Source of the DNA: a virus
DNA: 64,000 bases
Strand: one strand, 5' to 3'
IMG/VR virus record: IMGVR_UViG_3300044825_000904
Coordinates: 40,272-104,271 of that record
The notes beneath the pieces were generated by a model. It saw only the letters and a list, made by a program, of their open reading frames with translations, made no database searches and had not been told where the DNA came from. This document shows, one piece after another, positions 1 to 64,000 of the stretch; the stretch's first letter is position 1, and the number at the start of each line of letters is the position of its first letter. Position numbers and translations under genes: made by a program.

Positions 1-772
1 TTTCCAGACCATTTATAATTGAATTCCAAAGAGCTCCTCCCCAATTACCTTGCTCTGCTTTTTTCTTATAGTTTGCTACAGCTTTCTTTTTTAATTCAAG
101 ATTTGCTACATCAACCTCACTTGCTTGATTATTAAGTGCCTGAGATCTTTGGTTTAATTCCTCTTGTCTTTTTTGTAAGTCTTTTTGAAGTGTAATTAAT
201 TGGGGATCAGACGGATTAAGTTCAGCTAATTGCTGAAAAGAATTTAAGTCATCTTGAAACGATTTCGAGTCAGCATTAAATGCCTTGATATCAGATGCCA
301 CAAGTTTTGATTTCTCAATGACGCCTTTACTTAAAGCATTAACATCTTGTTTATTTTCTAACCAAGATTTATCTTTTAAATTATATGGTTTTGGTTTTTC
401 TGGTGCACGAAGAAGCTCGCCCTCGGTTGAAGGTAGTTCTTGTTTAGTAGGCTCTTGTGCTAAAAGTTTACTTCCTGATTGACCAAATGATGCCGATGGT
501 CCAGTTACTATCTGACCTTTGGAAACCGAAGAAGGCTTCGTAGTTTCCGAAGGAGTAGCTGAAACCATACCTTGAGTCTGGTCTTTTTTTTTTGACCAAA
601 ACTGGCCTACAAATTCTTGTTCAGATTTTGTATAAAGATTCTGCTCCTTTAAGGTATTATACAATCTCTTCTGTCCATCAGGACTACCGAACTGATTAAC
701 AAACTCATCATAAGATTTGGTATATAATTTGTCCTTACTTAATTGATCGTATAATCTTTTACCGTTATCCAT
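1..772 (-). CDS. Large virion-associated protein, N-terminal part (cut by left edge)
   Basis: Reading from ATG at 772, the frame stays open to the window edge, so only about 257 N-terminal residues are visible. The first 50 residues hold two tandem copies of a short unit containing LYTKS..EF..QF (DKLYTKSYDEFVNQFG, then QNLYTKSEQEFVGQFW). A low-complexity Ser/Thr/Pro/Lys linker follows, then a Gln/Lys/Leu-rich, probably coiled-coil segment. It is the last gene seen in the crAss-like structural operon, 12 bp after its neighbour. In crAss-like phages this place is occupied by very large internal virion or cargo proteins, including the virion RNA polymerase; that is inference from position. No catalytic motif is visible in this part. 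Confidence 0.7.
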   Translation of the reverse strand, partial: MDNGKRLYDQLSKDKLYTKSYDEFVNQFGSPDGQKRLYNTLKEQNLYTKSEQEFVGQFWSKKKDQTQGMVSATPSETTKPSSVSKGQIVTGPSASFGQSGSKLLAQEPTKQELPSTEGELLRAPEKPKPYNLKDKSWLENKQDVNALSKGVIEKSKLVASDIKAFNADSKSFQDDLNSFQQLAELNPSDPQLITLQKDLQKRQEELNQRSQALNNQASEVDVANLELKKKAVANYKKKAEQGNWGGALWNSIINGLE

Positions 773-784
773 AAATTCTTGTTA

Positions 785-2236
785 TTATTTATCGTCCAAT
801 AGACCTGGTTTTTTATTCGTACCCTTGTAATCAAATAAGGTTCTGTTAGGATTATTGCCAGCTTGAACCCAATCTCTTTTTGCTGTTTCGGACGTACCAT
901 ATTCCTCGCCCATTCTATTGTCCTTTGTTAATCTTTGGTATATAGCATCTGGGTCTATTCGTATTCTATCATATGTTCCACCCACATTAGATCCCTTTAC
1001 TTTATTTCCGTTTTCGTCTTTTTTAAATATATTAAATCCAATTACATCATTACCACGTTTTAATGGTTCGACTATAACTGAACCTGTTGGGTACAATCCA
1101 GCTATTTCAGATAATACTTGTGGGTTTGTTGGGTCTTTTCTAAATGTTTCGGACATACCTACAGCGTGTCCATATAAATCTCTTCTTTTTGTTACAGCTT
1201 CAGGAGTTTTTTCAGCTTTATCCGGTTTAGGAGGTGCCCACCCAGCAGTCTCACTTTCCTTCTGCCCAACACCTACTTCAATTTGGTCTCTAACATAAGA
1301 CTGTGCTGCTTTCTTTTGAGTATCAGTAAGCACTGGAGTAAGAACCCCATTTACTCTTTCTGCAGAAATAATATTCTCAGCAAGCACTCCATTTGCTATT
1401 AATTGTTTTTTCTCAGCTTCTGTTTCCGCAAATTGGTATCCTCCTGCATAATCCATTAAAACACTAGCGGCTTTAAATGGCGTTACTGTTAATGCATTAA
1501 CTTGAAGTTCAAGTGCATTTTTATATGAAGAATTTTGTCGAGCATTTTCAATAAGTTCAATTCTACCTCCTCCGAGATTTTTAGCAATACCATAATCAGA
1601 TACACGCTTTAAGAATTCGGTAACACCATTATTCAAGTCAACTTTTTCATCAATAATATTATATTGATTAATCATTGACACTGGACTATATACATTAGTT
1701 GGTGCATCAACAAGACCTGTTTTAGGATTTACTTTAGCTCCATAAACACGTAATGTGTCTGGATTAACATAAAGTTTTCCGTCTTTAATATCAAGTTGTT
1801 GACCATATTTTTCTGAACGATATCTACCAAATCCAGACATTTTTCCGCTTGCATTCATTTTTTGAATGCCTTCCATAATCCCTGCATTATTTTTAAGGGC
1901 TTTTGATACATTACCCCAATCAGTCATAAGCGTATTTTTCTTCAGCTTATAATCTGCCATAGTAATGGCACCTTTCTTCAATAAATCGTATTGAGTTTTT
2001 AGTGCATTACGAGCTTCATCTACACCTTTATACAAATATTCATTTGTTGTTTGGTCTGTAGTACTTTCGTATTCACCAATTTTTTGAAAAGTTTCAGAAA
2101 AATCATTTTCAATTTTTTCTTTTTCTGCTTTTCTATCTTCATTTATCTTGTTATACTGATCAAATAACTGCGTACCAATCTTACCCCAATCTGTTGGAGG
2201 AACTTGATTGCCTACATATCCTGCGTATTCTGCCAT
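785..2236 (-). CDS. Putative internal virion (cargo) protein
   Basis: 483 aa, soluble, no signal peptide. The first 110 residues are Lys/Glu-rich and helical (coiled-coil-like); the rest is mixed alpha/beta without a motif I recognise. It lies between a Gln/Ala-rich virion protein and a large partial protein, 10 bp after the former, in an operon that runs from terminase through capsid and neck to tail. Genes in this position in crAss-like and T7-like phages usually encode proteins packed inside the capsid and ejected with the DNA. Function is assigned from context only. Confidence 0.55.
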   Translation of the reverse strand: MAEYAGYVGNQVPPTDWGKIGTQLFDQYNKINEDRKAEKEKIENDFSETFQKIGEYESTTDQTTNEYLYKGVDEARNALKTQYDLLKKGAITMADYKLKKNTLMTDWGNVSKALKNNAGIMEGIQKMNASGKMSGFGRYRSEKYGQQLDIKDGKLYVNPDTLRVYGAKVNPKTGLVDAPTNVYSPVSMINQYNIIDEKVDLNNGVTEFLKRVSDYGIAKNLGGGRIELIENARQNSSYKNALELQVNALTVTPFKAASVLMDYAGGYQFAETEAEKKQLIANGVLAENIISAERVNGVLTPVLTDTQKKAAQSYVRDQIEVGVGQKESETAGWAPPKPDKAEKTPEAVTKRRDLYGHAVGMSETFRKDPTNPQVLSEIAGLYPTGSVIVEPLKRGNDVIGFNIFKKDENGNKVKGSNVGGTYDRIRIDPDAIYQRLTKDNRMGEEYGTSETAKRDWVQAGNNPNRTLFDYKGTNKKPGLLDDK

Positions 2237-2246
2237 GTTTGATTAA

Positions 2247-3158
2247 TTAAAAAGTAGAATTAGCATACCACTCATTGTTAATTGGATTCCATGCATACTG
2301 CTGGTCAAATGCACTTTGTGGTGCACGAAGTCCCGATAATTTAAAAGCATCATATTGTCCTTGAGCAGCTCTTAACCCTTGTAAATTTTGGTTATAATTA
2401 AAATTAGACTTCATTGCACTTTGAGCAGGAGTCATAATTCCTTGCGGCATCATTTTATTTAACTGTGGAGCTAATGCTTGTTGTGCATTAGTGCCAATTT
2501 GTTGAGTCTGCTGATTAGTTAATTGACTTTGATACGGCTTTAAATTAACTCCTGTTGTATCTTGTCCCCATAAAGGTTGGTCTTTCATATATTGACCAGC
2601 AAGATTGCCAGCTGTCTGAGCAATTCCTTGAATCCCCATGTTGATTTGGCTTTGTCCATAAGCAGCCGCAGCTTGAGCTCCTTCTAACCGTTGCTGTTCT
2701 AATCCTGATTTTCTAGCTAAATTTCTTTGTTCTACCCCTTGAGCATTTTGTGCTTGAGCTAAGTCACGTGCATATTGAGCTTGTTGAGCTTGTGCTGCTA
2801 ACTGTAAATCTTCTGCTTGACCTTGTTGGTTTAGTGCAGTAAGACCACCTAATACTCCAGCTGCACCAATATCCCTTAACCCTTGTAGCTGTTGTGCTTG
2901 TCTGGCTTGAACATTTTGTTGAGCCATTTCTAATCCAAGAGTAGGAACTTGCAAACTTTTAAATTTGTCAGCCTCTTGCATTTGGGCTAAAGATTGAGCT
3001 GCTTTGCTTGCTGCATCTTCTGCTTCTCCTTTAGCATTTGATCCTTGAATAATATTTAATGCAGAACCACCAGCAGCTACGGCTCCTGTGACACCAGCTG
3101 CTATTATAGGTGCTGTTAATGCTGTTCCAGCTATTAATGATGCTGTTATTGCTGCCAT
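2247..3158 (-). CDS. Gln/Ala-rich internal virion protein with hydrophobic N-terminus
   Basis: 303 aa. Residues 4-32 are a hydrophobic Ala/Gly-rich stretch able to span or enter a membrane. Residues 40-190 are extremely rich in Gln and Ala with repeated AQ..Q patterns, indicating long helices or coiled coil. A membrane-active N-terminus plus an Ala/Gln helical body is the profile of T7 gp14-like ejection proteins. It sits 2 bp downstream of the GNAT-like gene and 10 bp upstream of another virion protein. Homology to a named family cannot be shown by eye; the ejection role is inferred. Confidence 0.55.
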   Translation of the reverse strand: MAAITASLIAGTALTAPIIAAGVTGAVAAGGSALNIIQGSNAKGEAEDAASKAAQSLAQMQEADKFKSLQVPTLGLEMAQQNVQARQAQQLQGLRDIGAAGVLGGLTALNQQGQAEDLQLAAQAQQAQYARDLAQAQNAQGVEQRNLARKSGLEQQRLEGAQAAAAYGQSQINMGIQGIAQTAGNLAGQYMKDQPLWGQDTTGVNLKPYQSQLTNQQTQQIGTNAQQALAPQLNKMMPQGIMTPAQSAMKSNFNYNQNLQGLRAAQGQYDAFKLSGLRAPQSAFDQQYAWNPINNEWYANSTF

Positions 3159-3159
3159 G

Positions 3160-3567
3160 TTATAATAATTTAATCATTTCTGTACAATTGGTATTTGATT
3201 TTGTAAATCCACATTTTTCGTATTTACTAACCAAACTCTTATTAATAAGACAAGTCCAAACAGCTTTATGCCCTGCATCCTTACAAGCCTGAGATATTGT
3301 TTCAATTAATAACTCAATAGCCTCGTGTCTATCCTTATCCTTATATTTAAAATTAGATACTATAAACTCACAAAATGCGATCCCTGAATTAGTGAAATAT
3401 GCAAAACCTGCACAAACATCCACATCTCCTTTTGAAATCATAAAACCACCTAATCCATTGTTGGGTAGCATTTCTTTTGGAGGGGCTTGCCATCTCCAAT
3501 CTTTCCACCATTTTACCAATGTATTATCGTAGTCACTTTCGTTTAGTAACCTAATATTAAATTTCAT
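3160..3567 (-). CDS. GNAT-like acetyltransferase domain protein
   Basis: 135 aa. The pattern fits a small GNAT fold: N-terminal strand MKFNIRLLNESDY, central strands (GDVDVCAGFAYFTNSGIAFCEFIVSN), a helix (HEAIELLIETISQACKDAG), then KAVWTCLI and a C-terminal SLVSKYEKCGFTKS resembling the usual YEKxGF end. The classical acetyl-CoA loop R/QxxGxG/A is not clear, so activity is uncertain. It lies inside a virion operon, between tail and internal virion genes, which suggests modification of a virion or host protein, or a domain reused structurally. A TATATTTG -7-like box lies at 3572-3579, but I see no -33 element at proper spacing. Confidence 0.55.
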   Translation of the reverse strand: MKFNIRLLNESDYDNTLVKWWKDWRWQAPPKEMLPNNGLGGFMISKGDVDVCAGFAYFTNSGIAFCEFIVSNFKYKDKDRHEAIELLIETISQACKDAGHKAVWTCLINKSLVSKYEKCGFTKSNTNCTEMIKLL

Positions 3568-3588
3568 TCTACAAATATAATTAAATTA

Positions 3589-4317
3589 TCAAGGATAACT
3601 CTTGAATACGTCAGAAGTTACCATATACATTTCTGTGTAATCTGTATCGTTATTTGTAAACTCTACGCTCAAGTAAGTTCCCCTTGTTGGGCTAGACTCA
3701 GCTACCGGGCTCTTCTCGTAAAGAATAAAGCTACCATTTGTTGGTGCGGTCCCAGTCACACTCACGGTTACTGTAGTCGCAGTGTGTGCAGTGATTGTTC
3801 CAATTAACGTAAGTACGCCTGCGTTAACCCAATAAAGAACGTCTCCTGTGCTAATTATATCACCAATATTAAACGCAAACGTAAGTACACCTGCCGCATA
3901 CGTAGTCACATTACCTATGCCCTGTACAGATGTCATAGACACATCGCTATGTGTGGCTTCGTTACGTCTGATATAAGCGTACCAAGTACCTTCTTTTAAC
4001 GCATACCAATCTGCATCGATATACCCTTCTCCTTGGTCAGCTAAGATAGCTGTTTCCCAAGCAGTCGTTGAGTTGGTGGCTATTGTTTTAAATGACTTTG
4101 TTTGAGACGGCTCGTTATTAAATATGGTTGTTATTTTAGACGGGTACAATGTCCCATAGTAACTATTTCTAGTCGTATTGGAGTTATGCTTGTATAAATT
4201 ACCGTTCTTAAATGTGTACAAATAATTATTCATAGACACCATCCACTCTGGTAAATATGAGTGGTATGATGTCCATCCTGATAATCTCGGAGAATATGTT
4301 ATTGTATAGTTAGCCAT
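3589..4317 (-). CDS. Tail/muzzle accessory protein with GWTSYHSYLPE domain
   Basis: 242 aa, beta-rich. The N-terminal 70 residues (GWTSYHSYLPE, then YTFKNGNLYKHN, then YG....ITTIFNNEPS..KSF) match, from memory, a domain that in many Bacteroidota and crAss-like phages forms the C-terminal part of the large muzzle/tail-hub protein. Here it stands alone just downstream of the 1372-aa hub protein. The rest (Thr/Val/Gly-rich strands, about residues 130-200) looks like a beta-sandwich. It has its own promoter-like sequence at 4325-4354. I infer a structural role at the tail tip. Confidence 0.55.
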   Translation of the reverse strand: MANYTITYSPRLSGWTSYHSYLPEWMVSMNNYLYTFKNGNLYKHNSNTTRNSYYGTLYPSKITTIFNNEPSQTKSFKTIATNSTTAWETAILADQGEGYIDADWYALKEGTWYAYIRRNEATHSDVSMTSVQGIGNVTTYAAGVLTFAFNIGDIISTGDVLYWVNAGVLTLIGTITAHTATTVTVSVTGTAPTNGSFILYEKSPVAESSPTRGTYLSVEFTNNDTDYTEMYMVTSDVFKSYP

Positions 4318-4324
4318 ATGCTTA

Positions 4325-4354
4325 CAAATTTACTTATTTTAATATTACGGACAA
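4325..4354 (-). promoter_or_regulatory. Bacteroidota-type promoter, minus strand
   Basis: On the minus strand the sequence reads TTG (4354-4352), 19 nt, then TAAATTTG (4332-4325), matching the TTTG/TTG - 17-23 - TAnnTTTG consensus. The -7 box ends 8 nt before the ATG at 4317, so the leader would be very short. The -33 element overlaps the 3' end of the hub gene. Confidence 0.5.
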
Positions 4355-7300
4355 CTATAGAACGATGTTATTTGAATTGAACCATTATATCCAGGAGGAA
4401 CAGTAGTTTGTGTTAATGTGGCTCCTGTATAAGTATAGAACTTCTCTGTTGGATATGGCAATACATATCTTCTACCAACTGATCCAGGAACAATCGTAGT
4501 GTATGCATATCCTGTACCAGGAGAGCATTCTGATAACTCATAGTAAGTAGTTAATGTCTCACAACCCGTTTCTCCTGTAGGAGTAATTGCTAATAATGTC
4601 CCACCAGGGTTGTATTCTATTTCACCTGTAATAACATACGTACTACCCCCTGATGTAACTCTGTCATCTATGTTAAATATGCCGGTAGCATAACTTTGAG
4701 AGTTAGCAGTAGAGCTATCAAAGCAGTTAAACAATTGATACCAATAAGCAGCAGGAGTAGGACATCCTTGAAGTCCTGTAGGCTCAACATCTATTAAAAC
4801 TCCTGCAGGCTCTTCATGTAAAACCTCAATGATATTAAATGTAGAATCACCAAAAGTGACACGATCATTAAGTTCATAAGTACCTGCCGCATACTGAATT
4901 GTATATGGAGTACTAAATACATCACAGTTTAATAATTTATACCAATCGTATAATACCTCTTGACTGATATTTAATACTACATCATCAGCACAACTATTTA
5001 TTGTTATGTCTAAATCTCTAGCAGTTGTGGTATTTTCTGTAACTGTAACTGTAATCAATTGATTATTAGAACCAAATCTATCACTTAATGTAACCCAAGT
5101 GTTAGTCGGAACAGTTATCTCCCAATCAGAATTAGACTCAATGTAAAATGTTTTGCTCTGAGCCAAACCATCAAATGATAAAGATGTAGGTGTTACCGAT
5201 AATGAGCAAGTTTTAATTTGTCTATCATTATCTAACGCTAAAACATAATGCTCAAAGTATGGATCAAACATTCCTAGTTTTACTGTATTAGTATCTAAGT
5301 TTGCTTTAAACCAGTTCTTCATTCCTTGGGATGAGACCTCAAATAAACCATTAGGTTGTAATGCCATAACAGCACCACGTCTAGCGTCAGTAAAGAATAA
5401 ATCATTACCCCACTTAGTAAAACTTTCTGGGTTTAAACTAATACCATATTCTCCTTCGTAAGAAATTTGAGTACCCAATACCTCAGGAATAGATGCAACT
5501 ACGCCTCCACCTGTTGAATCACTCAATAAATTCTTACCATAAAGAACTTTAGATATCTTATTCTCTTGCAATACAACTAAATCTGTATCACGAGAGAATA
5601 GTTTTTGGATAGAACCAAAGAATCTATCTAAGTATTTAAAGTTTCCAAGTGATAAGTTAAACTCATTTAATCTATTAATTGCAGATGTCTGAGTATAAAT
5701 ACCGCTGTATGTAAGAGCTTGAACTAAAGTTTGCTGCTCATATCCCTCAATGGTAGAGTTTACACGTGGGCTAAACTGCATTGTTGCAGAATTCCACGCA
5801 TCCCTAATTCTAAAACTTTCAACACCATTACCAAAAGTAAATGCATTAAAATCAGAATTAAAGTCAAGTGTATTTAAATCTATTATCGCCGGAGCCCCCA
5901 ATGCAATATTCTGATTGTCAACATTTCCATAGTGATTGCCATCGATAATAGGATACGTTTGTGAAAGCTCATAGTATATATCTTGGTTAGTGTCAGTTGG
6001 AACAGTCTCAAATAAAGAAGGGAACTCAGATTGTTGTAACGAAAATTCCGTATCAATAGCTGGTTCTGCTCCTCCTTGATAAGAGTAGAAATACATATAC
6101 ACAGGGTAAGCTAAAGATGTCGAACTTATAGTTGATCCTTGCGATATACTTCCTGGTCTTCCCGAAGATAACTGTAAACCTCTTCTAAAACAAACATTTT
6201 TAGGACCAACATTTTCATCACTAGTTCCTAATGCAACCCATTTTTGGTATGCCCCATCCTCAACAAACCATTCTTCAATATTAACATAATCTCTTGTAGA
6301 GATAAATGTCTGGGTAATCCATTGGTCTGTCCCGTTTGTTTCTTTATACTTAAATGTTAATATAGCTCCCGCTTTAACAGGTCTATCTTCATCGTGAGCA
6401 GCAGTAGGGTCCCAATTATTTAATGTAAAGAATACTCCTGGTACAGGAGTATTATAATCTATGTAACCTCCGAATATATTTAAACATACTTCTGCTACAT
6501 TCCCTCTGCAATTAACAACCCAATAATCTTTAAATGTATATCCACTATTAGCCGCAAATCTAATAGAACAAGTTCCACCCGAATAGGTTAATACTTGGTC
6601 TGCAGCAGAGTTAATAGTAATTCCACTAGCAACTAAAACTTTATAATTACCATTTTGAGATGCGTAATATTTAAAAGTAGTTCCTGCAACATTATCAATT
6701 TCTACATAAAATCTAGTATCATTGTCTCCAGTGTATACATTAGATGCACCTGTAGTCATTGTATCTAAACCTGAACCGTAGAATATAGCATTCTCAGCAA
6801 CATTAAATCTATCAAAAACTAAAGTTGTAGCTGAACTAGGGTATCCTCCAACATTATAATCTTTATAATATGTTACAGGAGGTAACTCTGACGCTTCAAT
6901 TTTTAATTTAAAATATACACCTGCAGGCTGAACTGAATCAGCACTGTTTAAGAAGTTGGCATTTTTAGATTCAATATCTAATACTTTATATTGAACATTA
7001 GTATTAGTTGCAGCACTTTTTAAATACAAATAAGAACCAACCGATATTTTATCTTGGTCAGCTTGGTTAATTAAAAACCATTTAAACTGACCATCATTAA
7101 AATAAGTTAATGGGAATACATTATAATAGTCCTGCTTATCCTGCTTAATCATAAAGCGATAATGTGTAGCAAAAGATGGTGGCTGGTAAGTACCATCAAT
7201 TGTGATACGAATATTATTCGCATCAACAGCATTAACAGGAGGTATGTAAATTGTATTAGTATTATCTGTTGGTGTAATCACAGTAGTTGTTCTCCCGTAA

Positions 7301-8463
7301 TCATCCAAGTAGACAATACCAATCTCATAGTCTCTATTGCTTTTAAACGTAGGAGTAGGTGTTCCACTGACTACTGAATTAGATAATAGTGATACTGAGA
7401 AAGCTGGATTAATGGGTTCTTTGTTTTCCTTTAACAAATCAAAGAATTGAGTATAATTACCATATACCAATCTACTTCCAATTAACTCTTGAGACTTCGC
7501 CTTAATAGGCACGTTATCAAACAATCTATTTACTTGCTCAATTGGCAATAATGTAAATACTTTATTGTTTTTAAACTTATATTGATATTCCGAATCGTCG
7601 TCGTAATTATTTAGAGATTTAACTAAATTATCAATCACATAAGTATTAGTACTTAATGTATCTCTAAAAACCAACTGAATCTCTTTTACAGTTTTAGGCC
7701 CAGAGTTGAAAGTTATATCTGCTGTGTTAAAGTTGTTAACCATAGATACGTTCTCTGATACACCATAATCGTATGCATATTCTTTTGGAAAGAATGCTAC
7801 AGGTGAGAATGGAGATAGAGCACTATACTCGTTGTCTAAATATTTATATCTGTAAGAAAAGTATAAAAATTTATTCTCTAAGTTGTTAGCTTCACCCTGT
7901 GAATATAAATTAATTGTTGGTGCCGATAAAGGAGGAGCTAAGATAACATTGATGTCAGCCTCAGTAAATCCATTTACAGCATAATTCTTCGCACGATCAA
8001 TATTAATCCTGCGTGGAGGATTTAGATTGTCAGTCCAAAAAAGCAACCCGTTAATATAGTTGATACCTGTAACAAAAAACTCTTTATTAAAGCCAAGTTT
8101 TGAGGTTGTAGTAGGCGTTTTAGTTGCCTGAATAACAGGTGTTGTTAAATCTAATGTTTCATTGTATTCATAAATAGCATCCAAGTAATCAGATGCTACT
8201 AACCAATAGATACAATTGTTAGCCTCATAAGCAAGTGAACCAATACACATTGCATTGGTTAACTCGTAGTCCGTTCCCTTTAATACGTTACCTAAATAAT
8301 TTTGTGCTACCCCATTATGTGAGCCTTCTTCAGAAACAAATGTTCCATCAGAATCGCCCACAATAATATTGAGTGCATCTCTATATGCACCATCAGGTAA
8401 AAAGTGAGGGTCAAGATCTTTATTCATGACCCCCGAAAGGAAATTTCTTTGAAGTTCTATCAT
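4345..8463 (-). CDS. Muzzle/tail-hub protein with BACON domain and C-terminal GYNGSIQ domain
   Basis: 1372 aa, directly after the two ring-type proteins. The N-terminal 1080 residues (start MIELQRNFLSGVMNKDLDPH) have the beta-rich character of the large tail-hub/muzzle proteins of crAss-like phages. Residues about 1085-1168 form a BACON domain (LSVTPTSLSFDG..., SDWEITV...W.TLS, then a final strand pair). Two repeats of about 65 residues follow, each with WY.L.NC, (N/D)DRV...GST and PTG..GC. The last 66 residues are a separate domain starting YYELSEC and ending GYNGSIQITSFYSCP, shared with the small proteins at 22569-23003 and 61902-62345. BACON and these domains probably bind glycans or host surface. 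The GWTS..S..PE domain expected near the end of such proteins is instead in the next gene. Confidence 0.75.
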   Translation of the reverse strand: MIELQRNFLSGVMNKDLDPHFLPDGAYRDALNIIVGDSDGTFVSEEGSHNGVAQNYLGNVLKGTDYELTNAMCIGSLAYEANNCIYWLVASDYLDAIYEYNETLDLTTPVIQATKTPTTTSKLGFNKEFFVTGINYINGLLFWTDNLNPPRRINIDRAKNYAVNGFTEADINVILAPPLSAPTINLYSQGEANNLENKFLYFSYRYKYLDNEYSALSPFSPVAFFPKEYAYDYGVSENVSMVNNFNTADITFNSGPKTVKEIQLVFRDTLSTNTYVIDNLVKSLNNYDDDSEYQYKFKNNKVFTLLPIEQVNRLFDNVPIKAKSQELIGSRLVYGNYTQFFDLLKENKEPINPAFSVSLLSNSVVSGTPTPTFKSNRDYEIGIVYLDDYGRTTTVITPTDNTNTIYIPPVNAVDANNIRITIDGTYQPPSFATHYRFMIKQDKQDYYNVFPLTYFNDGQFKWFLINQADQDKISVGSYLYLKSAATNTNVQYKVLDIESKNANFLNSADSVQPAGVYFKLKIEASELPPVTYYKDYNVGGYPSSATTLVFDRFNVAENAIFYGSGLDTMTTGASNVYTGDNDTRFYVEIDNVAGTTFKYYASQNGNYKVLVASGITINSAADQVLTYSGGTCSIRFAANSGYTFKDYWVVNCRGNVAEVCLNIFGGYIDYNTPVPGVFFTLNNWDPTAAHDEDRPVKAGAILTFKYKETNGTDQWITQTFISTRDYVNIEEWFVEDGAYQKWVALGTSDENVGPKNVCFRRGLQLSSGRPGSISQGSTISSTSLAYPVYMYFYSYQGGAEPAIDTEFSLQQSEFPSLFETVPTDTNQDIYYELSQTYPIIDGNHYGNVDNQNIALGAPAIIDLNTLDFNSDFNAFTFGNGVESFRIRDAWNSATMQFSPRVNSTIEGYEQQTLVQALTYSGIYTQTSAINRLNEFNLSLGNFKYLDRFFGSIQKLFSRDTDLVVLQENKISKVLYGKNLLSDSTGGGVVASIPEVLGTQISYEGEYGISLNPESFTKWGNDLFFTDARRGAVMALQPNGLFEVSSQGMKNWFKANLDTNTVKLGMFDPYFEHYVLALDNDRQIKTCSLSVTPTSLSFDGLAQSKTFYIESNSDWEITVPTNTWVTLSDRFGSNNQLITVTVTENTTTARDLDITINSCADDVVLNISQEVLYDWYKLLNCDVFSTPYTIQYAAGTYELNDRVTFGDSTFNIIEVLHEEPAGVLIDVEPTGLQGCPTPAAYWYQLFNCFDSSTANSQSYATGIFNIDDRVTSGGSTYVITGEIEYNPGGTLLAITPTGETGCETLTTYYELSECSPGTGYAYTTIVPGSVGRRYVLPYPTEKFYTYTGATLTQTTVPPGYNGSIQITSFYSCP

Positions 8464-9360
8464 TTACTTAATCCACTTAGATTGGCCTCTCATGCTCATT
8501 AACAAGCGACCTGGGTGTAAATTACTTAATCTAATCTTTGCGTTTCTCCAATTAGAAACTTTTTCTTTGCGAGCTCGTGAAATAACATACTCAGGCTGGT
8601 TTGCCTTTGTGTTTAAGATAGCCCATTTAATGTATGAGTAAATATACTCTTCTGCTAACTTAGGAATAGTAATCTGAGCGTCGTCACCTGGATACAATCC
8701 GTCTGAAATATATTCTAATACAACAGAGCGATTAAACATACCTGAGCTAAAGTTAATAACTCCAGCTGCTTTGTCTACTCTAAATGTAGGGTTTACGTTT
8801 GCTACTTCAGTATTCAATCCATAAGCAGCACCGAATCCCCAAGTGAAATACCAAAGACCATCTACATACCAACCCCACTGATTATTGAATGGGCATAGCA
8901 TATAGTTCTCTCCATCAATACGAGACAAGTCTAGTTTAGATGTTCCTTGTAGGGCATTGCCTTGGTCATCAAATAAAATCTGATACTCATCATCCTGCAA
9001 AAATTCAATAGATGAATTAGCCTGAGGATTCTCAGTCATTGGGTATAAGTTTCCACCCCAAAATAAAGATACACGAACATAGTTCACGTAATCAGGAGGC
9101 AATATAAACTTAAGGTCATGTCCAACTTCTAACTGCAAAGCATTAATCTGACGATTACCATCGTAGTTTAATTCCTGTACAGCTCTTTTGGCGTGGAATA
9201 ATACCTTGTATCTGTTGATGTTATTCAACAAATCGCCATCATCTGTATACATTAAGATGAAGTTATTTACAACATCGCCTAATGTTACATTCTGATACGT
9301 GCCCCAATTGGCATCGGTAGGGGTGACCCCATCATTGGTATAATATTTCTCCTGATTCAT
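8464..9360 (-). CDS. Neck/ring (tail tubular-like) protein
   Basis: 298 aa, soluble, rich in aromatic residues; about residues 60-290 resemble the beta-rich then helical proteins that form neck rings in crAss-like phages and gp12-type tail tubes in podoviruses. The stop overlaps the neighbouring start region closely (1 bp before the hub gene; 1-bp overlap with the upstream ring gene). The C-terminal segment AEEYIYSYIKWAILNTKAN, then a basic region and SMRGQSKWIK, is typical of this class. The assignment rests on position between a short neck gene and the hub gene. Confidence 0.6.
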   Translation of the reverse strand: MNQEKYYTNDGVTPTDANWGTYQNVTLGDVVNNFILMYTDDGDLLNNINRYKVLFHAKRAVQELNYDGNRQINALQLEVGHDLKFILPPDYVNYVRVSLFWGGNLYPMTENPQANSSIEFLQDDEYQILFDDQGNALQGTSKLDLSRIDGENYMLCPFNNQWGWYVDGLWYFTWGFGAAYGLNTEVANVNPTFRVDKAAGVINFSSGMFNRSVVLEYISDGLYPGDDAQITIPKLAEEYIYSYIKWAILNTKANQPEYVISRARKEKVSNWRNAKIRLSNLHPGRLLMSMRGQSKWIK

Positions 9361-10052
9361 TATTGTTGTTTTTGATCAGTGTATGCTTCTTCTGCTCTTG
9401 CCGCTTGAACCACATCCATTTCTCTAATGTTAACACCTGCATATTCACAAATCTTAACGACTAACTTAGGGAAGTCAGATATAGCCAACTCGAAATCTTG
9501 GTAGTCATTAGCCGATTGATTAAACAAAGGGCTACCGTTAACTACTGTATAAGTCCATTTAGGATCTAACGGGTATCTAACGTAATAGATATTAATGTTA
9601 TCCGTAATGGTATTCGGGTACACAGTAACTTGATTACCTTGCATAACATACGTAGGGTATGTTTCTGTAGGTGCTGTTAAATTGGAATTAAGCAAATAAT
9701 ATAATTTACCTTGGTCCACATGAGTAACCTCTTTACCATTATAGTATAATACATTTAATAAGAAAAAGTTTGCAGGTAAGTCGAATCTACTATCTCCTGA
9801 ATTGTATACCAAGTCTTCGTTCTTAGAGAAATAGTCAATAGTTTGGTCTATTTGCTTAGTGATATCGGAGTACCCACTGGTCTCCATACCCTTCATATCT
9901 TTTATCTTAGCCTGCTGAAAGTCAAAGAAGTATTGTTGGAACAATTCTAACTGAGCTTGCTTTGCAAAGCTGTTGAATTCTTCTGGTGTAATAAACCCAT
10001 TATTATCCTTATTGATAATATTTAGGACAGTATTTCGTACGGAATTTATCAT
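9360..10052 (-). CDS. Neck/ring protein with EF-hand-like loop
   Basis: 231 aa from ATG at 10052; a longer in-frame start at 10133 would put the strong terminator 10066-10092 inside the gene, so the shorter start is preferred. The N-terminus carries NKDNNGFITPEEF, a good EF-hand-type loop by pattern (D/N at 1, 3, 5; G at 6; I at 8; E at 12), followed by a helix (NSFAKQAQLELFQQYF). The remainder is beta-rich and ends in a helical segment. In crAss-like phages the first ring protein after the capsid genes begins similarly; the calcium-like loop may be structural only. Confidence 0.6.
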   Translation of the reverse strand: MINSVRNTVLNIINKDNNGFITPEEFNSFAKQAQLELFQQYFFDFQQAKIKDMKGMETSGYSDITKQIDQTIDYFSKNEDLVYNSGDSRFDLPANFFLLNVLYYNGKEVTHVDQGKLYYLLNSNLTAPTETYPTYVMQGNQVTVYPNTITDNINIYYVRYPLDPKWTYTVVNGSPLFNQSANDYQDFELAISDFPKLVVKICEYAGVNIREMDVVQAARAEEAYTDQKQQ

Positions 10053-10065
10053 AATGACAAAGATA

Positions 10066-10092
10066 ATAAAAAAAGGGCACTCAGTGTGCCCT
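10066..10092 (-). terminator. Intrinsic terminator after the 248-aa gene
   Basis: On the minus strand AGGGCAC - loop ACTGA - GTGCCCT forms a perfect 7-bp stem followed by a T-run (plus-strand A-run 10068-10074). It lies just past the stop at 10099 and before the ATG at 10052. Confidence 0.85.
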
Positions 10093-10098
10093 CTTAAT

Positions 10099-10845
10099 TT
10101 AGCGATATTTTTTAGATAGTAACTCGTAGACATCTAAACCATCATTGCTTTGGAGCCATGACACAAGTAGTTTGGTTGGGTCTTCTCCAAATGGAACGCC
10201 CATTAACTTATTCTTATTGTCAGGCAGGTTAAAGAAGATGTCACGTTTTTTATTCTTCAATACAAACGTACCATCTTGCAATGCCTTAGCTGCGATATCA
10301 TTCAACTTAAGCTCAGGATCATTTAACATGTTCATGAATTCGTAAGGATGGTTACGTGCATATAAAATTAAGTCACGTCTCAATTCCTCTGTAGTTAAAC
10401 GATCAACACGAGCACCTAATAGTACACGTCCTAATGCATCAGCTGTATTGATATCTAAATCACGTGCAGCAAGTTGTGCATCCAATTGAGAGTACATAAC
10501 CTCAATCTGATTGTTTGCATCTCTTTGAGTATCAACCTCTTCGAACAACACACCATTGTCTGGGTGTAATTCTAGGAATTGTTGTAATACCTGGTTGTAT
10601 TTGTTAACAGCTAACAAACCATCTTCAAAGATGATTGGCTCTAAAATGAAGTTACCATCTTGCTCATCTTCAAATGGAGACTTCTGGTTAACTGCATAAC
10701 GTAAAGCTCTATTAAGACCTTTAGAAGCGTCAAAGTATAGTAATGATTTGTTTCTAGTATTTCTACTAGCAAGCATAAAGCTGATAGGGAATGTTTTTCT
10801 TTTAAGGACATAGATCTTGTCCTTTAATTCTTTCTGAGTTGACAT
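10099..10845 (-). CDS. Head-associated protein downstream of the major capsid gene
   Basis: 248 aa, charged, mainly helical. It contains LLYFDASKGLNRALRYAVNQKSP followed by FEDEQDGNFI, a block I associate with conserved proteins after the capsid gene in crAss-like and other large Bacteroidota phages, but I cannot name its function. It sits between two strong terminators (10873-10900 upstream, 10066-10092 downstream), so it is expressed by read-through from the capsid gene or from its own promoter. A minor head or head-completion role is inferred. Confidence 0.55.
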   Translation of the reverse strand: MSTQKELKDKIYVLKRKTFPISFMLASRNTRNKSLLYFDASKGLNRALRYAVNQKSPFEDEQDGNFILEPIIFEDGLLAVNKYNQVLQQFLELHPDNGVLFEEVDTQRDANNQIEVMYSQLDAQLAARDLDINTADALGRVLLGARVDRLTTEELRRDLILYARNHPYEFMNMLNDPELKLNDIAAKALQDGTFVLKNKKRDIFFNLPDNKNKLMGVPFGEDPTKLLVSWLQSNDGLDVYELLSKKYR

Positions 10846-10872
10846 TATATTTGATTTTAAAATTTAAACAAA

Positions 10873-10900
10873 TTAAATAAGGGGAGACCGAAGCCTCCCC
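10873..10900 (-). terminator. Intrinsic terminator after the major capsid gene
   Basis: On the minus strand an 8-bp stem GGGGAGGC/GTCTCCCC (one G-T pair) is closed by a TTCG tetraloop and followed by TTATTTAATTT. It lies 10 bp past the capsid stop. Confidence 0.85.
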
Positions 10901-10909
10901 CTAAGTTTA

Positions 10910-12325
10910 CTAGTTCTCGAACAAGAAGAAGTTGTTCGCACCAAGAGTACATAATGCACGCTCAGATAAGAAGTTAACTTCCATTGCATCTAAAGAACTT
11001 GTTTGAGCACCACCAGCAGAACCAGTGATCCAAGTTTTGTAACGACGATCTTCAGTTTCAGAAGCACGGTAACGTACGTGTAAGAACGGACGCTTAGCAT
11101 TCTTTCCTAAGATTTGATCGTATACGTTAGTAGAACCTGCAGGTACCAAGATACCATTGATAGCTCCACCTACGATTCCACCACGAGTAGTTGCATCGTT
11201 TAAGTATTTCCAGTCAGTCTTGTAGAAATCGTATCCACGCTTAAAGCCTGTGAAACCTAAGTTTAACGCCATAGTCTCGCTGTTGTCGAATAAACCGTAA
11301 GAAGTACCACCTGAACCATAAGAGTTTTGTGATGCCAACATATCGTCGATATCAAAACCAAACTTACGGTTTAAGAAGATAACATTCTCTTGGATTGCTC
11401 CTTGCTTATCAAGACGTTGGATGATAGAATCGAAGTCAGACAAAGTAGTTGGGTTACCACCTGCCCATACGTTTCCACGCTCAGCAACAGCATTGAATAA
11501 ACCTTGAGTACCAGCAGCACCAGGTTGTACTTGAGAAGAAGCTACAGTTAAGTAAGTAGCAGCAGCTGAACCAGCTTCTGCAGGAACACCTTCAACCATT
11601 GACATCTCTAAGTAATCTTCGAAACGTAAACGAGTCTCGTGCTCAGACTTGATGTACCATAAGTAACCAGTAGCACCGTTCTCAGAAGTTACTTCAACCC
11701 ATCCGATTTGAGCCATGTCAGAACCAGAAACAGCGTACTTATCTTTGATGATAATTGGCTTGTTTTCGAAGAAGATATCTTGAGACTCTAAAGAACCGTC
11801 CATTCCTAATGAACCTTTAGTGAATTCAGAACCGTAAACGAATGCAGTAGAAGCAGTATCTACAGCGATTGATTGTCCTGAAGCAGCATAGTAAGCTACT
11901 GTGAAAGTGTTAGCAGTTGTATCTACTGCAGTGATAACCGCTTTATCAGAAGCAGAACCAGAGTTTGCAGATAAGAATACAGTTTGGTTAACACGGAAGT
12001 TAACAGTTACATCTGCATCTTCAACAGTCCACACAGCTGTATCTTGTCCTGCAGCAGCTGCTGAAGTACAGTTTACATACTTAGTGTGTAAACGACCTTG
12101 CTCTGCCCATTTGATTAAGTCAGAGTTAGAAGGTAATTCTGCACCTACCATACGTAAGAAAGATGCAATAGAACGATTACCATAACGCTCGAATTCAGCC
12201 TCGTAAGTATCAGGAAGATACTGATTTAAGAAATCGAAGTTAGTAATGTAGTTTGTAGGCAATGTTGCCTTTACCGCTGAGGGCTCTAATTGAAAGCCCG
12301 GGGTAGCTTGAACTGATCCAGCCAT
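10910..12325 (-). CDS. Major capsid protein (crAss-like/podovirus module)
   Basis: 471 aa. The gene lies after portal and scaffold-like genes and before neck genes, and is followed by a strong terminator, as expected for the most abundant virion protein. Its sequence has an Ala/Gly/Thr-rich insertion (about residues 85-170) and a long central helix-rich part with FDSIIQRLDKQGAIQENVIFLNRKFGFDID, consistent with an HK97-fold capsid of the larger Bacteroidota podovirus type. It is unrelated by eye to the 394-aa capsid protein at 36350-37534. Codon use is CGT/GGT-richer than the small early genes, in line with high expression. Confidence 0.75.
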   Translation of the reverse strand: MAGSVQATPGFQLEPSAVKATLPTNYITNFDFLNQYLPDTYEAEFERYGNRSIASFLRMVGAELPSNSDLIKWAEQGRLHTKYVNCTSAAAAGQDTAVWTVEDADVTVNFRVNQTVFLSANSGSASDKAVITAVDTTANTFTVAYYAASGQSIAVDTASTAFVYGSEFTKGSLGMDGSLESQDIFFENKPIIIKDKYAVSGSDMAQIGWVEVTSENGATGYLWYIKSEHETRLRFEDYLEMSMVEGVPAEAGSAAATYLTVASSQVQPGAAGTQGLFNAVAERGNVWAGGNPTTLSDFDSIIQRLDKQGAIQENVIFLNRKFGFDIDDMLASQNSYGSGGTSYGLFDNSETMALNLGFTGFKRGYDFYKTDWKYLNDATTRGGIVGGAINGILVPAGSTNVYDQILGKNAKRPFLHVRYRASETEDRRYKTWITGSAGGAQTSSLDAMEVNFLSERALCTLGANNFFLFEN

Positions 12326-12344
12326 TGTTTTTGTTTTTTTGGTT

Positions 12345-13433
12345 TTAGTTTTTTAAAGATTTAATCTTAAGTCTGTTACCATGGTCACTATCCAATGCTG
12401 TTACTTTAAACCCACCTTTGTCGATATTTTGTGGAGCATTTCTAACGCTCATATCGATGTTCTTGCTTTGACGAACTGAGTCATCAATTGCATCTGCTTT
12501 GCCCATATCATAAAAGAATTTGGCCATCGCATCCGGGTTCATTGCCGCAGCAATTGTTTTGTGATACTGTTTAGCATCCTTAATGTATCCATTTTCATCA
12601 ACGAAATTAGTGAAGAATTTGGAAATGTCTGTTTGTTGAGCTTTCAGCTGCTCTGGAGTTCCAGGTTTATAAGATACTTCCTTATCTCCAACTTTGAAAT
12701 CAAAACCTTTGAATTCATCAGAGAATAATTCATTTGTCTTATTCATAAAGTACTCCGACTTTTTAGCCTGCTCTTGCTGCATAGCAGTAGATTGGCTGAT
12801 ATATTGCTTGTAAGATTCCAAAGCCTCTTTGTCCTCAGCAGGAATAGCAGCTTCCATCCTCGACTCAAGGGGAGCTTTGTATTTTTCCTTTTGTTCTTCA
12901 AAGTACTTTGACGCCTTGCCAAGTTCTTTTTTAAGTGCTAACTTCTTGCGTTTGATTTCTTTTTCGTCATCCATCTCCTCATCGTATCCAAACTTTGATT
13001 CATATTCGAATGCGATATCCTCATCATCAAAATCAGGATTAGTCTCACGCATGTAGTCAGCTAGAAGTCTTTCTGGGTTAACCTTAGAAAAATCTTGGTT
13101 AACACGATAGAAATCTTCTAAACCACGCCCTGTGTCTTTCTTGAATTTTAAGAAAGCATTTACGTCTTCAGGAAGTAATTCCTGTTGTGGTCTCTCTGTA
13201 AATAATTCATCCAAAGAGTTTACCTCCTTGTTGAACTTTGTTTTTAAATATGAAAGAACGTCGTTGTCACCAAATTGCGGCGACTCTACTACAGGTGGCT
13301 CTTCTACATGTGTCTCCTCTACAGGAGCTACATCTTCAGCCATCTTTTGTTCGTGCTGATCAAGCAACTGTTGCTCGATTTCTTGCACAGACTTTTCTTC
13401 AAAGTCTACAAGTTTTACTTGAATATTATCCAT
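12345..13433 (-). CDS. Capsid scaffolding protein (putative)
   Basis: 362 aa, highly charged (Glu/Asp/Lys) and predicted helical, with a Gln/Glu-rich N-terminus, a VEETHVEEPPVVE acidic linker and a basic C-terminus (GNRLKIKSLKN). This composition and its place between portal and major capsid genes are typical of scaffolding proteins. No protease motif was seen. A -7-type promoter box at 13453-13460 lies 20 bp before its ATG, so it may be expressed together with the capsid gene separately from the portal. Confidence 0.65.
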   Translation of the reverse strand: MDNIQVKLVDFEEKSVQEIEQQLLDQHEQKMAEDVAPVEETHVEEPPVVESPQFGDNDVLSYLKTKFNKEVNSLDELFTERPQQELLPEDVNAFLKFKKDTGRGLEDFYRVNQDFSKVNPERLLADYMRETNPDFDDEDIAFEYESKFGYDEEMDDEKEIKRKKLALKKELGKASKYFEEQKEKYKAPLESRMEAAIPAEDKEALESYKQYISQSTAMQQEQAKKSEYFMNKTNELFSDEFKGFDFKVGDKEVSYKPGTPEQLKAQQTDISKFFTNFVDENGYIKDAKQYHKTIAAAMNPDAMAKFFYDMGKADAIDDSVRQSKNIDMSVRNAPQNIDKGGFKVTALDSDHGNRLKIKSLKN

Positions 13434-13452
13434 TTAATTAAATTTAGTTGCA

Positions 13453-13460
13453 CAAAAGTA
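13453..13460 (-). promoter_or_regulatory. Possible -7 promoter box for scaffold/capsid genes
   Basis: TACTTTTG on the minus strand matches TAnnTTTG and lies in the 37-bp gap between portal stop and scaffold start. I do not see a clear -33 TTTG/TTG at the right distance, so this is weak. Confidence 0.3.
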
Positions 13461-13470
13461 ATAATAAAAA

Positions 13471-15903
13471 TTATCTTGGGTTGAATTGCTCTAAATCAAA
13501 GCCATCTAGAGAGTCTTCTTCTGATTCGAAGTTCATCGCTGGAAGGTCTTTTTGACGTTGTTCAATTAACTTAGATTGTTGAGTAGCTTGAAGTTTTGTG
13601 CGATCGTCTTTAGCTTTCTCCTTATCCATATCCAACTGCTTAACCTTCTCTACCTCCATGCCTCTTAATTGCATGTTATAGTTAAATTCAACAGCCATAA
13701 GTTGTTCTTTAATCTGAGCTTCTGCTTGCATGCGTTGAATATCAAACTGCATCTGTGCTTGAGCAATTTGTGCTTTAGCTTGTGCTTCTGCTTGTACTTT
13801 TTGTAATGACGCTTGAGCTGCCGCTTGAGAAGATTGGATATTACCCTGAGTCTGCATTTGAATCTTAGCTTGCTCATTCTCCATATCTTTCTTACCCTTA
13901 TCCTTACGCTTCATCTTAAGCAACTCGTTAGCTAACTTAAGATTCTTCATTTGACGGATATCAATAGCATCCTCAAGAGTAATTTGATCACGCTGTAATG
14001 CCATCTGAATGTTAGCCTCTAATTGAGCCTTCTCTTCTTCGTCAGGAGCAACCTCAATGAAAATACCAAAGTCGTGTAAGTACAAGTCTTTAATCTCCTC
14101 TAGAAGACCAACAGCATACTTACCGATTTGCATCGTAAACTCTTCTTTGAAATCAGAGTATTCTAAGATATCGGCAACACGAAGCGATAACGCTTCAGAT
14201 AATCTACGAGTAATAAATAAACTTCCTTCTAAGATGTGGCGAGTTGCTGTGTTTGAATTTAATGCAGCAAGTTTCTGTACGCCAACTAATGCATCAGGAT
14301 TAGGAGTAGAAGCATCACGAGCTTCATTCAATCCTGTTACATCACGTATCATGCTCATGTACTGATTGTATGCATTAATCAATGCAGTAATCTTACCTTG
14401 ACCACTATTAGTATTAAGTTCTTGAATAGGAATACGACCATGGTTTAAATCACCATCGGTAGTCATACTACGTCCAATAACACTACCAGTTTGGAAATAC
14501 AAACGAAGAGCATCTTCAGGATTGTAAGCACCACCAGTTCCTAAGTCAACCTCATTGATACCATCAGCATCGATGAACACACCATCCGGCACAACACGTT
14601 GTAGAACTTGTTGTAATTTAAGGTGGGTCATTTGAATTAAGTCAGCAAAAGGAATCATACGACGAGTCAATGACTCGATGATACCTTTGTACATTCTTGG
14701 TGCTACAGCGATGTAGTTTGGTAACGCATACTGAGAAGCAGACTTAGGGCGAACCATATTGCGAGCAAGCTCCCACTTAAGTAAATAAGGAGATCCAGGT
14801 ACCATAATACCTTCGTACCATACATCAATTCTCTTTTCAATTCTCTCGAATCTTTCTTCAGTTCCTTCAGGAGGGTTGAAATTTTCATCTTTTTGGATTA
14901 CACGAACGCCATTGTTCTCAAGGTATTTCTTCTTGTAAACAAACGTCTTGTCAGTTTTATAATTAAAATATAATAACGTAACTACATCTCTGTTAAAGAT
15001 GTCGCTACGATAAGGACGCATAATTCCATAATAATTGTACCACGCTGTTCCTAATTGTTGAATCTCTGCCAACTCCTCTTTTGTAATGTCTGGCTTAATC
15101 TTAATTAGTTCAGTGATTGGTACTTGCTTTACTTCTCCCCAATAGAAACAATCGTCAAATGTTGGAGATTCAGTGTAACTATAAACAATGTTAGCGGGGT
15201 CAACATACTCAACACGAACTCCTGTTCCTGGTACAAATGAGTGCTTTACTACTCCGATACCGATTGTTGTGATGTCGTAGTCGACCCTTTTACGAACGTC
15301 TTGATAATGATTTAAATCTAAGATAGTATTGATTGCCTCCTCTTCAGCAATCTCAATTGCAGGCTTATAATTAAGCTGCATATATAACGATAACTCTTGG
15401 TCGTTCTCTGGTAAATCTTCCTCAGGAACATTAAATGCATCAATACCAAACTCTTGCTTAGTTTGAACTAATAGGTCTTTAGCAATCATATCTGCCTCAA
15501 CCATCTCTTGAAACTTAGAGCGTTTGTTTGATGACATAGCATCTTGTGCATATGCTTTAACCTCAAATAATCGGTCATGCATACCGTTAACAACGATGTC
15601 AACAAACTTAGGGATGATTGGTACAGGAGTCCAGTCTAGGTTAATGTGCGACATGTCGCCATCAACTTCTAATTGGCTTTTATATTTAGCTACTGGTTGT
15701 TCACCACGAGCATAAAGTCTAACTCTATGGAAATCAATCCATTGTGAATAGTATCGGCAACTGTTGCCTGTCTTTGCAAACCATTCATATGAAATGCTTT
15801 GCCCAATTCTTAAGCCATATTCCCATGATGCCTTTTCCTGATCAGTCGCTAACTGCGAAGGGAATTGGGTATCTGGCATTAATATTCCAAGAGGTTTGTT
15901 CAT
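13471..15903 (-). CDS. Portal protein (crAss-like/podovirus module)
   Basis: 810 aa. It directly follows the large terminase, overlapping its 3' end by 4 bp. The body has features of large podovirus portals: an N-terminal region around RLYARGEQP, helices with QQVLQRVVPDG and VTGLNEARDAS, then a C-terminal tail. Residues from about 665 to 790 are a long Gln/Ala/Lys coiled coil (QAAAQASLQKVQAEAQAKAQ and on), which would form the barrel extension into the capsid. The acidic end SEEDSLDGFDLEQFNPR may bind scaffold. The length of about 800 aa fits crAss-like portals; the HK97-type portal at 39194-40552 is much shorter. Confidence 0.8.
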   Translation of the reverse strand: MNKPLGILMPDTQFPSQLATDQEKASWEYGLRIGQSISYEWFAKTGNSCRYYSQWIDFHRVRLYARGEQPVAKYKSQLEVDGDMSHINLDWTPVPIIPKFVDIVVNGMHDRLFEVKAYAQDAMSSNKRSKFQEMVEADMIAKDLLVQTKQEFGIDAFNVPEEDLPENDQELSLYMQLNYKPAIEIAEEEAINTILDLNHYQDVRKRVDYDITTIGIGVVKHSFVPGTGVRVEYVDPANIVYSYTESPTFDDCFYWGEVKQVPITELIKIKPDITKEELAEIQQLGTAWYNYYGIMRPYRSDIFNRDVVTLLYFNYKTDKTFVYKKKYLENNGVRVIQKDENFNPPEGTEERFERIEKRIDVWYEGIMVPGSPYLLKWELARNMVRPKSASQYALPNYIAVAPRMYKGIIESLTRRMIPFADLIQMTHLKLQQVLQRVVPDGVFIDADGINEVDLGTGGAYNPEDALRLYFQTGSVIGRSMTTDGDLNHGRIPIQELNTNSGQGKITALINAYNQYMSMIRDVTGLNEARDASTPNPDALVGVQKLAALNSNTATRHILEGSLFITRRLSEALSLRVADILEYSDFKEEFTMQIGKYAVGLLEEIKDLYLHDFGIFIEVAPDEEEKAQLEANIQMALQRDQITLEDAIDIRQMKNLKLANELLKMKRKDKGKKDMENEQAKIQMQTQGNIQSSQAAAQASLQKVQAEAQAKAQIAQAQMQFDIQRMQAEAQIKEQLMAVEFNYNMQLRGMEVEKVKQLDMDKEKAKDDRTKLQATQQSKLIEQRQKDLPAMNFESEEDSLDGFDLEQFNPR

Positions 15904-18113
15904 ATCTTGTTAATTCTACTGAAGGAACCAGTGTTATCGTAAGTTGCAAATTTAATGCTTATTTTTGACTCTTTTTTCTCAGGCAAATATACGTGCTTTT
16001 GATTTGCCATAATAGCATATCCTGAACTAATTGACGCATCAAATTTAGTTCTGTCGTTTACGTCGAATCTAGCCCAGTCCTGAAGTGTCTTATTGAACGG
16101 CATATCGCCTATTTCATCAGGCTGACGGTAGTTACCCTCCATATCTAATCCCACAAAACGCTCTATGTATGTCTCGATTGCTGTGGCGTGTGCTTGCTTA
16201 ATATCTTCACTTGATGACGGTATACCACCAATCTCTCTTTCTGTGAATGACAGTTTGTGTGCGTGCTTATCAGGACGGTTCATTGAGAACCCACGGTAGC
16301 CTCTATTCTTAAAGTGATAAAGTAGACGTGCTTTGTTGTTCTCACAAAGAATAGGCATGCCATAGAATACGCAAGCCATCAGCACCTCTTCGAAGAATAT
16401 CTCTGCTGTCTGTGGACGAGCAATATATTCTAAAAAGAATTGGTTGGATGGTGCACCTGTCATATTAAACTTGGTTAACCCATGGAGCGAACCGTTTGAT
16501 CCACCAAAGGTCGCACCTGAGATGTCGTAGGGGTCACAGCCAAACGCACCAATATGCTCATTACCCGGATATCTATTCCCATTCTTAGTAATATAATTAT
16601 TGTTGATGCCTGGTCCAGGTATCCAAGATACTAGGAACCGACCATTCTTATCGGGTGTCCAAACAACCTTGGTGTCCTTCTCTCCGTTAGCCCAGTGAAA
16701 ATAGCCACGTGTTACGACGTGGTCTTGTACCAAACTGTCATTGTAGTCTATCTGCTGATAGATTTTAGTCAAGTTAAACAGAGATGACTTGGTCTCATCA
16801 CGGAAAGCGTGTGACTCTGTTCTAGGGAACTGACGATAGAATTCATTCAGTGCATCAGGGTTAGCCTTTAACGATGCCACCTCATTGTTCCAATACTCAA
16901 TTACGCCTTGTGTTATCCAAGTACCCTCTGCTGAACGCACAGGCTTCTCAGGACGTTCTAATACTGCGTGACCGTACTCGTCAATATATCCCTCAAAGTT
17001 ATACTCCATTGGAATAAAGAGCGAATATAGACCCGATATAGTCTGACCATTCTGGTTTCTTTTCCTGACGTTCGAGTCATAATAAATACGTTTATAGTTT
17101 TCTCCACCTTTATCTAGTGCATTAGATGTTGATCCCATCATACACTTACCGATAATCCTAGCACCTAGACGAAGACAAGTTTTTCTGACACGCCAACCGT
17201 TCTCTATGTTCATAGGACGCTCTAACTTAGCGGCCTCATCTTCAACCAAATATAATAATTTTTCTCCATCATAGGAGTTGTCTGCTGTGTTACGCCAGTC
17301 AATCGTTGTATCCAATCCATCAATCTCTTCCTCGTTCTCCTCGTGCATATTCTTACGAGTAATCTTAGAAGCTGGTACACGGAATGCAAGTTCAGTCTTT
17401 GGTGTGGTCATACCATCACGCACTGGTTGAAAAAAGAATGGATAGTTATTTGCAATCGGAACTACCTTATCGGTAAACATCTTTTTAGCATCGGGACCTG
17501 TCTTAGATGTTAAACCTATACGAGCATCTTTAGCTAAAGTTGCAATGTTAACAGCTTCTGATGATGCCATAAAAGAGAAACCTGAACGACGGTTCTTAAG
17601 GTAGCACATACCAAAGCATCTACTATCAGCCTTGCATGCTTCCCAAAATATAAAGAATACTCTGTTTGATTCACGGAAGTCAGGATGACCTACGTCGGTC
17701 TTTGACCATTGCAGATACATATAATGTGCACCTGTGATGTAAGTCTTCTCGCCATTGTTAATAAACCAATAGCCAAGCTCACGTCTGTCAAACTCTTTTT
17801 CGATGTAGTCTACCCATTGAGACTTAAATGAATTGTCACGACGGTTCCAATCAAAGATGGTCTTGATACGAGATAATTCTTTTGGGAGCTCGGTGGCTTT
17901 CCACTTGTTGCCATCGTAGTCAACCTTATCAGGAGCTAGTGGCAGAGCAACTCTTAGACCGCTGATATTGTACACCTCTCCAATCGTGCCATCTTTTGAC
18001 ACTACCACAAAGTCATACTCAGGATCCCATCCATACTCCCAATCTTTCTTTGCATTTCTTTTTGCAAGGATTTTTTCAGGAACATTAGAATCTTCAATGT
18101 AGAATAAACTCAT
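15900..18113 (-). CDS. terL: Terminase large subunit (crAss-like/podovirus module)
   Basis: 737 aa. An ATPase followed by a nuclease: a deviant Walker A-like loop KNRRSGFS at residues 173-180, Walker B LYLVEDE at 287-293, and an RNase H-type nuclease start with GAFGCDPYD at about 522-530 containing the first metal-binding Asp. It cuts concatemeric DNA and powers packaging at the portal. The length and the Arg-rich deviant Walker A resemble crAss-like terminases. It overlaps the oxygenase gene upstream and the portal downstream by 4 bp each, so the three are translationally coupled. A second, unrelated large terminase lies at 40555-41940. Confidence 0.85.
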   Translation of the reverse strand: MSLFYIEDSNVPEKILAKRNAKKDWEYGWDPEYDFVVVSKDGTIGEVYNISGLRVALPLAPDKVDYDGNKWKATELPKELSRIKTIFDWNRRDNSFKSQWVDYIEKEFDRRELGYWFINNGEKTYITGAHYMYLQWSKTDVGHPDFRESNRVFFIFWEACKADSRCFGMCYLKNRRSGFSFMASSEAVNIATLAKDARIGLTSKTGPDAKKMFTDKVVPIANNYPFFFQPVRDGMTTPKTELAFRVPASKITRKNMHEENEEEIDGLDTTIDWRNTADNSYDGEKLLYLVEDEAAKLERPMNIENGWRVRKTCLRLGARIIGKCMMGSTSNALDKGGENYKRIYYDSNVRKRNQNGQTISGLYSLFIPMEYNFEGYIDEYGHAVLERPEKPVRSAEGTWITQGVIEYWNNEVASLKANPDALNEFYRQFPRTESHAFRDETKSSLFNLTKIYQQIDYNDSLVQDHVVTRGYFHWANGEKDTKVVWTPDKNGRFLVSWIPGPGINNNYITKNGNRYPGNEHIGAFGCDPYDISGATFGGSNGSLHGLTKFNMTGAPSNQFFLEYIARPQTAEIFFEEVLMACVFYGMPILCENNKARLLYHFKNRGYRGFSMNRPDKHAHKLSFTEREIGGIPSSSEDIKQAHATAIETYIERFVGLDMEGNYRQPDEIGDMPFNKTLQDWARFDVNDRTKFDASISSGYAIMANQKHVYLPEKKESKISIKFATYDNTGSFSRINKI

Positions 18114-18571
18114 ATCTTTTTTAAGAATGCAACCTGTATAATTCTAGAATATTCTCCTTGCCCATAGTTATCAAAAATATTTCTTGAGTGAAGAATTGTA
18201 GAATCAAATATAAATAGTCTATTAAACTTTGCGTTGGTAATTAGTATCTTATTATAAGATTCGTCATACAATGTAGTGCCGTCATCTTTAGGTGGATTCT
18301 TTGTTAGATATAATATGGCAGTCAAATCTCCCATCATCTCATCCGTATGAATGAAGTTTGGCTCTATTTGGCCATAAGGAGATAGACGAATAAAGTTATG
18401 AGCAATCTCATAATCAGGATACATATTAAGTAGCAATTGAGCTACCTCATCCCCATCCCTAGGTTGTATGCCTTTGAAGACTTTATGTCCATCGGGCACA
18501 TCATAGAATTGACCACTTAAAACATTCTTTAAGTGATGGTCAGGATTCGGTAAAAAATTATCTACTACCAT
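18110..18571 (-). CDS. 2-oxoglutarate/Fe(II)-dependent oxygenase-like protein
   Basis: 153 aa. The facial triad is visible: H75-T-D77 in FIHTDEMMGDLTAILYL, H128 in DSTILHSRNIF, and the 2OG-binding Arg R143 in GEYSRIIQVAFL. The double-stranded beta-helix pattern between them is good. Such enzymes hydroxylate protein, nucleic-acid or small-molecule substrates. The gene is embedded between a small pre-terminase gene (1-bp contact) and the large terminase (4-bp overlap), so it is made with the packaging proteins and may modify a virion or packaging component. The substrate cannot be told from the sequence. Confidence 0.75.
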   Translation of the reverse strand: MVVDNFLPNPDHHLKNVLSGQFYDVPDGHKVFKGIQPRDGDEVAQLLLNMYPDYEIAHNFIRLSPYGQIEPNFIHTDEMMGDLTAILYLTKNPPKDDGTTLYDESYNKILITNAKFNRLFIFDSTILHSRNIFDNYGQGEYSRIIQVAFLKKI

Positions 18572-18852
18572 TATTTACCTTTTGCTCTTTGTTCTGCAAA
18601 CCCACGGTTAGTAGGTGCAGAGTTTCCAACTACTCCCTCAATAATATTATTCTCCTCCTCGACTCTTTTAAGAATCTCAAAAGCATCCATGATGGCTAAC
18701 TTCTTTGCTGCGGCTGCGTTCTTTAATTTGTCTGCAGACAAGTCATCATCCATGTGGGTAACAATCTTCTCCTCAGCAACTTTAATCAACTCTTCAACGG
18801 CTTTATATCCAGAGTCAATGATGCGTTTCTTTAACTCAGTTATTTTGTTCAT
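18571..18852 (-). CDS. Small helical protein, candidate terminase small subunit
   Basis: 93 aa, entirely helical and charged, with a disordered C-terminus (NSAPTNRGFAEQRAKGK). It lies two genes before the large terminase and overlaps the GroES-like gene by 17 bp. Size, helical character and position fit a small terminase subunit, which would recognise viral DNA and regulate cutting. No helix-turn-helix is evident, so the assignment rests on position. Confidence 0.4.
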   Translation of the reverse strand: MNKITELKKRIIDSGYKAVEELIKVAEEKIVTHMDDDLSADKLKNAAAAKKLAIMDAFEILKRVEEENNIIEGVVGNSAPTNRGFAEQRAKGK

Positions 18853-19399
18853 CTAATTTAATTGTTAAATTCTTAGTATACATACGATACACTTTCTCAC
18901 CATCAATATAGAATGGATACTCGCTCTCAGGCTCAAACGTGACCGTGTCACCCTCTTTTAATCCTAGTGCTAGTACTTCTTCGTTTGGATACTTTATCGT
19001 GCCTACAAGAGGCTTCTCTGCGTCCGCAGTAAGTATGCCTGTGCTATAGTTCTCTACCGGAGAGATGAACACGTAGCGACCAATACCAATCCAATCGGAC
19101 CCTGGCTTCTTGTATGCATACGGATCATCAATAAAGTACAAGTCATCTCGGAAGTAATTCCAAGCAGACTTCTCTCTACCACGCATATCGTAATACAACC
19201 TAAAAGTATTGTGATGCACAATGACCGTGTCGCCTGGTTCAACAGGACCCTCGTATCCAATAGGCGTAGAGATAACAACAGCCTCACGCATAGTGGCAAG
19301 GTGGTCTTCTTTCGATGTAGAAATAATAAGCTCTCCCCTCGTGTTGTCATATCTCTTGCCATCACGGGGTTGCACTATAAAGTAAAATGGGGACTTCAT
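18836..19399 (-). CDS. GroES-like co-chaperonin domain protein (tentative)
   Basis: 187 aa, beta-rich. The C-terminal part, LGLKEGDTVTFEPESEYPF..DGEKVYRM...NLTIKLD, has the layout of the end of GroES/Cpn10 (GDxVxF ... DGxxYxxxxxxxIxxxL). The middle, VEPGDTVIVHHNTFRLYY, looks like a second such strand-turn-strand. Phage co-chaperonins (T4 Gp31) replace GroES for capsid folding, and this gene lies in the head/packaging operon. The assignment is by pattern only; a different beta-barrel protein is possible. Confidence 0.4.
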   Translation of the reverse strand: MKSPFYFIVQPRDGKRYDNTRGELIISTSKEDHLATMREAVVISTPIGYEGPVEPGDTVIVHHNTFRLYYDMRGREKSAWNYFRDDLYFIDDPYAYKKPGSDWIGIGRYVFISPVENYSTGILTADAEKPLVGTIKYPNEEVLALGLKEGDTVTFEPESEYPFYIDGEKVYRMYTKNLTIKLDEQNN

Positions 19400-19400
19400 A

Positions 19401-19619
19401 TTAGAAATCTATATTATATTCAATTAAGAATGGCATATTGCCATTAATCTTTTTCCATAAGACCACCTCATCGTTAGCCTCAATGAAGATTTCAATATCT
19501 CCTGCTTCGGTCTGACGAATCAAATGAATCTTGTAGTTTCCTTGGAGTACAGATTGATTATGCATATAATTCATTGCATTCTTATAATCTGCACCAACTG
19601 ATATTTTACGAATTACCAT
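19401..19619 (-). CDS. Small unknown protein
   Basis: 73 aa from ATG at 19619 (MVIRKISVGADYKNAMNYMH). A longer non-ATG start at 19697 would overlap the upstream gene by 92 bp; from 19619 the overlap is 14 bp, typical of coupling. Mixed alpha/beta with two beta hairpins (YKIHLIRQT, IEIFIEANDEVVLWKKI). No family recognised. It is the second gene of the pre-terminase group. Confidence 0.6.
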   Translation of the reverse strand: MVIRKISVGADYKNAMNYMHNQSVLQGNYKIHLIRQTEAGDIEIFIEANDEVVLWKKINGNMPFLIEYNIDF

Positions 19620-19860
19620 CTTTGTTCTTGATTTCTCCAGTCGCAAAGTCAATCGTGATATCTCCGTACTTAGCGTGTAGTTCTTGTTGGATAGCAACGT
19701 GTGTTGTACCAGCTGTATCTAACTGAGCTAAAATAGATTGTTTCTCTACTTTGGAATTGTGAATTGATATCTCAGCATCTGCTAATGCGTTGCGAAGATT
19801 TCTGATTTCTGTATGAGCGGCTCTGAAACGATCCAACTCGTCTTGTGTTAATTTATCCAT
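19606..19860 (-). CDS. Small coiled-coil protein, first gene of the crAss-like operon
   Basis: 84 aa. Residues 5-45 form a heptad-like helix (ELDRFRAAHTEIRNLRNAL, then ADAEISIHNSKVEKQSILAQL), and the C-terminus carries YGDITIDFATGEI. It starts 49 bp from the divergent glycosyltransferase gene and after an A-rich leader. Similar small coiled-coil proteins are common near packaging genes in Bacteroidota phages; function unknown. Confidence 0.6.
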   Translation of the reverse strand: MDKLTQDELDRFRAAHTEIRNLRNALADAEISIHNSKVEKQSILAQLDTAGTTHVAIQQELHAKYGDITIDFATGEIKNKDGNS

Positions 19861-19909
19861 TGTATTATATTTTTTTGTAAAAGTACTAATTATATTTTAA
19901 TTTTAGCAT

Positions 19910-21937
19910 ATGAAGCTACTATACTTAATTCCACATTGCTCAACTGGAGGGATGCCCGGTTTTGTTTTAAAGAGTGTTCAAACTCTTTATAAGACATTTG
20001 AGATTGAGGTAGTAGAATATCAATGCCATAGCTTAGACTATGTCGTGCAACGAAATGCTATCAAGGAGCTAGTTTCTTTTCATACTTTGCACGAGGACAA
20101 GATGGAGTTGTTCAACATCATCGCAAAATTCAATCCCGACATTGTTCACATTCACGAGCCATCTGAGCGATTTAATCGTGATATGATTTCTGAGTTATAT
20201 CGGGAAGACCGAAACTATCGAATCGTGGAGACGTGCCATGACGTGTCATTTAAACATGACATAGAAAAGATATTTCACCCTGATGCGTATTACTTCTGCA
20301 CGCCATATCACTTAGAGACATTCGCTTCATCTCCATCTTACAAAGAAGTGATTGAGTTTCCTATTGATGACAGGACTAGTGAGACGTATGAGAATCCTTT
20401 TTATACAAACAAAATAAACATAGTAAACGTAGGTCTTTGGACTCCTGGTAAGAATCAAGCTGAGGGGATTGAGATAGCTAGAAAGTATCCCGAGATGGAC
20501 TTTCATTTTGTCGGAAACCAAGCTATAAATTTCAAGCATTACTGGGAGCCATTAATGAAGGATTTGCCATCTAATGTTCACGTGTGGTTGGAGAGAAATG
20601 ATGCACATAGGTTCATTAAGATGGCAGATATCTTTATGTTCAATTCTACGTGGGAGTGTAACCCACTAGTATTACGTGAGGCAATATCTTTTGGTAAACC
20701 AATCATTGCCCACAACCTGCCACAGTACGGCTCGATGTTTGATAAGTATATTCAGCCTATCGACACCGATCTAAATACTATTAAATGTAATTACAATGTA
20801 CCTACAGATAATACATCAGTTAAATTCTGGGACAAGCAAAAGGCATTCTACAACAAAGTAATGACGCTAGACAAACAAGAACAAGATGTTAAAATCATCC
20901 AACACTTTGTTGGTCAGCCATACCTAGAGATTAAGTCAGGACTGAAAGCCGACTTTAAGGTACAATACTTTGATGCTGACAAGTTAGTCTATGAGAATAC
21001 TATCGGATCAAACTGTTGGGTCAAACTTAATAGACAATACTATACTAAGTGGCATAGTAAAGTCTATATGGATGGTAGACTAATACACGATAACGTACTT
21101 GACCTAGAAGGCAAGCGTGTGTATATCGCTTTATCTAGTAAGTCATTAGGCGATACAATTGCCTGGGCACCATATGCTGAAGAGTTTCAGAAGAAACATA
21201 AGTGTAAGGTAATATTATCTACATTCTTAAATAAGATATTATTTATGCCTGAGATAGAGTTAGTGGAACCTGGAACGGTTGTGCCTAATATCTATGCTCA
21301 GTATAACATTGGTTGGTTCTATGATTCAAACAAGGAGCCTGAGTTACCAAATACTATTAAACTACAAGAGGCAGCTACCAAGATTCTTGGTCTTGAGTTC
21401 AAAGAGATTAAGCCAACAATAATATATCCATACAAAAAAGTAATAAACGACACTAAGTATGTGACCATTGCTACCAACTCTACATCAGGGTGTAAGTTTT
21501 GGACAAAGGAAGGTTGGCAAGGAGTAATTAACTATTTACACGAGAAAGGCTATAAAGTAATTAACGTATCGCTTGAAGAGAATCCGTTCGATAATTGTGA
21601 GCAGATTATTAATCACAACATCTTTGATACGATGGCGTTGATCGACCACAGTGAATTCTTTATTGGATTGGGAAGTGGTGTGAGTTGGCTTGCTTGGGCT
21701 CTAGGTAAAGAAGTAGTTATGATAAATAACTTCGCTGAAGAGGACCACGAGTTTGAGTGTATACGCATCACAAATAAAAATGTTTGCAATGGGTGCTGGA
21801 ACAATCAGAACTTTAAATTTGACAAATCGTGGGACTGGTGCCCTATATACAAAAATACTCCTCGACAATTTGAATGTCAGAGGAGTATAACTGCTGATGA
21901 TGTAATTAATAGACTAGTCCTTCTTAAAAACATTTAA
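19910..21937 (+). CDS. Two-domain glycosyltransferase: GT4-like plus TibC/BAHT-like O-heptosyltransferase
   Basis: 675 aa. The N-terminal half (about 1-300) is a GT-B glycosyltransferase of GT4 type: LIPHCSTGGMPGFVLKSVQ start, NVGLWTPGKNQ, and the donor-site helix NPLVLREAISFGKPIIA. The C-terminal half (about 400-675) is GT9-like: SSKSLGDTIAWAPYAEEF, TIATNSTSGCKFW, GLGSGVSWLAWALGKEVVMI. It ends with four cysteines C626, C629, C644, C656 spaced as in the iron-binding finger of TibC-type bacterial autotransporter heptosyltransferases. It likely O-glycosylates a surface protein, either a host adhesin or a phage fibre. It is the only plus-strand gene between the two virion modules; its 3' end overlaps the convergent 89-aa gene by 24 bp. 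Confidence 0.75.
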   Translation: MKLLYLIPHCSTGGMPGFVLKSVQTLYKTFEIEVVEYQCHSLDYVVQRNAIKELVSFHTLHEDKMELFNIIAKFNPDIVHIHEPSERFNRDMISELYREDRNYRIVETCHDVSFKHDIEKIFHPDAYYFCTPYHLETFASSPSYKEVIEFPIDDRTSETYENPFYTNKINIVNVGLWTPGKNQAEGIEIARKYPEMDFHFVGNQAINFKHYWEPLMKDLPSNVHVWLERNDAHRFIKMADIFMFNSTWECNPLVLREAISFGKPIIAHNLPQYGSMFDKYIQPIDTDLNTIKCNYNVPTDNTSVKFWDKQKAFYNKVMTLDKQEQDVKIIQHFVGQPYLEIKSGLKADFKVQYFDADKLVYENTIGSNCWVKLNRQYYTKWHSKVYMDGRLIHDNVLDLEGKRVYIALSSKSLGDTIAWAPYAEEFQKKHKCKVILSTFLNKILFMPEIELVEPGTVVPNIYAQYNIGWFYDSNKEPELPNTIKLQEAATKILGLEFKEIKPTIIYPYKKVINDTKYVTIATNSTSGCKFWTKEGWQGVINYLHEKGYKVINVSLEENPFDNCEQIINHNIFDTMALIDHSEFFIGLGSGVSWLAWALGKEVVMINNFAEEDHEFECIRITNKNVCNGCWNNQNFKFDKSWDWCPIYKNTPRQFECQRSITADDVINRLVLLKNI

Positions 21938-22183
21938 GAATTGAGCCTTAGCTAAGATAGTAACAGTCTCGCTATCTTTAATAAAGGTCTTAAGAGTCTC
22001 TTGGTCAGATGAGTCTAGGTCAAGGATATCGCCTTTGTTTAAAGCAAGAGCCCATTCCCAATACTTCACAGCATCACCTTTGGTTTGCTGAATAAGTGTG
22101 TTAGCTAATAACTTTCCTGCATTAGCACCTTCTAGTTCTTTACCGTCTAAATCGGTTAGATTAAAATTAAAATTAAGTTTCAT
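21914..22183 (-). CDS. Small conserved protein, fibre-block copy 1
   Basis: 89 aa, acidic and helical, starting MKLNFNFNLTDLDGKEL. It is a clear paralogue of 61224-61520 (shared NAGKLLAN, QQTKGDA.KY.EWALALNKG.ILDLD.SDQ). It is the last gene of the siphovirus operon; the two copies occupy the same place in both fibre blocks. The role is unknown; the position just before lysis genes in copy 2 suggests a virion-assembly or late regulatory protein. Confidence 0.7.
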   Translation of the reverse strand: MKLNFNFNLTDLDGKELEGANAGKLLANTLIQQTKGDAVKYWEWALALNKGDILDLDSSDQETLKTFIKDSETVTILAKAQFLNVFKKD

Positions 22184-22203
22184 AATATATTTTTTTTGTA
22201 AAG

Positions 22204-22539
22204 TTACACAATAGGTTCTTCAACTACAACTTCTTCTTCTACAATTGGCTCAGGAGGTACTGGAGGAACATATTCTCCTGTAATAACTAGGTTTAATTGA
22301 CCTGCAATCCAATCCCAAGCATAAGTATCTTGTGACCATTCTGCATAAGCCTCTCCTGTCATAGACAGATTACCTTGAGCAACTTGCACTCCTACATTGC
22401 CATCTTCGGTTGTAGTAAATAATCCGTACCAAAAAGTAGCAGATGTATTTAAAGTTACATTTACTGCATAAGAGTTAAGGATAGTCGCTTGTTGTACTGT
22501 ACCATTGTCCCAAATTGAGACTGCTTCGATAGTTTTCAT
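22204..22539 (-). CDS. Small beta-rich virion-associated protein, fibre-block copy 1
   Basis: 111 aa. Starts MKTIEAVSIWDNGTVQQATILNSYAVNVTL.. and ends in a Pro/Glu/Val-rich tail. Paralogue of 61557-61883 (shared SIW.NG...A.ILN.YAVNVTL..SATF.Y and LNL.ITG.Y). Probably a small component or chaperone of the fibre. Leader is A/T-rich without a Shine-Dalgarno sequence. Confidence 0.65.
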   Translation of the reverse strand: MKTIEAVSIWDNGTVQQATILNSYAVNVTLNTSATFWYGLFTTTEDGNVGVQVAQGNLSMTGEAYAEWSQDTYAWDWIAGQLNLVITGEYVPPVPPEPIVEEEVVVEEPIV

Positions 22540-22568
22540 TTATATATTTTTTTTAAAATTACTAAAAA

Positions 22569-23003
22569 TTAAGGACAAAAAAGTTGTCCTGATACAATTT
22601 GTATCGATCCGTTATATCCAGCAGGTAATGTAGTTTGAAATATTCCATTGTAATAATAGAACACAGGACTACCACTTGGTAGTACATAACGCTGACCCAA
22701 TCCCAATACAGGAGTAATCTTAGTCCACGCAGCAGGTCCACCTGAGCAATGATTAAGTTGATAATAAGTGTAAGAAGATGCTACTAAATTGCTTTTAACT
22801 ACTAATTGATTATCAGTCTTACCCGATAAAGGAGAAGTCTGAATATCCACTGTTGTTAAAGCACCTAGCTTAGTAACTTCCCTATTACTAGGTATACCTG
22901 GAGGAGGTATAGTTCCAATCTGTATAAATACATTATTATTTACCGCATCCTGAAGATTAGCCCAACTCACACATTGATTACTTGCTATTCCTGCCCAAGA
23001 CAT
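22569..23003 (-). CDS. Tail-tip/adhesin accessory protein with GYNGSIQ domain, fibre-block copy 1
   Basis: 144 aa. The N-terminal half (IASNQCVSWANLQDAVNN, then IPSNREVTK, PLSGKTDNQLVVKSNL) is a repeat type I associate with Bacteroidota surface and phage tail proteins. The C-terminal 65 residues (YYQLNHC ... RYVLP ... GYNGSIQIVSGQLFCP) match the end of the 1372-aa muzzle protein and the copy-2 protein at 61902-62345. It starts 2 bp after the fibre gene, so it is probably co-translated and part of the tail tip. A receptor-contact role is inferred. Confidence 0.7.
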   Translation of the reverse strand: MSWAGIASNQCVSWANLQDAVNNNVFIQIGTIPPPGIPSNREVTKLGALTTVDIQTSPLSGKTDNQLVVKSNLVASSYTYYQLNHCSGGPAAWTKITPVLGLGQRYVLPSGSPVFYYYNGIFQTTLPAGYNGSIQIVSGQLFCP

Positions 23004-23004
23004 A

Positions 23005-26000
23005 TTAGTTTAAGTTTAATAATTGTTCTAATTCTGATACACGTTTCTCTAATCTTGCAATCTTTGCTGTATGCACCTCACGATAAGAAAGACTCAGTAA
23101 TCCGTCTGTTCCTTTGCTAACTGCACTTGGTAATATTTCTTGTACATCTTGTGCAAAGTATCCAAGTTCTTCTTTACCATTCTTAATATACAACTTAGCT
23201 ATAATAGATTCAATACCTTTAGTTTGATAATTATCTTCAATTAAAGTCTTAATAGTTTTATCTGAAGATTCAAAGAAACTTGCAGCTGTTACAGCACCAC
23301 CATTTGTCATTGTTAATAATGCTGTACTATTTCTTCCAATCGCAAATTTATCTGTTCCGACAGAACAAACACCAATCCCAATATCCCAATACATATCTGC
23401 AGCCGCATTTCCTGCCATTCTAAGCATTGCACCATATGTAGTTCCTGTATATCCATTAACCCCATTTTGAGTGTATGATACGTGAGGATTAATGTGCATC
23501 ACCCATCTATCATTAGAACTTCCATATAATGTTGGATATGATGCACTTCCTGCCCAAGATGCTTGTACTCCTCCTAATATCGCCTTAAATGAACCGGTAT
23601 CCATTGCAATTTGTCCATTTACATAAACATTGTATCCTGCATCTGTATTAGTGTTTATTAAAATATTTCCATTTGTATTGATTTTTAAATATTGAGTACC
23701 ACTAACATTGAATGATTGGTAATTATATGTTCTAACAATTAACGCTGAACTATTCCATGTTTCCAAATATCCAATTCCTGATTCATAACCCAACGAAAGA
23801 CCACCTGTTGATGTTGCATTTATAGTCCTACCAATTGCTTTTATTGATCCATTTACTTCAAATTTTTCACCCGGCGAATTCGTTCCAATTCCTACGTTTC
23901 CTGCAAAATATGACTTAGCGGCATTCCCTGAATAAATAGAATAATCATTTGTAGCAGTACCCGAATTTGGTCCATCAACAAACAATGCATAACGATTAGT
24001 AACAGAAGTTCCACTAGATAAAGATATATAAATACCATATAAATTAGTAATTGTATTGCCAAAAGTTGGATTGAATACCGCACCAAATTGACTAGTACCA
24101 CTTGTAAATGCAGTACCACTTACTTGCATCATTCTATCAGATGATAATGTACCAAAGCCAACATTTAATTCTCCTTGAGTTGTAACACTACTCGAAAACG
24201 TGGCTGCTCCTGATGTTGCTATTGTTAAATTAGCACTACCACTTTGCCCAATATAAATTGGTTGAGAATAAGATGTAATTAATAAAGGTCTACTACCACT
24301 TTCAATTCGATTATTTACTGAATCCCAATAACCAATTGTCATTCCGGGTAACCCTAAACGATAATCAGATGTTAATTGTCCACTAAACCTTCCCGTACCA
24401 CTTACATCAAGTTGATATCCATTATTAGTTGTCTGATTAATACCTATTTTACCATCACTAAAAATCTTTAAGGCTCCACCACCAACACCAGGTCTATCAA
24501 AATTCACGACACCTGGGGCAACAGATAAAACTGTATTTCCAACGTGATCAGCACCTCCACCAATTCGAACTTGACCTGTACCAAAATAAGTATTTGAATA
24601 TGCAATACCTGCATCTCCGGTTGTTAAATACTGATCGCCTGCTGATGATGGTGTAACTCTAATTCCTACATTGCCATTTGTTTGCAATGTGCTAGAAAAT
24701 AAACCGCCACCATTTGCCGCAATTGTTAAATCAGCCGTATTTCCGCTTCCTCTTAATTCTAAATTATTTGTTGAATGGTTATAAACTATTCCTGCCTCAT
24801 TCATTGTAGTGGCATCTGAAAAATAAATTGAACTATAATTTAATCCCTTGATTTGAATTGCAGCCTCTCCGTTTTCCTCAACAATTAATTGCCCAAAATA
24901 AGTACCTCCAACTGATGATGTTTTAATTGTTAATGCTCCACTAAATCTACTTGTTCCGTTTACATCAAATTTATATCCTGAATTTGTTGGTGTTCCAATC
25001 ATTACATTGCCACCCTCCGGATTAATTGCTAATGAAGCCCAAGAATTTAATGCAGAATTATGACCGCCAATTGTCGGCCCTAAATAATTACCTATTACGA
25101 CTTTATCGGCATTGCCTGTACCTGCAAATGTTCCGCTAATCCAACTTCCTGATGTTGCAGCAACTTGCAATCTAACCGCATTTACATTGGATGTTGTCGC
25201 AATCGAAATTGCATCTCCGTGATCATAAATTAAACTATTGCCCAATGCACTTGCTGATGTCCATTTTGGCAAATAATTTGTTCCACCTGATCCTGTGACT
25301 AATCCTGATAATGTTGAAACCGATCCATCAGCCATCAAATATTGTGATGATGTGCCACCCGATTTGATAAAAGATGCCGATGTCAATGTTCCGGTATTTA
25401 TCGCATTACCCGATGGTGTTATTTGGAATTTTGTTACACCGGCTGTTTGGTCATAAATATAAAAATACCCTGAATCAACAAATAATGTGTAATCCGGATT
25501 ATTATCTGTATCGGTGAAATATAACTTTGGTGCAATTCCGCTGATTGTCATATCTCCTGTGAATACAGGGTTGGCCGCATCCGCTTTTAAAGCAAGTTTT
25601 GCCAACACCGCATTTGAATTTGGATATTCCGTATCACTAGCCAATAAATTCGACACCATTTTATCCTTTCTTTGATAAATGGTAGCAGCATCAGTAGTAT
25701 TTAAGTATGTACTATTATCATAAGTGATAGTAGTACCAGAAGCTTTTACAAATCCAGTTCCATCTAATTTAGCTTGAGCACCTAAACTTGTTAAAGTTTG
25801 GTCTCCTGTATTTGTACCACTCAAATTAGATGCACTAATTGTACCAGTAACTGTAAGATTACCAGTATTGGTTAATGATAATCTTCTAGCACCATTCCAC
25901 TGAATTACAAAATCAGCACCAGCAGAAGCACCTGACCTAGTCATACCAAGTCTCCAATGGTCATCATACCAACCATATTCGTGACCAGAAACTAAGTCAT

Positions 26001-28152
26001 CTGTAGTATATGTAGATGCCATATACACTTTTACTTCTCTGCCTTCAGAAGCAGTTACAGTTATTGGGGTAGAAGTTGTAGCACCTCTTGCTGTAACTGA
26101 AGCTAATGTATCAGTTTCTGTATAAGAAGTTAAATATGTATTACTATCTACACTACCATCCGCTTTTAAGAATTGAGAAGCTGTACCTCCTGACTTAGCA
26201 ATACTACCTACTATTACATCTCCAGGAAAAGTTGATACACCTAAGTTAGTAATATAGAATCTACTAACTGTATTAGTTTGATCATAGATTCTAAAATATC
26301 CATCATCATTACCTATGAAGTAATCTGGATTATTATCAGTGTCAGTTAAGTATAACTTAGGACTAGCACTGCTAATAGTCATATTACCAGTAAAGGTAGG
26401 ACTAGCTGCATCCGCTTTAAGGGCTAAGGCTGCTAACACTGCATTACTATTAGGATACTCCGTATCACTAGCTAATAAGTTGGAAACCATCTTATCTAAC
26501 CTTTGATAGGTAGAAGCAGCAGTTGCACTTAAAAGATAATTGCTTAATGAACCAGAAGTCACATAAGTATTAGCATCTACAGTTCCATCTGCTTTAAGGA
26601 ATTCCGTAGATAAACCACCAGATTTAGCAATAGAGCCTACAACTACACTGCCTGGGAATGTAGAAACACCTAAGTTAGTAATGTAAAATCTACTAGCTGT
26701 ATTAGTCTGATCGTAAATTCTAAAGTATCCATCGTCATTTCCAATAAAATAATCAGGATTATTATCGCTATCGGTTAAGTAAATCTTAGGATAAGCCCCA
26801 CCTACTGTCATTGACCCTGTAAACTCAGGGTTTAAAGCATTAGCTTTAAGTGCTAAAGCAGCTAAAACAGCATTAGAGTTAGGGTATTCAGTATCACTTG
26901 CAAGCAAGTTAGATACCATTTTATCTAATCTTTGGTATGTAGAAGCTGCAACTCCTGTAGATAAGTAAGTTGTAGTGTCTAATTCCCAAGTATTAGCTCC
27001 AGTTTTCTTTAGTATACCAGTTGTACCTGCTAAAGCTCCAATAGCTGTTAAGTCTCCATCTAATGGCTGATAAGAACTATTGTCATAGCTTATCGTAGAG
27101 CCATCAATTTTAACAAAACCTGTTCCACTAAGGGCTGCTTGTTTTGCGTTAAATGTAGCCCAATCTGTGCTATTTAAAAGACCTCTCTTAGTTGCGGAGG
27201 CTGTAGGTAGATTGATTGTATGTGTATCATCACTAGAAACTATAGCAGCATCACTACCAGCATTTCCTATTGCAATGAATTGTACTTGCTTAGTTAAACC
27301 ATTAATGGCTGTTAAACCATTAGCAAATGTAGTTCCTACAGAAGCTAAGTGTGAATCTTGAGTATGGAAGTTTACAGTTCTGTTGCCATCTGTATCTACA
27401 AAGATTCTAATAGCTATTCTATCAGTAATCAACAAAGTAGTATCAGGTATTGTAACTGTAGTAGTATAGTAGTCAATAGCTACACCATTGCTAATAACTT
27501 CAGCAGAAGCTACACTAGAACCTAAAAGAGTAAATACACCTGTATTAGAATACTTGTATATTTCAGCGTAGAACTTAGGGCTACCACTATTATCAGAAGC
27601 TGAAAAATAGAAGCCTAAAGGCCATGCTCCAGGAGGAATCTTTAATAATGATGGGTCTCCTGCATCTGTAACGAATTGAGCAATGTTTTCAAATCCTGTA
27701 GTATTAATCTTAAAGAAGTCTACCATAGCTCCTTGTACAGGAGTTTTACTCATTTCATAATAAGTAGAACCATCTAAAACACCTTGAGATGTTCCACCAT
27801 TAAGATAATAAGTTACACCACCACCTGCATTGATAGAAGTGCCTCCACTACCAACTGCTACGATCATATTCATAACCACAGAGTTAATAGAAGGAGAATC
27901 AGGATAAACTCTAACTACACGAGTATAACTAGGATTCCATGGGCTACCATGAGTTCTAATCCAAACATAAAAGTCAGTCATTGTATTGACTGCTACATCA
28001 ATGTTGGGATCATCTGTTTGATAAGAACTAGGCTGTGTCTCTGGGAATGAATTACCTATTGTAATTCCATAGTCAATATTGCCTTGTGATGGCATAGGAA
28101 CGTACCCATCAGATGTATATTCAGCAAATACTCGTATCGTTTTAATAGCCAT
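23005..28152 (-). CDS. Large tail fibre with C-terminal S74 intramolecular chaperone, fibre 1
   Basis: 1715 aa. The N-terminal 350 residues probably attach to the tail. Residues about 390-880 contain three near-identical repeats (STYQRLDKMVSNLLASD ... NSNAVLA ... FTG.MT ... DNNPDY ... YIYDQT-like). The central and C-terminal parts have many VGIGT/NTNGN/RFSG-type strands typical of trimeric fibre shafts. The last 110 residues are an S74 chaperone (FFESSD..IK..IED, LYIKNGKEELGYFAQDVQEILP, LSLSYREVHTAKIARLEKRV), which folds the trimer and cuts itself off. The usual S-R/L pair after SSD is K-T-I here, unlike fibre 2. It should determine host binding for the siphovirus module. Confidence 0.85.
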   Translation of the reverse strand: MAIKTIRVFAEYTSDGYVPMPSQGNIDYGITIGNSFPETQPSSYQTDDPNIDVAVNTMTDFYVWIRTHGSPWNPSYTRVVRVYPDSPSINSVVMNMIVAVGSGGTSINAGGGVTYYLNGGTSQGVLDGSTYYEMSKTPVQGAMVDFFKINTTGFENIAQFVTDAGDPSLLKIPPGAWPLGFYFSASDNSGSPKFYAEIYKYSNTGVFTLLGSSVASAEVISNGVAIDYYTTTVTIPDTTLLITDRIAIRIFVDTDGNRTVNFHTQDSHLASVGTTFANGLTAINGLTKQVQFIAIGNAGSDAAIVSSDDTHTINLPTASATKRGLLNSTDWATFNAKQAALSGTGFVKIDGSTISYDNSSYQPLDGDLTAIGALAGTTGILKKTGANTWELDTTTYLSTGVAASTYQRLDKMVSNLLASDTEYPNSNAVLAALALKANALNPEFTGSMTVGGAYPKIYLTDSDNNPDYFIGNDDGYFRIYDQTNTASRFYITNLGVSTFPGSVVVGSIAKSGGLSTEFLKADGTVDANTYVTSGSLSNYLLSATAASTYQRLDKMVSNLLASDTEYPNSNAVLAALALKADAASPTFTGNMTISSASPKLYLTDTDNNPDYFIGNDDGYFRIYDQTNTVSRFYITNLGVSTFPGDVIVGSIAKSGGTASQFLKADGSVDSNTYLTSYTETDTLASVTARGATTSTPITVTASEGREVKVYMASTYTTDDLVSGHEYGWYDDHWRLGMTRSGASAGADFVIQWNGARRLSLTNTGNLTVTGTISASNLSGTNTGDQTLTSLGAQAKLDGTGFVKASGTTITYDNSTYLNTTDAATIYQRKDKMVSNLLASDTEYPNSNAVLAKLALKADAANPVFTGDMTISGIAPKLYFTDTDNNPDYTLFVDSGYFYIYDQTAGVTKFQITPSGNAINTGTLTSASFIKSGGTSSQYLMADGSVSTLSGLVTGSGGTNYLPKWTSASALGNSLIYDHGDAISIATTSNVNAVRLQVAATSGSWISGTFAGTGNADKVVIGNYLGPTIGGHNSALNSWASLAINPEGGNVMIGTPTNSGYKFDVNGTSRFSGALTIKTSSVGGTYFGQLIVEENGEAAIQIKGLNYSSIYFSDATTMNEAGIVYNHSTNNLELRGSGNTADLTIAANGGGLFSSTLQTNGNVGIRVTPSSAGDQYLTTGDAGIAYSNTYFGTGQVRIGGGADHVGNTVLSVAPGVVNFDRPGVGGGALKIFSDGKIGINQTTNNGYQLDVSGTGRFSGQLTSDYRLGLPGMTIGYWDSVNNRIESGSRPLLITSYSQPIYIGQSGSANLTIATSGAATFSSSVTTQGELNVGFGTLSSDRMMQVSGTAFTSGTSQFGAVFNPTFGNTITNLYGIYISLSSGTSVTNRYALFVDGPNSGTATNDYSIYSGNAAKSYFAGNVGIGTNSPGEKFEVNGSIKAIGRTINATSTGGLSLGYESGIGYLETWNSSALIVRTYNYQSFNVSGTQYLKINTNGNILINTNTDAGYNVYVNGQIAMDTGSFKAILGGVQASWAGSASYPTLYGSSNDRWVMHINPHVSYTQNGVNGYTGTTYGAMLRMAGNAAADMYWDIGIGVCSVGTDKFAIGRNSTALLTMTNGGAVTAASFFESSDKTIKTLIEDNYQTKGIESIIAKLYIKNGKEELGYFAQDVQEILPSAVSKGTDGLLSLSYREVHTAKIARLEKRVSELEQLLNLN
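23663..23787. repeat. 125-bp identical block shared by fibres 1 and 2 (copy 1)
   Basis: Identical base for base to 63005-63129, while flanking coding sequence differs at many synonymous sites. Lies in the shaft segment before the S74 chaperone. Confidence 0.9.
24535..24661. repeat. 127-bp identical block shared by fibres 1 and 2 (copy 1)
   Basis: Identical to 63874-64000, i.e. up to the right edge of the window; the true identity may extend further. Flanks on the left side diverge. Confidence 0.9.
25430..26945. repeat. Three tandem repeats inside fibre 1, protein-conserved but synonymously diverged
   Basis: Each unit of roughly 135-145 residues begins near KMVSNLLASDTEYPNSNAVLA (encoded around 26921, 26487 and 25658, minus strand) and continues with FTG.MT, PK.Y.TD.DNNPDY and F-I-YDQT. 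The KMVSN block is identical in protein in all three, yet codons differ repeatedly (for example AACTTGCTTGCA, AACTTATTAGCT, AATTTATTGGCT). Confidence 0.8.
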
Positions 28153-28154
28153 TT

Positions 28155-28736
28155 TTATCCTTCTTTTTGCCCATTAGGGCTAACATAACACTCCTCTGTT
28201 TTTACTCTTGTAAAGTAAGCCAAATTTACATTATCTGAACCACTACTACAACTCAAATATTTATACTGATTATTCCACCCAGAAGTTATACCTGTAAATG
28301 AACCTATTTCTGTCCAAGTAACATAAGTTGCATCTAAGTTATCAAGATTAAGAGAATAACTGATTGTTAAATCTCCACCTAGGTTATTAATTCTTAACCA
28401 TATTTCATCATTCCTAGGAATATCAGTAGTGGAGACAATAGTTAAATTATCTCCTCTATTAATTCTACGAATGATTCTGATTTTATTATCACCACAAACA
28501 AAGACTGCAATAAAGGCCGAATCTGACTTGGCCATAGTCCTAAGCATCAATCCAGCTTTTGCATCGCTTGTAGTGCCATTAAATAGCTTTAGATGGGCTG
28601 TTAGTGTGTATTGTCCTAACTTATTCTCCCATCCATAAACGTAACCGCTATCTTCTTTGTCGGTAAACAAGCCACTTCCATATAATTCTATGGAAGAACG
28701 TGACTTGTATTTAAAATATCCTATCTCTCTAGCCAT
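28155..28736 (-). CDS. Lectin-like tail protein (DUF1349/concanavalin-like)
   Basis: 193 aa from ATG at 28736 (MAREIGYFKYKSRSSIELYG); a TTG four codons upstream is less likely. The core, LTAHLKLFNGTTSDAKAGLM, then DSAFIAVFVCGDNKIRII, then WLRINNLGGDLTISYSLNLD, has the strand order of DUF1349/concanavalin-like jelly rolls, which often bind glycans. The ATG lies 2 bp after the stop of the -1 frame extension of the hub gene (28738). Its position between tail hub and fibre suggests a baseplate carbohydrate-binding or fibre-attachment protein. Confidence 0.6.
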   Translation of the reverse strand: MAREIGYFKYKSRSSIELYGSGLFTDKEDSGYVYGWENKLGQYTLTAHLKLFNGTTSDAKAGLMLRTMAKSDSAFIAVFVCGDNKIRIIRRINRGDNLTIVSTTDIPRNDEIWLRINNLGGDLTISYSLNLDNLDATYVTWTEIGSFTGITSGWNNQYKYLSCSSGSDNVNLAYFTRVKTEECYVSPNGQKEG

Positions 28737-28820
28737 ATCAAGGTACAAAATCGTCTAAGTAGAACACTGTGAATGTATCAAATATAGTTCCCTCTTTACC
28801 AGCTTGGCCTAAATCAGTAC

Positions 28821-30899
28821 CTATCCCGTTAGAGTTTTTTTTTTAGATGCCGTAACATCGGCTGTAATTAGAAGTCCATTTTCATCGTATCTTGACCGAG
28901 TAAGCTGTCCGTAGATTTCATTGGAAGTTAATTCCATAAATACCACTTCGGCTGTACACTCAAAGTCATTTAGCTTCATTGACAATGGCCAGAACTTTTT
29001 ACCACCTAATGGTCCTTGATTAGGGAACTCATAAATAGCTCCATATTGTAAATCTATACCAATTAATGTACCAACAAAGATGTTTCTGTAGTCTGAATAT
29101 TGGTTTAGAATGTTTCTAGCACAATACTCTAAGATTGTAAATCTATCATCTTCTTCTCTTTCTCTCCACGATCCTTTTATTTCACCTGTAAGCACATCAG
29201 TGTAATAAGATTGCATAGGCCAGTAATCACTACCAGACTTATACAAGAATGCTGAAGGCTCTTGGATATCGTATAAAGCAAATTCTTTTTGATTAAAGTT
29301 ATCACCACAATAAACCATTTTCTTTTCAGGAATAATGGATGTATACTTTATGTTATCAACATGAAATACTTCTCTTGTAGGCAATTGCTTACCAAGGTAA
29401 GTTAATGGCTTAGGACCATTAATAATGATATCAGAATACCAAGATTCATAAGTTGCAGTAGTGCCTATTTTCTTACCAGCATACATTACTAAGTAAACCG
29501 AATAAGATTCATATTGATAGATATCCCAATCGTCTAAAATATTAGGGAATGGGAATTGTTGTGAGAATGAATTAATAGTATCTACATCTGGATAATCAGA
29601 AGACTTTTGGTAATAATGTGGTGAGTTTTTCCAAGTTCCTGATTGAAAATCATAATAATACTCAGCCACACCTGTTATATAAGGTATTTGAGCTATTAAA
29701 GAAAATGTAGGGTTATTTGTAGGGCATTGAACCGACAAAGTAAATCCTTCACCCCATCTAATGTCTACCTTACCAGTTGTAAAGTAATTTAAAGCATTAT
29801 GAGGGTCTCCTGCAGTTAAACCAAGCTTATACTTATTCTCTAATTGACTATACAATAAATAAGAATTTACTGAAGCTCCTTTATTAAAGAACTTAAATTC
29901 AGTTTGTGCTTGTGTAGTTCCTGCTAATGAAGTTGTATCAGTTAATAAAATCTCATTAGGATTATCACCCCAAATGGTACAATCACCATTAATAAACTTA
30001 TTTGTAGCTCCTTGATACTCTACTTCAGTGTATTTATAAAATCTTCTAATTCTACGCTTAGGCTCTGCTAAGATTTTAAAGTCTTCGCCATGAATTAATG
30101 TAGGAATGTTCTTTTTAGATGTTGTATTTAAAGTTCCATCTAATGCAAACTTACTTGCATCCCTAACACCAAAAATTAAGTCCTTAGGCTTTACATAATA
30201 CCACTCACCATAGTTTTGGTATACGAAGGCATTAAACACTTGGCAAATGTCAAGCAATAGCTCCAAATCACTTCTAAACTCAAAGTTATTATCCTTTAAT
30301 GAAGGAGTATAAACATAAGTTTGCTCTAATGGAGTAGAATAATCTGTCTTAACTTGAGCTTCATGCCACATCTTGCACAATACGTTTAAAGGATACTCAT
30401 ATCCAATTCCGTTTAATGCTCCTTGCAAAACCTTCAACAAATTAAGAATACCAGGAGGCATCTTGCCATCAATATCAAGCTTATTCTTCTTTAATGTACT
30501 TAACCCATCAATTGTCTTAAATTCAATTGCGGGGTACTTTAAAAATACATCTTCATCACATAATTCTGGGCTTACAAAACCTCTCCAGAATAAATTACCA
30601 GCTCTATAATATTCAATGATGTATTCCTTTTCATCTTCACTAATAAGTGAATCCATATTGATTACACCACCCAATACTTTGAATGTAAGAGACGATCCCT
30701 TCAATGGATAGAAGATATCATCATCTGCTGTAGGATAATCAATTATAACTGGTCCTACTTGCCCATGGGGGATATCAGTAATTGTACCAGTGTAGTCTTT
30801 TTTAAGAATAAGTATCTTATTGTTGCTAACAAGCATCTCGTTAAATGGATTACAAAACCCATCAAACTCAAAGCGATATAGTATTCCGTATCCTGTCAT
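28821..30899 (-). CDS. Tail hub / distal tail protein (siphovirus module)
   Basis: 692 aa in frame 0, right after the tape measure (1-bp overlap). It matches the large Bacteroidota-phage tail protein type with an N-terminal domain (GYGILYRFEFDGFCNPF), FWRGFVSPELCDED and a Tal-like hub region; it should form the tail tip where fibres attach. The frame-0 ending is ASKKKTLTG. An A10 run (28844-28835 on the minus strand) allows a -1 shift giving 32 extra residues (NSNGIGTDLGQAGKEG..., ending DDFVP) that stop at 28738, 2 bp before the next ATG. Either a programmed shift, slippage, or a homopolymer sequencing error explains this. Confidence 0.7.
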   Translation of the reverse strand: MTGYGILYRFEFDGFCNPFNEMLVSNNKILILKKDYTGTITDIPHGQVGPVIIDYPTADDDIFYPLKGSSLTFKVLGGVINMDSLISEDEKEYIIEYYRAGNLFWRGFVSPELCDEDVFLKYPAIEFKTIDGLSTLKKNKLDIDGKMPPGILNLLKVLQGALNGIGYEYPLNVLCKMWHEAQVKTDYSTPLEQTYVYTPSLKDNNFEFRSDLELLLDICQVFNAFVYQNYGEWYYVKPKDLIFGVRDASKFALDGTLNTTSKKNIPTLIHGEDFKILAEPKRRIRRFYKYTEVEYQGATNKFINGDCTIWGDNPNEILLTDTTSLAGTTQAQTEFKFFNKGASVNSYLLYSQLENKYKLGLTAGDPHNALNYFTTGKVDIRWGEGFTLSVQCPTNNPTFSLIAQIPYITGVAEYYYDFQSGTWKNSPHYYQKSSDYPDVDTINSFSQQFPFPNILDDWDIYQYESYSVYLVMYAGKKIGTTATYESWYSDIIINGPKPLTYLGKQLPTREVFHVDNIKYTSIIPEKKMVYCGDNFNQKEFALYDIQEPSAFLYKSGSDYWPMQSYYTDVLTGEIKGSWREREEDDRFTILEYCARNILNQYSDYRNIFVGTLIGIDLQYGAIYEFPNQGPLGGKKFWPLSMKLNDFECTAEVVFMELTSNEIYGQLTRSRYDENGLLITADVTASKKKTLTG
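28835..28844 (-). other. A10 slippery run, possible -1 frameshift in tail-hub gene
   Basis: Minus strand TCT then ten A then C. Reading one base back yields an open frame that ends at 28738, next to the following gene; without it the 72 bp between 28821 and 28748 are non-coding, unusual in this tightly packed operon. Confidence 0.5.
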
Positions 30900-33115
30900 T
30901 ATCTTCCAGTTATTCTAAGAGTTGTTTCCATTGACTTATTGATAGCGTAGCCAGTAGCAGTCTGAGTAATTGAACCAGTCAAATCTACGAATAATCTTAC
31001 AGATTGTTGAACATTGCTCATATTTCCGTAAGAATAAGTGCTACCAGATATTCTTGATGAAGCTCCTGTTCCACCAGATGCTATAGATTTGCCATCTGTG
31101 GACTTATTTTTATCCATTGAAGATGTAACCTTACCTGCAAGTCCTTTAAGGGCTGTACCGACAGATACTGCAGCAATACCTGCTACAATTGCTGATTCAG
31201 GTGATGCAAATCCAGCAGTTAAAGCATTCTTCAATACTGTATTAACTACACCAAATGTAATTGCTGCTCCACCGACTTTAATCAAGTAATCTCCCAACAT
31301 ATTAAGGATTAAAGCTCCAAGAGATTTAAAAGCATCTCCTACAGTCAATTCACCTAACATAATTGATCCTGCAATCTCTCCTAAACCACCAGCAATGTTT
31401 TCTGATAAACCTCTAGCTGCATCATAATAAGATTTACCTAAATTTTGGAATGAATCAATTTGGTTATTAATAACTGATTGATCCCAACCTTCTGTAATCT
31501 TACTTATAGGATTTTGTAATCTAAAATTATCAAATGTACTTACAGGCTTAATCAACTTCATAATAGCAGCATTCTTTTCTGCTTGTATTTGTTGAGCTAA
31601 TAATGATATTTCTGATAAATTCTTGAATTCAATAGCCGTAGAATCAACTCCAGCCTTCTTCATCTCAGCCATTAACTTAGCATGAGATAATTTTAAATCA
31701 GCTAATTTTCTTTCATTAGCCGATAACCCAAGTTGTCTAATTTCAGTTCCAGCATCTTTCTCCATCTGGATTAATGCCTTAATTCTTTCGCCTTGAGCCT
31801 TTGTAATAAAATCAGTACCTGCTATAGTCTCAACCCCCTCTTTTTTTTCAGGCTTAGGTTTACCTCCACCTGCACCACCTGACATTTTCTTGAACATTGC
31901 TAACCACTTTTGGTAGTCAGTGATTTTTCTGGTAAGTGAGTTTTTCATTTGTTTTTCAATAGAAAAACCTTCTTTACCAAAATTATTCAAATAGTCTAAA
32001 AGCTGCTTAAAGTTATTTTGAGCAGTTTTACCAAAGAAGCCTGCTAACTTAATTGATGTTTCATCAAGCCAGTTAGAAAAATTACTTAATTTATCATTAT
32101 CAAATACATATTCAATAGCACTACCTAATAATTTTACACCCTTTATAACAACATCTAATGTTAGTGCTAAGAAATCTAAAGCTCCCTTTAATGCACCACT
32201 CCAAAATGTTGATTTAGCCATTTCATCATTTGTAGACTCAAAGTTTTTAGCAAGTTGAGTAGCAAGGAATGAAACGTGTGTAAGTAAACCAGATATATCA
32301 AATGTTTTATTTAAGTTTTCTCCTATGGTAGATAATGTGAAAGTAATACTTTCACTCATTTTATTGTAAGCACCACTAAGAGTTTCTGATTGCTTTTCAG
32401 CATTTCTAAAGAATCTACCTCCTTCAGAAGTTGCAAATATAAATGCTTGAGCTACTTCTGAAACACTAATTTTCCCCTCTCGCATCCTTGAACTAAGGGA
32501 TGCCATTGATTCTCCTGTTTTTTCAGAAATTGCTTGTAATGGGTTAAATCCAGCATTAATCATTTGACGAGTTTCTTGACCCATCAATCTACCTGCTGCA
32601 TTTACTTGCCCAAAAGCTAAAGAAAGTCTTGAAAATCTATCAGCATTACCTCCTGAAACATCTCCAAGCATTTTGGTTAAAGGAATAACTTGCTCTGCAG
32701 TTAATCCATATCCTAATAATGTTTGAGCACCTTTTGCAATATCTTGAAATTGCATAGGTGAAGATAATGCTTGAGATTTTAACTCAGCAAGCATATTCTT
32801 TGCTGTCTCAGCATTACCAGTAAATACTTCGAATGATACTGAAATTTGTTCTAATTCTGCAGCAGTCTTTAATGCAGCCTTACCAATTCCAATAATTCCA
32901 CCAACAATACCAACTGTTGTTAAAGCAAGCCCCATTGATGAGAATGCTGCTGAAATTACATTAGATGTGCTAGTCATGCTATTGCTAATTTGACTACCAC
33001 TTCTTTGGGTACTAGATGCTAATGATGATAATTTGCCTGATAAAGCACCAAGCTTATTCATAGCCTCATCTACATCAGCCCCAATTTTTATATAAAACTC
33101 ATTAGTTTCTGCCAT
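30899..33115 (-). CDS. Tail tape measure protein
   Basis: 738 aa. The N-terminus (FYIKIGADVDEAMNKLGALSGKLSSLAS) and the following FEVFTGNAETAKNMLAELKS and LTKMLGDVSGGNADRFSRLS segments are the classic tape-measure N-terminal domain. Hydrophobic Gly/Ala stretches (about 70-85 and 585-660) and helical regions follow. It sets tail length and forms a channel for DNA. The length implies a short siphovirus tail. It overlaps the preceding chaperone frame and the following hub gene by 1 bp each. Confidence 0.85.
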   Translation of the reverse strand: MAETNEFYIKIGADVDEAMNKLGALSGKLSSLASSTQRSGSQISNSMTSTSNVISAAFSSMGLALTTVGIVGGIIGIGKAALKTAAELEQISVSFEVFTGNAETAKNMLAELKSQALSSPMQFQDIAKGAQTLLGYGLTAEQVIPLTKMLGDVSGGNADRFSRLSLAFGQVNAAGRLMGQETRQMINAGFNPLQAISEKTGESMASLSSRMREGKISVSEVAQAFIFATSEGGRFFRNAEKQSETLSGAYNKMSESITFTLSTIGENLNKTFDISGLLTHVSFLATQLAKNFESTNDEMAKSTFWSGALKGALDFLALTLDVVIKGVKLLGSAIEYVFDNDKLSNFSNWLDETSIKLAGFFGKTAQNNFKQLLDYLNNFGKEGFSIEKQMKNSLTRKITDYQKWLAMFKKMSGGAGGGKPKPEKKEGVETIAGTDFITKAQGERIKALIQMEKDAGTEIRQLGLSANERKLADLKLSHAKLMAEMKKAGVDSTAIEFKNLSEISLLAQQIQAEKNAAIMKLIKPVSTFDNFRLQNPISKITEGWDQSVINNQIDSFQNLGKSYYDAARGLSENIAGGLGEIAGSIMLGELTVGDAFKSLGALILNMLGDYLIKVGGAAITFGVVNTVLKNALTAGFASPESAIVAGIAAVSVGTALKGLAGKVTSSMDKNKSTDGKSIASGGTGASSRISGSTYSYGNMSNVQQSVRLFVDLTGSITQTATGYAINKSMETTLRITGR

Positions 33116-33437
33116 TATTCTATAGAATTAACCCAATTTTTCACTATATCATCCGAAAGATACTCTTTTTCTTTTGGTTTTTCTAAAACTTTTCCTAGGT
33201 TATCTGTCCACAATGGAACTAAATCTTGAGCTTTTGGTGCATCCTTTCCTCCCATGGCAGCTAATGAAGCCCACATTATTTTTCTAGTCCTTTCCCACTC
33301 ATAAGCCCTTCTAAACTCAAAGCCATGTTCATAGTCCAGAAATTCCCCGAAAGTCATTCTTTTCCATTCCCATGGCTTCAACCCTGTAATATATATTCTT
33401 GTAAGAACTTTACCCCAAGTAATTACCTCTTTTTTTT
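33115..33437 (-). CDS. Tail assembly chaperone, -1 frame extension (GT-like part)
   Basis: Open in the -1 frame from the slippery site to the stop at 33115. In this frame the codons after the A-run read KKEVITWGKVLTRIYITGLKP and continue WEWKRMTFGEFLDYEHGFEF and on, with only TTG (33381), no good ATG, as a possible independent start. This is the lambda gpG/gpGT arrangement: a minor product fused to the upstream chaperone that recruits the tail tube to the tape measure. It ends 1 bp into the tape measure gene. Confidence 0.7.
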
Positions 33438-33800
33438 TGTGGCATTACCTATTTTTGGCTGGTCTAAATCACTTGGCATTAAATCAGCAGTAATCCATTC
33501 TACAACATTAATAACTTGAGCACTAATTAACCATTTAGTGGCTAACATTCTTGATCCTCTAAGTTTACTTAAAATAGATTCAGCTTCTTCATCATGGCCA
33601 TTTAAGAATAACCAATAAATATGTCCACTAAGGAGCATATCTCTAGTTATATCTAATAATTTAGAAGGGTTATCTTGATAATCTTGCATACTTACAAGAT
33701 CATTAAATTGCCCTCCAAGCTCTCTTACATATACATCGTTGATGCAACCTAAGGAAAAATCAAAGTTAATTTTCTTGCCTTCAAATGTAATACTACGCAT
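33423..33800 (-). CDS. Tail assembly chaperone (G-like part)
   Basis: 125 aa from ATG at 33800 (MRSITFEGKKINFDFSLG); an in-frame upstream start at 33830 lies inside a terminator stem and is less likely. Small acidic/helical protein with LGCINDVYVRELGGQF, located between tail tube and tape measure, as lambda gpG. Ends IGNATKKKR at the frameshift site. It keeps the tape measure soluble and unstacked until tube assembly. Confidence 0.75.
   Translation of the reverse strand: MRSITFEGKKINFDFSLGCINDVYVRELGGQFNDLVSMQDYQDNPSKLLDITRDMLLSGHIYWLFLNGHDEEAESILSKLRGSRMLATKWLISAQVINVVEWITADLMPSDLDQPKIGNATKKKR
33429..33435 (-). promoter_or_regulatory. Programmed -1 ribosomal frameshift site A AAA AAG
   Basis: Inside an A9 run at the 3' end of the chaperone gene, in frame 0 as ACA AAA AAA AAG AGG TAA, i.e. 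the canonical A-AAA-AAG heptamer in the right phase. The stop follows two codons later. Confidence 0.75.
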
Positions 33801-33828
33801 TGTGTGTGTGTTTTGTGTGTATTTAACC

Positions 33829-33856
33829 AAAAAGGGTAGAGATTATATCCCTACCC
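33829..33856 (-). terminator. Intrinsic terminator after the tail tube gene
   Basis: Minus strand GGGTAG - GGATATAATCT - CTACCC followed by TTTTT (plus-strand A-run 33829-33833). Lies 27 bp past the tail tube stop. Confidence 0.7.
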
Positions 33857-33882
33857 CAAATGTAAACAAAAATTTTTAAATA

Positions 33883-34293
33883 TTAAGCTTGAGTAGTCTT
33901 TGTTAATGGACCATTACCTTTCAACTTAATATCTACTGTAGCAATCTCTTGATCACCACCTTTTACTGGTACTGACTCAACATAAGCTAAACCAGTTAAT
34001 ACTGTAGCTCCTGTAGCAGCAGTTTTGAATGAAACAGTTAATTCTGTTTGATCCATCCAAGCAGCTAATAGTTCATCATAAGTGTAGTTTGCACCACCAT
34101 CTGCATAATCTAATTGAGCTGTAGCTGATAGATTCCAAGCTTTACGACCTGGAATTGCAGTTTCCCATACACCTGAATCCTTGGATGAAGTATCAATCAT
34201 TGTAGTTGATAATTCGATATCACAAGTTGTTTCGTTTGCTATAACCTTAGTACCTACGAAGATACGCAAGTCTGTTCCTTTTACTAATGCCAT
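33883..34293 (-). CDS. Major tail tube protein
   Basis: 136 aa. Starts MALVKGTDLRIFVGTKVIAN, then the typical TCDIELSTTMIDTSSKDSG.W.....GRKAW of TP901-1-type tail tube proteins (Phage_tail_2), ending with Thr/Lys-rich strands. It forms the hexameric tube. It is followed by a strong terminator, which limits downstream expression as usual for an abundant protein. Confidence 0.85.
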   Translation of the reverse strand: MALVKGTDLRIFVGTKVIANETTCDIELSTTMIDTSSKDSGVWETAIPGRKAWNLSATAQLDYADGGANYTYDELLAAWMDQTELTVSFKTAATGATVLTGLAYVESVPVKGGDQEIATVDIKLKGNGPLTKTTQA

Positions 34294-34300
34294 TTTATTT

Positions 34301-34744
34301 CTAATTTAATTGTTCTAATAATTGACTAAATGTTACGATAATTTCTACTTGCCATCCTGTTGGCAATTGTGAAGTTAATGTATTTGTTTGATATTCACAA
34401 TTCAAAACCTGCCAATTAGTTAGGTGTGAACTAATACCAAAATTGCTTGGTCCTAAAAGGACTTTATTTGCAATTTGATTAACAATATCATTAGCTACTT
34501 TTTTGCCTCCTGTATCAGAAACAAACTTAGTAATGACGTGAATATCAATAATCTCATCACGAATAAATCTATCTTTATTGCCATCATTTCTACCTGTCTG
34601 TTGCATAAATACAATAGCAGGGTATGCTGCCGTACTAGGAACTATTTCATCGAAAACTTCAACAGGCTGACCATTGCTAGTAATATTGGTCAAAGTCTCA
34701 AAATAAGCCTTTCTTAAATCAAATTGTGGGTCTTTTGCTACCAT
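34301..34744 (-). CDS. Tail completion/terminator protein (DUF3168-like)
   Basis: 147 aa; IVPSTAAYPAIVFMQQTG, then DIHVITKFVSDTGGKKVANDI and a C-terminal beta strand pair fit the DUF3168 tail terminator type, which caps the tail tube and joins it to the head. It lies between the HK97 gp10-like gene and the tail tube gene, the usual place. Confidence 0.7.
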   Translation of the reverse strand: MVAKDPQFDLRKAYFETLTNITSNGQPVEVFDEIVPSTAAYPAIVFMQQTGRNDGNKDRFIRDEIIDIHVITKFVSDTGGKKVANDIVNQIANKVLLGPSNFGISSHLTNWQVLNCEYQTNTLTSQLPTGWQVEIIVTFSQLLEQLN

Positions 34745-34748
34745 CTTA

Positions 34749-35189
34749 TTAAGTTTTCATAATGTTTTTAAATCTAGTCCTAGCTTTTCTAGTAATTCTT
34801 CTGGTAGTAATCACATAATGATGAAATAAGAACTTTCTAGCCCTTAAACCTTTATGATTCTGATTAGCTCCTTTAAAGCCAGCAATATAATCTTGGTATG
34901 GAGATAAAGTTCCTGTTAAATTAAATTTCTTACCTGTACCAAAATCCTGATAAGGGGCATAATGAGCTCTAAATCCAATTGTAGCAGTTACTTTATTTCT
35001 ACCTTCTTGTTTTTTAAAATAATGACTATTTCTAAGTTTTCCAGTCTTTACAGGTGCTAATGATTTAGATTGACTTGAAAGTGCTTCAGCTTCTTGCATA
35101 ACCATTTCTGTTATGTCTTTGGCTCTATTTTGTGCACGTTCAAATCTATTAATTAAAATCTTTAAGCCCTCAAACTTAACTTTAATCAT
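34749..35189 (-). CDS. HK97 gp10-like neck/tail completion protein
   Basis: 146 aa, basic. SLAPVKTGKLRNSHYFKKQE and IGFRAHYAPYQDFGTGKKF are the characteristic APVdTG.LR.S and Y...E/D.GT blocks of the HK97-gp10_like family. It overlaps the upstream head-tail adaptor by 8 bp. Role: joining of head and tail. Confidence 0.8.
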   Translation of the reverse strand: MIKVKFEGLKILINRFERAQNRAKDITEMVMQEAEALSSQSKSLAPVKTGKLRNSHYFKKQEGRNKVTATIGFRAHYAPYQDFGTGKKFNLTGTLSPYQDYIAGFKGANQNHKGLRARKFLFHHYVITTRRITRKARTRFKNIMKT

Positions 35190-35532
35190 TTCTTACAGTT
35201 GCTTTAAAAGTTATCCACTTATTCTTAAAATCAACATTAGTGATATCAGAAAGTGCATATCTTTTATTCTTAAAAACCATTACAGTAGTGGTTTTAAATT
35301 CATATTGACTATTGTATCTGACCATACATTCAAATGATTGATCAGTACCAATTTGACCACCTTCTTCATTTCTGACACCACCATAGTTGCCATAAAATGA
35401 ACTTGTAGACTTAATATGCACATTACAGCTATACCCTTGACGAGAAGCTGCAGTAACACCTCCAGCACCATCTGGTATTTGTTCTACCATGGTTTGAAAG
35501 TTAGCCGTAAATCTGCTAAGTTTATTATACAT
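35182..35532 (-). CDS. Head-tail joining protein (Phage_H_T_join/stopper-like)
   Basis: 116 aa, beta-rich; starts MYNKLSRFTANFQTMVEQIPDG and has a long variable loop (STSSFYGNYGGVRNEEGGQ) then VRYNSQYEF..TTVMVFKNKRYALSDI, the pattern of SPP1 gp16/HK97 gp7-type stoppers. Overlaps neighbours by 8 bp on both sides. Closes the connector after packaging. Confidence 0.7.
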   Translation of the reverse strand: MYNKLSRFTANFQTMVEQIPDGAGGVTAASRQGYSCNVHIKSTSSFYGNYGGVRNEEGGQIGTDQSFECMVRYNSQYEFKTTTVMVFKNKRYALSDITNVDFKNKWITFKATVRND

Positions 35533-36061
35533 AGATAGGTCTGTAATGTCTAATACGTTCTTTAATAGCTCTAATTGCCAATTTCTTGTCTTCTACCGCC
35601 TGATCATAATCAACTGCTATAATATCTAATACAGCATTTTGAATATCAAAAGGCAATGGAAGATACCCTCCAATGTAAGTAACTACCATACCACCTGAAG
35701 AATAAGCAGAAATCTTTTGGTTTAATTCACTAACAGTGTGAGACAAATCAACTCCAGCAGCATCTTTTACAGACTCAATATCAGTCACTGGGCCATAATA
35801 CAAATCAATTGTACCATTTACCTCAATGTAAGACTGAATCATACGCTTTGGCTTTAGATTCTTTTGGATATATGTCTCAACCTCGTGAATAGCAGAATAC
35901 CTTAAATCACTAAGCTTTTGATTATCGTCATTATTAGAAATTTCAATATTCAAGTGTCGCTTAACTTGGTCTAAAGTTACTACTTCAGCTAAAGGGGTGA
36001 TTTCCTCAACCATTTTAATTTCTAAACCCCTTGTTTTAACTACTTCAGGTATGTAAGCCAT
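35525..36061 (-). CDS. Head-tail connector (gp6-like adaptor)
   Basis: 178 aa; VTLDQVKRHLNIEISNNDD, then LSDLRYSAIHEVETYIQKNL and the C-terminal helix AVLDIIAVDYDQAVEDKKLAI fit the Phage_connect_1 (HK97 gp6) family that forms a ring under the portal. Its start overlaps the upstream stop by 1 bp. Confidence 0.8.
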   Translation of the reverse strand: MAYIPEVVKTRGLEIKMVEEITPLAEVVTLDQVKRHLNIEISNNDDNQKLSDLRYSAIHEVETYIQKNLKPKRMIQSYIEVNGTIDLYYGPVTDIESVKDAAGVDLSHTVSELNQKISAYSSGGMVVTYIGGYLPLPFDIQNAVLDIIAVDYDQAVEDKKLAIRAIKERIRHYRPIYV

Positions 36062-36264
36062 TATTTCTTCTTAGAAGGTTTTACAACTTTATTTTGAGGA
36101 GGATTAACTGGATCAGTTTCTTCTTCCATTTCTACAACAATTACTAAACCTTTCGATTCTAGCATTTTTGCTCTGTCATTACTTGTTTTGAATGAATCAC
36201 CTACCATACGAGGATGATTAGCTTCCATATCGAAAAAGTGTTGTTCACAAGTTACCTTTGCCAT
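36061..36264 (-). CDS. Small protein after the capsid gene
   Basis: 67 aa: MAKVTCEQHFFDMEANHPRM ... then an acidic and Pro/Lys tail. No family recognised. It starts just after the capsid terminator and is coupled to the connector gene by 1 bp. Probably a minor head component. Confidence 0.55.
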   Translation of the reverse strand: MAKVTCEQHFFDMEANHPRMVGDSFKTSNDRAKMLESKGLVIVVEMEEETDPVNPPQNKVVKPSKKK

Positions 36265-36282
36265 TTTATTTAAGTTTAAGGT

Positions 36283-36321
36283 TTAAAAATAAGCCTACTG
36301 TTCTTATGGGAAGTAGGCTTA
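36283..36321 (-). terminator. Intrinsic terminator after the HK97-type capsid gene
   Basis: Perfect 10-bp stem TAAGCCTACT / AGTAGGCTTA with a 12-nt loop and a following T-run on the minus strand. Located 29 bp past the capsid stop. Confidence 0.9.
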
Positions 36322-36349
36322 CATAATAACACTAAAATAAGAAAGGTGA

Positions 36350-37534
36350 TTATGCTACCACAAAAGTACCTTTTGTCATTGCACTACCGAAGTAGATTGG
36401 CAAAGCAATAGATTCTTCTGCTCTCACAGTAACCAAGTTCTTAGTAAAGTTGTCCCCATCTTCGTAAGCGAATTCAACCATTACGTTGTCTTCGAATAAC
36501 AATTCAGCAGCCTTATTCATATCTGCTACGAAGAAAGTGTTAACAGGGATGATATCAGTTGAAATAACTGGCACACCAGCAATTGTTAAACCAGTTCCAG
36601 ATAATAAAGATGGGTGAGAATAACCAGCACCTGATTCTTTATTAATCAACAACTCCATCTCATCAATTGGGTTTACCAAGATGATAGAAGGACGGAAACG
36701 AGCAGCTTTTTTCTGAGCAATAGCGTTAGCTAATTTATCCCAACGGTTTGAACCTGCAACTACTGATCCAGATGGAGAGTAAGCTGAAGCAGCTTCGTAT
36801 AAACCTGTGAATTCACCAGTTCCTGCATAATCAAATAACTTAGTATCTTCTTGCTCTAACAAATCATTAACCATTTGTGTAGAAACGAAGTTTTGTAACC
36901 AAGATAAACGAGATAACATCTGCTTAGAGATTTTGCTGTATGCAGCAATAGTCTTAGGAGTTACCTCAGTGATTGTGAAGTCATAATCAACTTGAGCCTT
37001 AGAAGCACCTTCAGTTTGAACTGCTGGAGCACCTTCGCCACCTGATTTCTTAGCGAATTTAAATACACCATTCTGCTCAATTACAGAAGAACGCATCAAA
37101 TCACGCAAGTGAACTGAACGGAAAGGATCAGTTAAGATTACGTTAGATAAACCAGCAATCTTAGAAGCCCAATCAGAACCGATGTTAGCAGTTAAGTTCA
37201 TATCACCTACTGCTTTCAATTCCATTGCAACTGAAGAACGAGAAGTAGTCATAGACTTGAATTCTTGCTCACGAGCTTCGAATTTTTTCGCTAAGAAATC
37301 TTCTTTCTTAGTTGGCTCTACAGACTTAGCTTTCAAATCTAAGATAGCATCAGATACAGATTTTGATAAACCTTCCACCTTACCTTCTACCTCTTGTAAT
37401 TTAACACCTGCATTTTTAGTTTGCTCGATCAAATCAGATAAGCCTAAGCCTTCCATTTCACGACCAACACCTTTTTGAATCATTTCGTTGATGTCGCTTT
37501 TTACTTCATCAACAATTTTTTTAATATCTTCCAT
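36350..37534 (-). CDS. HK97-type major capsid protein (siphovirus module)
   Basis: 394 aa. The first about 100 residues are a charged coiled coil (the delta scaffolding domain, cut off by the protease). The core follows the Phage_capsid family: GSDWASKIAGL, FAKKSGGEGAPAVQTEGASK, ISKQMLSRLSWLQNFVSTQM, GIP/GVPVISTDIIPVNTFFVADM and a final beta strand. Together with the adjacent prohead protease (1-bp overlap) this is a complete HK97-like head set. Followed by a terminator. Confidence 0.9.
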   Translation of the reverse strand: MEDIKKIVDEVKSDINEMIQKGVGREMEGLGLSDLIEQTKNAGVKLQEVEGKVEGLSKSVSDAILDLKAKSVEPTKKEDFLAKKFEAREQEFKSMTTSRSSVAMELKAVGDMNLTANIGSDWASKIAGLSNVILTDPFRSVHLRDLMRSSVIEQNGVFKFAKKSGGEGAPAVQTEGASKAQVDYDFTITEVTPKTIAAYSKISKQMLSRLSWLQNFVSTQMVNDLLEQEDTKLFDYAGTGEFTGLYEAASAYSPSGSVVAGSNRWDKLANAIAQKKAARFRPSIILVNPIDEMELLINKESGAGYSHPSLLSGTGLTIAGVPVISTDIIPVNTFFVADMNKAAELLFEDNVMVEFAYEDGDNFTKNLVTVRAEESIALPIYFGSAMTKGTFVVA

Positions 37535-38265
37535 TACTTAAAAGAGTTTTTTAATTGTTTTAAAAATTCGATTTGCACTTGTCTTTGTAATTCTTCTGGA
37601 TTAATCATCTCAGGAGTGGACTTAACCGACTCCTTGTCATTAATTAGTTTGAACAACTCCGATTTTATAAAGTTATACTCAATTTCAATCAATTCATAAG
37701 TTTCGTCCTTTAAATTTCCACTACGCAATTGCTTGTATAGTTTATCAAAACGATCTTGCAATCCTTTAGCATCCATAGATTTTAAACCTACAAATGGTGT
37801 TTCAGGATTAGCTCCCCATAGAACTGACGAAAATTCGTACAATTTTACTTCTTGAATCTGATAATACGGCTTTTGATTTGTATTAGCATCTGGTTCTACT
37901 CTTGTTTCCTTAATTGTAGAGAATCCAATTGAATGCTGGTTAATTAAACCATTGTCATACAACTTAAGGATATCCTCGCCAATCTCAGTGTCAATAATAG
38001 CAGCCTCAAAATATAAACCATAATTATCTTCTTTCAATACTGATGGCTTACCAAGTGGGCTATCTGAGCTATGATTGTGTAAAAACCATATTTCATTCTT
38101 TCCCCCTGGACCACGTTCTTGAATAGTCTTGGTAAATGCACCTGGCATAATCATATCGCCATGCAAGTCAATATTACCAAACTTAGCAGCATAACCCATT
38201 ACAGTCCGTTTTGCAACATCGACTTCAGTTATCTCCCCTTCAGATTTTATCTTATAATCTCTCAT
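37534..38265 (-). CDS. Prohead maturation protease
   Basis: 243 aa. Peptidase U35/HK97 gp4 type: GYAAKFGNIDLHGDMIMPGAF start, catalytic His in FLHNHS (63/65) and Ser112 in QHSIGFS. It processes the capsid scaffold domain. The C-terminal 80 residues are a charged helical extension, perhaps scaffolding, ending EFLKQLKNSFK. Its own promoter lies at 38285-38313. Confidence 0.85.
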   Translation of the reverse strand: MRDYKIKSEGEITEVDVAKRTVMGYAAKFGNIDLHGDMIMPGAFTKTIQERGPGGKNEIWFLHNHSSDSPLGKPSVLKEDNYGLYFEAAIIDTEIGEDILKLYDNGLINQHSIGFSTIKETRVEPDANTNQKPYYQIQEVKLYEFSSVLWGANPETPFVGLKSMDAKGLQDRFDKLYKQLRSGNLKDETYELIEIEYNFIKSELFKLINDKESVKSTPEMINPEELQRQVQIEFLKQLKNSFK

Positions 38266-38284
38266 ATTTTCTATCTATTGCTTG

Positions 38285-38313
38285 CAAATATAATAAAAAT
38301 AACTAAATACAAA
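38285..38313 (-). promoter_or_regulatory. Bacteroidota-type promoter for protease/capsid genes
   Basis: Minus strand TTTTG (to 38310), 17 nt, TATATTTG (38292-38285). It lies in the gap between the gp7-like gene and the protease, about 20 bp before the ATG at 38265. Confidence 0.6.
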
Positions 38314-38316
38314 ATT

Positions 38317-39057
38317 TTAAATATATCTAACCCCACATCTGCAATTAACAATCTCGCTTGCAGGGGCAGAACCATCTCCAGGATAGGCCATTGGATAGCC
38401 TCCTACAATAAACTTTTCATTTAAAGCAATTGCAGGATATCCATCCATATCGTGATGAGATTTACGTTCTTTGCCATCCAAAATAACCATCCATTTCTTC
38501 TTGGTAATCTTAGGCTGTAAAGAAGCCCATAAATCGCTTGCTAGATTCATTATTTTAGTCACTTCAGTCCTAGCTATCGTCTGACTACGAATTATGTTCT
38601 TCTGGGCCAAATAAACGCTTAATAGGGTAATGATAGCGGAGGCAGGGATGCCTTGTTTTAGTTTATCGTCTACAAACTTTTGTATATCGTACTTAATTGT
38701 GGCAATAATGCCTAGTACAACTATAAATTGAGTGATATCTCTAAAACGCAATAACAAAAGTAGTAACCATGCCTCATTAAAGTTGTCTTCTTCTTCTTCC
38801 TCTTTCTTCTTGTATCTATTGAGAAACTCGGATTGTTTAAGGCCAAACTTTTGATAAGCATCTTTTAAGATGTCCATCATCCATTTTTCGCTAAAATGGT
38901 TAGTAATATGAAATGTATTGGGGTTTCTGCCTTCTAGTGTAGCTAGGTATGCCCTAGTTTCTGCACCAAGCTTAGTTCTAACAAAAGCAAATAAGGCACG
39001 TTCATTGATGTCGTGCCTTCTTCGCCAAGCAACTTTATACATTTCGTCACTTACCAT
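38317..39057 (-). CDS. Head morphogenesis protein (SPP1 gp7/Mu F-like)
   Basis: 246 aa. The C-terminal half has the family block: IARTEVTKIMNLAS, KKWMVILDGKERKSHHDMDG, and NCRCGVRYI at the end. The N-terminal half is helical with a very hydrophobic segment (AWLLLLLLRFRDITQFIVVL) that may be membrane- or portal-contacting. Minor head protein, located between portal and protease as usual. Confidence 0.8.
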   Translation of the reverse strand: MVSDEMYKVAWRRRHDINERALFAFVRTKLGAETRAYLATLEGRNPNTFHITNHFSEKWMMDILKDAYQKFGLKQSEFLNRYKKKEEEEEDNFNEAWLLLLLLRFRDITQFIVVLGIIATIKYDIQKFVDDKLKQGIPASAIITLLSVYLAQKNIIRSQTIARTEVTKIMNLASDLWASLQPKITKKKWMVILDGKERKSHHDMDGYPAIALNEKFIVGGYPMAYPGDGSAPASEIVNCRCGVRYI

Positions 39058-39192
39058 TTTTTATCCTTAAAAAGTTTTTCTACCTTCTTCTTTTCCGCTT
39101 TCTTAATAAAACCTTCATACCATAGGAAAAACCCAAACCAAAATGAACTGGTTAATGAAACGGAAATTACTATGATATGAAAGTTTTCCATA
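39051..39192 (-). pseudogene. Frameshifted small membrane protein ORF
   Basis: From ATG at 39192 the frame-0 reading stops after 25 codons. If one T of the run TTTT near 39185 were absent, an ORF of about 46 codons would run MENFHIIVISVSLTSS..., a transmembrane segment (SFWFGFFLWYEGF) and a Lys-rich tail ending FKDKKW, stopping at 39051 with overlap of the next ATG. The downstream frame is open and sensible but has no start. Either a real decay or a single-base sequencing error. Confidence 0.4.
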
Positions 39193-39193
39193 A

Positions 39194-40552
39194 TTACTCA
39201 TTCATAGACCCTAATGTCGTAGGATCAATGTTTAAACTGCTTACAGGCACTTGATTTGAACGGATGTATACTTGTTGCATCGAAGGATCATAAGTAGGCT
39301 CAAAATCCATAAACACACGCTTCTCATCTTGAGAAAGCACACCATCCAACTTATCAATAATGTTAGCAGCATCTAAGAAGTTCTGCTTCATTTCTGGATA
39401 AGCATCTGTATCAAAGCGTAAAACGTATTGAGATGGGTTAATTCCCATTGAAGGAGCTAAAAACTCCAACAATCCTTCGCAAATACGAGATTGCATAGGA
39501 ATAACACAGTTAATAATCATTCTACGAATAAATTCAGCCAAGTTACTCTCTGTTAAGTTATCAGCATTCAATAAAACGTATGGGTAATGCCATAATCTAC
39601 AAAGTTGCTCCGTAGATAACTTACTCATAGCTCTTAAATCCAAGTCAATGTTAGTTGTTGATAACTTTGTGTAACCAACTTTAGCATTAGACCATTGAAC
39701 ACGACCTTTAGAAGCAGAATTGTAGATTTTATCATACATTCTATCTTCAAAAGCACCTTGTTGTTCTGGATCAAGGTCATCTACGTTTAAATCATCCTTA
39801 TAAACAAAACCTACAGCTCCACGAGTCTCAAAGTTTTCAATACCCACTTCTTCTGCAGCATTAGCCTTTTGTAACACACGAGAACCAGCAGTCAATGGAG
39901 AGAATCCACGAGCAATAGTCTTTTGGTCATTAAAGCTAGGGTTAAATGATCTAAACGATAAGAACCATTCTGGTGCTACATCTTGGTTTAAAGATGTAAT
40001 GTTGTAACCAGTTATAACCCTAAAGCCATCAGTGTAGATTTGGTAATCCCAAGGTGCAATAACGTGTAGTCTAGCAATCTTACCAGGTTTCAATGGGTCT
40101 TCTTCTGCCCAAATACCTACATCCTTTAATAAAAGGTCATAAGAGAACAAAGTATCGAAGAATTGCTTCTGAGTTTGATAACCATTAGGTTTTTTAAGCA
40201 AATCAAGGATTGGATTAGCTTCAATCTCTTTTAAAGATGCTTTACGAATCTGACTTGCCTCCACTAAACTTCTTTGAGTAGGTCTTGTATTTAAAGCCTT
40301 GTATTTAGCTAATTGTTTAGTTTGAGTCTTGTTATTAGCCTGGTACATTTCTAAAGGTACTTCAACTGCTCTTGATGCTATATCAGCCACAATTGAATAC
40401 ACATCCACGTTCATCTCATAGCCCTTTTCTATAGCTTCACGATAATCAGTCTTATACATAGAATAAGCCTGGCCACCAATAACTTTCCAAGGAATTGAGT
40501 TTTTAACCATAGTCATGGCTTTTTTGCCACTAAAAAAATCGAATAAGCCCAT
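39194..40552 (-). CDS. Portal protein (HK97 type)
   Basis: 452 aa. Phage_portal family: IVADIASRAVEVPLEMYQ, NGYQTQKQFFDTLFSYDLLL, KDVGIWAEEDP, IARGFSPLTAGSRVLQKA, and QLCRLWHYPYVLLNADN at the clip/wing. Forms the dodecameric DNA entry ring. It starts 3 bp after the large terminase stop. A second, larger portal in this window lies at 13471-15903. Confidence 0.85.
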   Translation of the reverse strand: MGLFDFFSGKKAMTMVKNSIPWKVIGGQAYSMYKTDYREAIEKGYEMNVDVYSIVADIASRAVEVPLEMYQANNKTQTKQLAKYKALNTRPTQRSLVEASQIRKASLKEIEANPILDLLKKPNGYQTQKQFFDTLFSYDLLLKDVGIWAEEDPLKPGKIARLHVIAPWDYQIYTDGFRVITGYNITSLNQDVAPEWFLSFRSFNPSFNDQKTIARGFSPLTAGSRVLQKANAAEEVGIENFETRGAVGFVYKDDLNVDDLDPEQQGAFEDRMYDKIYNSASKGRVQWSNAKVGYTKLSTTNIDLDLRAMSKLSTEQLCRLWHYPYVLLNADNLTESNLAEFIRRMIINCVIPMQSRICEGLLEFLAPSMGINPSQYVLRFDTDAYPEMKQNFLDAANIIDKLDGVLSQDEKRVFMDFEPTYDPSMQQVYIRSNQVPVSSLNIDPTTLGSMNE

Positions 40553-40554
40553 TT

Positions 40555-41940
40555 TTAGAATATTAAGAGTTTTTTCTTTGAATACTTGGTATATACCCCA
40601 TATCTAATAGCATCTAAAGCGTGATTGAAGTCATCAATTGGTTTATTAATCGGTTTACCACCCACTGTTATCCATTGATAGTTATCAATCTCCTTTTTGA
40701 TGTTCTTTGATCTCCGAGTATAATATACCTCGTATTCACGCAACTTACTTATTCCAGCATTAACAGAGTCATTTCCTTTAACCGCTTTCACGACCTTAAT
40801 CCCTGCTCTCTTTAATTCCTCAATACTTTTAGGATCAGCACTATCAGCATAAATCTCATTCAATTTATCTGGATACATCTTAATCTTCTTAATTAAATCG
40901 GAATTCGTTAATCCCTTCTCATAAATTACCTCGTCAAGGTATAACTTATTTCCGAGTTTTGCAATTCTAATCAGTGAAGTAGGGTCATTAGAGAATCCAA
41001 AGTCAAGTCCGCTAAAGATAACATCAGCATCCTTAGGAAACAGCTCACAAGGCTGCCAATCGTGATAAATTAAGCTTTCTGAACTCGGTTTAGGTGATTG
41101 TTGATATAAAGATTCGAAAGTAAATGGCTCATTCTTCTTAACTCTTAATAATTTCTCCAAGGAATGCTTCTCAGGCCATAAAGCTTCACCAAACTCCCTT
41201 TCATCATAATCATTCTCGGCTTTCTCTCGAATAGCAGGAAATTCAATGATTGTCCAATCGTTATCCCTTTCAAGTAACCTACCAGCTAAATCATCATCAT
41301 ACCACCGAGTTTGGATAAGAACTTGTGCACTATCGTTATGCAAACGAGTTTCCCACACATCGGTATACCAGTTCCATAATTGCTCTTTAATGATAATACT
41401 TTGAGCTTCTTGTCTATCCTTTAGCGGATCATCAATGATTCCAATATCAACAGCAGTACCTGTAAGTGAGCCTCCACGACCTACAGCCCTTAAATAACCC
41501 CTTCTGCCAACAGTTTGAAAGAATTCAGCAGTCTTAACTGCCTCACCCTTCTTCTCCCCTATCCTACTATCTGGATATAACATCTTAAACTCCTCACTAA
41601 GCATCCTACGCTGTATCTCCGTAGAAAATTGTTCAGCTAATGTAGCATTATAAGAAGCCAAGGCTAATTTCAAATCGGGGTTTCTACCAAGCAAGTAAGC
41701 AGGGAAGCTACGAGTAGATAATTCAGACTTTCCGTGTTGCGGAGGCACAAATATCATCAACTTCTTAATCTTACCTGCATATACCAAGTCCAAGTGATCA
41801 GCAATCACCTTGTGAAACCACCTCATATCATAATCAGGCTTGATATAAGAAACAAAACTACTAAACGACCTCCTCGAAAGTTCCCTCGTCAATATTTCTC
41901 TCTCTAATTTCGCTAAGTCGTTGTCTAATTTGGTCATCAC
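40555..41940 (-). CDS. terL: Terminase large subunit (siphovirus module)
   Basis: 461 aa. Walker A in PPQHGKSE (G70-K71-S72), Walker B in DIGIIDDPLKD, coupling segment QTRWYDDDL, then RuvC-like nuclease acids in GLDFGFSNDP, IYADSADP and DDFNHALDAIRYG. Standard T4/HK97-type terminase that cuts and packages DNA. It overlaps the small subunit gene by 80 bp, an unusually long overlap; a later Met could shorten it, but the first residues (LDNDLAKLEREILTREL) look genuine. Confidence 0.9.
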   Translation of the reverse strand: MMTKLDNDLAKLEREILTRELSRRSFSSFVSYIKPDYDMRWFHKVIADHLDLVYAGKIKKLMIFVPPQHGKSELSTRSFPAYLLGRNPDLKLALASYNATLAEQFSTEIQRRMLSEEFKMLYPDSRIGEKKGEAVKTAEFFQTVGRRGYLRAVGRGGSLTGTAVDIGIIDDPLKDRQEAQSIIIKEQLWNWYTDVWETRLHNDSAQVLIQTRWYDDDLAGRLLERDNDWTIIEFPAIREKAENDYDEREFGEALWPEKHSLEKLLRVKKNEPFTFESLYQQSPKPSSESLIYHDWQPCELFPKDADVIFSGLDFGFSNDPTSLIRIAKLGNKLYLDEVIYEKGLTNSDLIKKIKMYPDKLNEIYADSADPKSIEELKRAGIKVVKAVKGNDSVNAGISKLREYEVYYTRRSKNIKKEIDNYQWITVGGKPINKPIDDFNHALDAIRYGVYTKYSKKKLLIF

Positions 41941-42358
41941 TTAATAATTTAGGATTAACAGTATCATTATGAATACTCAAGTCTTGCTCAATACGTTGTG
42001 TGCTCTTACCATGCTCAAACTCCAACATAAAAGCAGTATTCTTTAACTCACCATTGTTTATGTCACCCAAGATAGATGAAGCCATTACAGCCATAAACCC
42101 AGGAGTATTACTATCAGCAACTAAACGCTTTAAATCAGCAACACTCAAGCTACTAATGTAAGTCATCACCTTAACCACCTCAGGTTTACTCATCCTTAAA
42201 CGATATTGCTCGTCTAAGTTCTTCATTACCTCCTTAATTACACTCTTTGGCCTACCATAAGGATTCCTAACCTCTCCAGGCTTAATGGAGTATTGTCTAA
42301 TGTTTTCGTAATTACCCCTAGGCTTCGTTTCAACTAAAGGTTGTTCTTCAGCTTCCAT
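41861..42358 (-). CDS. terS: Terminase small subunit (DUF5681-like)
   Basis: 165 aa. KPGEVRNPYGRPKSVIKEVM is the DUF5681-type N-terminal DNA-binding motif found in small terminases. The C-terminal half is helical and acidic (LSDDQIRQRLSEIRERNIDE). First gene of the siphovirus operon, reading away from the repeat-rich region to its right; the leader is T/A-rich without a recognisable consensus promoter. Confidence 0.75.
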   Translation of the reverse strand: MEAEEQPLVETKPRGNYENIRQYSIKPGEVRNPYGRPKSVIKEVMKNLDEQYRLRMSKPEVVKVMTYISSLSVADLKRLVADSNTPGFMAVMASSILGDINNGELKNTAFMLEFEHGKSTQRIEQDLSIHNDTVNPKLLSDDQIRQRLSEIRERNIDEGTFEEVV

Positions 42359-42503
42359 AATTGTAGTAGTTTATATTAACCCCAAAAAAACTTAGAATTT
42401 TTTTAGGCACTTTTTAAAATCATTTCAATAAACAAAAATCACTTTCACCATTATTATACTTATTATACTAAGAGTATACTTAATATATAATATATATCTT
42501 TTC

Positions 42504-42526
42504 TTATTTATAATCATTCTAAATAA
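42504..42526. repeat. Dyad copy 1
   Basis: TTATTTATAA-TCA-TTCTAAATAA. Its last 21 bp are identical to copy 4. Confidence 0.7.
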
Positions 42527-42581
42527 TACTTAACTTCTTAATAACCAACACGTTATTGATTAAATTCCGCCCCGATTTACC

Positions 42582-42604
42582 CTATTTAGAACCATTCTTA
42601 ATAG
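42582..42604. repeat. Dyad copy 2
   Basis: CTATTTAGAA-CCA-TTCTTAATAG; imperfect member of the same family. Confidence 0.6.
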
Positions 42605-42734
42605 AAAGATTGTGTAAACATAAACATTAAACTCTCTCTAAACAACCATATTCTCTTTTTATTACAATATTCAAATACCATTTGTAAACAACTATTAACC
42701 AAATTTTGCTAGGATTTTTTTGGAGGGTTACCAG

Positions 42735-42915
42735 GAAAAACTACCCCCTCCCCCTTTTGCTACCCAGCTTTTTACCCTTGTACCCCTCTTTTACCCCTGT
42801 ATACCCCTATAATAAGGGCCTAACAGGGTATAAACGTAGGAAACAAAGGGTATACCAGTAGAAAGAGGTGACAGGCCGAGGGTAGCCACCCTACAAAATC
42901 CACCTTTTACCCTTG
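42735..42915. repeat. Cluster of TACCC / GGGTA words
   Basis: At least seven TACCC words on the plus strand (several as TTTTACCC or GTACCCC) followed by several GGGTA words in the opposite sense, in an otherwise AT-rich region. Confidence 0.6.
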
Positions 42916-43160
42916 TTTCCTTGCCTTGTTACTGTTCATATATACACAAAGGGAATACAGCCCTATTATAACAGCGTTAATACCTTGCGTTTAAACCCTT
43001 ATTATTATTGAAGGTATACAAACATACTACCACTGGGTAAACACGTTAATACAAGGCAATACAAGGGCCTAAACAAAGCGTTTAATTAATTAGGTTTAAT
43101 GATCTTATATAGTGGCTATCTAAACCACCTGTTTACCTTGCTTAACTAAGTGTTTATACA

Positions 43161-43183
43161 TTATCTGTAATGATTATAAATAA
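43161..43183. repeat. Dyad copy 3
   Basis: TTATCTGTAA-TGA-TTATAAATAA; degenerate left arm. Confidence 0.5.
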
Positions 43184-43261
43184 GGATTAAAGAAAGAAAT
43201 AAAAGAAAAAGAAAGTAAGCAAAGAAAAAGAAATACAAAGAAAGAAAAGAGAGTTACTTTT

Positions 43262-43344
43262 AAGTATACTATATAATATACTTAATGATATAATATAAGA
43301 GTATACTTAAGGGTATACTAAGGAGTATATTATATAGTATACTT
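43262..43344. repeat. 21-22-bp inverted repeat within GTATAC-rich AT island
   Basis: The arm 43262-43283 and the arm 43324-43344 are perfect reverse complements over 21 bp, each itself made of AGTATACT and TATAATATACTT-like words. The 40 bp between hold two more GTATAC palindromes. A similar AGAGTATACTTA word occurs at about 42468. Could form a cruciform or bind a dimeric protein. Confidence 0.8.
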
Positions 43345-43461
43345 AAGGGTATAATATTTGTAATTGGTAAAAAAAGGAAAAAATTGAAATAAAAAAGCAT
43401 TTATTAAAATATATTTTTATTCCCTTATTCGGTTAAATAAGCCTATTTATACTGTTATCAG

Positions 43462-43484
43462 TAATTTATAATCATTCTAAATAA
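43462..43484. repeat. Dyad copy 4
   Basis: TAATTTATAA-TCA-TTCTAAATAA; 21 bp identical to copy 1 at 42506-42526. Confidence 0.7.
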
Positions 43485-43547
43485 GGTGTATATTCTTATT
43501 ATACAGCGTTTAAACCTACATTTTACCCTGTTTTATATCTTATATCC

Positions 43548-43570
43548 TTATTTAGAACCGTTATAAATTA
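43548..43570. repeat. Dyad copy 5
   Basis: TTATTTAGAA-CCG-TTATAAATTA. Ends 10 bp before the promoter at 43580, so it could regulate it. Confidence 0.65.
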
Positions 43571-43579
43571 GCATTAATA

Positions 43580-43611
43580 TTTGTTTACATTAATTAACTG
43601 CATTAAGTTTG
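43580..43611 (+). promoter_or_regulatory. Bacteroidota-type promoter for first early operon
   Basis: TTTG (43580-43583), 20 nt, TAAGTTTG (43604-43611): a full match to the TTTG...TAnnTTTG consensus. The first ATG follows at 43635. Dyad copy 5 lies immediately upstream. Confidence 0.8.
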
Positions 43612-43634
43612 TCTCAACAAAAACGGTAAACGAT

Positions 43635-43799
43635 ATGAAAAATACAGAAAAAACACAATTGTTTTGGGTAGCAGGTGATCACGTTAAAGGCTTTAAAATT
43701 CACACTAAGCAGCCCCGCCATAAATTTGTAAGAGAGCCTTTTAGCTCTCGCGAAGCTTGCCAAAGATTTATTGCATTGGAATATTTATTAAACGCTTAA
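43635..43799 (+). CDS. Small basic protein, first early gene
   Basis: 54 aa from ATG at 43635 (MKNTEKTQLFWVAGDHVKGF), downstream of a consensus promoter; an upstream in-frame non-ATG extension would include the promoter. Basic, with TKQPRHKFVREPFSSREACQ. No family recognised. Codons such as CGC, GCC and CCC are more frequent here than in the rest of the early region. Confidence 0.6.
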   Translation: MKNTEKTQLFWVAGDHVKGFKIHTKQPRHKFVREPFSSREACQRFIALEYLLNA

Positions 43800-43817
43800 C
43801 TAAACAAAATTACTAAT

Positions 43818-43928
43818 ATGAAAAATTACAAACCTTTTGAAATTGTTTTGATCTATTCTTTTGCGGCTGTTGCCTTTTTTATGGTTATCGCTGCAGCTTC
43901 ACAAATTCTTAACATTTTAAACTTTTAA
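43818..43928 (+). CDS. Very small membrane protein
   Basis: 36 aa: MKNYKPFEIVLIYSFAAVAF followed by FMVIAAASQILNILNF, nearly all one transmembrane helix. Starts after an A-rich leader, between two other small early genes. Function unknown; such peptides often modulate host membrane functions. Confidence 0.5.
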   Translation: MKNYKPFEIVLIYSFAAVAFFMVIAAASQILNILNF

Positions 43929-43932
43929 TCTT

Positions 43933-44058
43933 ATGAAATTCTTATCAAACTTATTAACGGCCCTTTCAGGTGAACCAATGGAGGCCCAAACAAACGAAAT
44001 GCTTTTCGCTTCGCTTACTGTATTTATTACTTTATTAATCCTTTCTATAAACTTTTAA
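43933..44058 (+). CDS. Very small membrane protein
   Basis: 41 aa: short soluble N-terminus (MKFLSNLLTALSGEPMEAQT) and a C-terminal transmembrane helix (LFASLTVFITLLILSINF). Four bases after the preceding small membrane protein; same early operon. Confidence 0.5.
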   Translation: MKFLSNLLTALSGEPMEAQTNEMLFASLTVFITLLILSINF

Positions 44059-44069
44059 AATTTACAGCT

Positions 44070-44513
44070 ATGAACAATTTCAATAAATACGGATACATTG
44101 AGGACTTACAAGACCTTTTATTACAGGCTATTTTAGACAATGATTTAGATAGAGCCGATTATATTGGTGATCATATTGCAGCGGACCTAGACAATCAAGT
44201 AATATATTATCAAGATTGCTTTGAGATTGCTGAAGCCTTAAGCCTTACAAGTTTTACAGGCTATGAACTGGGAGACGCTACCAATATTTCACAATTAGCC
44301 TATTTCGGTTTATACGAGTTTATTAATGAGGAACTAGACTATAATTTTATAGAAAACGCAATAAATGCAAAGGAGGATTTTGATATCTGGGCCGCTTCTG
44401 ATAATTGCATAAACATACCAGGGGGATTGACTCAAACCCAGTGCACCCAATACGGCAAAAATTTCACCTTTTTAGAATTATTTAAATATTACTTACAAGA
44501 ATACGCAAATTAA
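44070..44513 (+). CDS. Unknown acidic early protein
   Basis: 147 aa, very acidic and helical (DLQDLLLQAILDNDLDRADY..., FINEELDYNFIENAINAKED). No recognised family. The strong negative charge and early position fit a DNA-mimic or inhibitor of a host nucleic-acid enzyme, but this is only a suggestion from composition. Confidence 0.6.
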   Translation: MNNFNKYGYIEDLQDLLLQAILDNDLDRADYIGDHIAADLDNQVIYYQDCFEIAEALSLTSFTGYELGDATNISQLAYFGLYEFINEELDYNFIENAINAKEDFDIWAASDNCINIPGGLTQTQCTQYGKNFTFLELFKYYLQEYAN

Positions 44514-44558
44514 CATTTTAACAAACCTTTATTTTATCACACTTAACACACAAAAAAA

Positions 44559-45122
44559 ATGAAAGCATTAAACCTTATTTGCAGCAAAAACGAGCCATTT
44601 CGTCCACAAATGGAATACATTAGACTATTAAACGGTAATTTTTACGCTACGGACGCTATTATCTTAATTAAAGTACCTTTTTACGAGGTGATCCCGAGGC
44701 CATTATTTGACGAACTTACGGCCCATTTTGGCGACGAAATGTATTTCAGTGCTCAAAATTGGAAAGATGCAAAAGTAGAAAAGGGCTGTATTTTTAAATT
44801 TAAGCCTGAATGTGATTTAATTGAAATTTTCGACAATAAAAAAAGCCTGGGATTTTTACAGGTTCATAAATCTAGCGATTTTGAGAAATTATACAGCCGT
44901 TTTCCTAATTGTGACCAGGTCCTACACACAAGCGAAGCACAAACAGAAAGTTTAGAAAGTGTTTCTATTAATCCTGATAAATTAGGGGCTTTATATAGTG
45001 CCATGGGCAAAAAAGATATTAAACTAACTTTTTACGGCCCAGGTAAGGCTATAAAGGCTAATTTTAGAGAAAGCGAAGCCCAGGCCGTAATTATGCCCAT
45101 TACATTAAATAATTTCGAATAA
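44559..45122 (+). CDS. Sliding-clamp-like protein, short form (tentative)
   Basis: 187 aa. The C-terminus ESEAQAVIMPITLNNFE resembles the end of bacterial beta clamps (YVVMPMRL), preceded by the strand DIKLTFYGPGKAIKANF. The N-terminal NGNFYATDAIILIKVPF resembles the clamp element in which a strand is followed by ATD. At half the length of DnaN it would carry at most about two of three clamp domains. Could be a phage clamp or a competitor of the host clamp. Assignment is by pattern only. Confidence 0.4.
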   Translation: MKALNLICSKNEPFRPQMEYIRLLNGNFYATDAIILIKVPFYEVIPRPLFDELTAHFGDEMYFSAQNWKDAKVEKGCIFKFKPECDLIEIFDNKKSLGFLQVHKSSDFEKLYSRFPNCDQVLHTSEAQTESLESVSINPDKLGALYSAMGKKDIKLTFYGPGKAIKANFRESEAQAVIMPITLNNFE

Positions 45123-45350
45123 ATGCAGCGTTTCACAGTAAGGCCCAGCGATCAAATTATAGTAATTTGTCGCTACAGGGGGGAGATTATAGACAAAAAC
45201 CGTTATTTTGGCTATAAATCCATAACAGAAATAAAAGAAAGCTTTTTAGCTTGCCTACCTGTAGAATTCAAGAATACAGGTAAAAGAATAGAATTAACCT
45301 TTTTTAATGTTAATCGAACAGTTACAAAATACGTAAATACATTTAGTTAA
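45123..45350 (+). CDS. Small basic protein
   Basis: 75 aa, starting right after the preceding stop (TAAATG). Beta-rich with basic residues: RPSDQIIVICRYRGEIIDKN... ELTFFNVNRTVTKYVNTFS. Unknown. Last gene before a triple terminator. Confidence 0.55.
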   Translation: MQRFTVRPSDQIIVICRYRGEIIDKNRYFGYKSITEIKESFLACLPVEFKNTGKRIELTFFNVNRTVTKYVNTFS

Positions 45351-45354
45351 AATT

Positions 45355-45377
45355 AGGGCCTCTTTGGCCCTTTTTTT
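45355..45377 (+). terminator. Intrinsic terminator 1 of 3
   Basis: AGGGCC-TCTTT-GGCCCT followed by a 6-7 T run, starting 5 bp past the stop at 45350. Confidence 0.85.
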
Positions 45378-45407
45378 ATAGACTCTATTTTATTGCAGTT
45401 TATTAAG

Positions 45408-45430
45408 GCCCTTTTAGGGCTTTATTTATT
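45408..45430 (+). terminator. Terminator-like hairpin 2 of 3
   Basis: GCCCT-TTT-AGGGC followed by TTTATTTATT. Confidence 0.65.
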
Positions 45431-45433
45431 TAG

Positions 45434-45452
45434 GCCCTGTTTAGGGCTTTTT
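45434..45452 (+). terminator. Terminator-like hairpin 3 of 3
   Basis: GCCCT-GTTT-AGGGC followed by TTTTT. Confidence 0.7.
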
Positions 45453-45757
45453 ACGTTTCTGGGGTATTCCTATTACTGCCCAGGTTTAAACCCTGCAGGA
45501 TCAAAGGAAAGAGCCCAGGACAAACCAATTAAACCAGGATAAACCCTGGACCAATTGCAAGGTATTACCAGGGCTTCAATACTTTGAATTTAAGGCCCTA
45601 AAATACACTAGCCTAATAAATTACACGTTAAAAACATTTTAAACGCTTACAAGCAAAATAAACCCTGTTAGGGGGCAAAATTTAGATTAATATGAGAGAA
45701 TACAAAACCAGTACAGGACCAAAATCACTATTTAGAATGTTTCTAAATAAGCAAAAA
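45453..45757. other. Intergenic stretch rich in CCAGG/CCTGG and GGGCC words
   Basis: About 300 bp without a convincing gene. Contains repeated CCAGG/CCTGG and AAACCC/GGGCC words (CCCAGGT, CCCAGGAC, ACCAGG, CCCTGG). A reading frame from ATG at 45692 extends the next gene by 22 codons, but dyad copy 6 lies inside it. Confidence 0.5.
45728..45750. repeat. Dyad copy 6
   Basis: CTATTTAGAA-TGT-TTCTAAATAA: arms match over 9 bp perfectly. Lies 8 bp before the preferred ATG at 45758. Confidence 0.7.
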
Positions 45758-45937
45758 ATGACAAGTCATAATTCTCAGGGAATTGGGGAAAAAGTGGGCG
45801 AACTCCCGAGAGCAAAAAAAGCTGATAGTCCTGGCCGAAATTTGGAGCAAATCGGTTTTTCCCTGGTGATTTTTGTGATCGCCTTGGTGGGAACTTTCAT
45901 TTTTGTTTGGTATACAGCTCTTAAACGCAATCTTTGA
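45758..45937 (+). CDS. Small membrane protein
   Basis: 59 aa from ATG at 45758, which follows an A-rich tract (GCAAAAA); an earlier ATG at 45692 is in frame but would place the palindromic dyad inside the gene. A polar N-terminus (MTSHNSQGIGEKVGELPRAK) and one C-terminal transmembrane helix (IGFSLVIFVIALVGTFIFVW) followed by a basic end. Unknown role. Confidence 0.5.
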   Translation: MTSHNSQGIGEKVGELPRAKKADSPGRNLEQIGFSLVIFVIALVGTFIFVWYTALKRNL

Positions 45938-45965
45938 AAATCTTTTTAAAAATAACGAATAAATG

Positions 45966-45998
45966 TTTGCAACTATGAATAATAAATGTTTACATTTG
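45966..45998 (+). promoter_or_regulatory. Bacteroidota-type promoter for RHH-like gene
   Basis: TTTG (45966-45969), 21 nt, TACATTTG (45991-45998); full consensus. The ATG at 46020 follows at normal distance. Confidence 0.8.
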
Positions 45999-46019
45999 TC
46001 AAATCAAAATGACAACAAA

Positions 46020-46205
46020 ATGCCAAGAATAAAAACAGTAGAAAATAAGAGAAAAGCTGGGAGACCAAAACTAGCTCCTTCGACCACAGTTTCCTTCAGA
46101 ATTCCGATTCATTTAAAGAATCAAGTTGAGAATAGATATGGGAAACATTGGCCACAAATTTTCAAAGACTTTATAGCCGTTTTATTGGCTGAAGATAAGG
46201 GTTAA
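46020..46205 (+). CDS. Small ribbon-helix-helix-like DNA-binding protein (tentative)
   Basis: 61 aa from ATG at 46020 (MPRIKTVENKRKAGRPK). A longer frame from 45963 includes the promoter and is rejected. Basic N-terminal arm with an AT-hook-like AGRPK, then a strand TTVSFRIPIH and helices LKNQVENRYG and HWPQIFKDFIAVLL: the layout of an RHH repressor. It has its own strong promoter, and it is a candidate binder of the dyad family around it. Confidence 0.5.
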   Translation: MPRIKTVENKRKAGRPKLAPSTTVSFRIPIHLKNQVENRYGKHWPQIFKDFIAVLLAEDKG

Positions 46206-46301
46206 AAACAGTGATTAATAAAGGTGTAGTGCAGTAAAATTTGAAAATTTTTTTTTCCTATTTTCTAAATTTATCACTTTTTGGAAATTTTATTTTTGGG
46301 T

Positions 46302-46646
46302 ATGAAACAAATAATCTATGGCCAAGTGCCAAGTAAGTCTAATGGTTACAGAATGTCTGGACACTTTATGTACAAGAAGAAAGCTGTAATTGATTACGAA
46401 GAATCGTTTTACTTGCAATGTGTGCAATACCGAGACTTAGAGCACAAAGGATTTTTTGAGTTATACCTAGATGTGTACTTCCAAAGCAATAGAAGCGATA
46501 TAGATGGTAGTTTAAAGATTATCCTAGATACACTTCAAAAGAAGGTAAAAGCCTTTAAGAATGACAACAAATGCGTTTTACTCCACGTTAGAAAAGGAGT
46601 TGATAAAATTACCCCAAGAATAGAATTTGAATTGAAGTTTTTATAA
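46302..46646 (+). CDS. RusA-like Holliday junction resolvase
   Basis: 114 aa from ATG at 46302 (MKQIIYGQVPSKSNGYR). RusA features: N-terminal strand then PSKSN, and the catalytic acidic cluster SDIDGSLKIILD (D66, D68, D76) with D88 further on in FKNDNKCVLLHVRKG. Cuts four-way junctions made during replication and recombination, preparing DNA for packaging. It stands alone between the RHH-like gene and the tRNA. Confidence 0.75.
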   Translation: MKQIIYGQVPSKSNGYRMSGHFMYKKKAVIDYEESFYLQCVQYRDLEHKGFFELYLDVYFQSNRSDIDGSLKIILDTLQKKVKAFKNDNKCVLLHVRKGVDKITPRIEFELKFL

Positions 46647-46671
46647 TATTAAAGAATTTACTTGTTTAAAT

Positions 46672-46711
46672 ATACGACTGTAAATATTGGCATTGAGGTT
46701 CTTAGTCGTAT
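46672..46711. other. Inverted repeat ahead of tRNA, possible RNA structure
   Basis: ATACGACT (46672-46679) pairs with AGTCGTAT (46704-46711). A small GCTG-GAAAGA-CAGC hairpin follows just before the tRNA. May be a processing signal or an RNA element; no known family recognised. Confidence 0.35.
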
Positions 46712-46777
46712 AACCCTCGGTACACGGTTTGCCACTGCAAGGCCACAAGTAATGACAGCTGGAAAGACAGCATATTT

Positions 46778-46851
46778 GGACTTATAGCTCAGATGGTTAG
46801 AGCAGGTCGCTCATAACGACAAGGTCACAGGTTCGACTCCTGTTTGGTCCA
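46778..46851 (+). tRNA. tRNA-Met (CAT), elongator type
   Basis: 74 nt cloverleaf: acceptor GGACTTA/TTGGTCC (one T-T mismatch), D arm GCTC..GAGC, anticodon loop CTCATAA giving anticodon CAT, T arm ACAGG-TTCGACT-CCTGT, discriminator A. CCA is not encoded. The anticodon arm (GTCGCTCATAACGAC) resembles elongator tRNA-Met and lacks the GGG/CCC pairs of initiators. A tRNA-Ile with modified CAT is the alternative. Confidence 0.85.
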
Positions 46852-46874
46852 CTAACAATTAATTTTTAACAACT

Positions 46875-47261
46875 ATGATGACAAAAGAGCAATCACACAA
46901 TTACCTAACTTATTATGCCCTATGCAACTTCATGACCGACTTCGTTGATGAGAAATGGGTACACAGTTCCTACAATGTTAGGAAGGTTAAGCTATTAACA
47001 AACCAGTTAAAGCAAGAATTAGAAAAATCAGTTGATCACGTTTTTACCAATAAAAATACCGATGGTGTTGATATGGGTAATGTATTGGAGCAATTTGTAA
47101 ATGCTGCTAATGTTATGCACTTCTTCTTTAAAATTGGTTTATTCCTAGATGAAATGCCATACGATAAGAAGCATGAGCTTAATAAGCGAATCAATGATTT
47201 ATTATTAGAGTATAACATAATTTTAACAACAGATATTAATACAAATGGACTCAATAGTTAG
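46875..47261 (+). CDS. Unknown helical early protein
   Basis: 128 aa, all-helical (EQSHNYLTYYALCNFMTDFV, VLEQFVNAANVMHFFFKIGL). Starts 23 bp after the tRNA. Overlaps the next gene by 17 bp. No family recognised; similar helical proteins are common in early regions of Bacteroidota phages. Confidence 0.6.
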   Translation: MMTKEQSHNYLTYYALCNFMTDFVDEKWVHSSYNVRKVKLLTNQLKQELEKSVDHVFTNKNTDGVDMGNVLEQFVNAANVMHFFFKIGLFLDEMPYDKKHELNKRINDLLLEYNIILTTDINTNGLNS

Positions 47262-47604
47262 TGAAATTATTCAGCAATATCAGATTAGAGCTGAATTTGG
47301 TGAGAAAAAATATGGTGTTACTCTTGATAGAGAGGATTTATCCATAGAAGATTGGATAGAACACGCTAAACAAGAAGCAATGGACTTTACATTGTACCTA
47401 GAAAAGTTGAAGAAAGTGCTTGCTTCTGGTAATTATCCAGAATTAGGTAATATCGAAGCATCACATGAGACTAAAAATAGAATTATCTATAATCTTAACA
47501 GGGTTATAATGTCTCAAGAAGATGAAATTAAAGGCTTAAAAGCCGAAATTGACGAATTAAAAAAGGAATTACACAACAAAACTAAACGTGCTTGGCATCA
47601 TTAA
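47245..47604 (+). CDS. MazG-like/all-alpha NTP pyrophosphatase-type protein (tentative)
   Basis: 119 aa. RAEFGEKKYGVTLDRED, then WIEHAKQEAMDFTLYLEKL has the RA..G.~YG..L ... EH..QE..D...Y pattern of phage MazG-like or dATP/dGTP-hydrolase-type proteins, with E/D residues that could bind Mg. The C-terminus is a coiled coil (EDEIKGLKAEIDELKKEL). Probably nucleotide pool management. Confidence 0.5.
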   Translation: MDSIVSEIIQQYQIRAEFGEKKYGVTLDREDLSIEDWIEHAKQEAMDFTLYLEKLKKVLASGNYPELGNIEASHETKNRIIYNLNRVIMSQEDEIKGLKAEIDELKKELHNKTKRAWHH

Positions 47605-47605
47605 T

Positions 47606-48037
47606 ATGGAAACAGTATTTAAAAAAGGTGATAGAGTATATGATGCCATGTTAGGTTGGGGAGAAATTATTGATTTTAATTATTTAAAGCGTTATTTTAA
47701 TGTTTTATTTGACACAGGAACAAGTATTTATTATTGTGAAGATGGAGCATTATACGATTATGAAAATAGAAATCAATTTAAACCTACCTTATCCTTCACC
47801 GAATACACACTTGAAGGATTTAGTCAAGAATGGCCAGAAGAATTACCTAATATAGGTGATGTAGTTTGGGTAAGAGATCACGATAAAGATTTTTGGATTG
47901 TATCCCATTTTATAAAAAAAGTAGATAATAAATATATAGTTTCTAATAACAATCCATTTACATATAGCTATACAGAATATGATGAATGGAATTTTATGAC
48001 AACAAAAAACCCTTATACAAATGAAGGCAGCATTTAG
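47606..48037 (+). CDS. Unknown protein with two SH3-like/beta segments
   Basis: 143 aa from ATG at 47606 (METVFKKGDRVYDAMLGWGE); an earlier Met at 47588 overlaps the previous gene and is less likely. FKKGDRVYDAMLGWGEIIDF and IGDVVWVRDHDKDFWIVSHF look like two small barrel domains of a type common in Bacteroidota phage early proteins. Overlaps the next gene by 17 bp. Confidence 0.55.
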   Translation: METVFKKGDRVYDAMLGWGEIIDFNYLKRYFNVLFDTGTSIYYCEDGALYDYENRNQFKPTLSFTEYTLEGFSQEWPEELPNIGDVVWVRDHDKDFWIVSHFIKKVDNKYIVSNNNPFTYSYTEYDEWNFMTTKNPYTNEGSI

Positions 48038-48203
48038 ACAGTATTTAGAAGATTTAGAAGGTGGTAAAGTGCGATCAGAGGATTATTACCTTGAGTTAGA
48101 AGAAGAAATTATTAATATCGCTTACGATGCTGGTTTTAGGGATGGAATAAGCCCTGCAGAAGAATTTAATAACGATTACTTTAACTCAAATTATTTAGAG
48201 TAA
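48021..48203 (+). CDS. Small acidic protein
   Basis: 60 aa, helical and acidic (AFRQYLEDLEGGKVRSEDYY, LELEEEIINIAYDAGF). Its 3' end contains the left arm of dyad copy 7. Unknown. Confidence 0.5.
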   Translation: MKAAFRQYLEDLEGGKVRSEDYYLELEEEIINIAYDAGFRDGISPAEEFNNDYFNSNYLE

Positions 48204-48213
48204 TTCTAAATAA
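48191..48213. repeat. Dyad copy 7
   Basis: TTATTTAGAG-TAA-TTCTAAATAA; the outer 9 bp of the arms are perfect complements. It lies about 30 bp upstream of the promoter at 48245, overlapping the end of the preceding gene. Confidence 0.7.
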
Positions 48214-48244
48214 CATTAATTTTTGAAAATATTTTTAAATATTA

Positions 48245-48274
48245 TTGTAAACAATAAATAACATACTACATTTG
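48245..48274 (+). promoter_or_regulatory. Bacteroidota-type promoter for replication operon
   Basis: TTG (48245-48247), 19 nt, TACATTTG (48267-48274); ATG at 48297. Same -7 octamer as the promoter at 45966. Probably drives the long, tightly packed series of genes through the helicase at 54171. Confidence 0.75.
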
Positions 48275-48296
48275 TATCACACAAAACAAAAATATT

Positions 48297-48527
48297 ATGG
48301 AAGAAAACTTAAAATTATTTAACTGGGAGTTAGAACGTATTGGTATAACCAAGGAAGACTTCTGGATTTTATCTATTTGGAAGAATCAGCCAGCAACTGC
48401 ACAGGCTGAATATAGGGCTTCCCTAGCAGTAAAATTTATTAAATGTGGATATAATAGTAGGGTTAATCCTAGTGGTTCTGTCACTTTTACTCATCCTCAA
48501 AACAAGTTTGAATTTACATTATCCTAA
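48297..48527 (+). CDS. Unknown small protein
   Basis: 76 aa: EENLKLFNWELERIGITKED ... FIKCGYNSRVNPSGSVTFTH. First gene after the promoter at 48245. Alpha-beta, no recognised family. Confidence 0.55.
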   Translation: MEENLKLFNWELERIGITKEDFWILSIWKNQPATAQAEYRASLAVKFIKCGYNSRVNPSGSVTFTHPQNKFEFTLS

Positions 48528-48539
48528 ACAATAATTATT

Positions 48540-48776
48540 ATGGGAAGACCTAAAAAACCAGTAATTCCTACTGTAGACCCAAAGGAAGTTATTTATTATT
48601 ATGCTTCATCCGAAGCGATTTTAAATTCTCATGATGAGATTTATCCAGAACCTACTATTGATAAAGCAATAAGCTATTTAAGAGAGCAAGAAGATGAATT
48701 AGACCATGTTTTTATATTTGAAATAAAAATGAAAGGTCATTATAAAACTACATTTACTTTAGAAGAAATTAAATAA
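48540..48776 (+). CDS. Unknown small protein
   Basis: 78 aa. N-terminus MGRPKKPVIPTVDPKEVIYY, Lys/Pro-rich, then acidic helical part. The GRPKK start may contact DNA. No family recognised. Confidence 0.5.
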   Translation: MGRPKKPVIPTVDPKEVIYYYASSEAILNSHDEIYPEPTIDKAISYLREQEDELDHVFIFEIKMKGHYKTTFTLEEIK

Positions 48777-48787
48777 ACAATAAAATT

Positions 48788-49426
48788 ATGGCAATTATCG
48801 CAAAATCAAGTGGATCAAATTATCCAAAACAAGTTACACCTGCAGGCTCTCACGTTGCTAGATGCTACGGAATGATTGAAGTAGGTACAGAAGAAACAGA
48901 ATACAAAGGTGAGAAGAAAGTAGGACACAAAGTGATTGTAGACTTTGAATTACCTTTAGAAACTGCTGTATTTCGTGAAGGAGAGGCTGAGAAGCCCTTT
49001 GTTATCTCTAAGGAGTATAATCTATCATTCCACGAAAAAGCTACGCTTAGATTGCATTTAGAAGCTTGGAGAGGAGCAACATTTACAGATGAGGAGGCTA
49101 AGAACTTTGACATTACTAGATTAGTGGGCAAAGCTTGTATGCTTAACATTACTCACAAGAAGTCTGCCGATGGCACTAAGACTTATGCTAACATTAACAG
49201 TATTTCTCCTATTCCTAAGGGTTTAACTTGTCCTGATCAGGTAAATCCTACAAGAATCTTATCTTATTCAGATTGGAATCAAGAAGTTTTTATGGGTTTA
49301 CCCGAATGGTTAGCTAAAAAGATTACTGCAACTCCAGAATTTAATGAGAAGTTTGGTGTTTTACCTGATAATTCACCTAATCTTGATTTAGTAGCTGAAG
49401 ACCCAAGTGATGCACTTCCATTCTAA
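48788..49426 (+). CDS. Single-stranded DNA-binding protein-like
   Basis: 212 aa. OB-like strand pattern in the first 150 residues (HVARCYGMIEVGTEETEYKG, KVGHKVIVDFELPLE, NITHKKSADGTKTYANINSI) and an acidic disordered tail ending EDPSDALPF, closely like the SSB tip DDDIPF that recruits repair and replication proteins. Located among recombination and replication genes. A phage SSB or a DUF669-type ssDNA-binding annealing partner are the two options. Confidence 0.65.
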   Translation: MAIIAKSSGSNYPKQVTPAGSHVARCYGMIEVGTEETEYKGEKKVGHKVIVDFELPLETAVFREGEAEKPFVISKEYNLSFHEKATLRLHLEAWRGATFTDEEAKNFDITRLVGKACMLNITHKKSADGTKTYANINSISPIPKGLTCPDQVNPTRILSYSDWNQEVFMGLPEWLAKKITATPEFNEKFGVLPDNSPNLDLVAEDPSDALPF

Positions 49427-49713
49427 TGAAAAGAGAGACTAATTTTCTCCTAAGAGTAGTTCAAAAGAATCTAAATAGGAGAGCCTTAATTACCTATAAG
49501 CTAGGTAAAGGTTTAGAAAGCATAGAAGCTGTAGTTTTAGGATATACAGATTCATTAATTTGTTTGAGAATTAAGCATCCAAAGCCTTTTATTAATAATT
49601 CTTTGATGATTATAGAAGAAAATCCTGTAACAAAGAAAAAAGAAAGACTTCCTAAGCTTGTACAGGAGATGCTCATTCCAATAAGTAACATAACTGAATT
49701 TATATTATTATGA
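49426..49713 (+). CDS. Unknown basic protein
   Basis: 95 aa, beta-rich and basic (NFLLRVVQKNLNRRALITYK ... SNITEFILL). Shares the base at 49426 with the SSB-like stop. The strand pattern ending in LIPISNITEFILL suggests an Sm/SH3-like barrel. No family recognised. Confidence 0.5.
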   Translation: MKRETNFLLRVVQKNLNRRALITYKLGKGLESIEAVVLGYTDSLICLRIKHPKPFINNSLMIIEENPVTKKKERLPKLVQEMLIPISNITEFILL

Positions 49714-49916
49714 TAGATATAGAATTATCAAGGGGTGAAACCCTTACAGAAGTCTATCAAAATATAGCAGATAGGCTTAATGAAAAAGGAAAGATTCCAT
49801 TTAGAGCACGAAAATATACTCAAGCTATAGTTCATAGCCATGTGTACAAAAGAATCTTTGACAATCAAATAGAAGAAGAAATAAACATAATTAAAGATGA
49901 ACGAAGAAATAATTGA
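49710..49916 (+). CDS. Unknown small protein
   Basis: 68 aa, ATGA overlap with the previous gene. Helical with basic middle (IADRLNEKGKIPFRARKYTQ). No recognised family. Confidence 0.5.
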   Translation: MIDIELSRGETLTEVYQNIADRLNEKGKIPFRARKYTQAIVHSHVYKRIFDNQIEEEINIIKDERRNN

Positions 49917-50094
49917 TAAGGAGTTTTGGGAATCACATCAACTAATGCTTTCTAGTCATTACTGGGATTACACCTTTGCAATGCTTGAGTTTATGATGAA
50001 TGATGTTTATCCTTCTGATTTTAGGGAATTTTCTCCCGATGGAGTAGTAAAAGATTATTTTAAGAATAAGTTTAAAATTACAGCAAGACAATGA
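49897..50094 (+). CDS. Unknown small protein
   Basis: 65 aa, acidic/aromatic (EFWESHQLMLSSHYWDYTFA). Overlaps neighbours by 20 and 4 bp; part of the replication operon. Confidence 0.5.
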   Translation: MNEEIIDKEFWESHQLMLSSHYWDYTFAMLEFMMNDVYPSDFREFSPDGVVKDYFKNKFKITARQ

Positions 50095-50330
50095 CACCTA
50101 AAGAAAAAGCTGAACAATTGTTTAATAAATTTAACAGTGCGTTAATTGATGAAATTAAACATAATGCTGCTAGAAATTTTGCATCATTTAATTGTGCTTT
50201 AATTGCAGTAGATGAGATATTGTTTTCTGGAGTACACAAGGATAACTATTATTTAGATAAATCTCTTGGCTATACAATTACTTTTCAAGAGTATTATCAA
50301 GAAGTTAAACAAGAATTAATAAAACTATGA
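50091..50330 (+). CDS. Unknown helical protein of Bacteroidota phages
   Basis: 79 aa: PKEKAEQLFNKF... CALIAVDEILFSG ... YYQEVKQELIKL. The PKEKAEQLF...K/N..AL.AVDEI pattern recurs, as I recall, in many Bacteroidota phages and elements; function unknown. ATGA overlaps on both sides. Confidence 0.55.
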   Translation: MTPKEKAEQLFNKFNSALIDEIKHNAARNFASFNCALIAVDEILFSGVHKDNYYLDKSLGYTITFQEYYQEVKQELIKL

Positions 50331-51067
50331 CACACGATCAAATCATACAAGCGTTAAAAGATGACAATGAATATTATAATGGCTTAGGTAGAAGCTACTT
50401 GTCTAATTCTGACATTGGAGTTTTACTTAATAACCCTGTAATGTTTAAGAAGAAGTCTGAAAAGACTTTAGCAATGCTACAAGGAAGTTATTTTCATACA
50501 GCTTGCTTAGAGCCTCACAAACTAAAATCATTCCCTTTAGTTGATGCCTCCACAAGAACTACTAACATTTACAAGGATGCTTGCAAAGAATGCAATGAGC
50601 CTTTTATGTTATTGCTTAGGGAAGCTGAAGAAGTAGATGAAATGGTTAAAGCACTAAGAGCTAATACTGATTTATCTAAGCTAGTTTGGGATAGTGGTAT
50701 TAAATACGAAGTGCCAGCAATTGGTGAAATTGAAGGTTTACTTTGGAAAGGTAAGGCTGATATCATTAATGGAGACTTTATCTACGATTTAAAGACTACA
50801 ACTTCATTAGATGACTTTAAGTATTCCGCTAAGAAGTATAATTACGATTCTCAAGCATTTATCTACAATCATCTATTTGGTAAGGAATTAGCCTTTATTG
50901 TTATTGAAAAAGGCTCTAATCGCTTAGGTTTCTTTGAATGTTCCGATGAATTTATGGAATCTGGAAGAATGAAAGTAGAACACGCTATGGGTATGTATCA
51001 TTTATACCATGGTCCTAATGCTACAAGAGATGTTAATCAATATTATGTATCTAAAGTTTTATTCTAA
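50327..51067 (+). CDS. RecE-like PD-(D/E)XK exonuclease
   Basis: 246 aa. GLGRSYLSNSDI start, H57 in LQGSYFHTACLEP, then the nuclease core GEIEGLLWKGKADIINGD and FIYDLKTTTS (D145, D154, K156) and YNYDSQAFIYN (Q176). This is the PF12684-type exonuclease used with an annealing protein in phage recombination. With the SSB-like and RusA-like proteins it makes a recombination/repair set, though no RecT/Erf annealing protein was found. Confidence 0.8.
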   Translation: MTHDQIIQALKDDNEYYNGLGRSYLSNSDIGVLLNNPVMFKKKSEKTLAMLQGSYFHTACLEPHKLKSFPLVDASTRTTNIYKDACKECNEPFMLLLREAEEVDEMVKALRANTDLSKLVWDSGIKYEVPAIGEIEGLLWKGKADIINGDFIYDLKTTTSLDDFKYSAKKYNYDSQAFIYNHLFGKELAFIVIEKGSNRLGFFECSDEFMESGRMKVEHAMGMYHLYHGPNATRDVNQYYVSKVLF

Positions 51068-51249
51068 TGGCACAAATTATTCACGCTGATGGCTCAATTA
51101 TTGACCAAGATCAAAAACGTAATGAATTGGGTTATACAATCCAAGAAGCCTGGACACACCAAGCTAAAATGTTAAAAGAGGCTTACAGATTTTTAAAACT
51201 AACCAATGCAGAGAAAAGCAATAAAAACAGACAGAACAGAGTGTCCTAA
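51067..51249 (+). CDS. Unknown small protein
   Basis: 60 aa, helical and basic C-terminus (NAEKSNKNRQNRVS). Starts in the stop of the exonuclease and overlaps the zinc-ribbon gene by 44 bp. Confidence 0.45.
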   Translation: MAQIIHADGSIIDQDQKRNELGYTIQEAWTHQAKMLKEAYRFLKLTNAEKSNKNRQNRVS

Positions 51250-51442
51250 ATGTGGACACAAACATCCTGTACAGCAATTATGGGATTACTTTGATCAAAG
51301 TTTAGCCGAATATTCTGTAATGTACAGATGTATGTCTTGTGATCAGAAAATTAAGATGGAAGTAAATGTAAATGGGTTTTTAGTATTAAGAAATGATAGG
51401 CCAAGGAAAAAACCAAGCATTTTACAACCAGAAAGCTGTTGA
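51206..51442 (+). CDS. Small zinc-ribbon protein
   Basis: 78 aa. Two Cys knuckles CPKC (followed by GHKHP) and CMSC about 35 residues apart form a zinc ribbon, followed by a beta strand pair and a basic tail. Likely a nucleic-acid- or protein-binding adapter. Overlaps genes on both sides in different frames. Confidence 0.6.
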   Translation: MQRKAIKTDRTECPKCGHKHPVQQLWDYFDQSLAEYSVMYRCMSCDQKIKMEVNVNGFLVLRNDRPRKKPSILQPESC

Positions 51443-51629
51443 ATGGGTAGATGAGTTTATGAAGAATAATGAGCCATTGATTGACTTTATTTCTTTTGAT
51501 GGCCACATTATTCATAACTCTCACTACACATTAGAACTCTGGAAAACCAGATTATTAAATAACAAAGGAGCTGAAGAAAGAGCAGCGTTTATAAGAATTA
51601 AGAAATTTAAAGATTGGTATAATGGGTAA
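51393..51629 (+). CDS. Unknown small protein
   Basis: 78 aa (MIGQGKNQAFYNQKAVEWVD...). Begins 50 bp before the end of the zinc-ribbon gene. Helical, aromatic-rich. No family recognised. Confidence 0.45.
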   Translation: MIGQGKNQAFYNQKAVEWVDEFMKNNEPLIDFISFDGHIIHNSHYTLELWKTRLLNNKGAEERAAFIRIKKFKDWYNG

Positions 51630-51837
51630 AATCATAATTAAGAACAATACAGATATATCTGATATTAGTGTTTTAGAATGCGTAAAAGATGTTATAAATG
51701 CTGGAAGAATTTCCAACAATGATACTCAATATTGTTACTTAACTGTATTTAAGATTAATGGTATAGAGCATCATATTGTAACTGATTTGCGTAAATGTTC
51801 TGATGTTTTTACTTTTTACAAAAGCTCACATAAATAA
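51622..51837 (+). CDS. Unknown small protein
   Basis: 71 aa, alpha-beta (MGKIIIKNNTDISDISVLEC ... GIEHHIVTDLR). The IKNNTDISD..VL..V...I..GRIS..~QYC..T pattern is one I have seen in phage proteins without a known function. Confidence 0.5.
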   Translation: MGKIIIKNNTDISDISVLECVKDVINAGRISNNDTQYCYLTVFKINGIEHHIVTDLRKCSDVFTFYKSSHK

Positions 51838-51838
51838 T

Positions 51839-52204
51839 ATGGAAAAAGAATTTGTAACATACGAGCAAGCATTAGCCTTAAAGGAATTAGGGTTTGATCA
51901 AGAATGTTGTGGGGGATACAAGAAATCATTCCCTTATGATAATGAATGGAAATTTTACATTGATGATATATATTGTCAAATTCAAGCCCCACTTAAACAA
52001 CAAGTATTTAGATGGTTTGATAAAAAGTATAATTTATTTGGATACATAGAAAGGTTTCAAGGTGGCAGATATGAAGATGTAATTTCTGGCAATTTTATGG
52101 AAGAATATGATGATGGAATATTTTTTGATACAATTGAGGATGCAGAAAATAATTGCATTAACAGATTAATTGAATTAGCTAAACAACAAGACAATGGAAA
52201 ATGA
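51839..52204 (+). CDS. Unknown phage protein
   Basis: 121 aa from ATG at 51839; an upstream Met at 51803 lies in the previous gene. Starts EKEFVTYEQALALKELGFDQ, a pattern common in Bacteroidota phage early proteins (T.EQA..LKELGFD..C...Y), then FRWFDKKYNLFGYIER. Overlaps the next small gene by 11 bp. Confidence 0.55.
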   Translation: MEKEFVTYEQALALKELGFDQECCGGYKKSFPYDNEWKFYIDDIYCQIQAPLKQQVFRWFDKKYNLFGYIERFQGGRYEDVISGNFMEEYDDGIFFDTIEDAENNCINRLIELAKQQDNGK

Positions 52205-52328
52205 AATGCGTGAAGACATTAAGAAAGCACTTAAATTTGTAGAATATGCTGTATTTTCAGCTCTAATCATAGGTTTAGTGCTAGGTGGTGTAATTGGTGG
52301 TTTAACAGTATTTGCTTTAATGAGATGA
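52194..52328 (+). CDS. Very small membrane protein
   Basis: 44 aa: charged N-terminus (MENEMREDIKKALKFVEYAV) and one Gly-rich transmembrane helix (ALIIGLVLGGVIGGLTVF). ATG overlaps the previous gene; TGA overlaps the next start (ATGAGATGAG). Function unknown. Confidence 0.5.
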   Translation: MENEMREDIKKALKFVEYAVFSALIIGLVLGGVIGGLTVFALMR

Positions 52329-52801
52329 GAAATAAGATGCTAGGATTAGGTGATTTCTTTCAAGAAGTTCTATCTAATATGAATTTAGTGATCAGAGATG
52401 AAGAATTATTAGCTTCATTGAATCAAACTAAGCTTACAGGAACTCCTGGTTTAGAAATTCTATACACTAAGACTAAAGAATTAGAGCCATTAGCTATTCC
52501 TATGGTTAATTCTCAAGATATTTTAGAAGATGTAGAGAAGAAAGAAGCTAAATTCTTAGAGTTTTGGAATACATACAATAAGAAAACAGGTCAAATTAAA
52601 GCAAAACCTAGATTCCTAAAGCTTACTTGGAAAGAAATTGATGCTATATTTGCAACCCTTCCACACTATTTAAAGGCAACTCCAGATGTAAAGTTTAGAA
52701 AAGACCCTTTTACTTACTTAAATCAAAGGACTTGGGAAGATGAAATGTACTTACCAAAAGCCCAAGAAGCTAAAAAGAATATAGTATTTAGATTCGATTA
52801 A
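52325..52801 (+). CDS. Helicase loader/primosome-like protein (tentative)
   Basis: 158 aa. The C-terminal half, KFLEFWNTYNKKTGQIKAKP..., then ATLPHYLKATPDVKFRKDPFTYLNQRTWEDE, is a block found at the C-terminus of many phage replication organisers and helicase loaders. It is the gene just before the DnaB-like helicase, which supports a loading role. No ATPase motif. Confidence 0.55.
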   Translation: MRNKMLGLGDFFQEVLSNMNLVIRDEELLASLNQTKLTGTPGLEILYTKTKELEPLAIPMVNSQDILEDVEKKEAKFLEFWNTYNKKTGQIKAKPRFLKLTWKEIDAIFATLPHYLKATPDVKFRKDPFTYLNQRTWEDEMYLPKAQEAKKNIVFRFD

Positions 52802-52818
52802 AATTAAGAGTTACAACT

Positions 52819-54171
52819 ATGAAAGCTAAAGAGAAAATATCATTTACCGATTTAGATGCGGAAAAGGAAGTTATATCACTAATCACTTCTAATCCTTCTG
52901 CATTTAAACAAGTGCAAAAAATAATCAAACCAAACATATTTCACTTCGAACAAACTAGAAGTGTATTTTTGGCTTGTGCTGAGTTATTTTCTGAAAAGGG
53001 TAACTATACCTTAACCGATGTAGTATTGAGGCTTAAATCAAGCGGAAACAATGATTGGGCTACCTTATTAGCCTCCACAACTACTCATTCATCTACAAGT
53101 ACCAATGAATTACTCATTTACCTAGCTGAATTGAAGGGTAAGAGAGATTTAATGGACTTATCAAGACAAATCACTAATGATTTAGCTAACGGATCAGATT
53201 ACTTTTCTTTGGTAGACAAGGTAAACTACATTACTAATCAAGAGATGTTTAAGGATGACGATAAGGAGATTGTAGATATGAAATCTGCCTTAGTGGATGC
53301 CTTAAATAATCTAGGAGATGTAATGACTAATGGACAAACTGCAGGAGTTCCTACAGGTTATCCTAAGTTAGATGATATTACAGGTGGGTGGCTAAAAGGT
53401 AATGTTATCCTATTTGCTGCAAGGCCAGGACAAGGTAAAACCATTTGCCTACTAGAACACGCTAGGAATGCCTCCGCTATGGGGCATAATGTATTATTCT
53501 TATCCCTAGAGATGCCTGTGATATCTTTGATTTACCGAATGATTTCTGGAACATTGGATAGTTATACCCCTTACTCCAAAATAAAGACAGGAAGGATAAA
53601 TATTGACCAATTTTCGGCTATTCAAAAGGATGCTATAGCTAAACTAGAAAAGCTACCTATTACTTGGTATGATGGAGCTAATAGAGATATCAATTATTTG
53701 TCGGCTTTAATACAAAAGATTGTAAGAGAGAAAGATATTAAAATGGTGGTTATTGATTATATGCAATTGATAACTGATTCTAACATTAAGAGTAATGATG
53801 AAACAGCCGTAGTGGGATCAGTATCCAAGAAGATACAACAGTTATCTAAGAAGTTAGATATTCCTTTCTTATGTGCTGCCCAATTAAATAGACAATCAGA
53901 AGGAAGAAGCTCACATAGGCCAAAACTATCAGATTTACGTTCTTCTGGACAAATTGAACAAGATGCTTCCGTAGTTATTGGATTATATAGAGATGACTAT
54001 TATAAGTATGAGAGAGCTAAAGAAGAAGGTAATAACAATGTAGAGTTTGATAATACCATTGAATACATCTTTATGAAGAATAGAGATGGACTAACTGCAA
54101 CCCACGAAATGTTCATTGATGTAGCCACATCTAAAATAAAAGAACATAACTTTATAGGGAACAAATTTTGA
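52819..54171 (+). CDS. dnaB: Replicative DNA helicase, DnaB family
   Basis: 450 aa. N-terminal DnaB domain (EKEVISLITSNPSAFKQVQK..., about 1-130) and RecA-like motor: Walker A AARPGQGKT at about 201-209, LSLEMP, Walker B VVIDYMQLI, the H3/H4 segments AAQLNRQSEGRS and SSGQIEQDASVVIGLYRDD. It unwinds DNA at the phage fork. End of the early operon; a terminator follows. No phage DNA polymerase or primase was seen in this window. Confidence 0.9.
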   Translation: MKAKEKISFTDLDAEKEVISLITSNPSAFKQVQKIIKPNIFHFEQTRSVFLACAELFSEKGNYTLTDVVLRLKSSGNNDWATLLASTTTHSSTSTNELLIYLAELKGKRDLMDLSRQITNDLANGSDYFSLVDKVNYITNQEMFKDDDKEIVDMKSALVDALNNLGDVMTNGQTAGVPTGYPKLDDITGGWLKGNVILFAARPGQGKTICLLEHARNASAMGHNVLFLSLEMPVISLIYRMISGTLDSYTPYSKIKTGRINIDQFSAIQKDAIAKLEKLPITWYDGANRDINYLSALIQKIVREKDIKMVVIDYMQLITDSNIKSNDETAVVGSVSKKIQQLSKKLDIPFLCAAQLNRQSEGRSSHRPKLSDLRSSGQIEQDASVVIGLYRDDYYKYERAKEEGNNNVEFDNTIEYIFMKNRDGLTATHEMFIDVATSKIKEHNFIGNKF

Positions 54172-54201
54172 GTAAGTTAATTTTTTTCATAGTTGTAAAT
54201 T

Positions 54202-54232
54202 AATCCCCTTGGTTATTGACCTTGGGGATTTT
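54202..54232. terminator. Intrinsic terminator at convergent operon ends
   Basis: AATCCCC ... GGGGATT, 7-bp stem with an inner 2-bp GG/CC pair, followed by TTTT on the plus strand. Lies between the helicase stop (54171) and the minus-strand operon end (54328). Confidence 0.75.
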
Positions 54233-54327
54233 CGTTTATAACGCAAAAAGGAGGATAAAATCCCCCTAATTGCACACACAATCCAAATCACACAAAACGT
54301 ACTGCAATTTAGGAATTAATATTAGAA

Positions 54328-55560
54328 CTATAAATTCACTTTAGTTCCTATCATTCCCATATATGTTTGGGGTACTATTGGGTTTGTATTGAATGATGTT
54401 TTTAATGCAAAATTGAACTTAAATCGTTTAGTAAACGCAATATCGAAATTAAATCCAGTCATTACACCAATATCATCACCAGTTACAAAAACTTTTTGAT
54501 CAGTTAGATACCCAGTTGAGCTACCAGATAGATAAACATCTGGGCTAATAGTAAGTCTTTTGCTCACTTTTACAGGAATAGTATAAAATAATAAGATGTT
54601 ATTTGACAAATTAAGGCCATTATCAGCTCCTGCTACACTAAATGTATAGTTAGCACCACTAACACCATATTTACCTAATGGATAGATATAAGCTGCAGTA
54701 GCAAAGCCTAGCACACTTCCACCTAGATAAACTCCAGTAATACCATAGTTGCTTATGGATTGTAGCTTACCCTCATTGAAGTTCATTAAGGTATATCTAC
54801 CACTTAAAGCAAACTGATCAAATGTAGACCAAATCATTGAAGATATACCCCAAGAAGTGTTTCCCATTAAAGAAGATTGAGACATTCCTACGGAAGCTAT
54901 AATAGATACCACATCCGTAGTAGGGGCAATAGTGAAGTCACTAGAATAAATAATAGGATTAACTTTAGCTACACTCTTAGAAGAAGATTTCTTTTCTGAT
55001 TTACTTTCTGATTTAGATTCTTCTTTCTTTTCCTCACTCTTAGATTCAGAGCTACTTTCACTCTTTTCTTCACTCTTGGACTCCGTTTTAGTTTCTGATT
55101 TAGTTTCAGTCTTAGGAGTTTCAGAAGATGATGAAGAAGAACTAGAAGTTGTAGAAGGTGCTGGAGTAGATACAGGAGGAGGGCTAGAAACAGCAGCAGA
55201 AGTAGCAGCACTAGCTGCAGCACTTGTAGCAGAAGAAGTTGCTTGAGATGTAGCAGCACTTGTAGCTTGAGCTACTGCTTGTTGTACTGCTTTAGCTACT
55301 GTTTGTGTTACAGCAACTTCAGCCTGTGGGCAAGGAAAATTTACAGTTAAGTTATTAATCCAGGCTTGTAATTCACCTGTAGTGATATCATTTGCTGTTA
55401 CTACCCGATATTTGCCACGATACACTATGGTAGTTTTTCCATTTGCAATAGGTACTGTAACCACTACTACCTGACCAGAACAAGGGTCTACAAAAGTTTG
55501 TGTCAGAACTTGTGCTTGGGTTAATAAAGGAAGGAATAGTAGTAGTAATAACCATTTCAC
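54328..55560 (-). CDS. Exported protein with Ser/Glu/Lys linker and outer-membrane barrel-like C-terminus
   Basis: 410 aa. Signal peptide MKWLLLLLFLPLLTQAQ. A small domain follows (FVDPCSGQVVVVTVPIANGK, GELQAWINNLTVNFPCPQ). Then Ala/Ser/Thr repeats (about 95-140) and a very long Ser/Glu/Lys/Thr low-complexity linker (about 150-205). The last 200 residues alternate hydrophobic/polar strands with a final YMGMIGTKVNL, like an outer-membrane beta-barrel. Last gene of the minus operon. I associate the DPCSG domain with recurrent uncharacterised Bacteroidota phage proteins. Confidence 0.6.
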   Translation of the reverse strand: MKWLLLLLFLPLLTQAQVLTQTFVDPCSGQVVVVTVPIANGKTTIVYRGKYRVVTANDITTGELQAWINNLTVNFPCPQAEVAVTQTVAKAVQQAVAQATSAATSQATSSATSAAASAATSAAVSSPPPVSTPAPSTTSSSSSSSSETPKTETKSETKTESKSEEKSESSSESKSEEKKEESKSESKSEKKSSSKSVAKVNPIIYSSDFTIAPTTDVVSIIASVGMSQSSLMGNTSWGISSMIWSTFDQFALSGRYTLMNFNEGKLQSISNYGITGVYLGGSVLGFATAAYIYPLGKYGVSGANYTFSVAGADNGLNLSNNILLFYTIPVKVSKRLTISPDVYLSGSSTGYLTDQKVFVTGDDIGVMTGFNFDIAFTKRFKFNFALKTSFNTNPIVPQTYMGMIGTKVNL

Positions 55561-56267
55561 TATTTGAAGATTTTTTTCTTGATCATTCTAACAATAATCT
55601 TACTTGCAGCACCCTCAAGAGCTTTCTTCGTAGAAGCTCCAATAGTTGATTGATTGAACTTTATCTCACTAAAGTTATTATCGTTCATTAGAGTAGCCTC
55701 TCTAGTAGTCTTAGCATCACCTAAACCACTTCCTGTAAAGTATTCTCCTGTTTCAGCATTAACAAACTTAACTTGTAAGCCTAAACGAGTAACTACAGTT
55801 TGCTTTACCCCATCCTTTAAAGAAATAGATTCGTCTTCACTAACACTAAAGTCGTAAACCTCAATGTAGACAAAGTATTGAGCTAATTTAATCTTACCTC
55901 TACCATCTAGTTTATTCTCGGTAATACCTGATTGAGATGCTTGAAATTGCTTAACCATTCGATTTTTAATTTCAGCTTTTTCTTCAGTAAAGGTAAAACG
56001 ATTAGTTTCTTCTAGGAATTCGACAACAATGTTAGTTACACCTAGTCCTACACGCTTATCTTTTAATTCTGGATAAGCAGCGTATACTTCATCATTAATG
56101 CCTAATGATAGAATTTGGATAGGAATCTTAGGTCCATCATAATCCATCAAAGAATCAATGTTTATCTTTTTTTCAAAAGAAGCCACATAAGCCTCCGTTT
56201 TAGTGGAAGCTATCTGTGACAACCCTACAAAAGAAATAAACAAAAAAGGAATTAGGTATTTTACCAT
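55560..56267 (-). CDS. CsgG-like exported protein
   Basis: 235 aa. Signal peptide MVKYLIPFLFISFVGLSQIA without a lipobox Cys. The mature part follows CsgG: VEFLEETNRFTFTEEKAEIK, then a strand pair KIKLAQYFVYIEVYDFSVSE, VTRLGLQVKFVNAETGEYFTG (close to the CsgG VRVVNVKTGEI block), and the C-terminal helix. CsgG forms the curli secretion pore in the outer membrane; the missing acylation Cys is a difference. Coupled by 1 bp to the barrel-like gene and by 7 bp to the upstream one. Confidence 0.65.
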   Translation of the reverse strand: MVKYLIPFLFISFVGLSQIASTKTEAYVASFEKKINIDSLMDYDGPKIPIQILSLGINDEVYAAYPELKDKRVGLGVTNIVVEFLEETNRFTFTEEKAEIKNRMVKQFQASQSGITENKLDGRGKIKLAQYFVYIEVYDFSVSEDESISLKDGVKQTVVTRLGLQVKFVNAETGEYFTGSGLGDAKTTREATLMNDNNFSEIKFNQSTIGASTKKALEGAASKIIVRMIKKKIFK

Positions 56268-56578
56268 TTTGGGTCTTCAGCTAAAGCTTCCTTTTCAGTT
56301 TTAGGCTTAGGTTTTTCAGCAGCAGGTTTCTCTACTACTCTTTCAATAACCTTAGTGCCTCCACCGGAAGCTTGTTTTTGTTGTTGAGTATTGTTTGTAG
56401 TAATGTTAATTACAGGTGCAGGAGCACTTGTTTGAGCAGGAGTATCATCCTTTTCTTCACCACCACCAAATAATTGTGAGCCGATGTAAGCTCCACCTGC
56501 AGTAACAATAGTTCCTACAGTTCCTAGGACAGTCTTTAACAATCCTGACATCGTTCCATCATTGTGTTCTTCTGACAT
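56261..56578 (-). CDS. Small membrane-anchored protein with Pro/Lys/Glu tail
   Basis: 105 aa. One Gly-rich hydrophobic helix (LLKTVLGTVGTIVTAGGAYI) followed by a disordered, Pro/Lys/Glu-rich stretch. Probably spans the inner membrane and reaches into the periplasm. Same operon as the CsgG-like gene. Confidence 0.5.
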   Translation of the reverse strand: MSEEHNDGTMSGLLKTVLGTVGTIVTAGGAYIGSQLFGGGEEKDDTPAQTSAPAPVINITTNNTQQQKQASGGGTKVIERVVEKPAAEKPKPKTEKEALAEDPKW

Positions 56579-56579
56579 A

Positions 56580-56936
56580 TTAATTTAAAATTAAAGGTTT
56601 TTTATCCGTATTACCTGAAATATCCGTTAAAGATATATCGTAAATGCCACTAGGAATTGTCTTAAACTCAAGAATCATTCTAGTAGTATCCATATTTGCT
56701 GTAAATCCCCTAGTATCTATGGGATCAAGTACACCAAACTTAAATAATTGTAAGCTATACTTAGCTCCAGGAGTTGTTTTAGCCATCACTGTGGCCTTAT
56801 TTCCTTCTGTCTTGATAGAAATTATATTAGCTGTCGTAGAAGTAGCTCCTAGCTCAATTATAGGGGTTTGTTCTACTTCGAACTTTTCGCAAGACAAAAG
56901 AAATACTATTGATATAAATGCTATTACCTTTTTCAT
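56580..56936 (-). CDS. Small lipoprotein
   Basis: 118 aa. Type II signal MKKVIAFISIVFLLSCEKFE with lipobox LLSC, then one beta-sandwich-like domain. Likely anchored in the outer membrane. Located between the cohesin-like protein and the small membrane protein. Confidence 0.65.
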   Translation of the reverse strand: MKKVIAFISIVFLLSCEKFEVEQTPIIELGATSTTANIISIKTEGNKATVMAKTTPGAKYSLQLFKFGVLDPIDTRGFTANMDTTRMILEFKTIPSGIYDISLTDISGNTDKKPLILN

Positions 56937-58700
56937 CTAAAAGTTATTATAACCTGTCAATTTAATGACATCAGTGGATAAATTAATACCTAATTGATAA
57001 CCTGTTTTAGAGCTTGCATCCATATTCGGTGTTACACGAATAAATGAATTAATATCTAATCCACTTGCTAAGGTACTAAACTTCAGCTTAAAAGGAATAA
57101 TATTTCCTGTAACAGGATTCTTTATATCCTTATCTATACTTCCAAATTTAACCTTACCATCCTTATTATCTACGAATGTATACCAAGTATTAGGCAAATC
57201 ATTAGAAATACTCTCAAACTTTAATTTAGTAGCATCATAAGCAAACTCAAATTGTAATGCACTAACACTAACTTCACCAGCTTCTACCTTTACAGGTATC
57301 TCAATGCCATTAGAAGTAACTGTAACATTCTTTAGATTAACATTGATGCTAGGAACAAACTGTGGGGTATTAATCAATAAGTTAGCTGTCTTAGCTAAAC
57401 TTTTCTTTAAGCTAGGTACAGCATTAGTAGCAATAGCATTATTAATTAATACTTGAGAGCTATGTGATCGGTTAATATCACCAGGAATAACAAAACGTAA
57501 CTTTAAAGGGAGATTCTTGCCTATAACGCTTGTTTTAAATCTAACGTAATTCTTATCCAAGTCTTTCCAATTAGCTTGTGTAAGGCCATTAAATGTAGAA
57601 TCAGTAAACGTAGGAGCACTCATATACATATCAGTACCTGCTACATAGTTTTGTGGCAATGTAACTAAGTTTTCTACACCAGTCACTTGAGCAAATAGCT
57701 TAACTAAGTCTCCCCCATCAAAGAGTTTATTCCTATTGACATCTGCAGCATAATACCCAGCTCCTGTAATAATATTTTGATTCTTAAAAGTGCCATCAAG
57801 GTTTTGAGTAACAAATTCAGCTTGAGCTGTAGTATAATCAGAAACAGTTACCGCAGCAGTTGATAATTCCTTAATAGAATCCATATTAAACAATACTCTC
57901 ACATGGTATACTGTATTAGGTGAAAATCTAGTCTGATCAACAGGAATAGTTCCATCTGATAAAGCATCTACTAAATAAGTAGTATTAGCTACAGAATCAG
58001 TAAATGCTACCCTATGAAGTGATAAATCACCTACATTAGAATTAACCATTAAACTAGGATTAATGTATCTACTAGCCGTAGGGTCTAGCATAATTACATT
58101 GTTTAATGGAGTTGTCATTAATGTTGAACCATTTGAGCCATCTTGGTTATATGCTGCAGCAAAGTTCATCTTAATAGCATCCCAAGCATAACCAGGTGCT
58201 GTAGTCTTTAACTTAAAGTGTAGTTTAAGCAAAGTGTCCTTACCTAAGCCTCCATTAGCTATTGACCAGTTTAAATAAACACGAAGAATAGATTTTGCTC
58301 CACCAGCAGTGTAACTATATTGAGCATAATTATACTTTACATTGCCATCTGCGACATTATTATACTGGGTAGTAACATAATTGTATCCTGGGTAATTTTG
58401 ATAGCTCATAGAGATTTGTGAGCCATAAGGAATAATACCACCATTACCACCAGTTCCTGTGTGGTCTACACCTAATAGCTCAAAAGCAGTATTAGTGTAT
58501 TCAAAGTCAAAGTAAAGTGCTCTAACAGTGGTATTGTTATTGCCATCAGCACTAACTAATACATCAAAGGAATCTCCCTTGTTAATAACATTACCAGCTA
58601 GGTTAGTATTGGTAGAATCGTTATTAAAGTATAGTTTGACAATTTGAGCTTGAGATACAAAGCTCATTAGCACGAATGCTAAAGTATATAGATTTTTCAC
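56937..58700 (-). CDS. Secreted protein with cohesin-like domains and a dockerin-like loop
   Basis: 587 aa. Signal peptide MKNLYTLAFVLMSFVSQAQ. N-terminal cohesin-like sandwich (NKGDSFDVLVSADGNNNTTV.., RALYFDFEYTNTAFELL), a middle with a dockerin-type calcium loop AADVNRNKLFDGGDLVKLF, and a C-terminal second cohesin-like domain (NGIEIPVKVEAGEVSVSALQ..., FEFAYDATKLKFESIS). Cohesin and dockerin pairs build extracellular complexes. Surprising in a phage. 4-bp overlap with the upstream gene. No T9SS C-terminal domain seen. Confidence 0.65.
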   Translation of the reverse strand: MKNLYTLAFVLMSFVSQAQIVKLYFNNDSTNTNLAGNVINKGDSFDVLVSADGNNNTTVRALYFDFEYTNTAFELLGVDHTGTGGNGGIIPYGSQISMSYQNYPGYNYVTTQYNNVADGNVKYNYAQYSYTAGGAKSILRVYLNWSIANGGLGKDTLLKLHFKLKTTAPGYAWDAIKMNFAAAYNQDGSNGSTLMTTPLNNVIMLDPTASRYINPSLMVNSNVGDLSLHRVAFTDSVANTTYLVDALSDGTIPVDQTRFSPNTVYHVRVLFNMDSIKELSTAAVTVSDYTTAQAEFVTQNLDGTFKNQNIITGAGYYAADVNRNKLFDGGDLVKLFAQVTGVENLVTLPQNYVAGTDMYMSAPTFTDSTFNGLTQANWKDLDKNYVRFKTSVIGKNLPLKLRFVIPGDINRSHSSQVLINNAIATNAVPSLKKSLAKTANLLINTPQFVPSINVNLKNVTVTSNGIEIPVKVEAGEVSVSALQFEFAYDATKLKFESISNDLPNTWYTFVDNKDGKVKFGSIDKDIKNPVTGNIIPFKLKFSTLASGLDINSFIRVTPNMDASSKTGYQLGINLSTDVIKLTGYNNF

Positions 58701-59209
58701 AATAGCTTATTAATTAAAGAATTACACGATTTTTTTAAAGCACTAGAAAGATTTTGTTGATTAAAGTTACCTCCTTCATCAACTAAAAGTGTAGACATTG
58801 AGACTTCTTCAGCAGATTCTTCTACAATAGCCTTCTTAACCACTTTGCCATTATCATACAATGTACCTCTAAGTCTAATTACAACTGCTTCAGTTGCCCC
58901 ATGAAATACGGATAAATTAGCCTCACGCTTAAATACATCAAGATATAATATTTCTACTTTAATTACCTGCTTAGAATCGTCAGATAAATCGTATTCCTTA
59001 ACTACCAAGTATTCTTCTAGTATATTCTTTACACCAAAAGCTAGGTTTCTATTACCTGCAAGTGCTCCTATTTGTACTTTATTCTCCACTGGAGCTACTG
59101 TAATAGGCTCTGTAGGGAAGAAGTGCTTATAAAGAAAAAAGGATTGAACTGTGAAGCTCACTCCTATGATCACTGAAACAATCCAAGCAGTAATAGTAAA
59201 TAATTTCAT
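58697..59209 (-). CDS. Membrane-anchored periplasmic protein of CsgG/LptE-like type (tentative)
   Basis: 170 aa. N-terminal transmembrane anchor (TITAWIVSVIIGVSFTVQSF) and a periplasmic alpha/beta domain with VIKVEILYLDVFKREANL, TEAVVIRLRGTLYDNGKVVK and a C-terminal helix, similar in layout to the 235-aa CsgG-like protein. First gene of the exported-protein group, ATGA-coupled to the small basic gene and thus to the endolysin. Confidence 0.45.
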   Translation of the reverse strand: MKLFTITAWIVSVIIGVSFTVQSFFLYKHFFPTEPITVAPVENKVQIGALAGNRNLAFGVKNILEEYLVVKEYDLSDDSKQVIKVEILYLDVFKREANLSVFHGATEAVVIRLRGTLYDNGKVVKKAIVEESAEEVSMSTLLVDEGGNFNQQNLSSALKKSCNSLINKLL

Positions 59210-59331
59210 CCTTGTCCTCTTGAGGGTTTAGGTTTTTCTTGATATTTAGAATAAGACTTCTTAGCCTTACCCTTTCTTCTAGTTCCAAAAGTAATCTTCT
59301 TAGTTTCTGCTGATTTAGTAGCTTTTGCCAT
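59206..59331 (-). CDS. Small Lys-rich protein
   Basis: 41 aa: MAKATKSAETKKITFGTRRK then GKAKKSYSKYQEKPKPSRGQG. Start overlaps the endolysin stop, its TGA overlaps the next ATG. Very basic, disordered; resembles short basic proteins I recall from other Bacteroidota phages. Function unknown. Confidence 0.6.
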   Translation of the reverse strand: MAKATKSAETKKITFGTRRKGKAKKSYSKYQEKPKPSRGQG

Positions 59332-60185
59332 TATGAAAGTAGTTTATAGTATTCAGTAAAGTGTTTTTGTCTGTCAGCTAAACCAATAGTACCACCATTA
59401 ACTCTTTTAGTTACAGCAGTTACTACATCAGGAGTTGCACCTCTATCACATATAGCCCACAAATTGTTTCTCTTAAAGAAGAATGCTGCGGAGGCTAAAG
59501 GATATTTACTAGCAACTAAATCAGGCATATCAAGAATACTTTCAGGTACAGTAGCATCAAATAAAGAGTAATTGTCTTTTCCTGTAAGCTGTATATACCC
59601 ACGACCTCTAAACTTATAGCCATCACCAGAAGATTCTGGACCATTACCCATTCTACTAGCATACACCTTATTAGCAATCTTTTCAGGTTTTCTTTCATAT
59701 TGTAATGCAATAGTTACACTAGGGAAATACTTTCTAAATATTCCACACAATCCTTTAGCAGAATAATTAAGATTCTCACTAACAGCTCTAAAGCCTCCAC
59801 TTTCGTGTCCACATTGAGCTAAGAAGTGTGCTAGTCTAAGAGTATTAGTTATTCCATATCTGCTAGCAGTGTCAGGTATCTGGTCTATAACTGCTTGTGG
59901 AATATGCCCTTTTAAATTGTCAAGAAGTTTAAAACCACTTTGTATGTGATTAATAACGACTTCAGGAGCTACGATAACAGGAGCAATAGGAGTTTCTACC
60001 ACAGGAGCAAATAACTTAGCCCATGTAGCATCTCCTACAATACCATCTGGAGTTAATCCGTGAGCTGTTTGCCAACCTTTTACAGCAGCTTCAGTCTTAG
60101 GACCAAACTTACCAATAGGATCAACTCCAAGTTTAATTTGAAGTTTAACTACATCGTCTCCTGTTGAACCAACTTTTAAAAGCAT
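59331..60185 (-). CDS. Endolysin: peptidoglycan-binding domain plus GH19-type glycosidase
   Basis: 284 aa. Residues 1-60: PG_binding_1 (LLKVGSTGDDVVKLQIKLG, GPKTEAAVKGWQTAHGLTPD). Residues 105-284: GH19-like lysozyme with catalytic Glu128 in AHFLAQCGHESGGF and FRGRGYIQLTGKDNY. Cuts murein at the end of infection. No signal peptide, so release depends on a holin. Located between the spanin-like gene (2-bp gap) and the Lys-rich gene. Confidence 0.9.
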   Translation of the reverse strand: MLLKVGSTGDDVVKLQIKLGVDPIGKFGPKTEAAVKGWQTAHGLTPDGIVGDATWAKLFAPVVETPIAPVIVAPEVVINHIQSGFKLLDNLKGHIPQAVIDQIPDTASRYGITNTLRLAHFLAQCGHESGGFRAVSENLNYSAKGLCGIFRKYFPSVTIALQYERKPEKIANKVYASRMGNGPESSGDGYKFRGRGYIQLTGKDNYSLFDATVPESILDMPDLVASKYPLASAAFFFKRNNLWAICDRGATPDVVTAVTKRVNGGTIGLADRQKHFTEYYKLLS

Positions 60186-60187
60186 AA

Positions 60188-60793
60188 CTATTTAATTTTG
60201 GTGTAATACCCAAACCCATAAAGAGGCTTGCCATCTAAGTCTACAGAAGCTTTAATGTTAAATAAAGCATCTTTCTTAGTCTTATAAAGCAATCCAGCTT
60301 CAATTCCTCTTATGCCTAAAGAATTACTTGTATTAATTCCACCACCCACGAATAAGTTTCTTGTCGGTGGGGAATACTTAGTAATAGTCTTTGTTTCTTT
60401 GACAATAGGAATTTGATAATTCTCACGAGTTTTTCTACTTGTTAATTTATTCTCATTAATGGTATCTAATACAGCTATATAACCATAAGTACCTATTCTA
60501 ATAGTATCAGAATAAATAACCTTATTTAAATAGAGTTGTAATAGTGCCATATACTGTCTTTTAAGGGTAGCATAATTAGTATCAGGCAGCATCTCAGGTT
60601 TGGATGCTACCTCTACAATTACTTCCTTTAAAACAGGTACTTTTTTGACTATGATGGAATCGTGAATACTCCAAGATGTATCGTGTACAACTAGAGTATC
60701 ATTTGGTCTAGCCTCTCCAGCTTGAACGTGTTTAGTGTAAGCATAGAATATAGCTATGATACAACAAACAAAAAGGGCTATATTAACCTTCAT
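60188..60793 (-). CDS. Membrane-anchored spanin-like protein
   Basis: 201 aa. N-terminal transmembrane helix (MKVNIALFVCCIIAIFYAY), a periplasmic helical part (TLKRQYMALLQLYLNKVIYS) and a beta-rich C-terminus (LFVGGGINTSNSLGIRGIEA ... GFGYYTKIK). Place between holin-like gene and endolysin suggests inner-membrane spanin or regulator of lysis. The C-terminal beta part is unlike Rz and may contact the outer membrane. Confidence 0.5.
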   Translation of the reverse strand: MKVNIALFVCCIIAIFYAYTKHVQAGEARPNDTLVVHDTSWSIHDSIIVKKVPVLKEVIVEVASKPEMLPDTNYATLKRQYMALLQLYLNKVIYSDTIRIGTYGYIAVLDTINENKLTSRKTRENYQIPIVKETKTITKYSPPTRNLFVGGGINTSNSLGIRGIEAGLLYKTKKDALFNIKASVDLDGKPLYGFGYYTKIK

Positions 60794-61070
60794 CTTCTGG
60801 TAGTGGGTCTAAGCCACCTGGTAGATTCTTTTCTCTTTCAGCATCAGTCTTTCTGTTTTGTGTTTTCTCAAAAGCAGAGATACCAAAACAAGCTGCTGTA
60901 AGTCCAGCGAATACTTCTAGGATAATAGGCTCAATAACAAATGTTTGTTGCTCTAATCCTGTAATAACATCAGCAATTCCATAAACTGCTAAGATAGCAA
61001 ATGAAGCGAATCCTAATACGGATTTCTCATTGATATCATTGTCATCCTTAAAAATGTCTAGTAATGCCAT
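60783..61070 (-). CDS. Holin-like small membrane protein
   Basis: 95 aa from ATG at 61070 (MALLDIFKDDNDINEKSVLG); a longer start at 61118 overlaps the small membrane gene upstream. Two transmembrane helices (FASFAILAVYGIADVITGL, EPIILEVFAGLTAACFGIS) and a charged C-terminus: a class II holin layout. Overlaps the spanin-like gene by 11 bp. Confidence 0.6.
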   Translation of the reverse strand: MALLDIFKDDNDINEKSVLGFASFAILAVYGIADVITGLEQQTFVIEPIILEVFAGLTAACFGISAFEKTQNRKTDAEREKNLPGGLDPLPEDEG

Positions 61071-61074
61071 TGTT

Positions 61075-61224
61075 TTACTTTTTATGTAGTTTATACCATT
61101 TGTGCAAGGTATAACCAATGGTAGCGATTAAAAGGAGAATCTTCAAAGATTGCTCCAAGCTAGTAAATGATAAGCTAAATGCTATCATATTGAAGATTCC
61201 CACTTTTAAATCGTCTTGATCCAT
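61075..61224 (-). CDS. Very small membrane protein, holin/antiholin candidate
   Basis: 49 aa: MDQDDLKVGIFNMIAFSLSF ... SLKILLLIATIGYTLHKWYK and a basic end. One or two short hydrophobic helices. Its ATG shares one base with the stop of the 98-aa gene. Immediately before the holin-like gene. Confidence 0.5.
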   Translation of the reverse strand: MDQDDLKVGIFNMIAFSLSFTSLEQSLKILLLIATIGYTLHKWYKLHKK

Positions 61225-61520
61225 TATTTCTTGTCTTGCACTTTAGTGAATACTTGTAATAATGGTCCTTTAGCTAAGATGATGATTGCTTCGCTATCCT
61301 TGATAAATCCTTTCAATACATCTTGGTCAGAAGTATCTAAGTCAAGAATTTCTCCTTTGTTAAGAGCTAAAGCCCATTCAAAGTATTTAATAGCATCACC
61401 TTTAGTTTGTTGAACCAAAGAGTTTGCAAGTAACTTACCTGCGTTTACTTTTGAACCATCTCTTTCAAGAAGTTCTTTTCCCTCTAAATCTGTAAGATTA
61501 AAGTTAAAGTTTAATTTCAT
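61224..61520 (-). CDS. Small conserved protein, fibre-block copy 2
   Basis: 98 aa; paralogue of 21914-22183 with a six-residue insertion after KELLERDGSK. In this copy the gene is followed by the lysis genes. Function unknown. Confidence 0.7.
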   Translation of the reverse strand: MKLNFNFNLTDLEGKELLERDGSKVNAGKLLANSLVQQTKGDAIKYFEWALALNKGEILDLDTSDQDVLKGFIKDSEAIIILAKGPLLQVFTKVQDKK

Positions 61521-61556
61521 TGTTTTGTGTGTTTGATTATATCGTAAAGTTAATAA

Positions 61557-61883
61557 TTATTCTGATATTTCCTCATTCACAATTGTTTCCTCTACAACAG
61601 GCACAGGAGCTACATAATCACCAGTGATAGTTAAGTTTAACTTAGCTGCAATAAACTCCCAAGCAGCAGTATCTTCTTGCCATGTAGGATAATCATTACC
61701 ATCCATAGTTACATTTCCTTGTGCTAATACATCACCTATATTTCCATCTTCTTTAATTGAGTTTAAAGAATAAAAAAATGTAGCTGATTTGTCTAAAGTA
61801 ACATTAACTGCATAAGCATTTAAAATAGAAGCTTCATTAGCTTGACCATTATTCCAAATTGATACTGATTCGATTAATTTCAT
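61557..61883 (-). CDS. Small beta-rich virion-associated protein, fibre-block copy 2
   Basis: 108 aa; paralogue of 22204-22539 (MKLIESVSIWNNGQANEASI...), with a similar Pro/Val/Glu-rich tail. Located between GYNGSIQ-domain and 98-aa genes, exactly as in copy 1. Confidence 0.65.
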   Translation of the reverse strand: MKLIESVSIWNNGQANEASILNAYAVNVTLDKSATFFYSLNSIKEDGNIGDVLAQGNVTMDGNDYPTWQEDTAAWEFIAAKLNLTITGDYVAPVPVVEETIVNEEISE

Positions 61884-61901
61884 TTTATTTATTATTTAAG
61901 T

Positions 61902-62345
61902 TTAAGGACAATAATATTGATTTTCAACTCTTTGGATACTTCCGTTGTATCCAGAAGGAATAGTTGTTTGTGGACCAACAGAAGTACCATTGTAATAATA
62001 ATAGCTTGGGCTATAACTAGGTAATATATAACGCTGACCAGTACCTAAAGTAGGATTAATTCTAGTCCAAGCTACAGTTCCACCACCACAAGGAGTTAAT
62101 TGATAATAAGTATATTGAACTGCAACTATTTTGCTTTTCGCTACAGTTTGATTAGCAGCAGTTCCACTTAAAGGAGCTGATTGTATTTCTACATAAGATT
62201 GCACTTGATCGCCTCTAATACACTTCTTAGCTGAAACTCCCGAAGGAGGCATAGGTAATAATTGTAGAAATGTACCATTATCACAAGCCTCCTTTAGGTT
62301 TTCAAAAGTAATTTGTTGGTTAGATGGAATAGATGACCACAACAT
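61902..62345 (-). CDS. Tail-tip/adhesin accessory protein with GYNGSIQ domain, fibre-block copy 2
   Basis: 147 aa; paralogue of 22569-23003. N-terminal IPSNQQITFENLKEACDN ... PLSGTAANQTVAKSKI; C-terminal YYQLTPC ... QRYILP ... GYNGSIQRVENQYYCP, also like the end of the 1372-aa muzzle protein. It starts 1 bp after the fibre 2 stop. Confidence 0.7.
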   Translation of the reverse strand: MLWSSIPSNQQITFENLKEACDNGTFLQLLPMPPSGVSAKKCIRGDQVQSYVEIQSAPLSGTAANQTVAKSKIVAVQYTYYQLTPCGGGTVAWTRINPTLGTGQRYILPSYSPSYYYYNGTSVGPQTTIPSGYNGSIQRVENQYYCP

Positions 62346-62346
62346 A

Positions 62347-64000
62347 TTAAGCTACATTTAATTGTTTCTTTAATTGCTCTACTTCTCTTTCTAATCTAGC
62401 AATCTTAACTGTATGTACTTCACGATAAGATAAATTTAAATATCCATCTTCGTTTTTGGTTACAACACTTGGCATATATGATTCTGCTTCTTGTGCAAAA
62501 TATCCATATTCTTGTCTACCATTTTTAATGTAAAGCTTAGCTTTTAAGTTTTCAATGTTTTTAACATTAACATCATCTTCTAATAATTCCTTCAATCTGC
62601 TATCTGATGATTCAAAAAATGCTGCTGCTGTTACATTACCGCCATTTGAAATTGTAACCAATGCCGTTGAATTTCGGCCAATCGCAAATAAATCTGTCCC
62701 AACATTACAGACTCCAATACCTAAATCCCAATACATTGATGCTGTTGGATTCCCTGCCATTCTTAACATTGCCCCATACGTTGTTCCTGTATATCCATTA
62801 ACCCCATTTTGAGTATATGAAATATGTGGATTAATGTGCATTACCCATCTGTCATTAGAACTTCCGTATAAAGTAGGATATGCTGTACCTCCACCCCATG
62901 ATGCCTGAATACTTCCTAAAATACCTTTAAATGAACCGGTATCCATTGCAATCTGTCCATTTACATATACGTTATATCCCGGATCTGTATTTGTGTTTAC
63001 TAATATATTTCCATTTGTATTGATTTTTAAATATTGAGTACCACTAACATTGAATGATTGGTAATTATATGTTCTAACAATTAACGCTGAACTATTCCAT
63101 GTTTCCAAATATCCAATTCCTGATTCATACCCCAATGTTAAACCACCTGTTGATGTTGCTAAAACCGTTCTGCCAATTGCTTTTATTGATCCATTTACTT
63201 CAAATTTTTCCCCCGGTGTTGTCGTTCCGATGCCTACATTCCCCCCGCTAGTAATCCGCATACGTTCGGTATCGTTAGTGCCAAATAACAATGGAATTGC
63301 ACTTTGAGAATAAATTAAATAATATGAATCAGTTGCGGCAATTAATCCTCTTTTAACATCCGCGACTTTATTATCTATACGAGATACTGAAGTAGCATTT
63401 ATAGTTAAAGAAGTGTGATTAGTTATTGATTCTGGCGAAGTCGTTCCGATTCCTACGTTGCCATTGTTTAAAATAGATAGAGCAGATGTATAAGTTGCAT
63501 TTATCTCTGCAGTATTATTTGCAGTTACTAAAAAGTTAAATCCTACACCACCTATTGCAGCATCTCTTAAAGGTTGCACCTTAGAACCACCACTTACAGT
63601 TGTTCTAATAAATTCAATGCCTCCTGTAAATACACTAGATGAGGTAGTAGAAATTATTTTAATTCCATCTGTACTATTTGCTCCATCATTTATAATTGCA
63701 TTTAATGCTCTTAAACTTCCACTAAATCTACCTGTACCATTTACATCAAGTTTGTATCCTGAATTTGTTGTCTGATTAATACCAATGTTGCCATCACTAA
63801 AAATCTTTAATGCTCCACCACCAACACCCGGTCTATCAAAATTTACAACACCCGGTGCAACAGATAAAACAACATTTCCAACGTGATCAGCACCTCCACC
63901 AATTCGAACTTGACCTGTACCAAAATAAGTATTTGAATATGCAATACCTGCATCTCCGGTTGTTAAATACTGATCGCCTGCTGATGATGGTGTAACTCTA
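62347..64000 (-). CDS. Tail fibre 2 with C-terminal S74 intramolecular chaperone (cut by right edge)
   Basis: The frame is open to the right edge, so the N-terminus is missing; a GTG at 63579 is internal. About 551 C-terminal residues are visible. Shaft strands match fibre 1 (GAGDQYLTTGDAGIAY-like region, VGIGTTTPGEKFEVNGSIKA, RTYNYQSFNVSGTQYLKINT). The C-terminus is an S74 chaperone with the canonical FFESSDSRLKELLEDD, then GYFAQEAESYMP and LSYREVHTVKIARLEREV. It has segments absent from fibre 1 (about 63230-63720). It is upstream of the lysis genes. Confidence 0.85.
   Translation of the reverse strand, partial: RVTPSSAGDQYLTTGDAGIAYSNTYFGTGQVRIGGGADHVGNVVLSVAPGVVNFDRPGVGGGALKIFSDGNIGINQTTNSGYKLDVNGTGRFSGSLRALNAIINDGANSTDGIKIISTTSSSVFTGGIEFIRTTVSGGSKVQPLRDAAIGGVGFNFLVTANNTAEINATYTSALSILNNGNVGIGTTSPESITNHTSLTINATSVSRIDNKVADVKRGLIAATDSYYLIYSQSAIPLLFGTNDTERMRITSGGNVGIGTTTPGEKFEVNGSIKAIGRTVLATSTGGLTLGYESGIGYLETWNSSALIVRTYNYQSFNVSGTQYLKINTNGNILVNTNTDPGYNVYVNGQIAMDTGSFKGILGSIQASWGGGTAYPTLYGSSNDRWVMHINPHISYTQNGVNGYTGTTYGAMLRMAGNPTASMYWDLGIGVCNVGTDLFAIGRNSTALVTISNGGNVTAAAFFESSDSRLKELLEDDVNVKNIENLKAKLYIKNGRQEYGYFAQEAESYMPSVVTKNEDGYLNLSYREVHTVKIARLEREVEQLKKQLNVA
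63005..63129. repeat. 125-bp identical block shared by fibres 1 and 2 (copy 2)
   Basis: Identical to 23663-23787. Confidence 0.9.
63874..64000. repeat. 127-bp identical block shared by fibres 1 and 2 (copy 2)
   Basis: Identical to 24535-24661 and reaching the window edge. Confidence 0.9.

Follow-up and report, generated by a model that had tools for sequence, protein, structure and literature searches.

Fur-type boxes at conserved places around predicted promoters of a phage suggest use of a host iron regulator

In the operator region of phage lambda, a single regulator, CI, switches on one of two divergent promoters and represses the other. The PerR box (TTAnAATnATTnTAA or TTATAATnATTATAA) is a FUR-family 7-1-7 palindrome. 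Forsetiviridae, represented by the Polaribacter phages Freya and Danklef, have a Fur-type box ahead of three genes, those for the portal and a tail protein and one in the tail region, and encode their own truncated FUR protein beside the terminase. In Riemerella anatipestifer, the Fur box ATTTAGAATTATTCTAAAT has EMSA and fur-mutant evidence behind it, and published in vitro binding of Fur concerns host promoters of this species only (PMC5609570, PMC10986502). The open literature searched yielded no earlier description of Fur boxes forming a conserved operator set in phages, a result that is not proof of absence.

The window studied here, a 64,000-nucleotide stretch of a 104,271-bp virus record, contains seven 23-bp dyads within 5.7 kb. 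The boxes and the features around them are as follows, with promoters given as consensus matches and their starts as predictions.

40555..41940, minus strand: terminase large subunit (TerL) gene of the late arm, query in the search for relatives
41861..42358, minus strand: 165-aa gene before TerL, in the place of the terminase small subunit; first gene downstream of copies 1 and 2
42504..42526, no strand: Fur-type box copy 1, centre at +93 of the proposed late start
42582..42604, no strand: Fur-type box copy 2, centre at +15 of the proposed late promoter, a repressor-like place
42615..42645, minus strand: proposed late promoter, TTG (42645-42643), N20, TATGTTTA (42622-42615), start at about 42608
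43161..43183, no strand: Fur-type box copy 3, the weakest copy, mid-intergenic
43462..43484, no strand: Fur-type box copy 4, centre at -145 of the early promoter
43548..43570, no strand: Fur-type box copy 5, centre at -59 of the early promoter, an activator-like place
43580..43611, plus strand: early promoter, TTTG (43580-43583), N20, TAAGTTTG (43604-43611), start at about 43618
45728..45750, no strand: Fur-type box copy 6, lying where a small ORF begins, about 266 bp 5' of the predicted transcript start of the 61-aa protein gene
45967..45998, plus strand: promoter of the 61-aa protein gene, TTG (45967-45969), N21, TACATTTG (45991-45998)
46020..46205, plus strand: conserved 61-aa protein with the AT-hook-like N-terminus KAGRPKL, called RHH-like in an earlier sequence-only reading
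48191..48213, no strand: Fur-type box copy 7, centre at -79 of the promoter at 48245..48274
48245..48274, plus strand: promoter after copy 7, TTG (48245-48247), N19, TACATTTG (48267-48274), start at about 48281

The sequence-only reading had placed seven dyads at these coordinates and none elsewhere in the window, and both points hold. A weight matrix built from all seven, so that copy 3 contributes to its own score, gives them 23-30 bits across the whole record; the best other site reaches 8.6 bits. Neighbouring copies are irregularly spaced, 78 to 2463 bp apart. Six copies fit TTATTTAGAA-N3-TTCTAAATAA with one to three mismatches in a window scan; copy 3 (TTATCTGTAATGATTATAAATAA at 43161) deviates from this pattern by more than three, yet scores 23 bits by the matrix. 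The original description has 10-bp arms around a 3-bp spacer, but the spacer is not free: in a set of 60 distinct relatives' sites, T (78%) and A (78%) prevail at its two outer positions. The dyad is thus better described as an 11-1-11 palindrome, TTATTTAGAAT-N-ATTCTAAATAA, with 11-bp arms flanking one base, and this consensus of the 60 family sites holds the Fur-box core ATTTAGAAT-N-ATTCTAAAT or a close variant.

The dyad core ATTTAGAATNATTCTAAAT is identical to the R. anatipestifer Fur box (PMC5609570), with the same 19-bp core, palindromic layout and single central base. The Bacteroidota promoter type is also shared, as is the repressor-like place seen at the phage late promoter. Unlike the R. 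anatipestifer boxes, the sites described here are phage-borne, occur as seven copies in 5.7 kb and lie upstream of early promoters at -59 and -79. The exact 23-mer is matched at least 119 times in GTDB genomes, almost all in Bacteroidota by record title, and 111-115 of the 119 listed are intergenic, the range being set by ORF calling. Genes within 250 bp of the listed matches encode TonB plug (13), DUF4856 (6), cytochromes c (5), GlutR (3), FUR (3) and solute-binding proteins (3), while reading of the neighbourhoods added sufA/sufB and a superoxide dismutase, with hemA also beside boxes. The motif thus often adjoins iron-related genes of the host phylum, TonB receptors, fur, suf and hemA among them. 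The exact palindrome also occurs in at least 120 viral stretches; two scrambled palindromes of equal composition gave 0 and 0.

Most likely, the dyads serve as binding sites of the Fur-family iron regulator of the host, with ATTTAGAATNATTCTAAAT extended to TTATTTAGAATNATTCTAAATAA. No FUR gene was found in the phage record, which makes Fur of the host the likeliest reader, and a profile search of the window and the family for a diverged Fur domain gave nothing convincing. In this respect the phage differs from the Forsetiviridae. Its host is probably a member of the Bacteroidota, judging by promoter type, motif and TerL relatives. Host Fur would then be the protein that actually occupies the boxes, in an iron-dependent manner.

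Placement relative to promoters is conserved across the phage family. The sequence-only reading had set copies 5 and 7 upstream of promoters at 43580 and 48245, and both are genuine Bacteroidota-type consensus matches, TTG-N19/20-TAnnTTTG; the -33/-7 consensus of the former is kept in relatives. The proposed late promoter matches the consensus with one mismatch and is directed to the gene before TerL. Copy 6, placed earlier just before a small gene, does adjoin the ORF at 45692-45937, but falls within it or just 5' of it according to the start chosen. About 45 related phage contigs carry boxes at matching places, and the 78 bp from copy 1 to copy 2 is kept at 76-78 bp. Boxes at early promoters of the family are centred at -59/-60 (10 distinct) and -79/-80/-81 (9). 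At the late promoter, every relative examined has a box at +15/+16 and a TAnnTTTG-type -7 element 10-12 bp upstream of the copy-2 box, and some add a second box at -33. These distances are conserved despite diverged intervening sequence, and they differ between the early and late arms. Conserved positions and fixed promoter distances bear out the earlier proposal of an operator set for one regulator.

Relative to these predicted promoters, the boxes take two kinds of place. The +15/+16 box overlaps the late start region, as a repressor site does, with the -33 box in some relatives, and host genes have their boxes at +5 to +16 and -31/-32. The early boxes, with centres near -60 and -80 of promoters that keep their own -33 element, lie where a class I activator would bind, such sites being expected near -60, -70 or -80 on one helical face. 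The -31/-32 boxes were not retained as class II activator sites, since boxes occupy this place at host iron genes as well.

Fixed box places at phage promoters suggest that the phage exploits the host iron regulator both to switch on early genes and to keep late ones off. On balance, the best explanation as a whole is that iron-loaded host Fur activates early and represses late transcription through the phage boxes, the early effect being presumably positive and the late one negative. Iron-loaded Fur would already be in the cell at infection. Bound to boxes 4 and 5 (-145 and -59) and box 7 (-79), it may aid RNA polymerase at the intact early promoters; on box 2 (+15), it would simultaneously keep the late genes down, like the boxes of host iron genes. 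As phage DNA replicates, the extra boxes may, more speculatively, dilute Fur until transcription of the late arm can begin. This arrangement resembles the lambda CI region in its divergent arms, its several sites and one proposed reader acting both ways by position. Unlike in lambda, the proposed reader is a host metal sensor rather than a phage repressor, and no integrase was found in the window phage.

The sequence-only reading had favoured the 61-aa protein as binder. Such a protein would regulate its own gene at copy 6 and control both arms, and its distribution partly agrees: the gene is present in all family members whose sequence extends far enough, in several relatives a box lies about 265-290 bp 5' of it, and relatives L020 and L026 have one at -81 of its promoter. 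All 26 loci with a homolog belong to phages of this family, and the protein always comes with the sites. However, the sites also occur without the protein, since the palindrome lies at Bacteroidota iron genes and in unrelated phages whose contig pieces, 0.8-14 kb long, hold no homolog, and it equals the published Bacteroidota Fur box. The early promoter, moreover, requires a reader at the onset of infection, before phage proteins exist. The RHH label is weak, as the fold is unconfirmed: the low-confidence model has a strand and one long helix, with no Pfam or PHROG family and no PDB match. An alternative repeat, GTATACTTA, is confined to this intergenic region. We regard this protein as an unlikely reader, and give about the same weight to another reader from the host that recognizes the same site, either a FUR-family paralog (PerR or Zur type) or some other activator. 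Activator-like places are atypical for Fur, and host iron genes hardly ever show them, which leaves room for another protein that prefers the same site; the dyad core also fits the PerR box TTAnAATnATTnTAA, and in streptococcal genomes the exact site precedes P-type ATPase genes. Against this, the published box belongs to Fur, the phage arms (TTATTTAGAAT) are longer than those of the related palindrome TTATAATnATTATAA, and the Bacteroidota neighbours concern iron uptake, FeS, haem and fur itself rather than a peroxide or zinc set.

Seven strong boxes exceed the near-exact 23-mers of any of the ten host genomes counted (1-5 each), a contrast that weighs somewhat against the main reading and would suit a sponge, in which replicating phage DNA titrates Fur and so relieves repression of TonB receptors and iron uptake in the host, with any influence on promoters secondary. 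A sponge has no need for exact, arm-specific promoter distances, yet these are conserved, and this reading seems improbable. Chance AT-rich palindromes or replication-origin iterons, the latter also raised by the sequence-only reading, are less probable still. Five of the seven copies do lie in an AT-rich 1.2-kb intergenic region, where GC skew turns between the arms. Nevertheless, the chance expectation is 0.06 dyads per window, none of 100 shuffles reached six, and the scrambled palindromes were absent from whole-collection scans. Iterons would be regular direct repeats by a Rep gene, whereas these sites are irregularly spaced palindromes at promoters of both arms, with copies 6 and 7 kilobases away beside genes; no Rep gene was found beside the dyads, and the DnaB helicase lies at 52.8 kb.

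Boxes in other phages extend the comparison for host Fur. In unrelated phages, they peak at -59, -69 and -79 relative to promoters whose -33 element is intact, and their helical phasing is strong (Rayleigh p ~2e-7, period 10-10.5; 40 pairs, 39 protein clusters), in a test that rests on predicted promoters, with about one-sixth of pairs expected as background. A further peak at -37/-38 puts the box in place of the -33 element. The feature is not simply tied to the terminase, since the cultured TerL relatives, Flavobacterium phages tant8-1 and 1/32, are without the box. A TerL search of 396 Bacteroidota genomes gave one match, at 51% identity, with no box in the 4.4 kb examined around it.

A wider reading, offered tentatively and with some doubt, is that many Bacteroidota phages have turned Fur into an activator through one-face boxes (-38, -59, -69, -79), some with a MIEIVNGRVFVEGKETVDPTLIGYALLDFAE-type adaptor, fused or stand-alone, and that the window phage reads iron for its early/late switch. 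If so, widespread Bacteroidota phages, some of them marine, would be transcriptionally wired to host iron state through a host regulator, and iron supply would set infection timing. Motif and geometry together would offer a rule for locating phage promoters in Bacteroidota, and direct activation by Fur in this phylum becomes a testable question. The small MIEIVNGRVFVEGKETVDPTLIGYALLDFAE-type protein is absent from the window and from the family of its phage. Among box-bearing phages, some have a gene for a Fur DNA-binding domain, and FUR occurs in one of 50 box-bearing viral contigs. This DNA-binding domain is fused to the small MIEIVNGRVFVEGKETVDPTLIGYALLDFAE-type protein in some phages, and the small protein stands alone in others; the fused Fur domain lacks the metal domain, and the fusion occurs in two lineages. 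Some genome matches of the exact 23-mer sit in prophages.

The family of seven 23-bp dyads that the sequence-only reading described at window positions 42504-48213 is present there. Its pattern is non-random: six of the seven copies depart from the stated form at no more than three positions, where shuffled sequence would give 0.06 such sites, and copy 3 matches less well. A scan of the 104,271-bp record with a weight matrix built from the seven gave no further site above 9 bits. The arms form a dyad as described, but the spacer is not a free N3; among 60 distinct sites from relatives its three bases are mostly T-N-A, and the refined site is therefore written TTATTTAGAAT-N-ATTCTAAATAA.

The dyads match the Fur box of Riemerella anatipestifer, ATTTAGAATTATTCTAAAT, whose target promoters were tested by EMSA (PMC5609570); a promoter with ATTTAGAATTATCCTAAAT showed fur-dependent control and was likewise analyzed by EMSA (PMC10986502). 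The exact 23-mer occurs in at least 119 stretches of GTDB genomes, the listed matches being almost all Bacteroidota by record title. Depending on ORF calling, 111-115 of the 119 listed matches lie outside ORFs, a count in which some intergenic bias is expected, as stop codons inside the motif close two of three frames per strand. Genes within 250 bp of listed matches include TonB-dependent receptors, DUF4856, cytochromes c, glutamyl-tRNA reductase, solute-binding proteins and FUR itself; SufA, SufB and one superoxide dismutase, recognized by reading sequences, also lie near genome boxes. Separately, the exact box stands 311-360 bp before a DnaA-like gene in several Bacteroidales-type genomes (loci L203, L214, L262, L274, L275), and in streptococcal genomes (L168, L210, L212, L264) the 23-mer, there perhaps a PerR site, precedes a P-type ATPase gene by 59-90 bp.

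The exact palindrome also occurs in at least 120 IMG/VR stretches, while two scrambled palindromes of equal composition gave none each. Among the matches listed, neighbors include phrog_32199 (21), phrog_5824 (17), portal proteins (five families with 7, 6, 3, 2 and 2 members), head proteases and terminase. These are phage genes, and host contamination is therefore rejected as the source of the viral boxes. A blastn probe against cultured phages returned 108 records, many partial with weak E-values, mostly from Flavobacterium, Polaribacter, Prevotella and Cellulophaga phages.

Using TerL as bait gathered 33 related loci, and nearly all that include the region carry the sites in the same places. 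The late-side pair is spaced 76-78 bp and the pair before the early promoter 73-86 bp; the sequence between sites has diverged, but the distances are kept. Ten whole related contigs have 1-6 near matches each, and twelve further contigs, reached via the 61-aa protein, have 1-5. The box-bearing intergenic region also holds all four window occurrences of GTATACTTA (1.2 expected), possibly the site of a second regulator; similar AGTATACTTA runs follow box 1 in relatives.

Copies of GTATACTTA in the window
42474-42482
43261-43269
43301-43309
43337-43345

Promoters were predicted with the Bacteroidota model TTG-N18/22-TAnnTTTG, with the start 14 bases past the -7 element's first T. Relative to predicted starts, window box centers lie at -59 (copy 5), -79 (copy 7) and -145 (copy 4), and the nearest box to distinct predicted early promoters of the family lies at -59/-60 (10) or -79/-80/-81 (9). 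By the same rule, every relative examined has a TAnnTTTG-type element 10-12 bp upstream of the copy-2 box, which places that box at +15/+16 of the predicted late promoter. Related loci L409-L412 and L418 have a second box over its -33 element.

Proposed late promoter, window version (consensus match)
TATGTTTA, with TTG 20 bp before

Boxes at host iron genes lie at +5 to +16 and -31/-32. The late box falls within these positions and the early boxes do not; thus the layout seen at host iron genes recurs in the late arm but not in the early one.

The early layout recurs in unrelated phages, which supplied 40 box-promoter pairs (39 downstream-protein clusters; one pair, L059, belongs to the window phage's own family). 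Their distances span -52 to -92 and peak at -58/-59, -68/-69 and -78/-80. A Rayleigh test covering distances of -100 to -40 from consensus-predicted starts gave p about 2e-7 at periods of 10-10.5 bp. Such helical phasing is what one would expect if an activator touched RNA polymerase from one helix face. In a second phage group, a box at -37/-38 replaces the -33 element; in genomes, this spacing was seen ahead of prophage-like genes.

Host Fur is favored as the putative reader, because the record contains no FUR family gene and early promoters need proteins already in the cell. The 61-aa protein proposed earlier as an RHH-like binder is conserved in the family and encoded near a box, but the 0.8-14 kb pieces of other box-bearing contigs from the first viral set yielded no homolog of it. 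Its RHH nature was not confirmed, and its N-terminus, KAGRPKL, resembles an AT-hook. The predicted membrane protein listed here keeps a KKADSP-type stretch in relatives and diverges elsewhere.

Small genes in this part of the window
45692-45937, small predicted membrane protein, before the 61-aa gene
46020-46205, plus strand, 61-aa protein
46778-46852, tRNA-Met (CAT), within the early arm

We consider it fairly probable that host Fur reads the boxes, activating early and repressing late genes. Judging by position, Fe-Fur would help early promoters via boxes at -59 and -79 and block the late promoter via the box at +15; more speculatively, replication would add boxes and could dilute Fur, after which late genes would start. 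An origin of the dyads by chance fits worse than this regulation by host Fur, and so do iterons, which the sequence-only reading had entertained, and a plain Fur sponge.

In Polaribacter phages Danklef_1 and Freya_1, boxes precede the portal gene, a gene of the tail region and one for a tail protein. Unlike the window phage's record, these phages encode their own FUR protein (142 aa, Pfam E 1.2e-7), beside terminase. Its DNA-binding half is kept, and its metal-binding half is replaced by a short NGKVFVNVEGEMKETTDPNFIG domain; in contig G034 the two parts come in reverse order. At least 13 other loci with boxes also have the short domain, which in most of them forms a small protein of its own. 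The genes for such proteins often lie 3-5 kb away from a -38/-40 box, and two of the proteins that were tried had no PHROG family.

Phage FUR, metal-binding half replaced by the short GKVFVNxEGEM domain, either order
L363:44806-45234
L364:4082-4510
L362:822-1244

Stand-alone short-domain proteins, about 40-110 aa
L159:2855-3025
L147:180-341
L139:8911-9066
L070:4103-4264
and others

As bait, the short domain reached 33 further loci, some on contigs that the box scan had found; a box was present in 18 of the 33, in most cases at -38/-40 relative to a -7 element, and eight scrambled matrices over 497 kb gave no match. No copy of the domain was detected in the window phage. Its fusion to a Fur domain in some phages and separation in others suggests that the small protein works with Fur.

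Contig G001 (39,434 bp) carries a complete-looking relative; with respect to the window it is circularly permuted, and it is colinear with only about 25.2-62.6 kb of the window. The remaining part of the record has a second set of phage genes, including, as read from sequence, GroEL-like, ribonucleotide-reductase-like and second DUF3799-like genes. The 104-kb record is thus probably two phages joined.

Probable second phage part, by gene content
Window 1 to about 23000, plus contig positions G000:C1:1-40271

All seven sites fall within one of the two parts.
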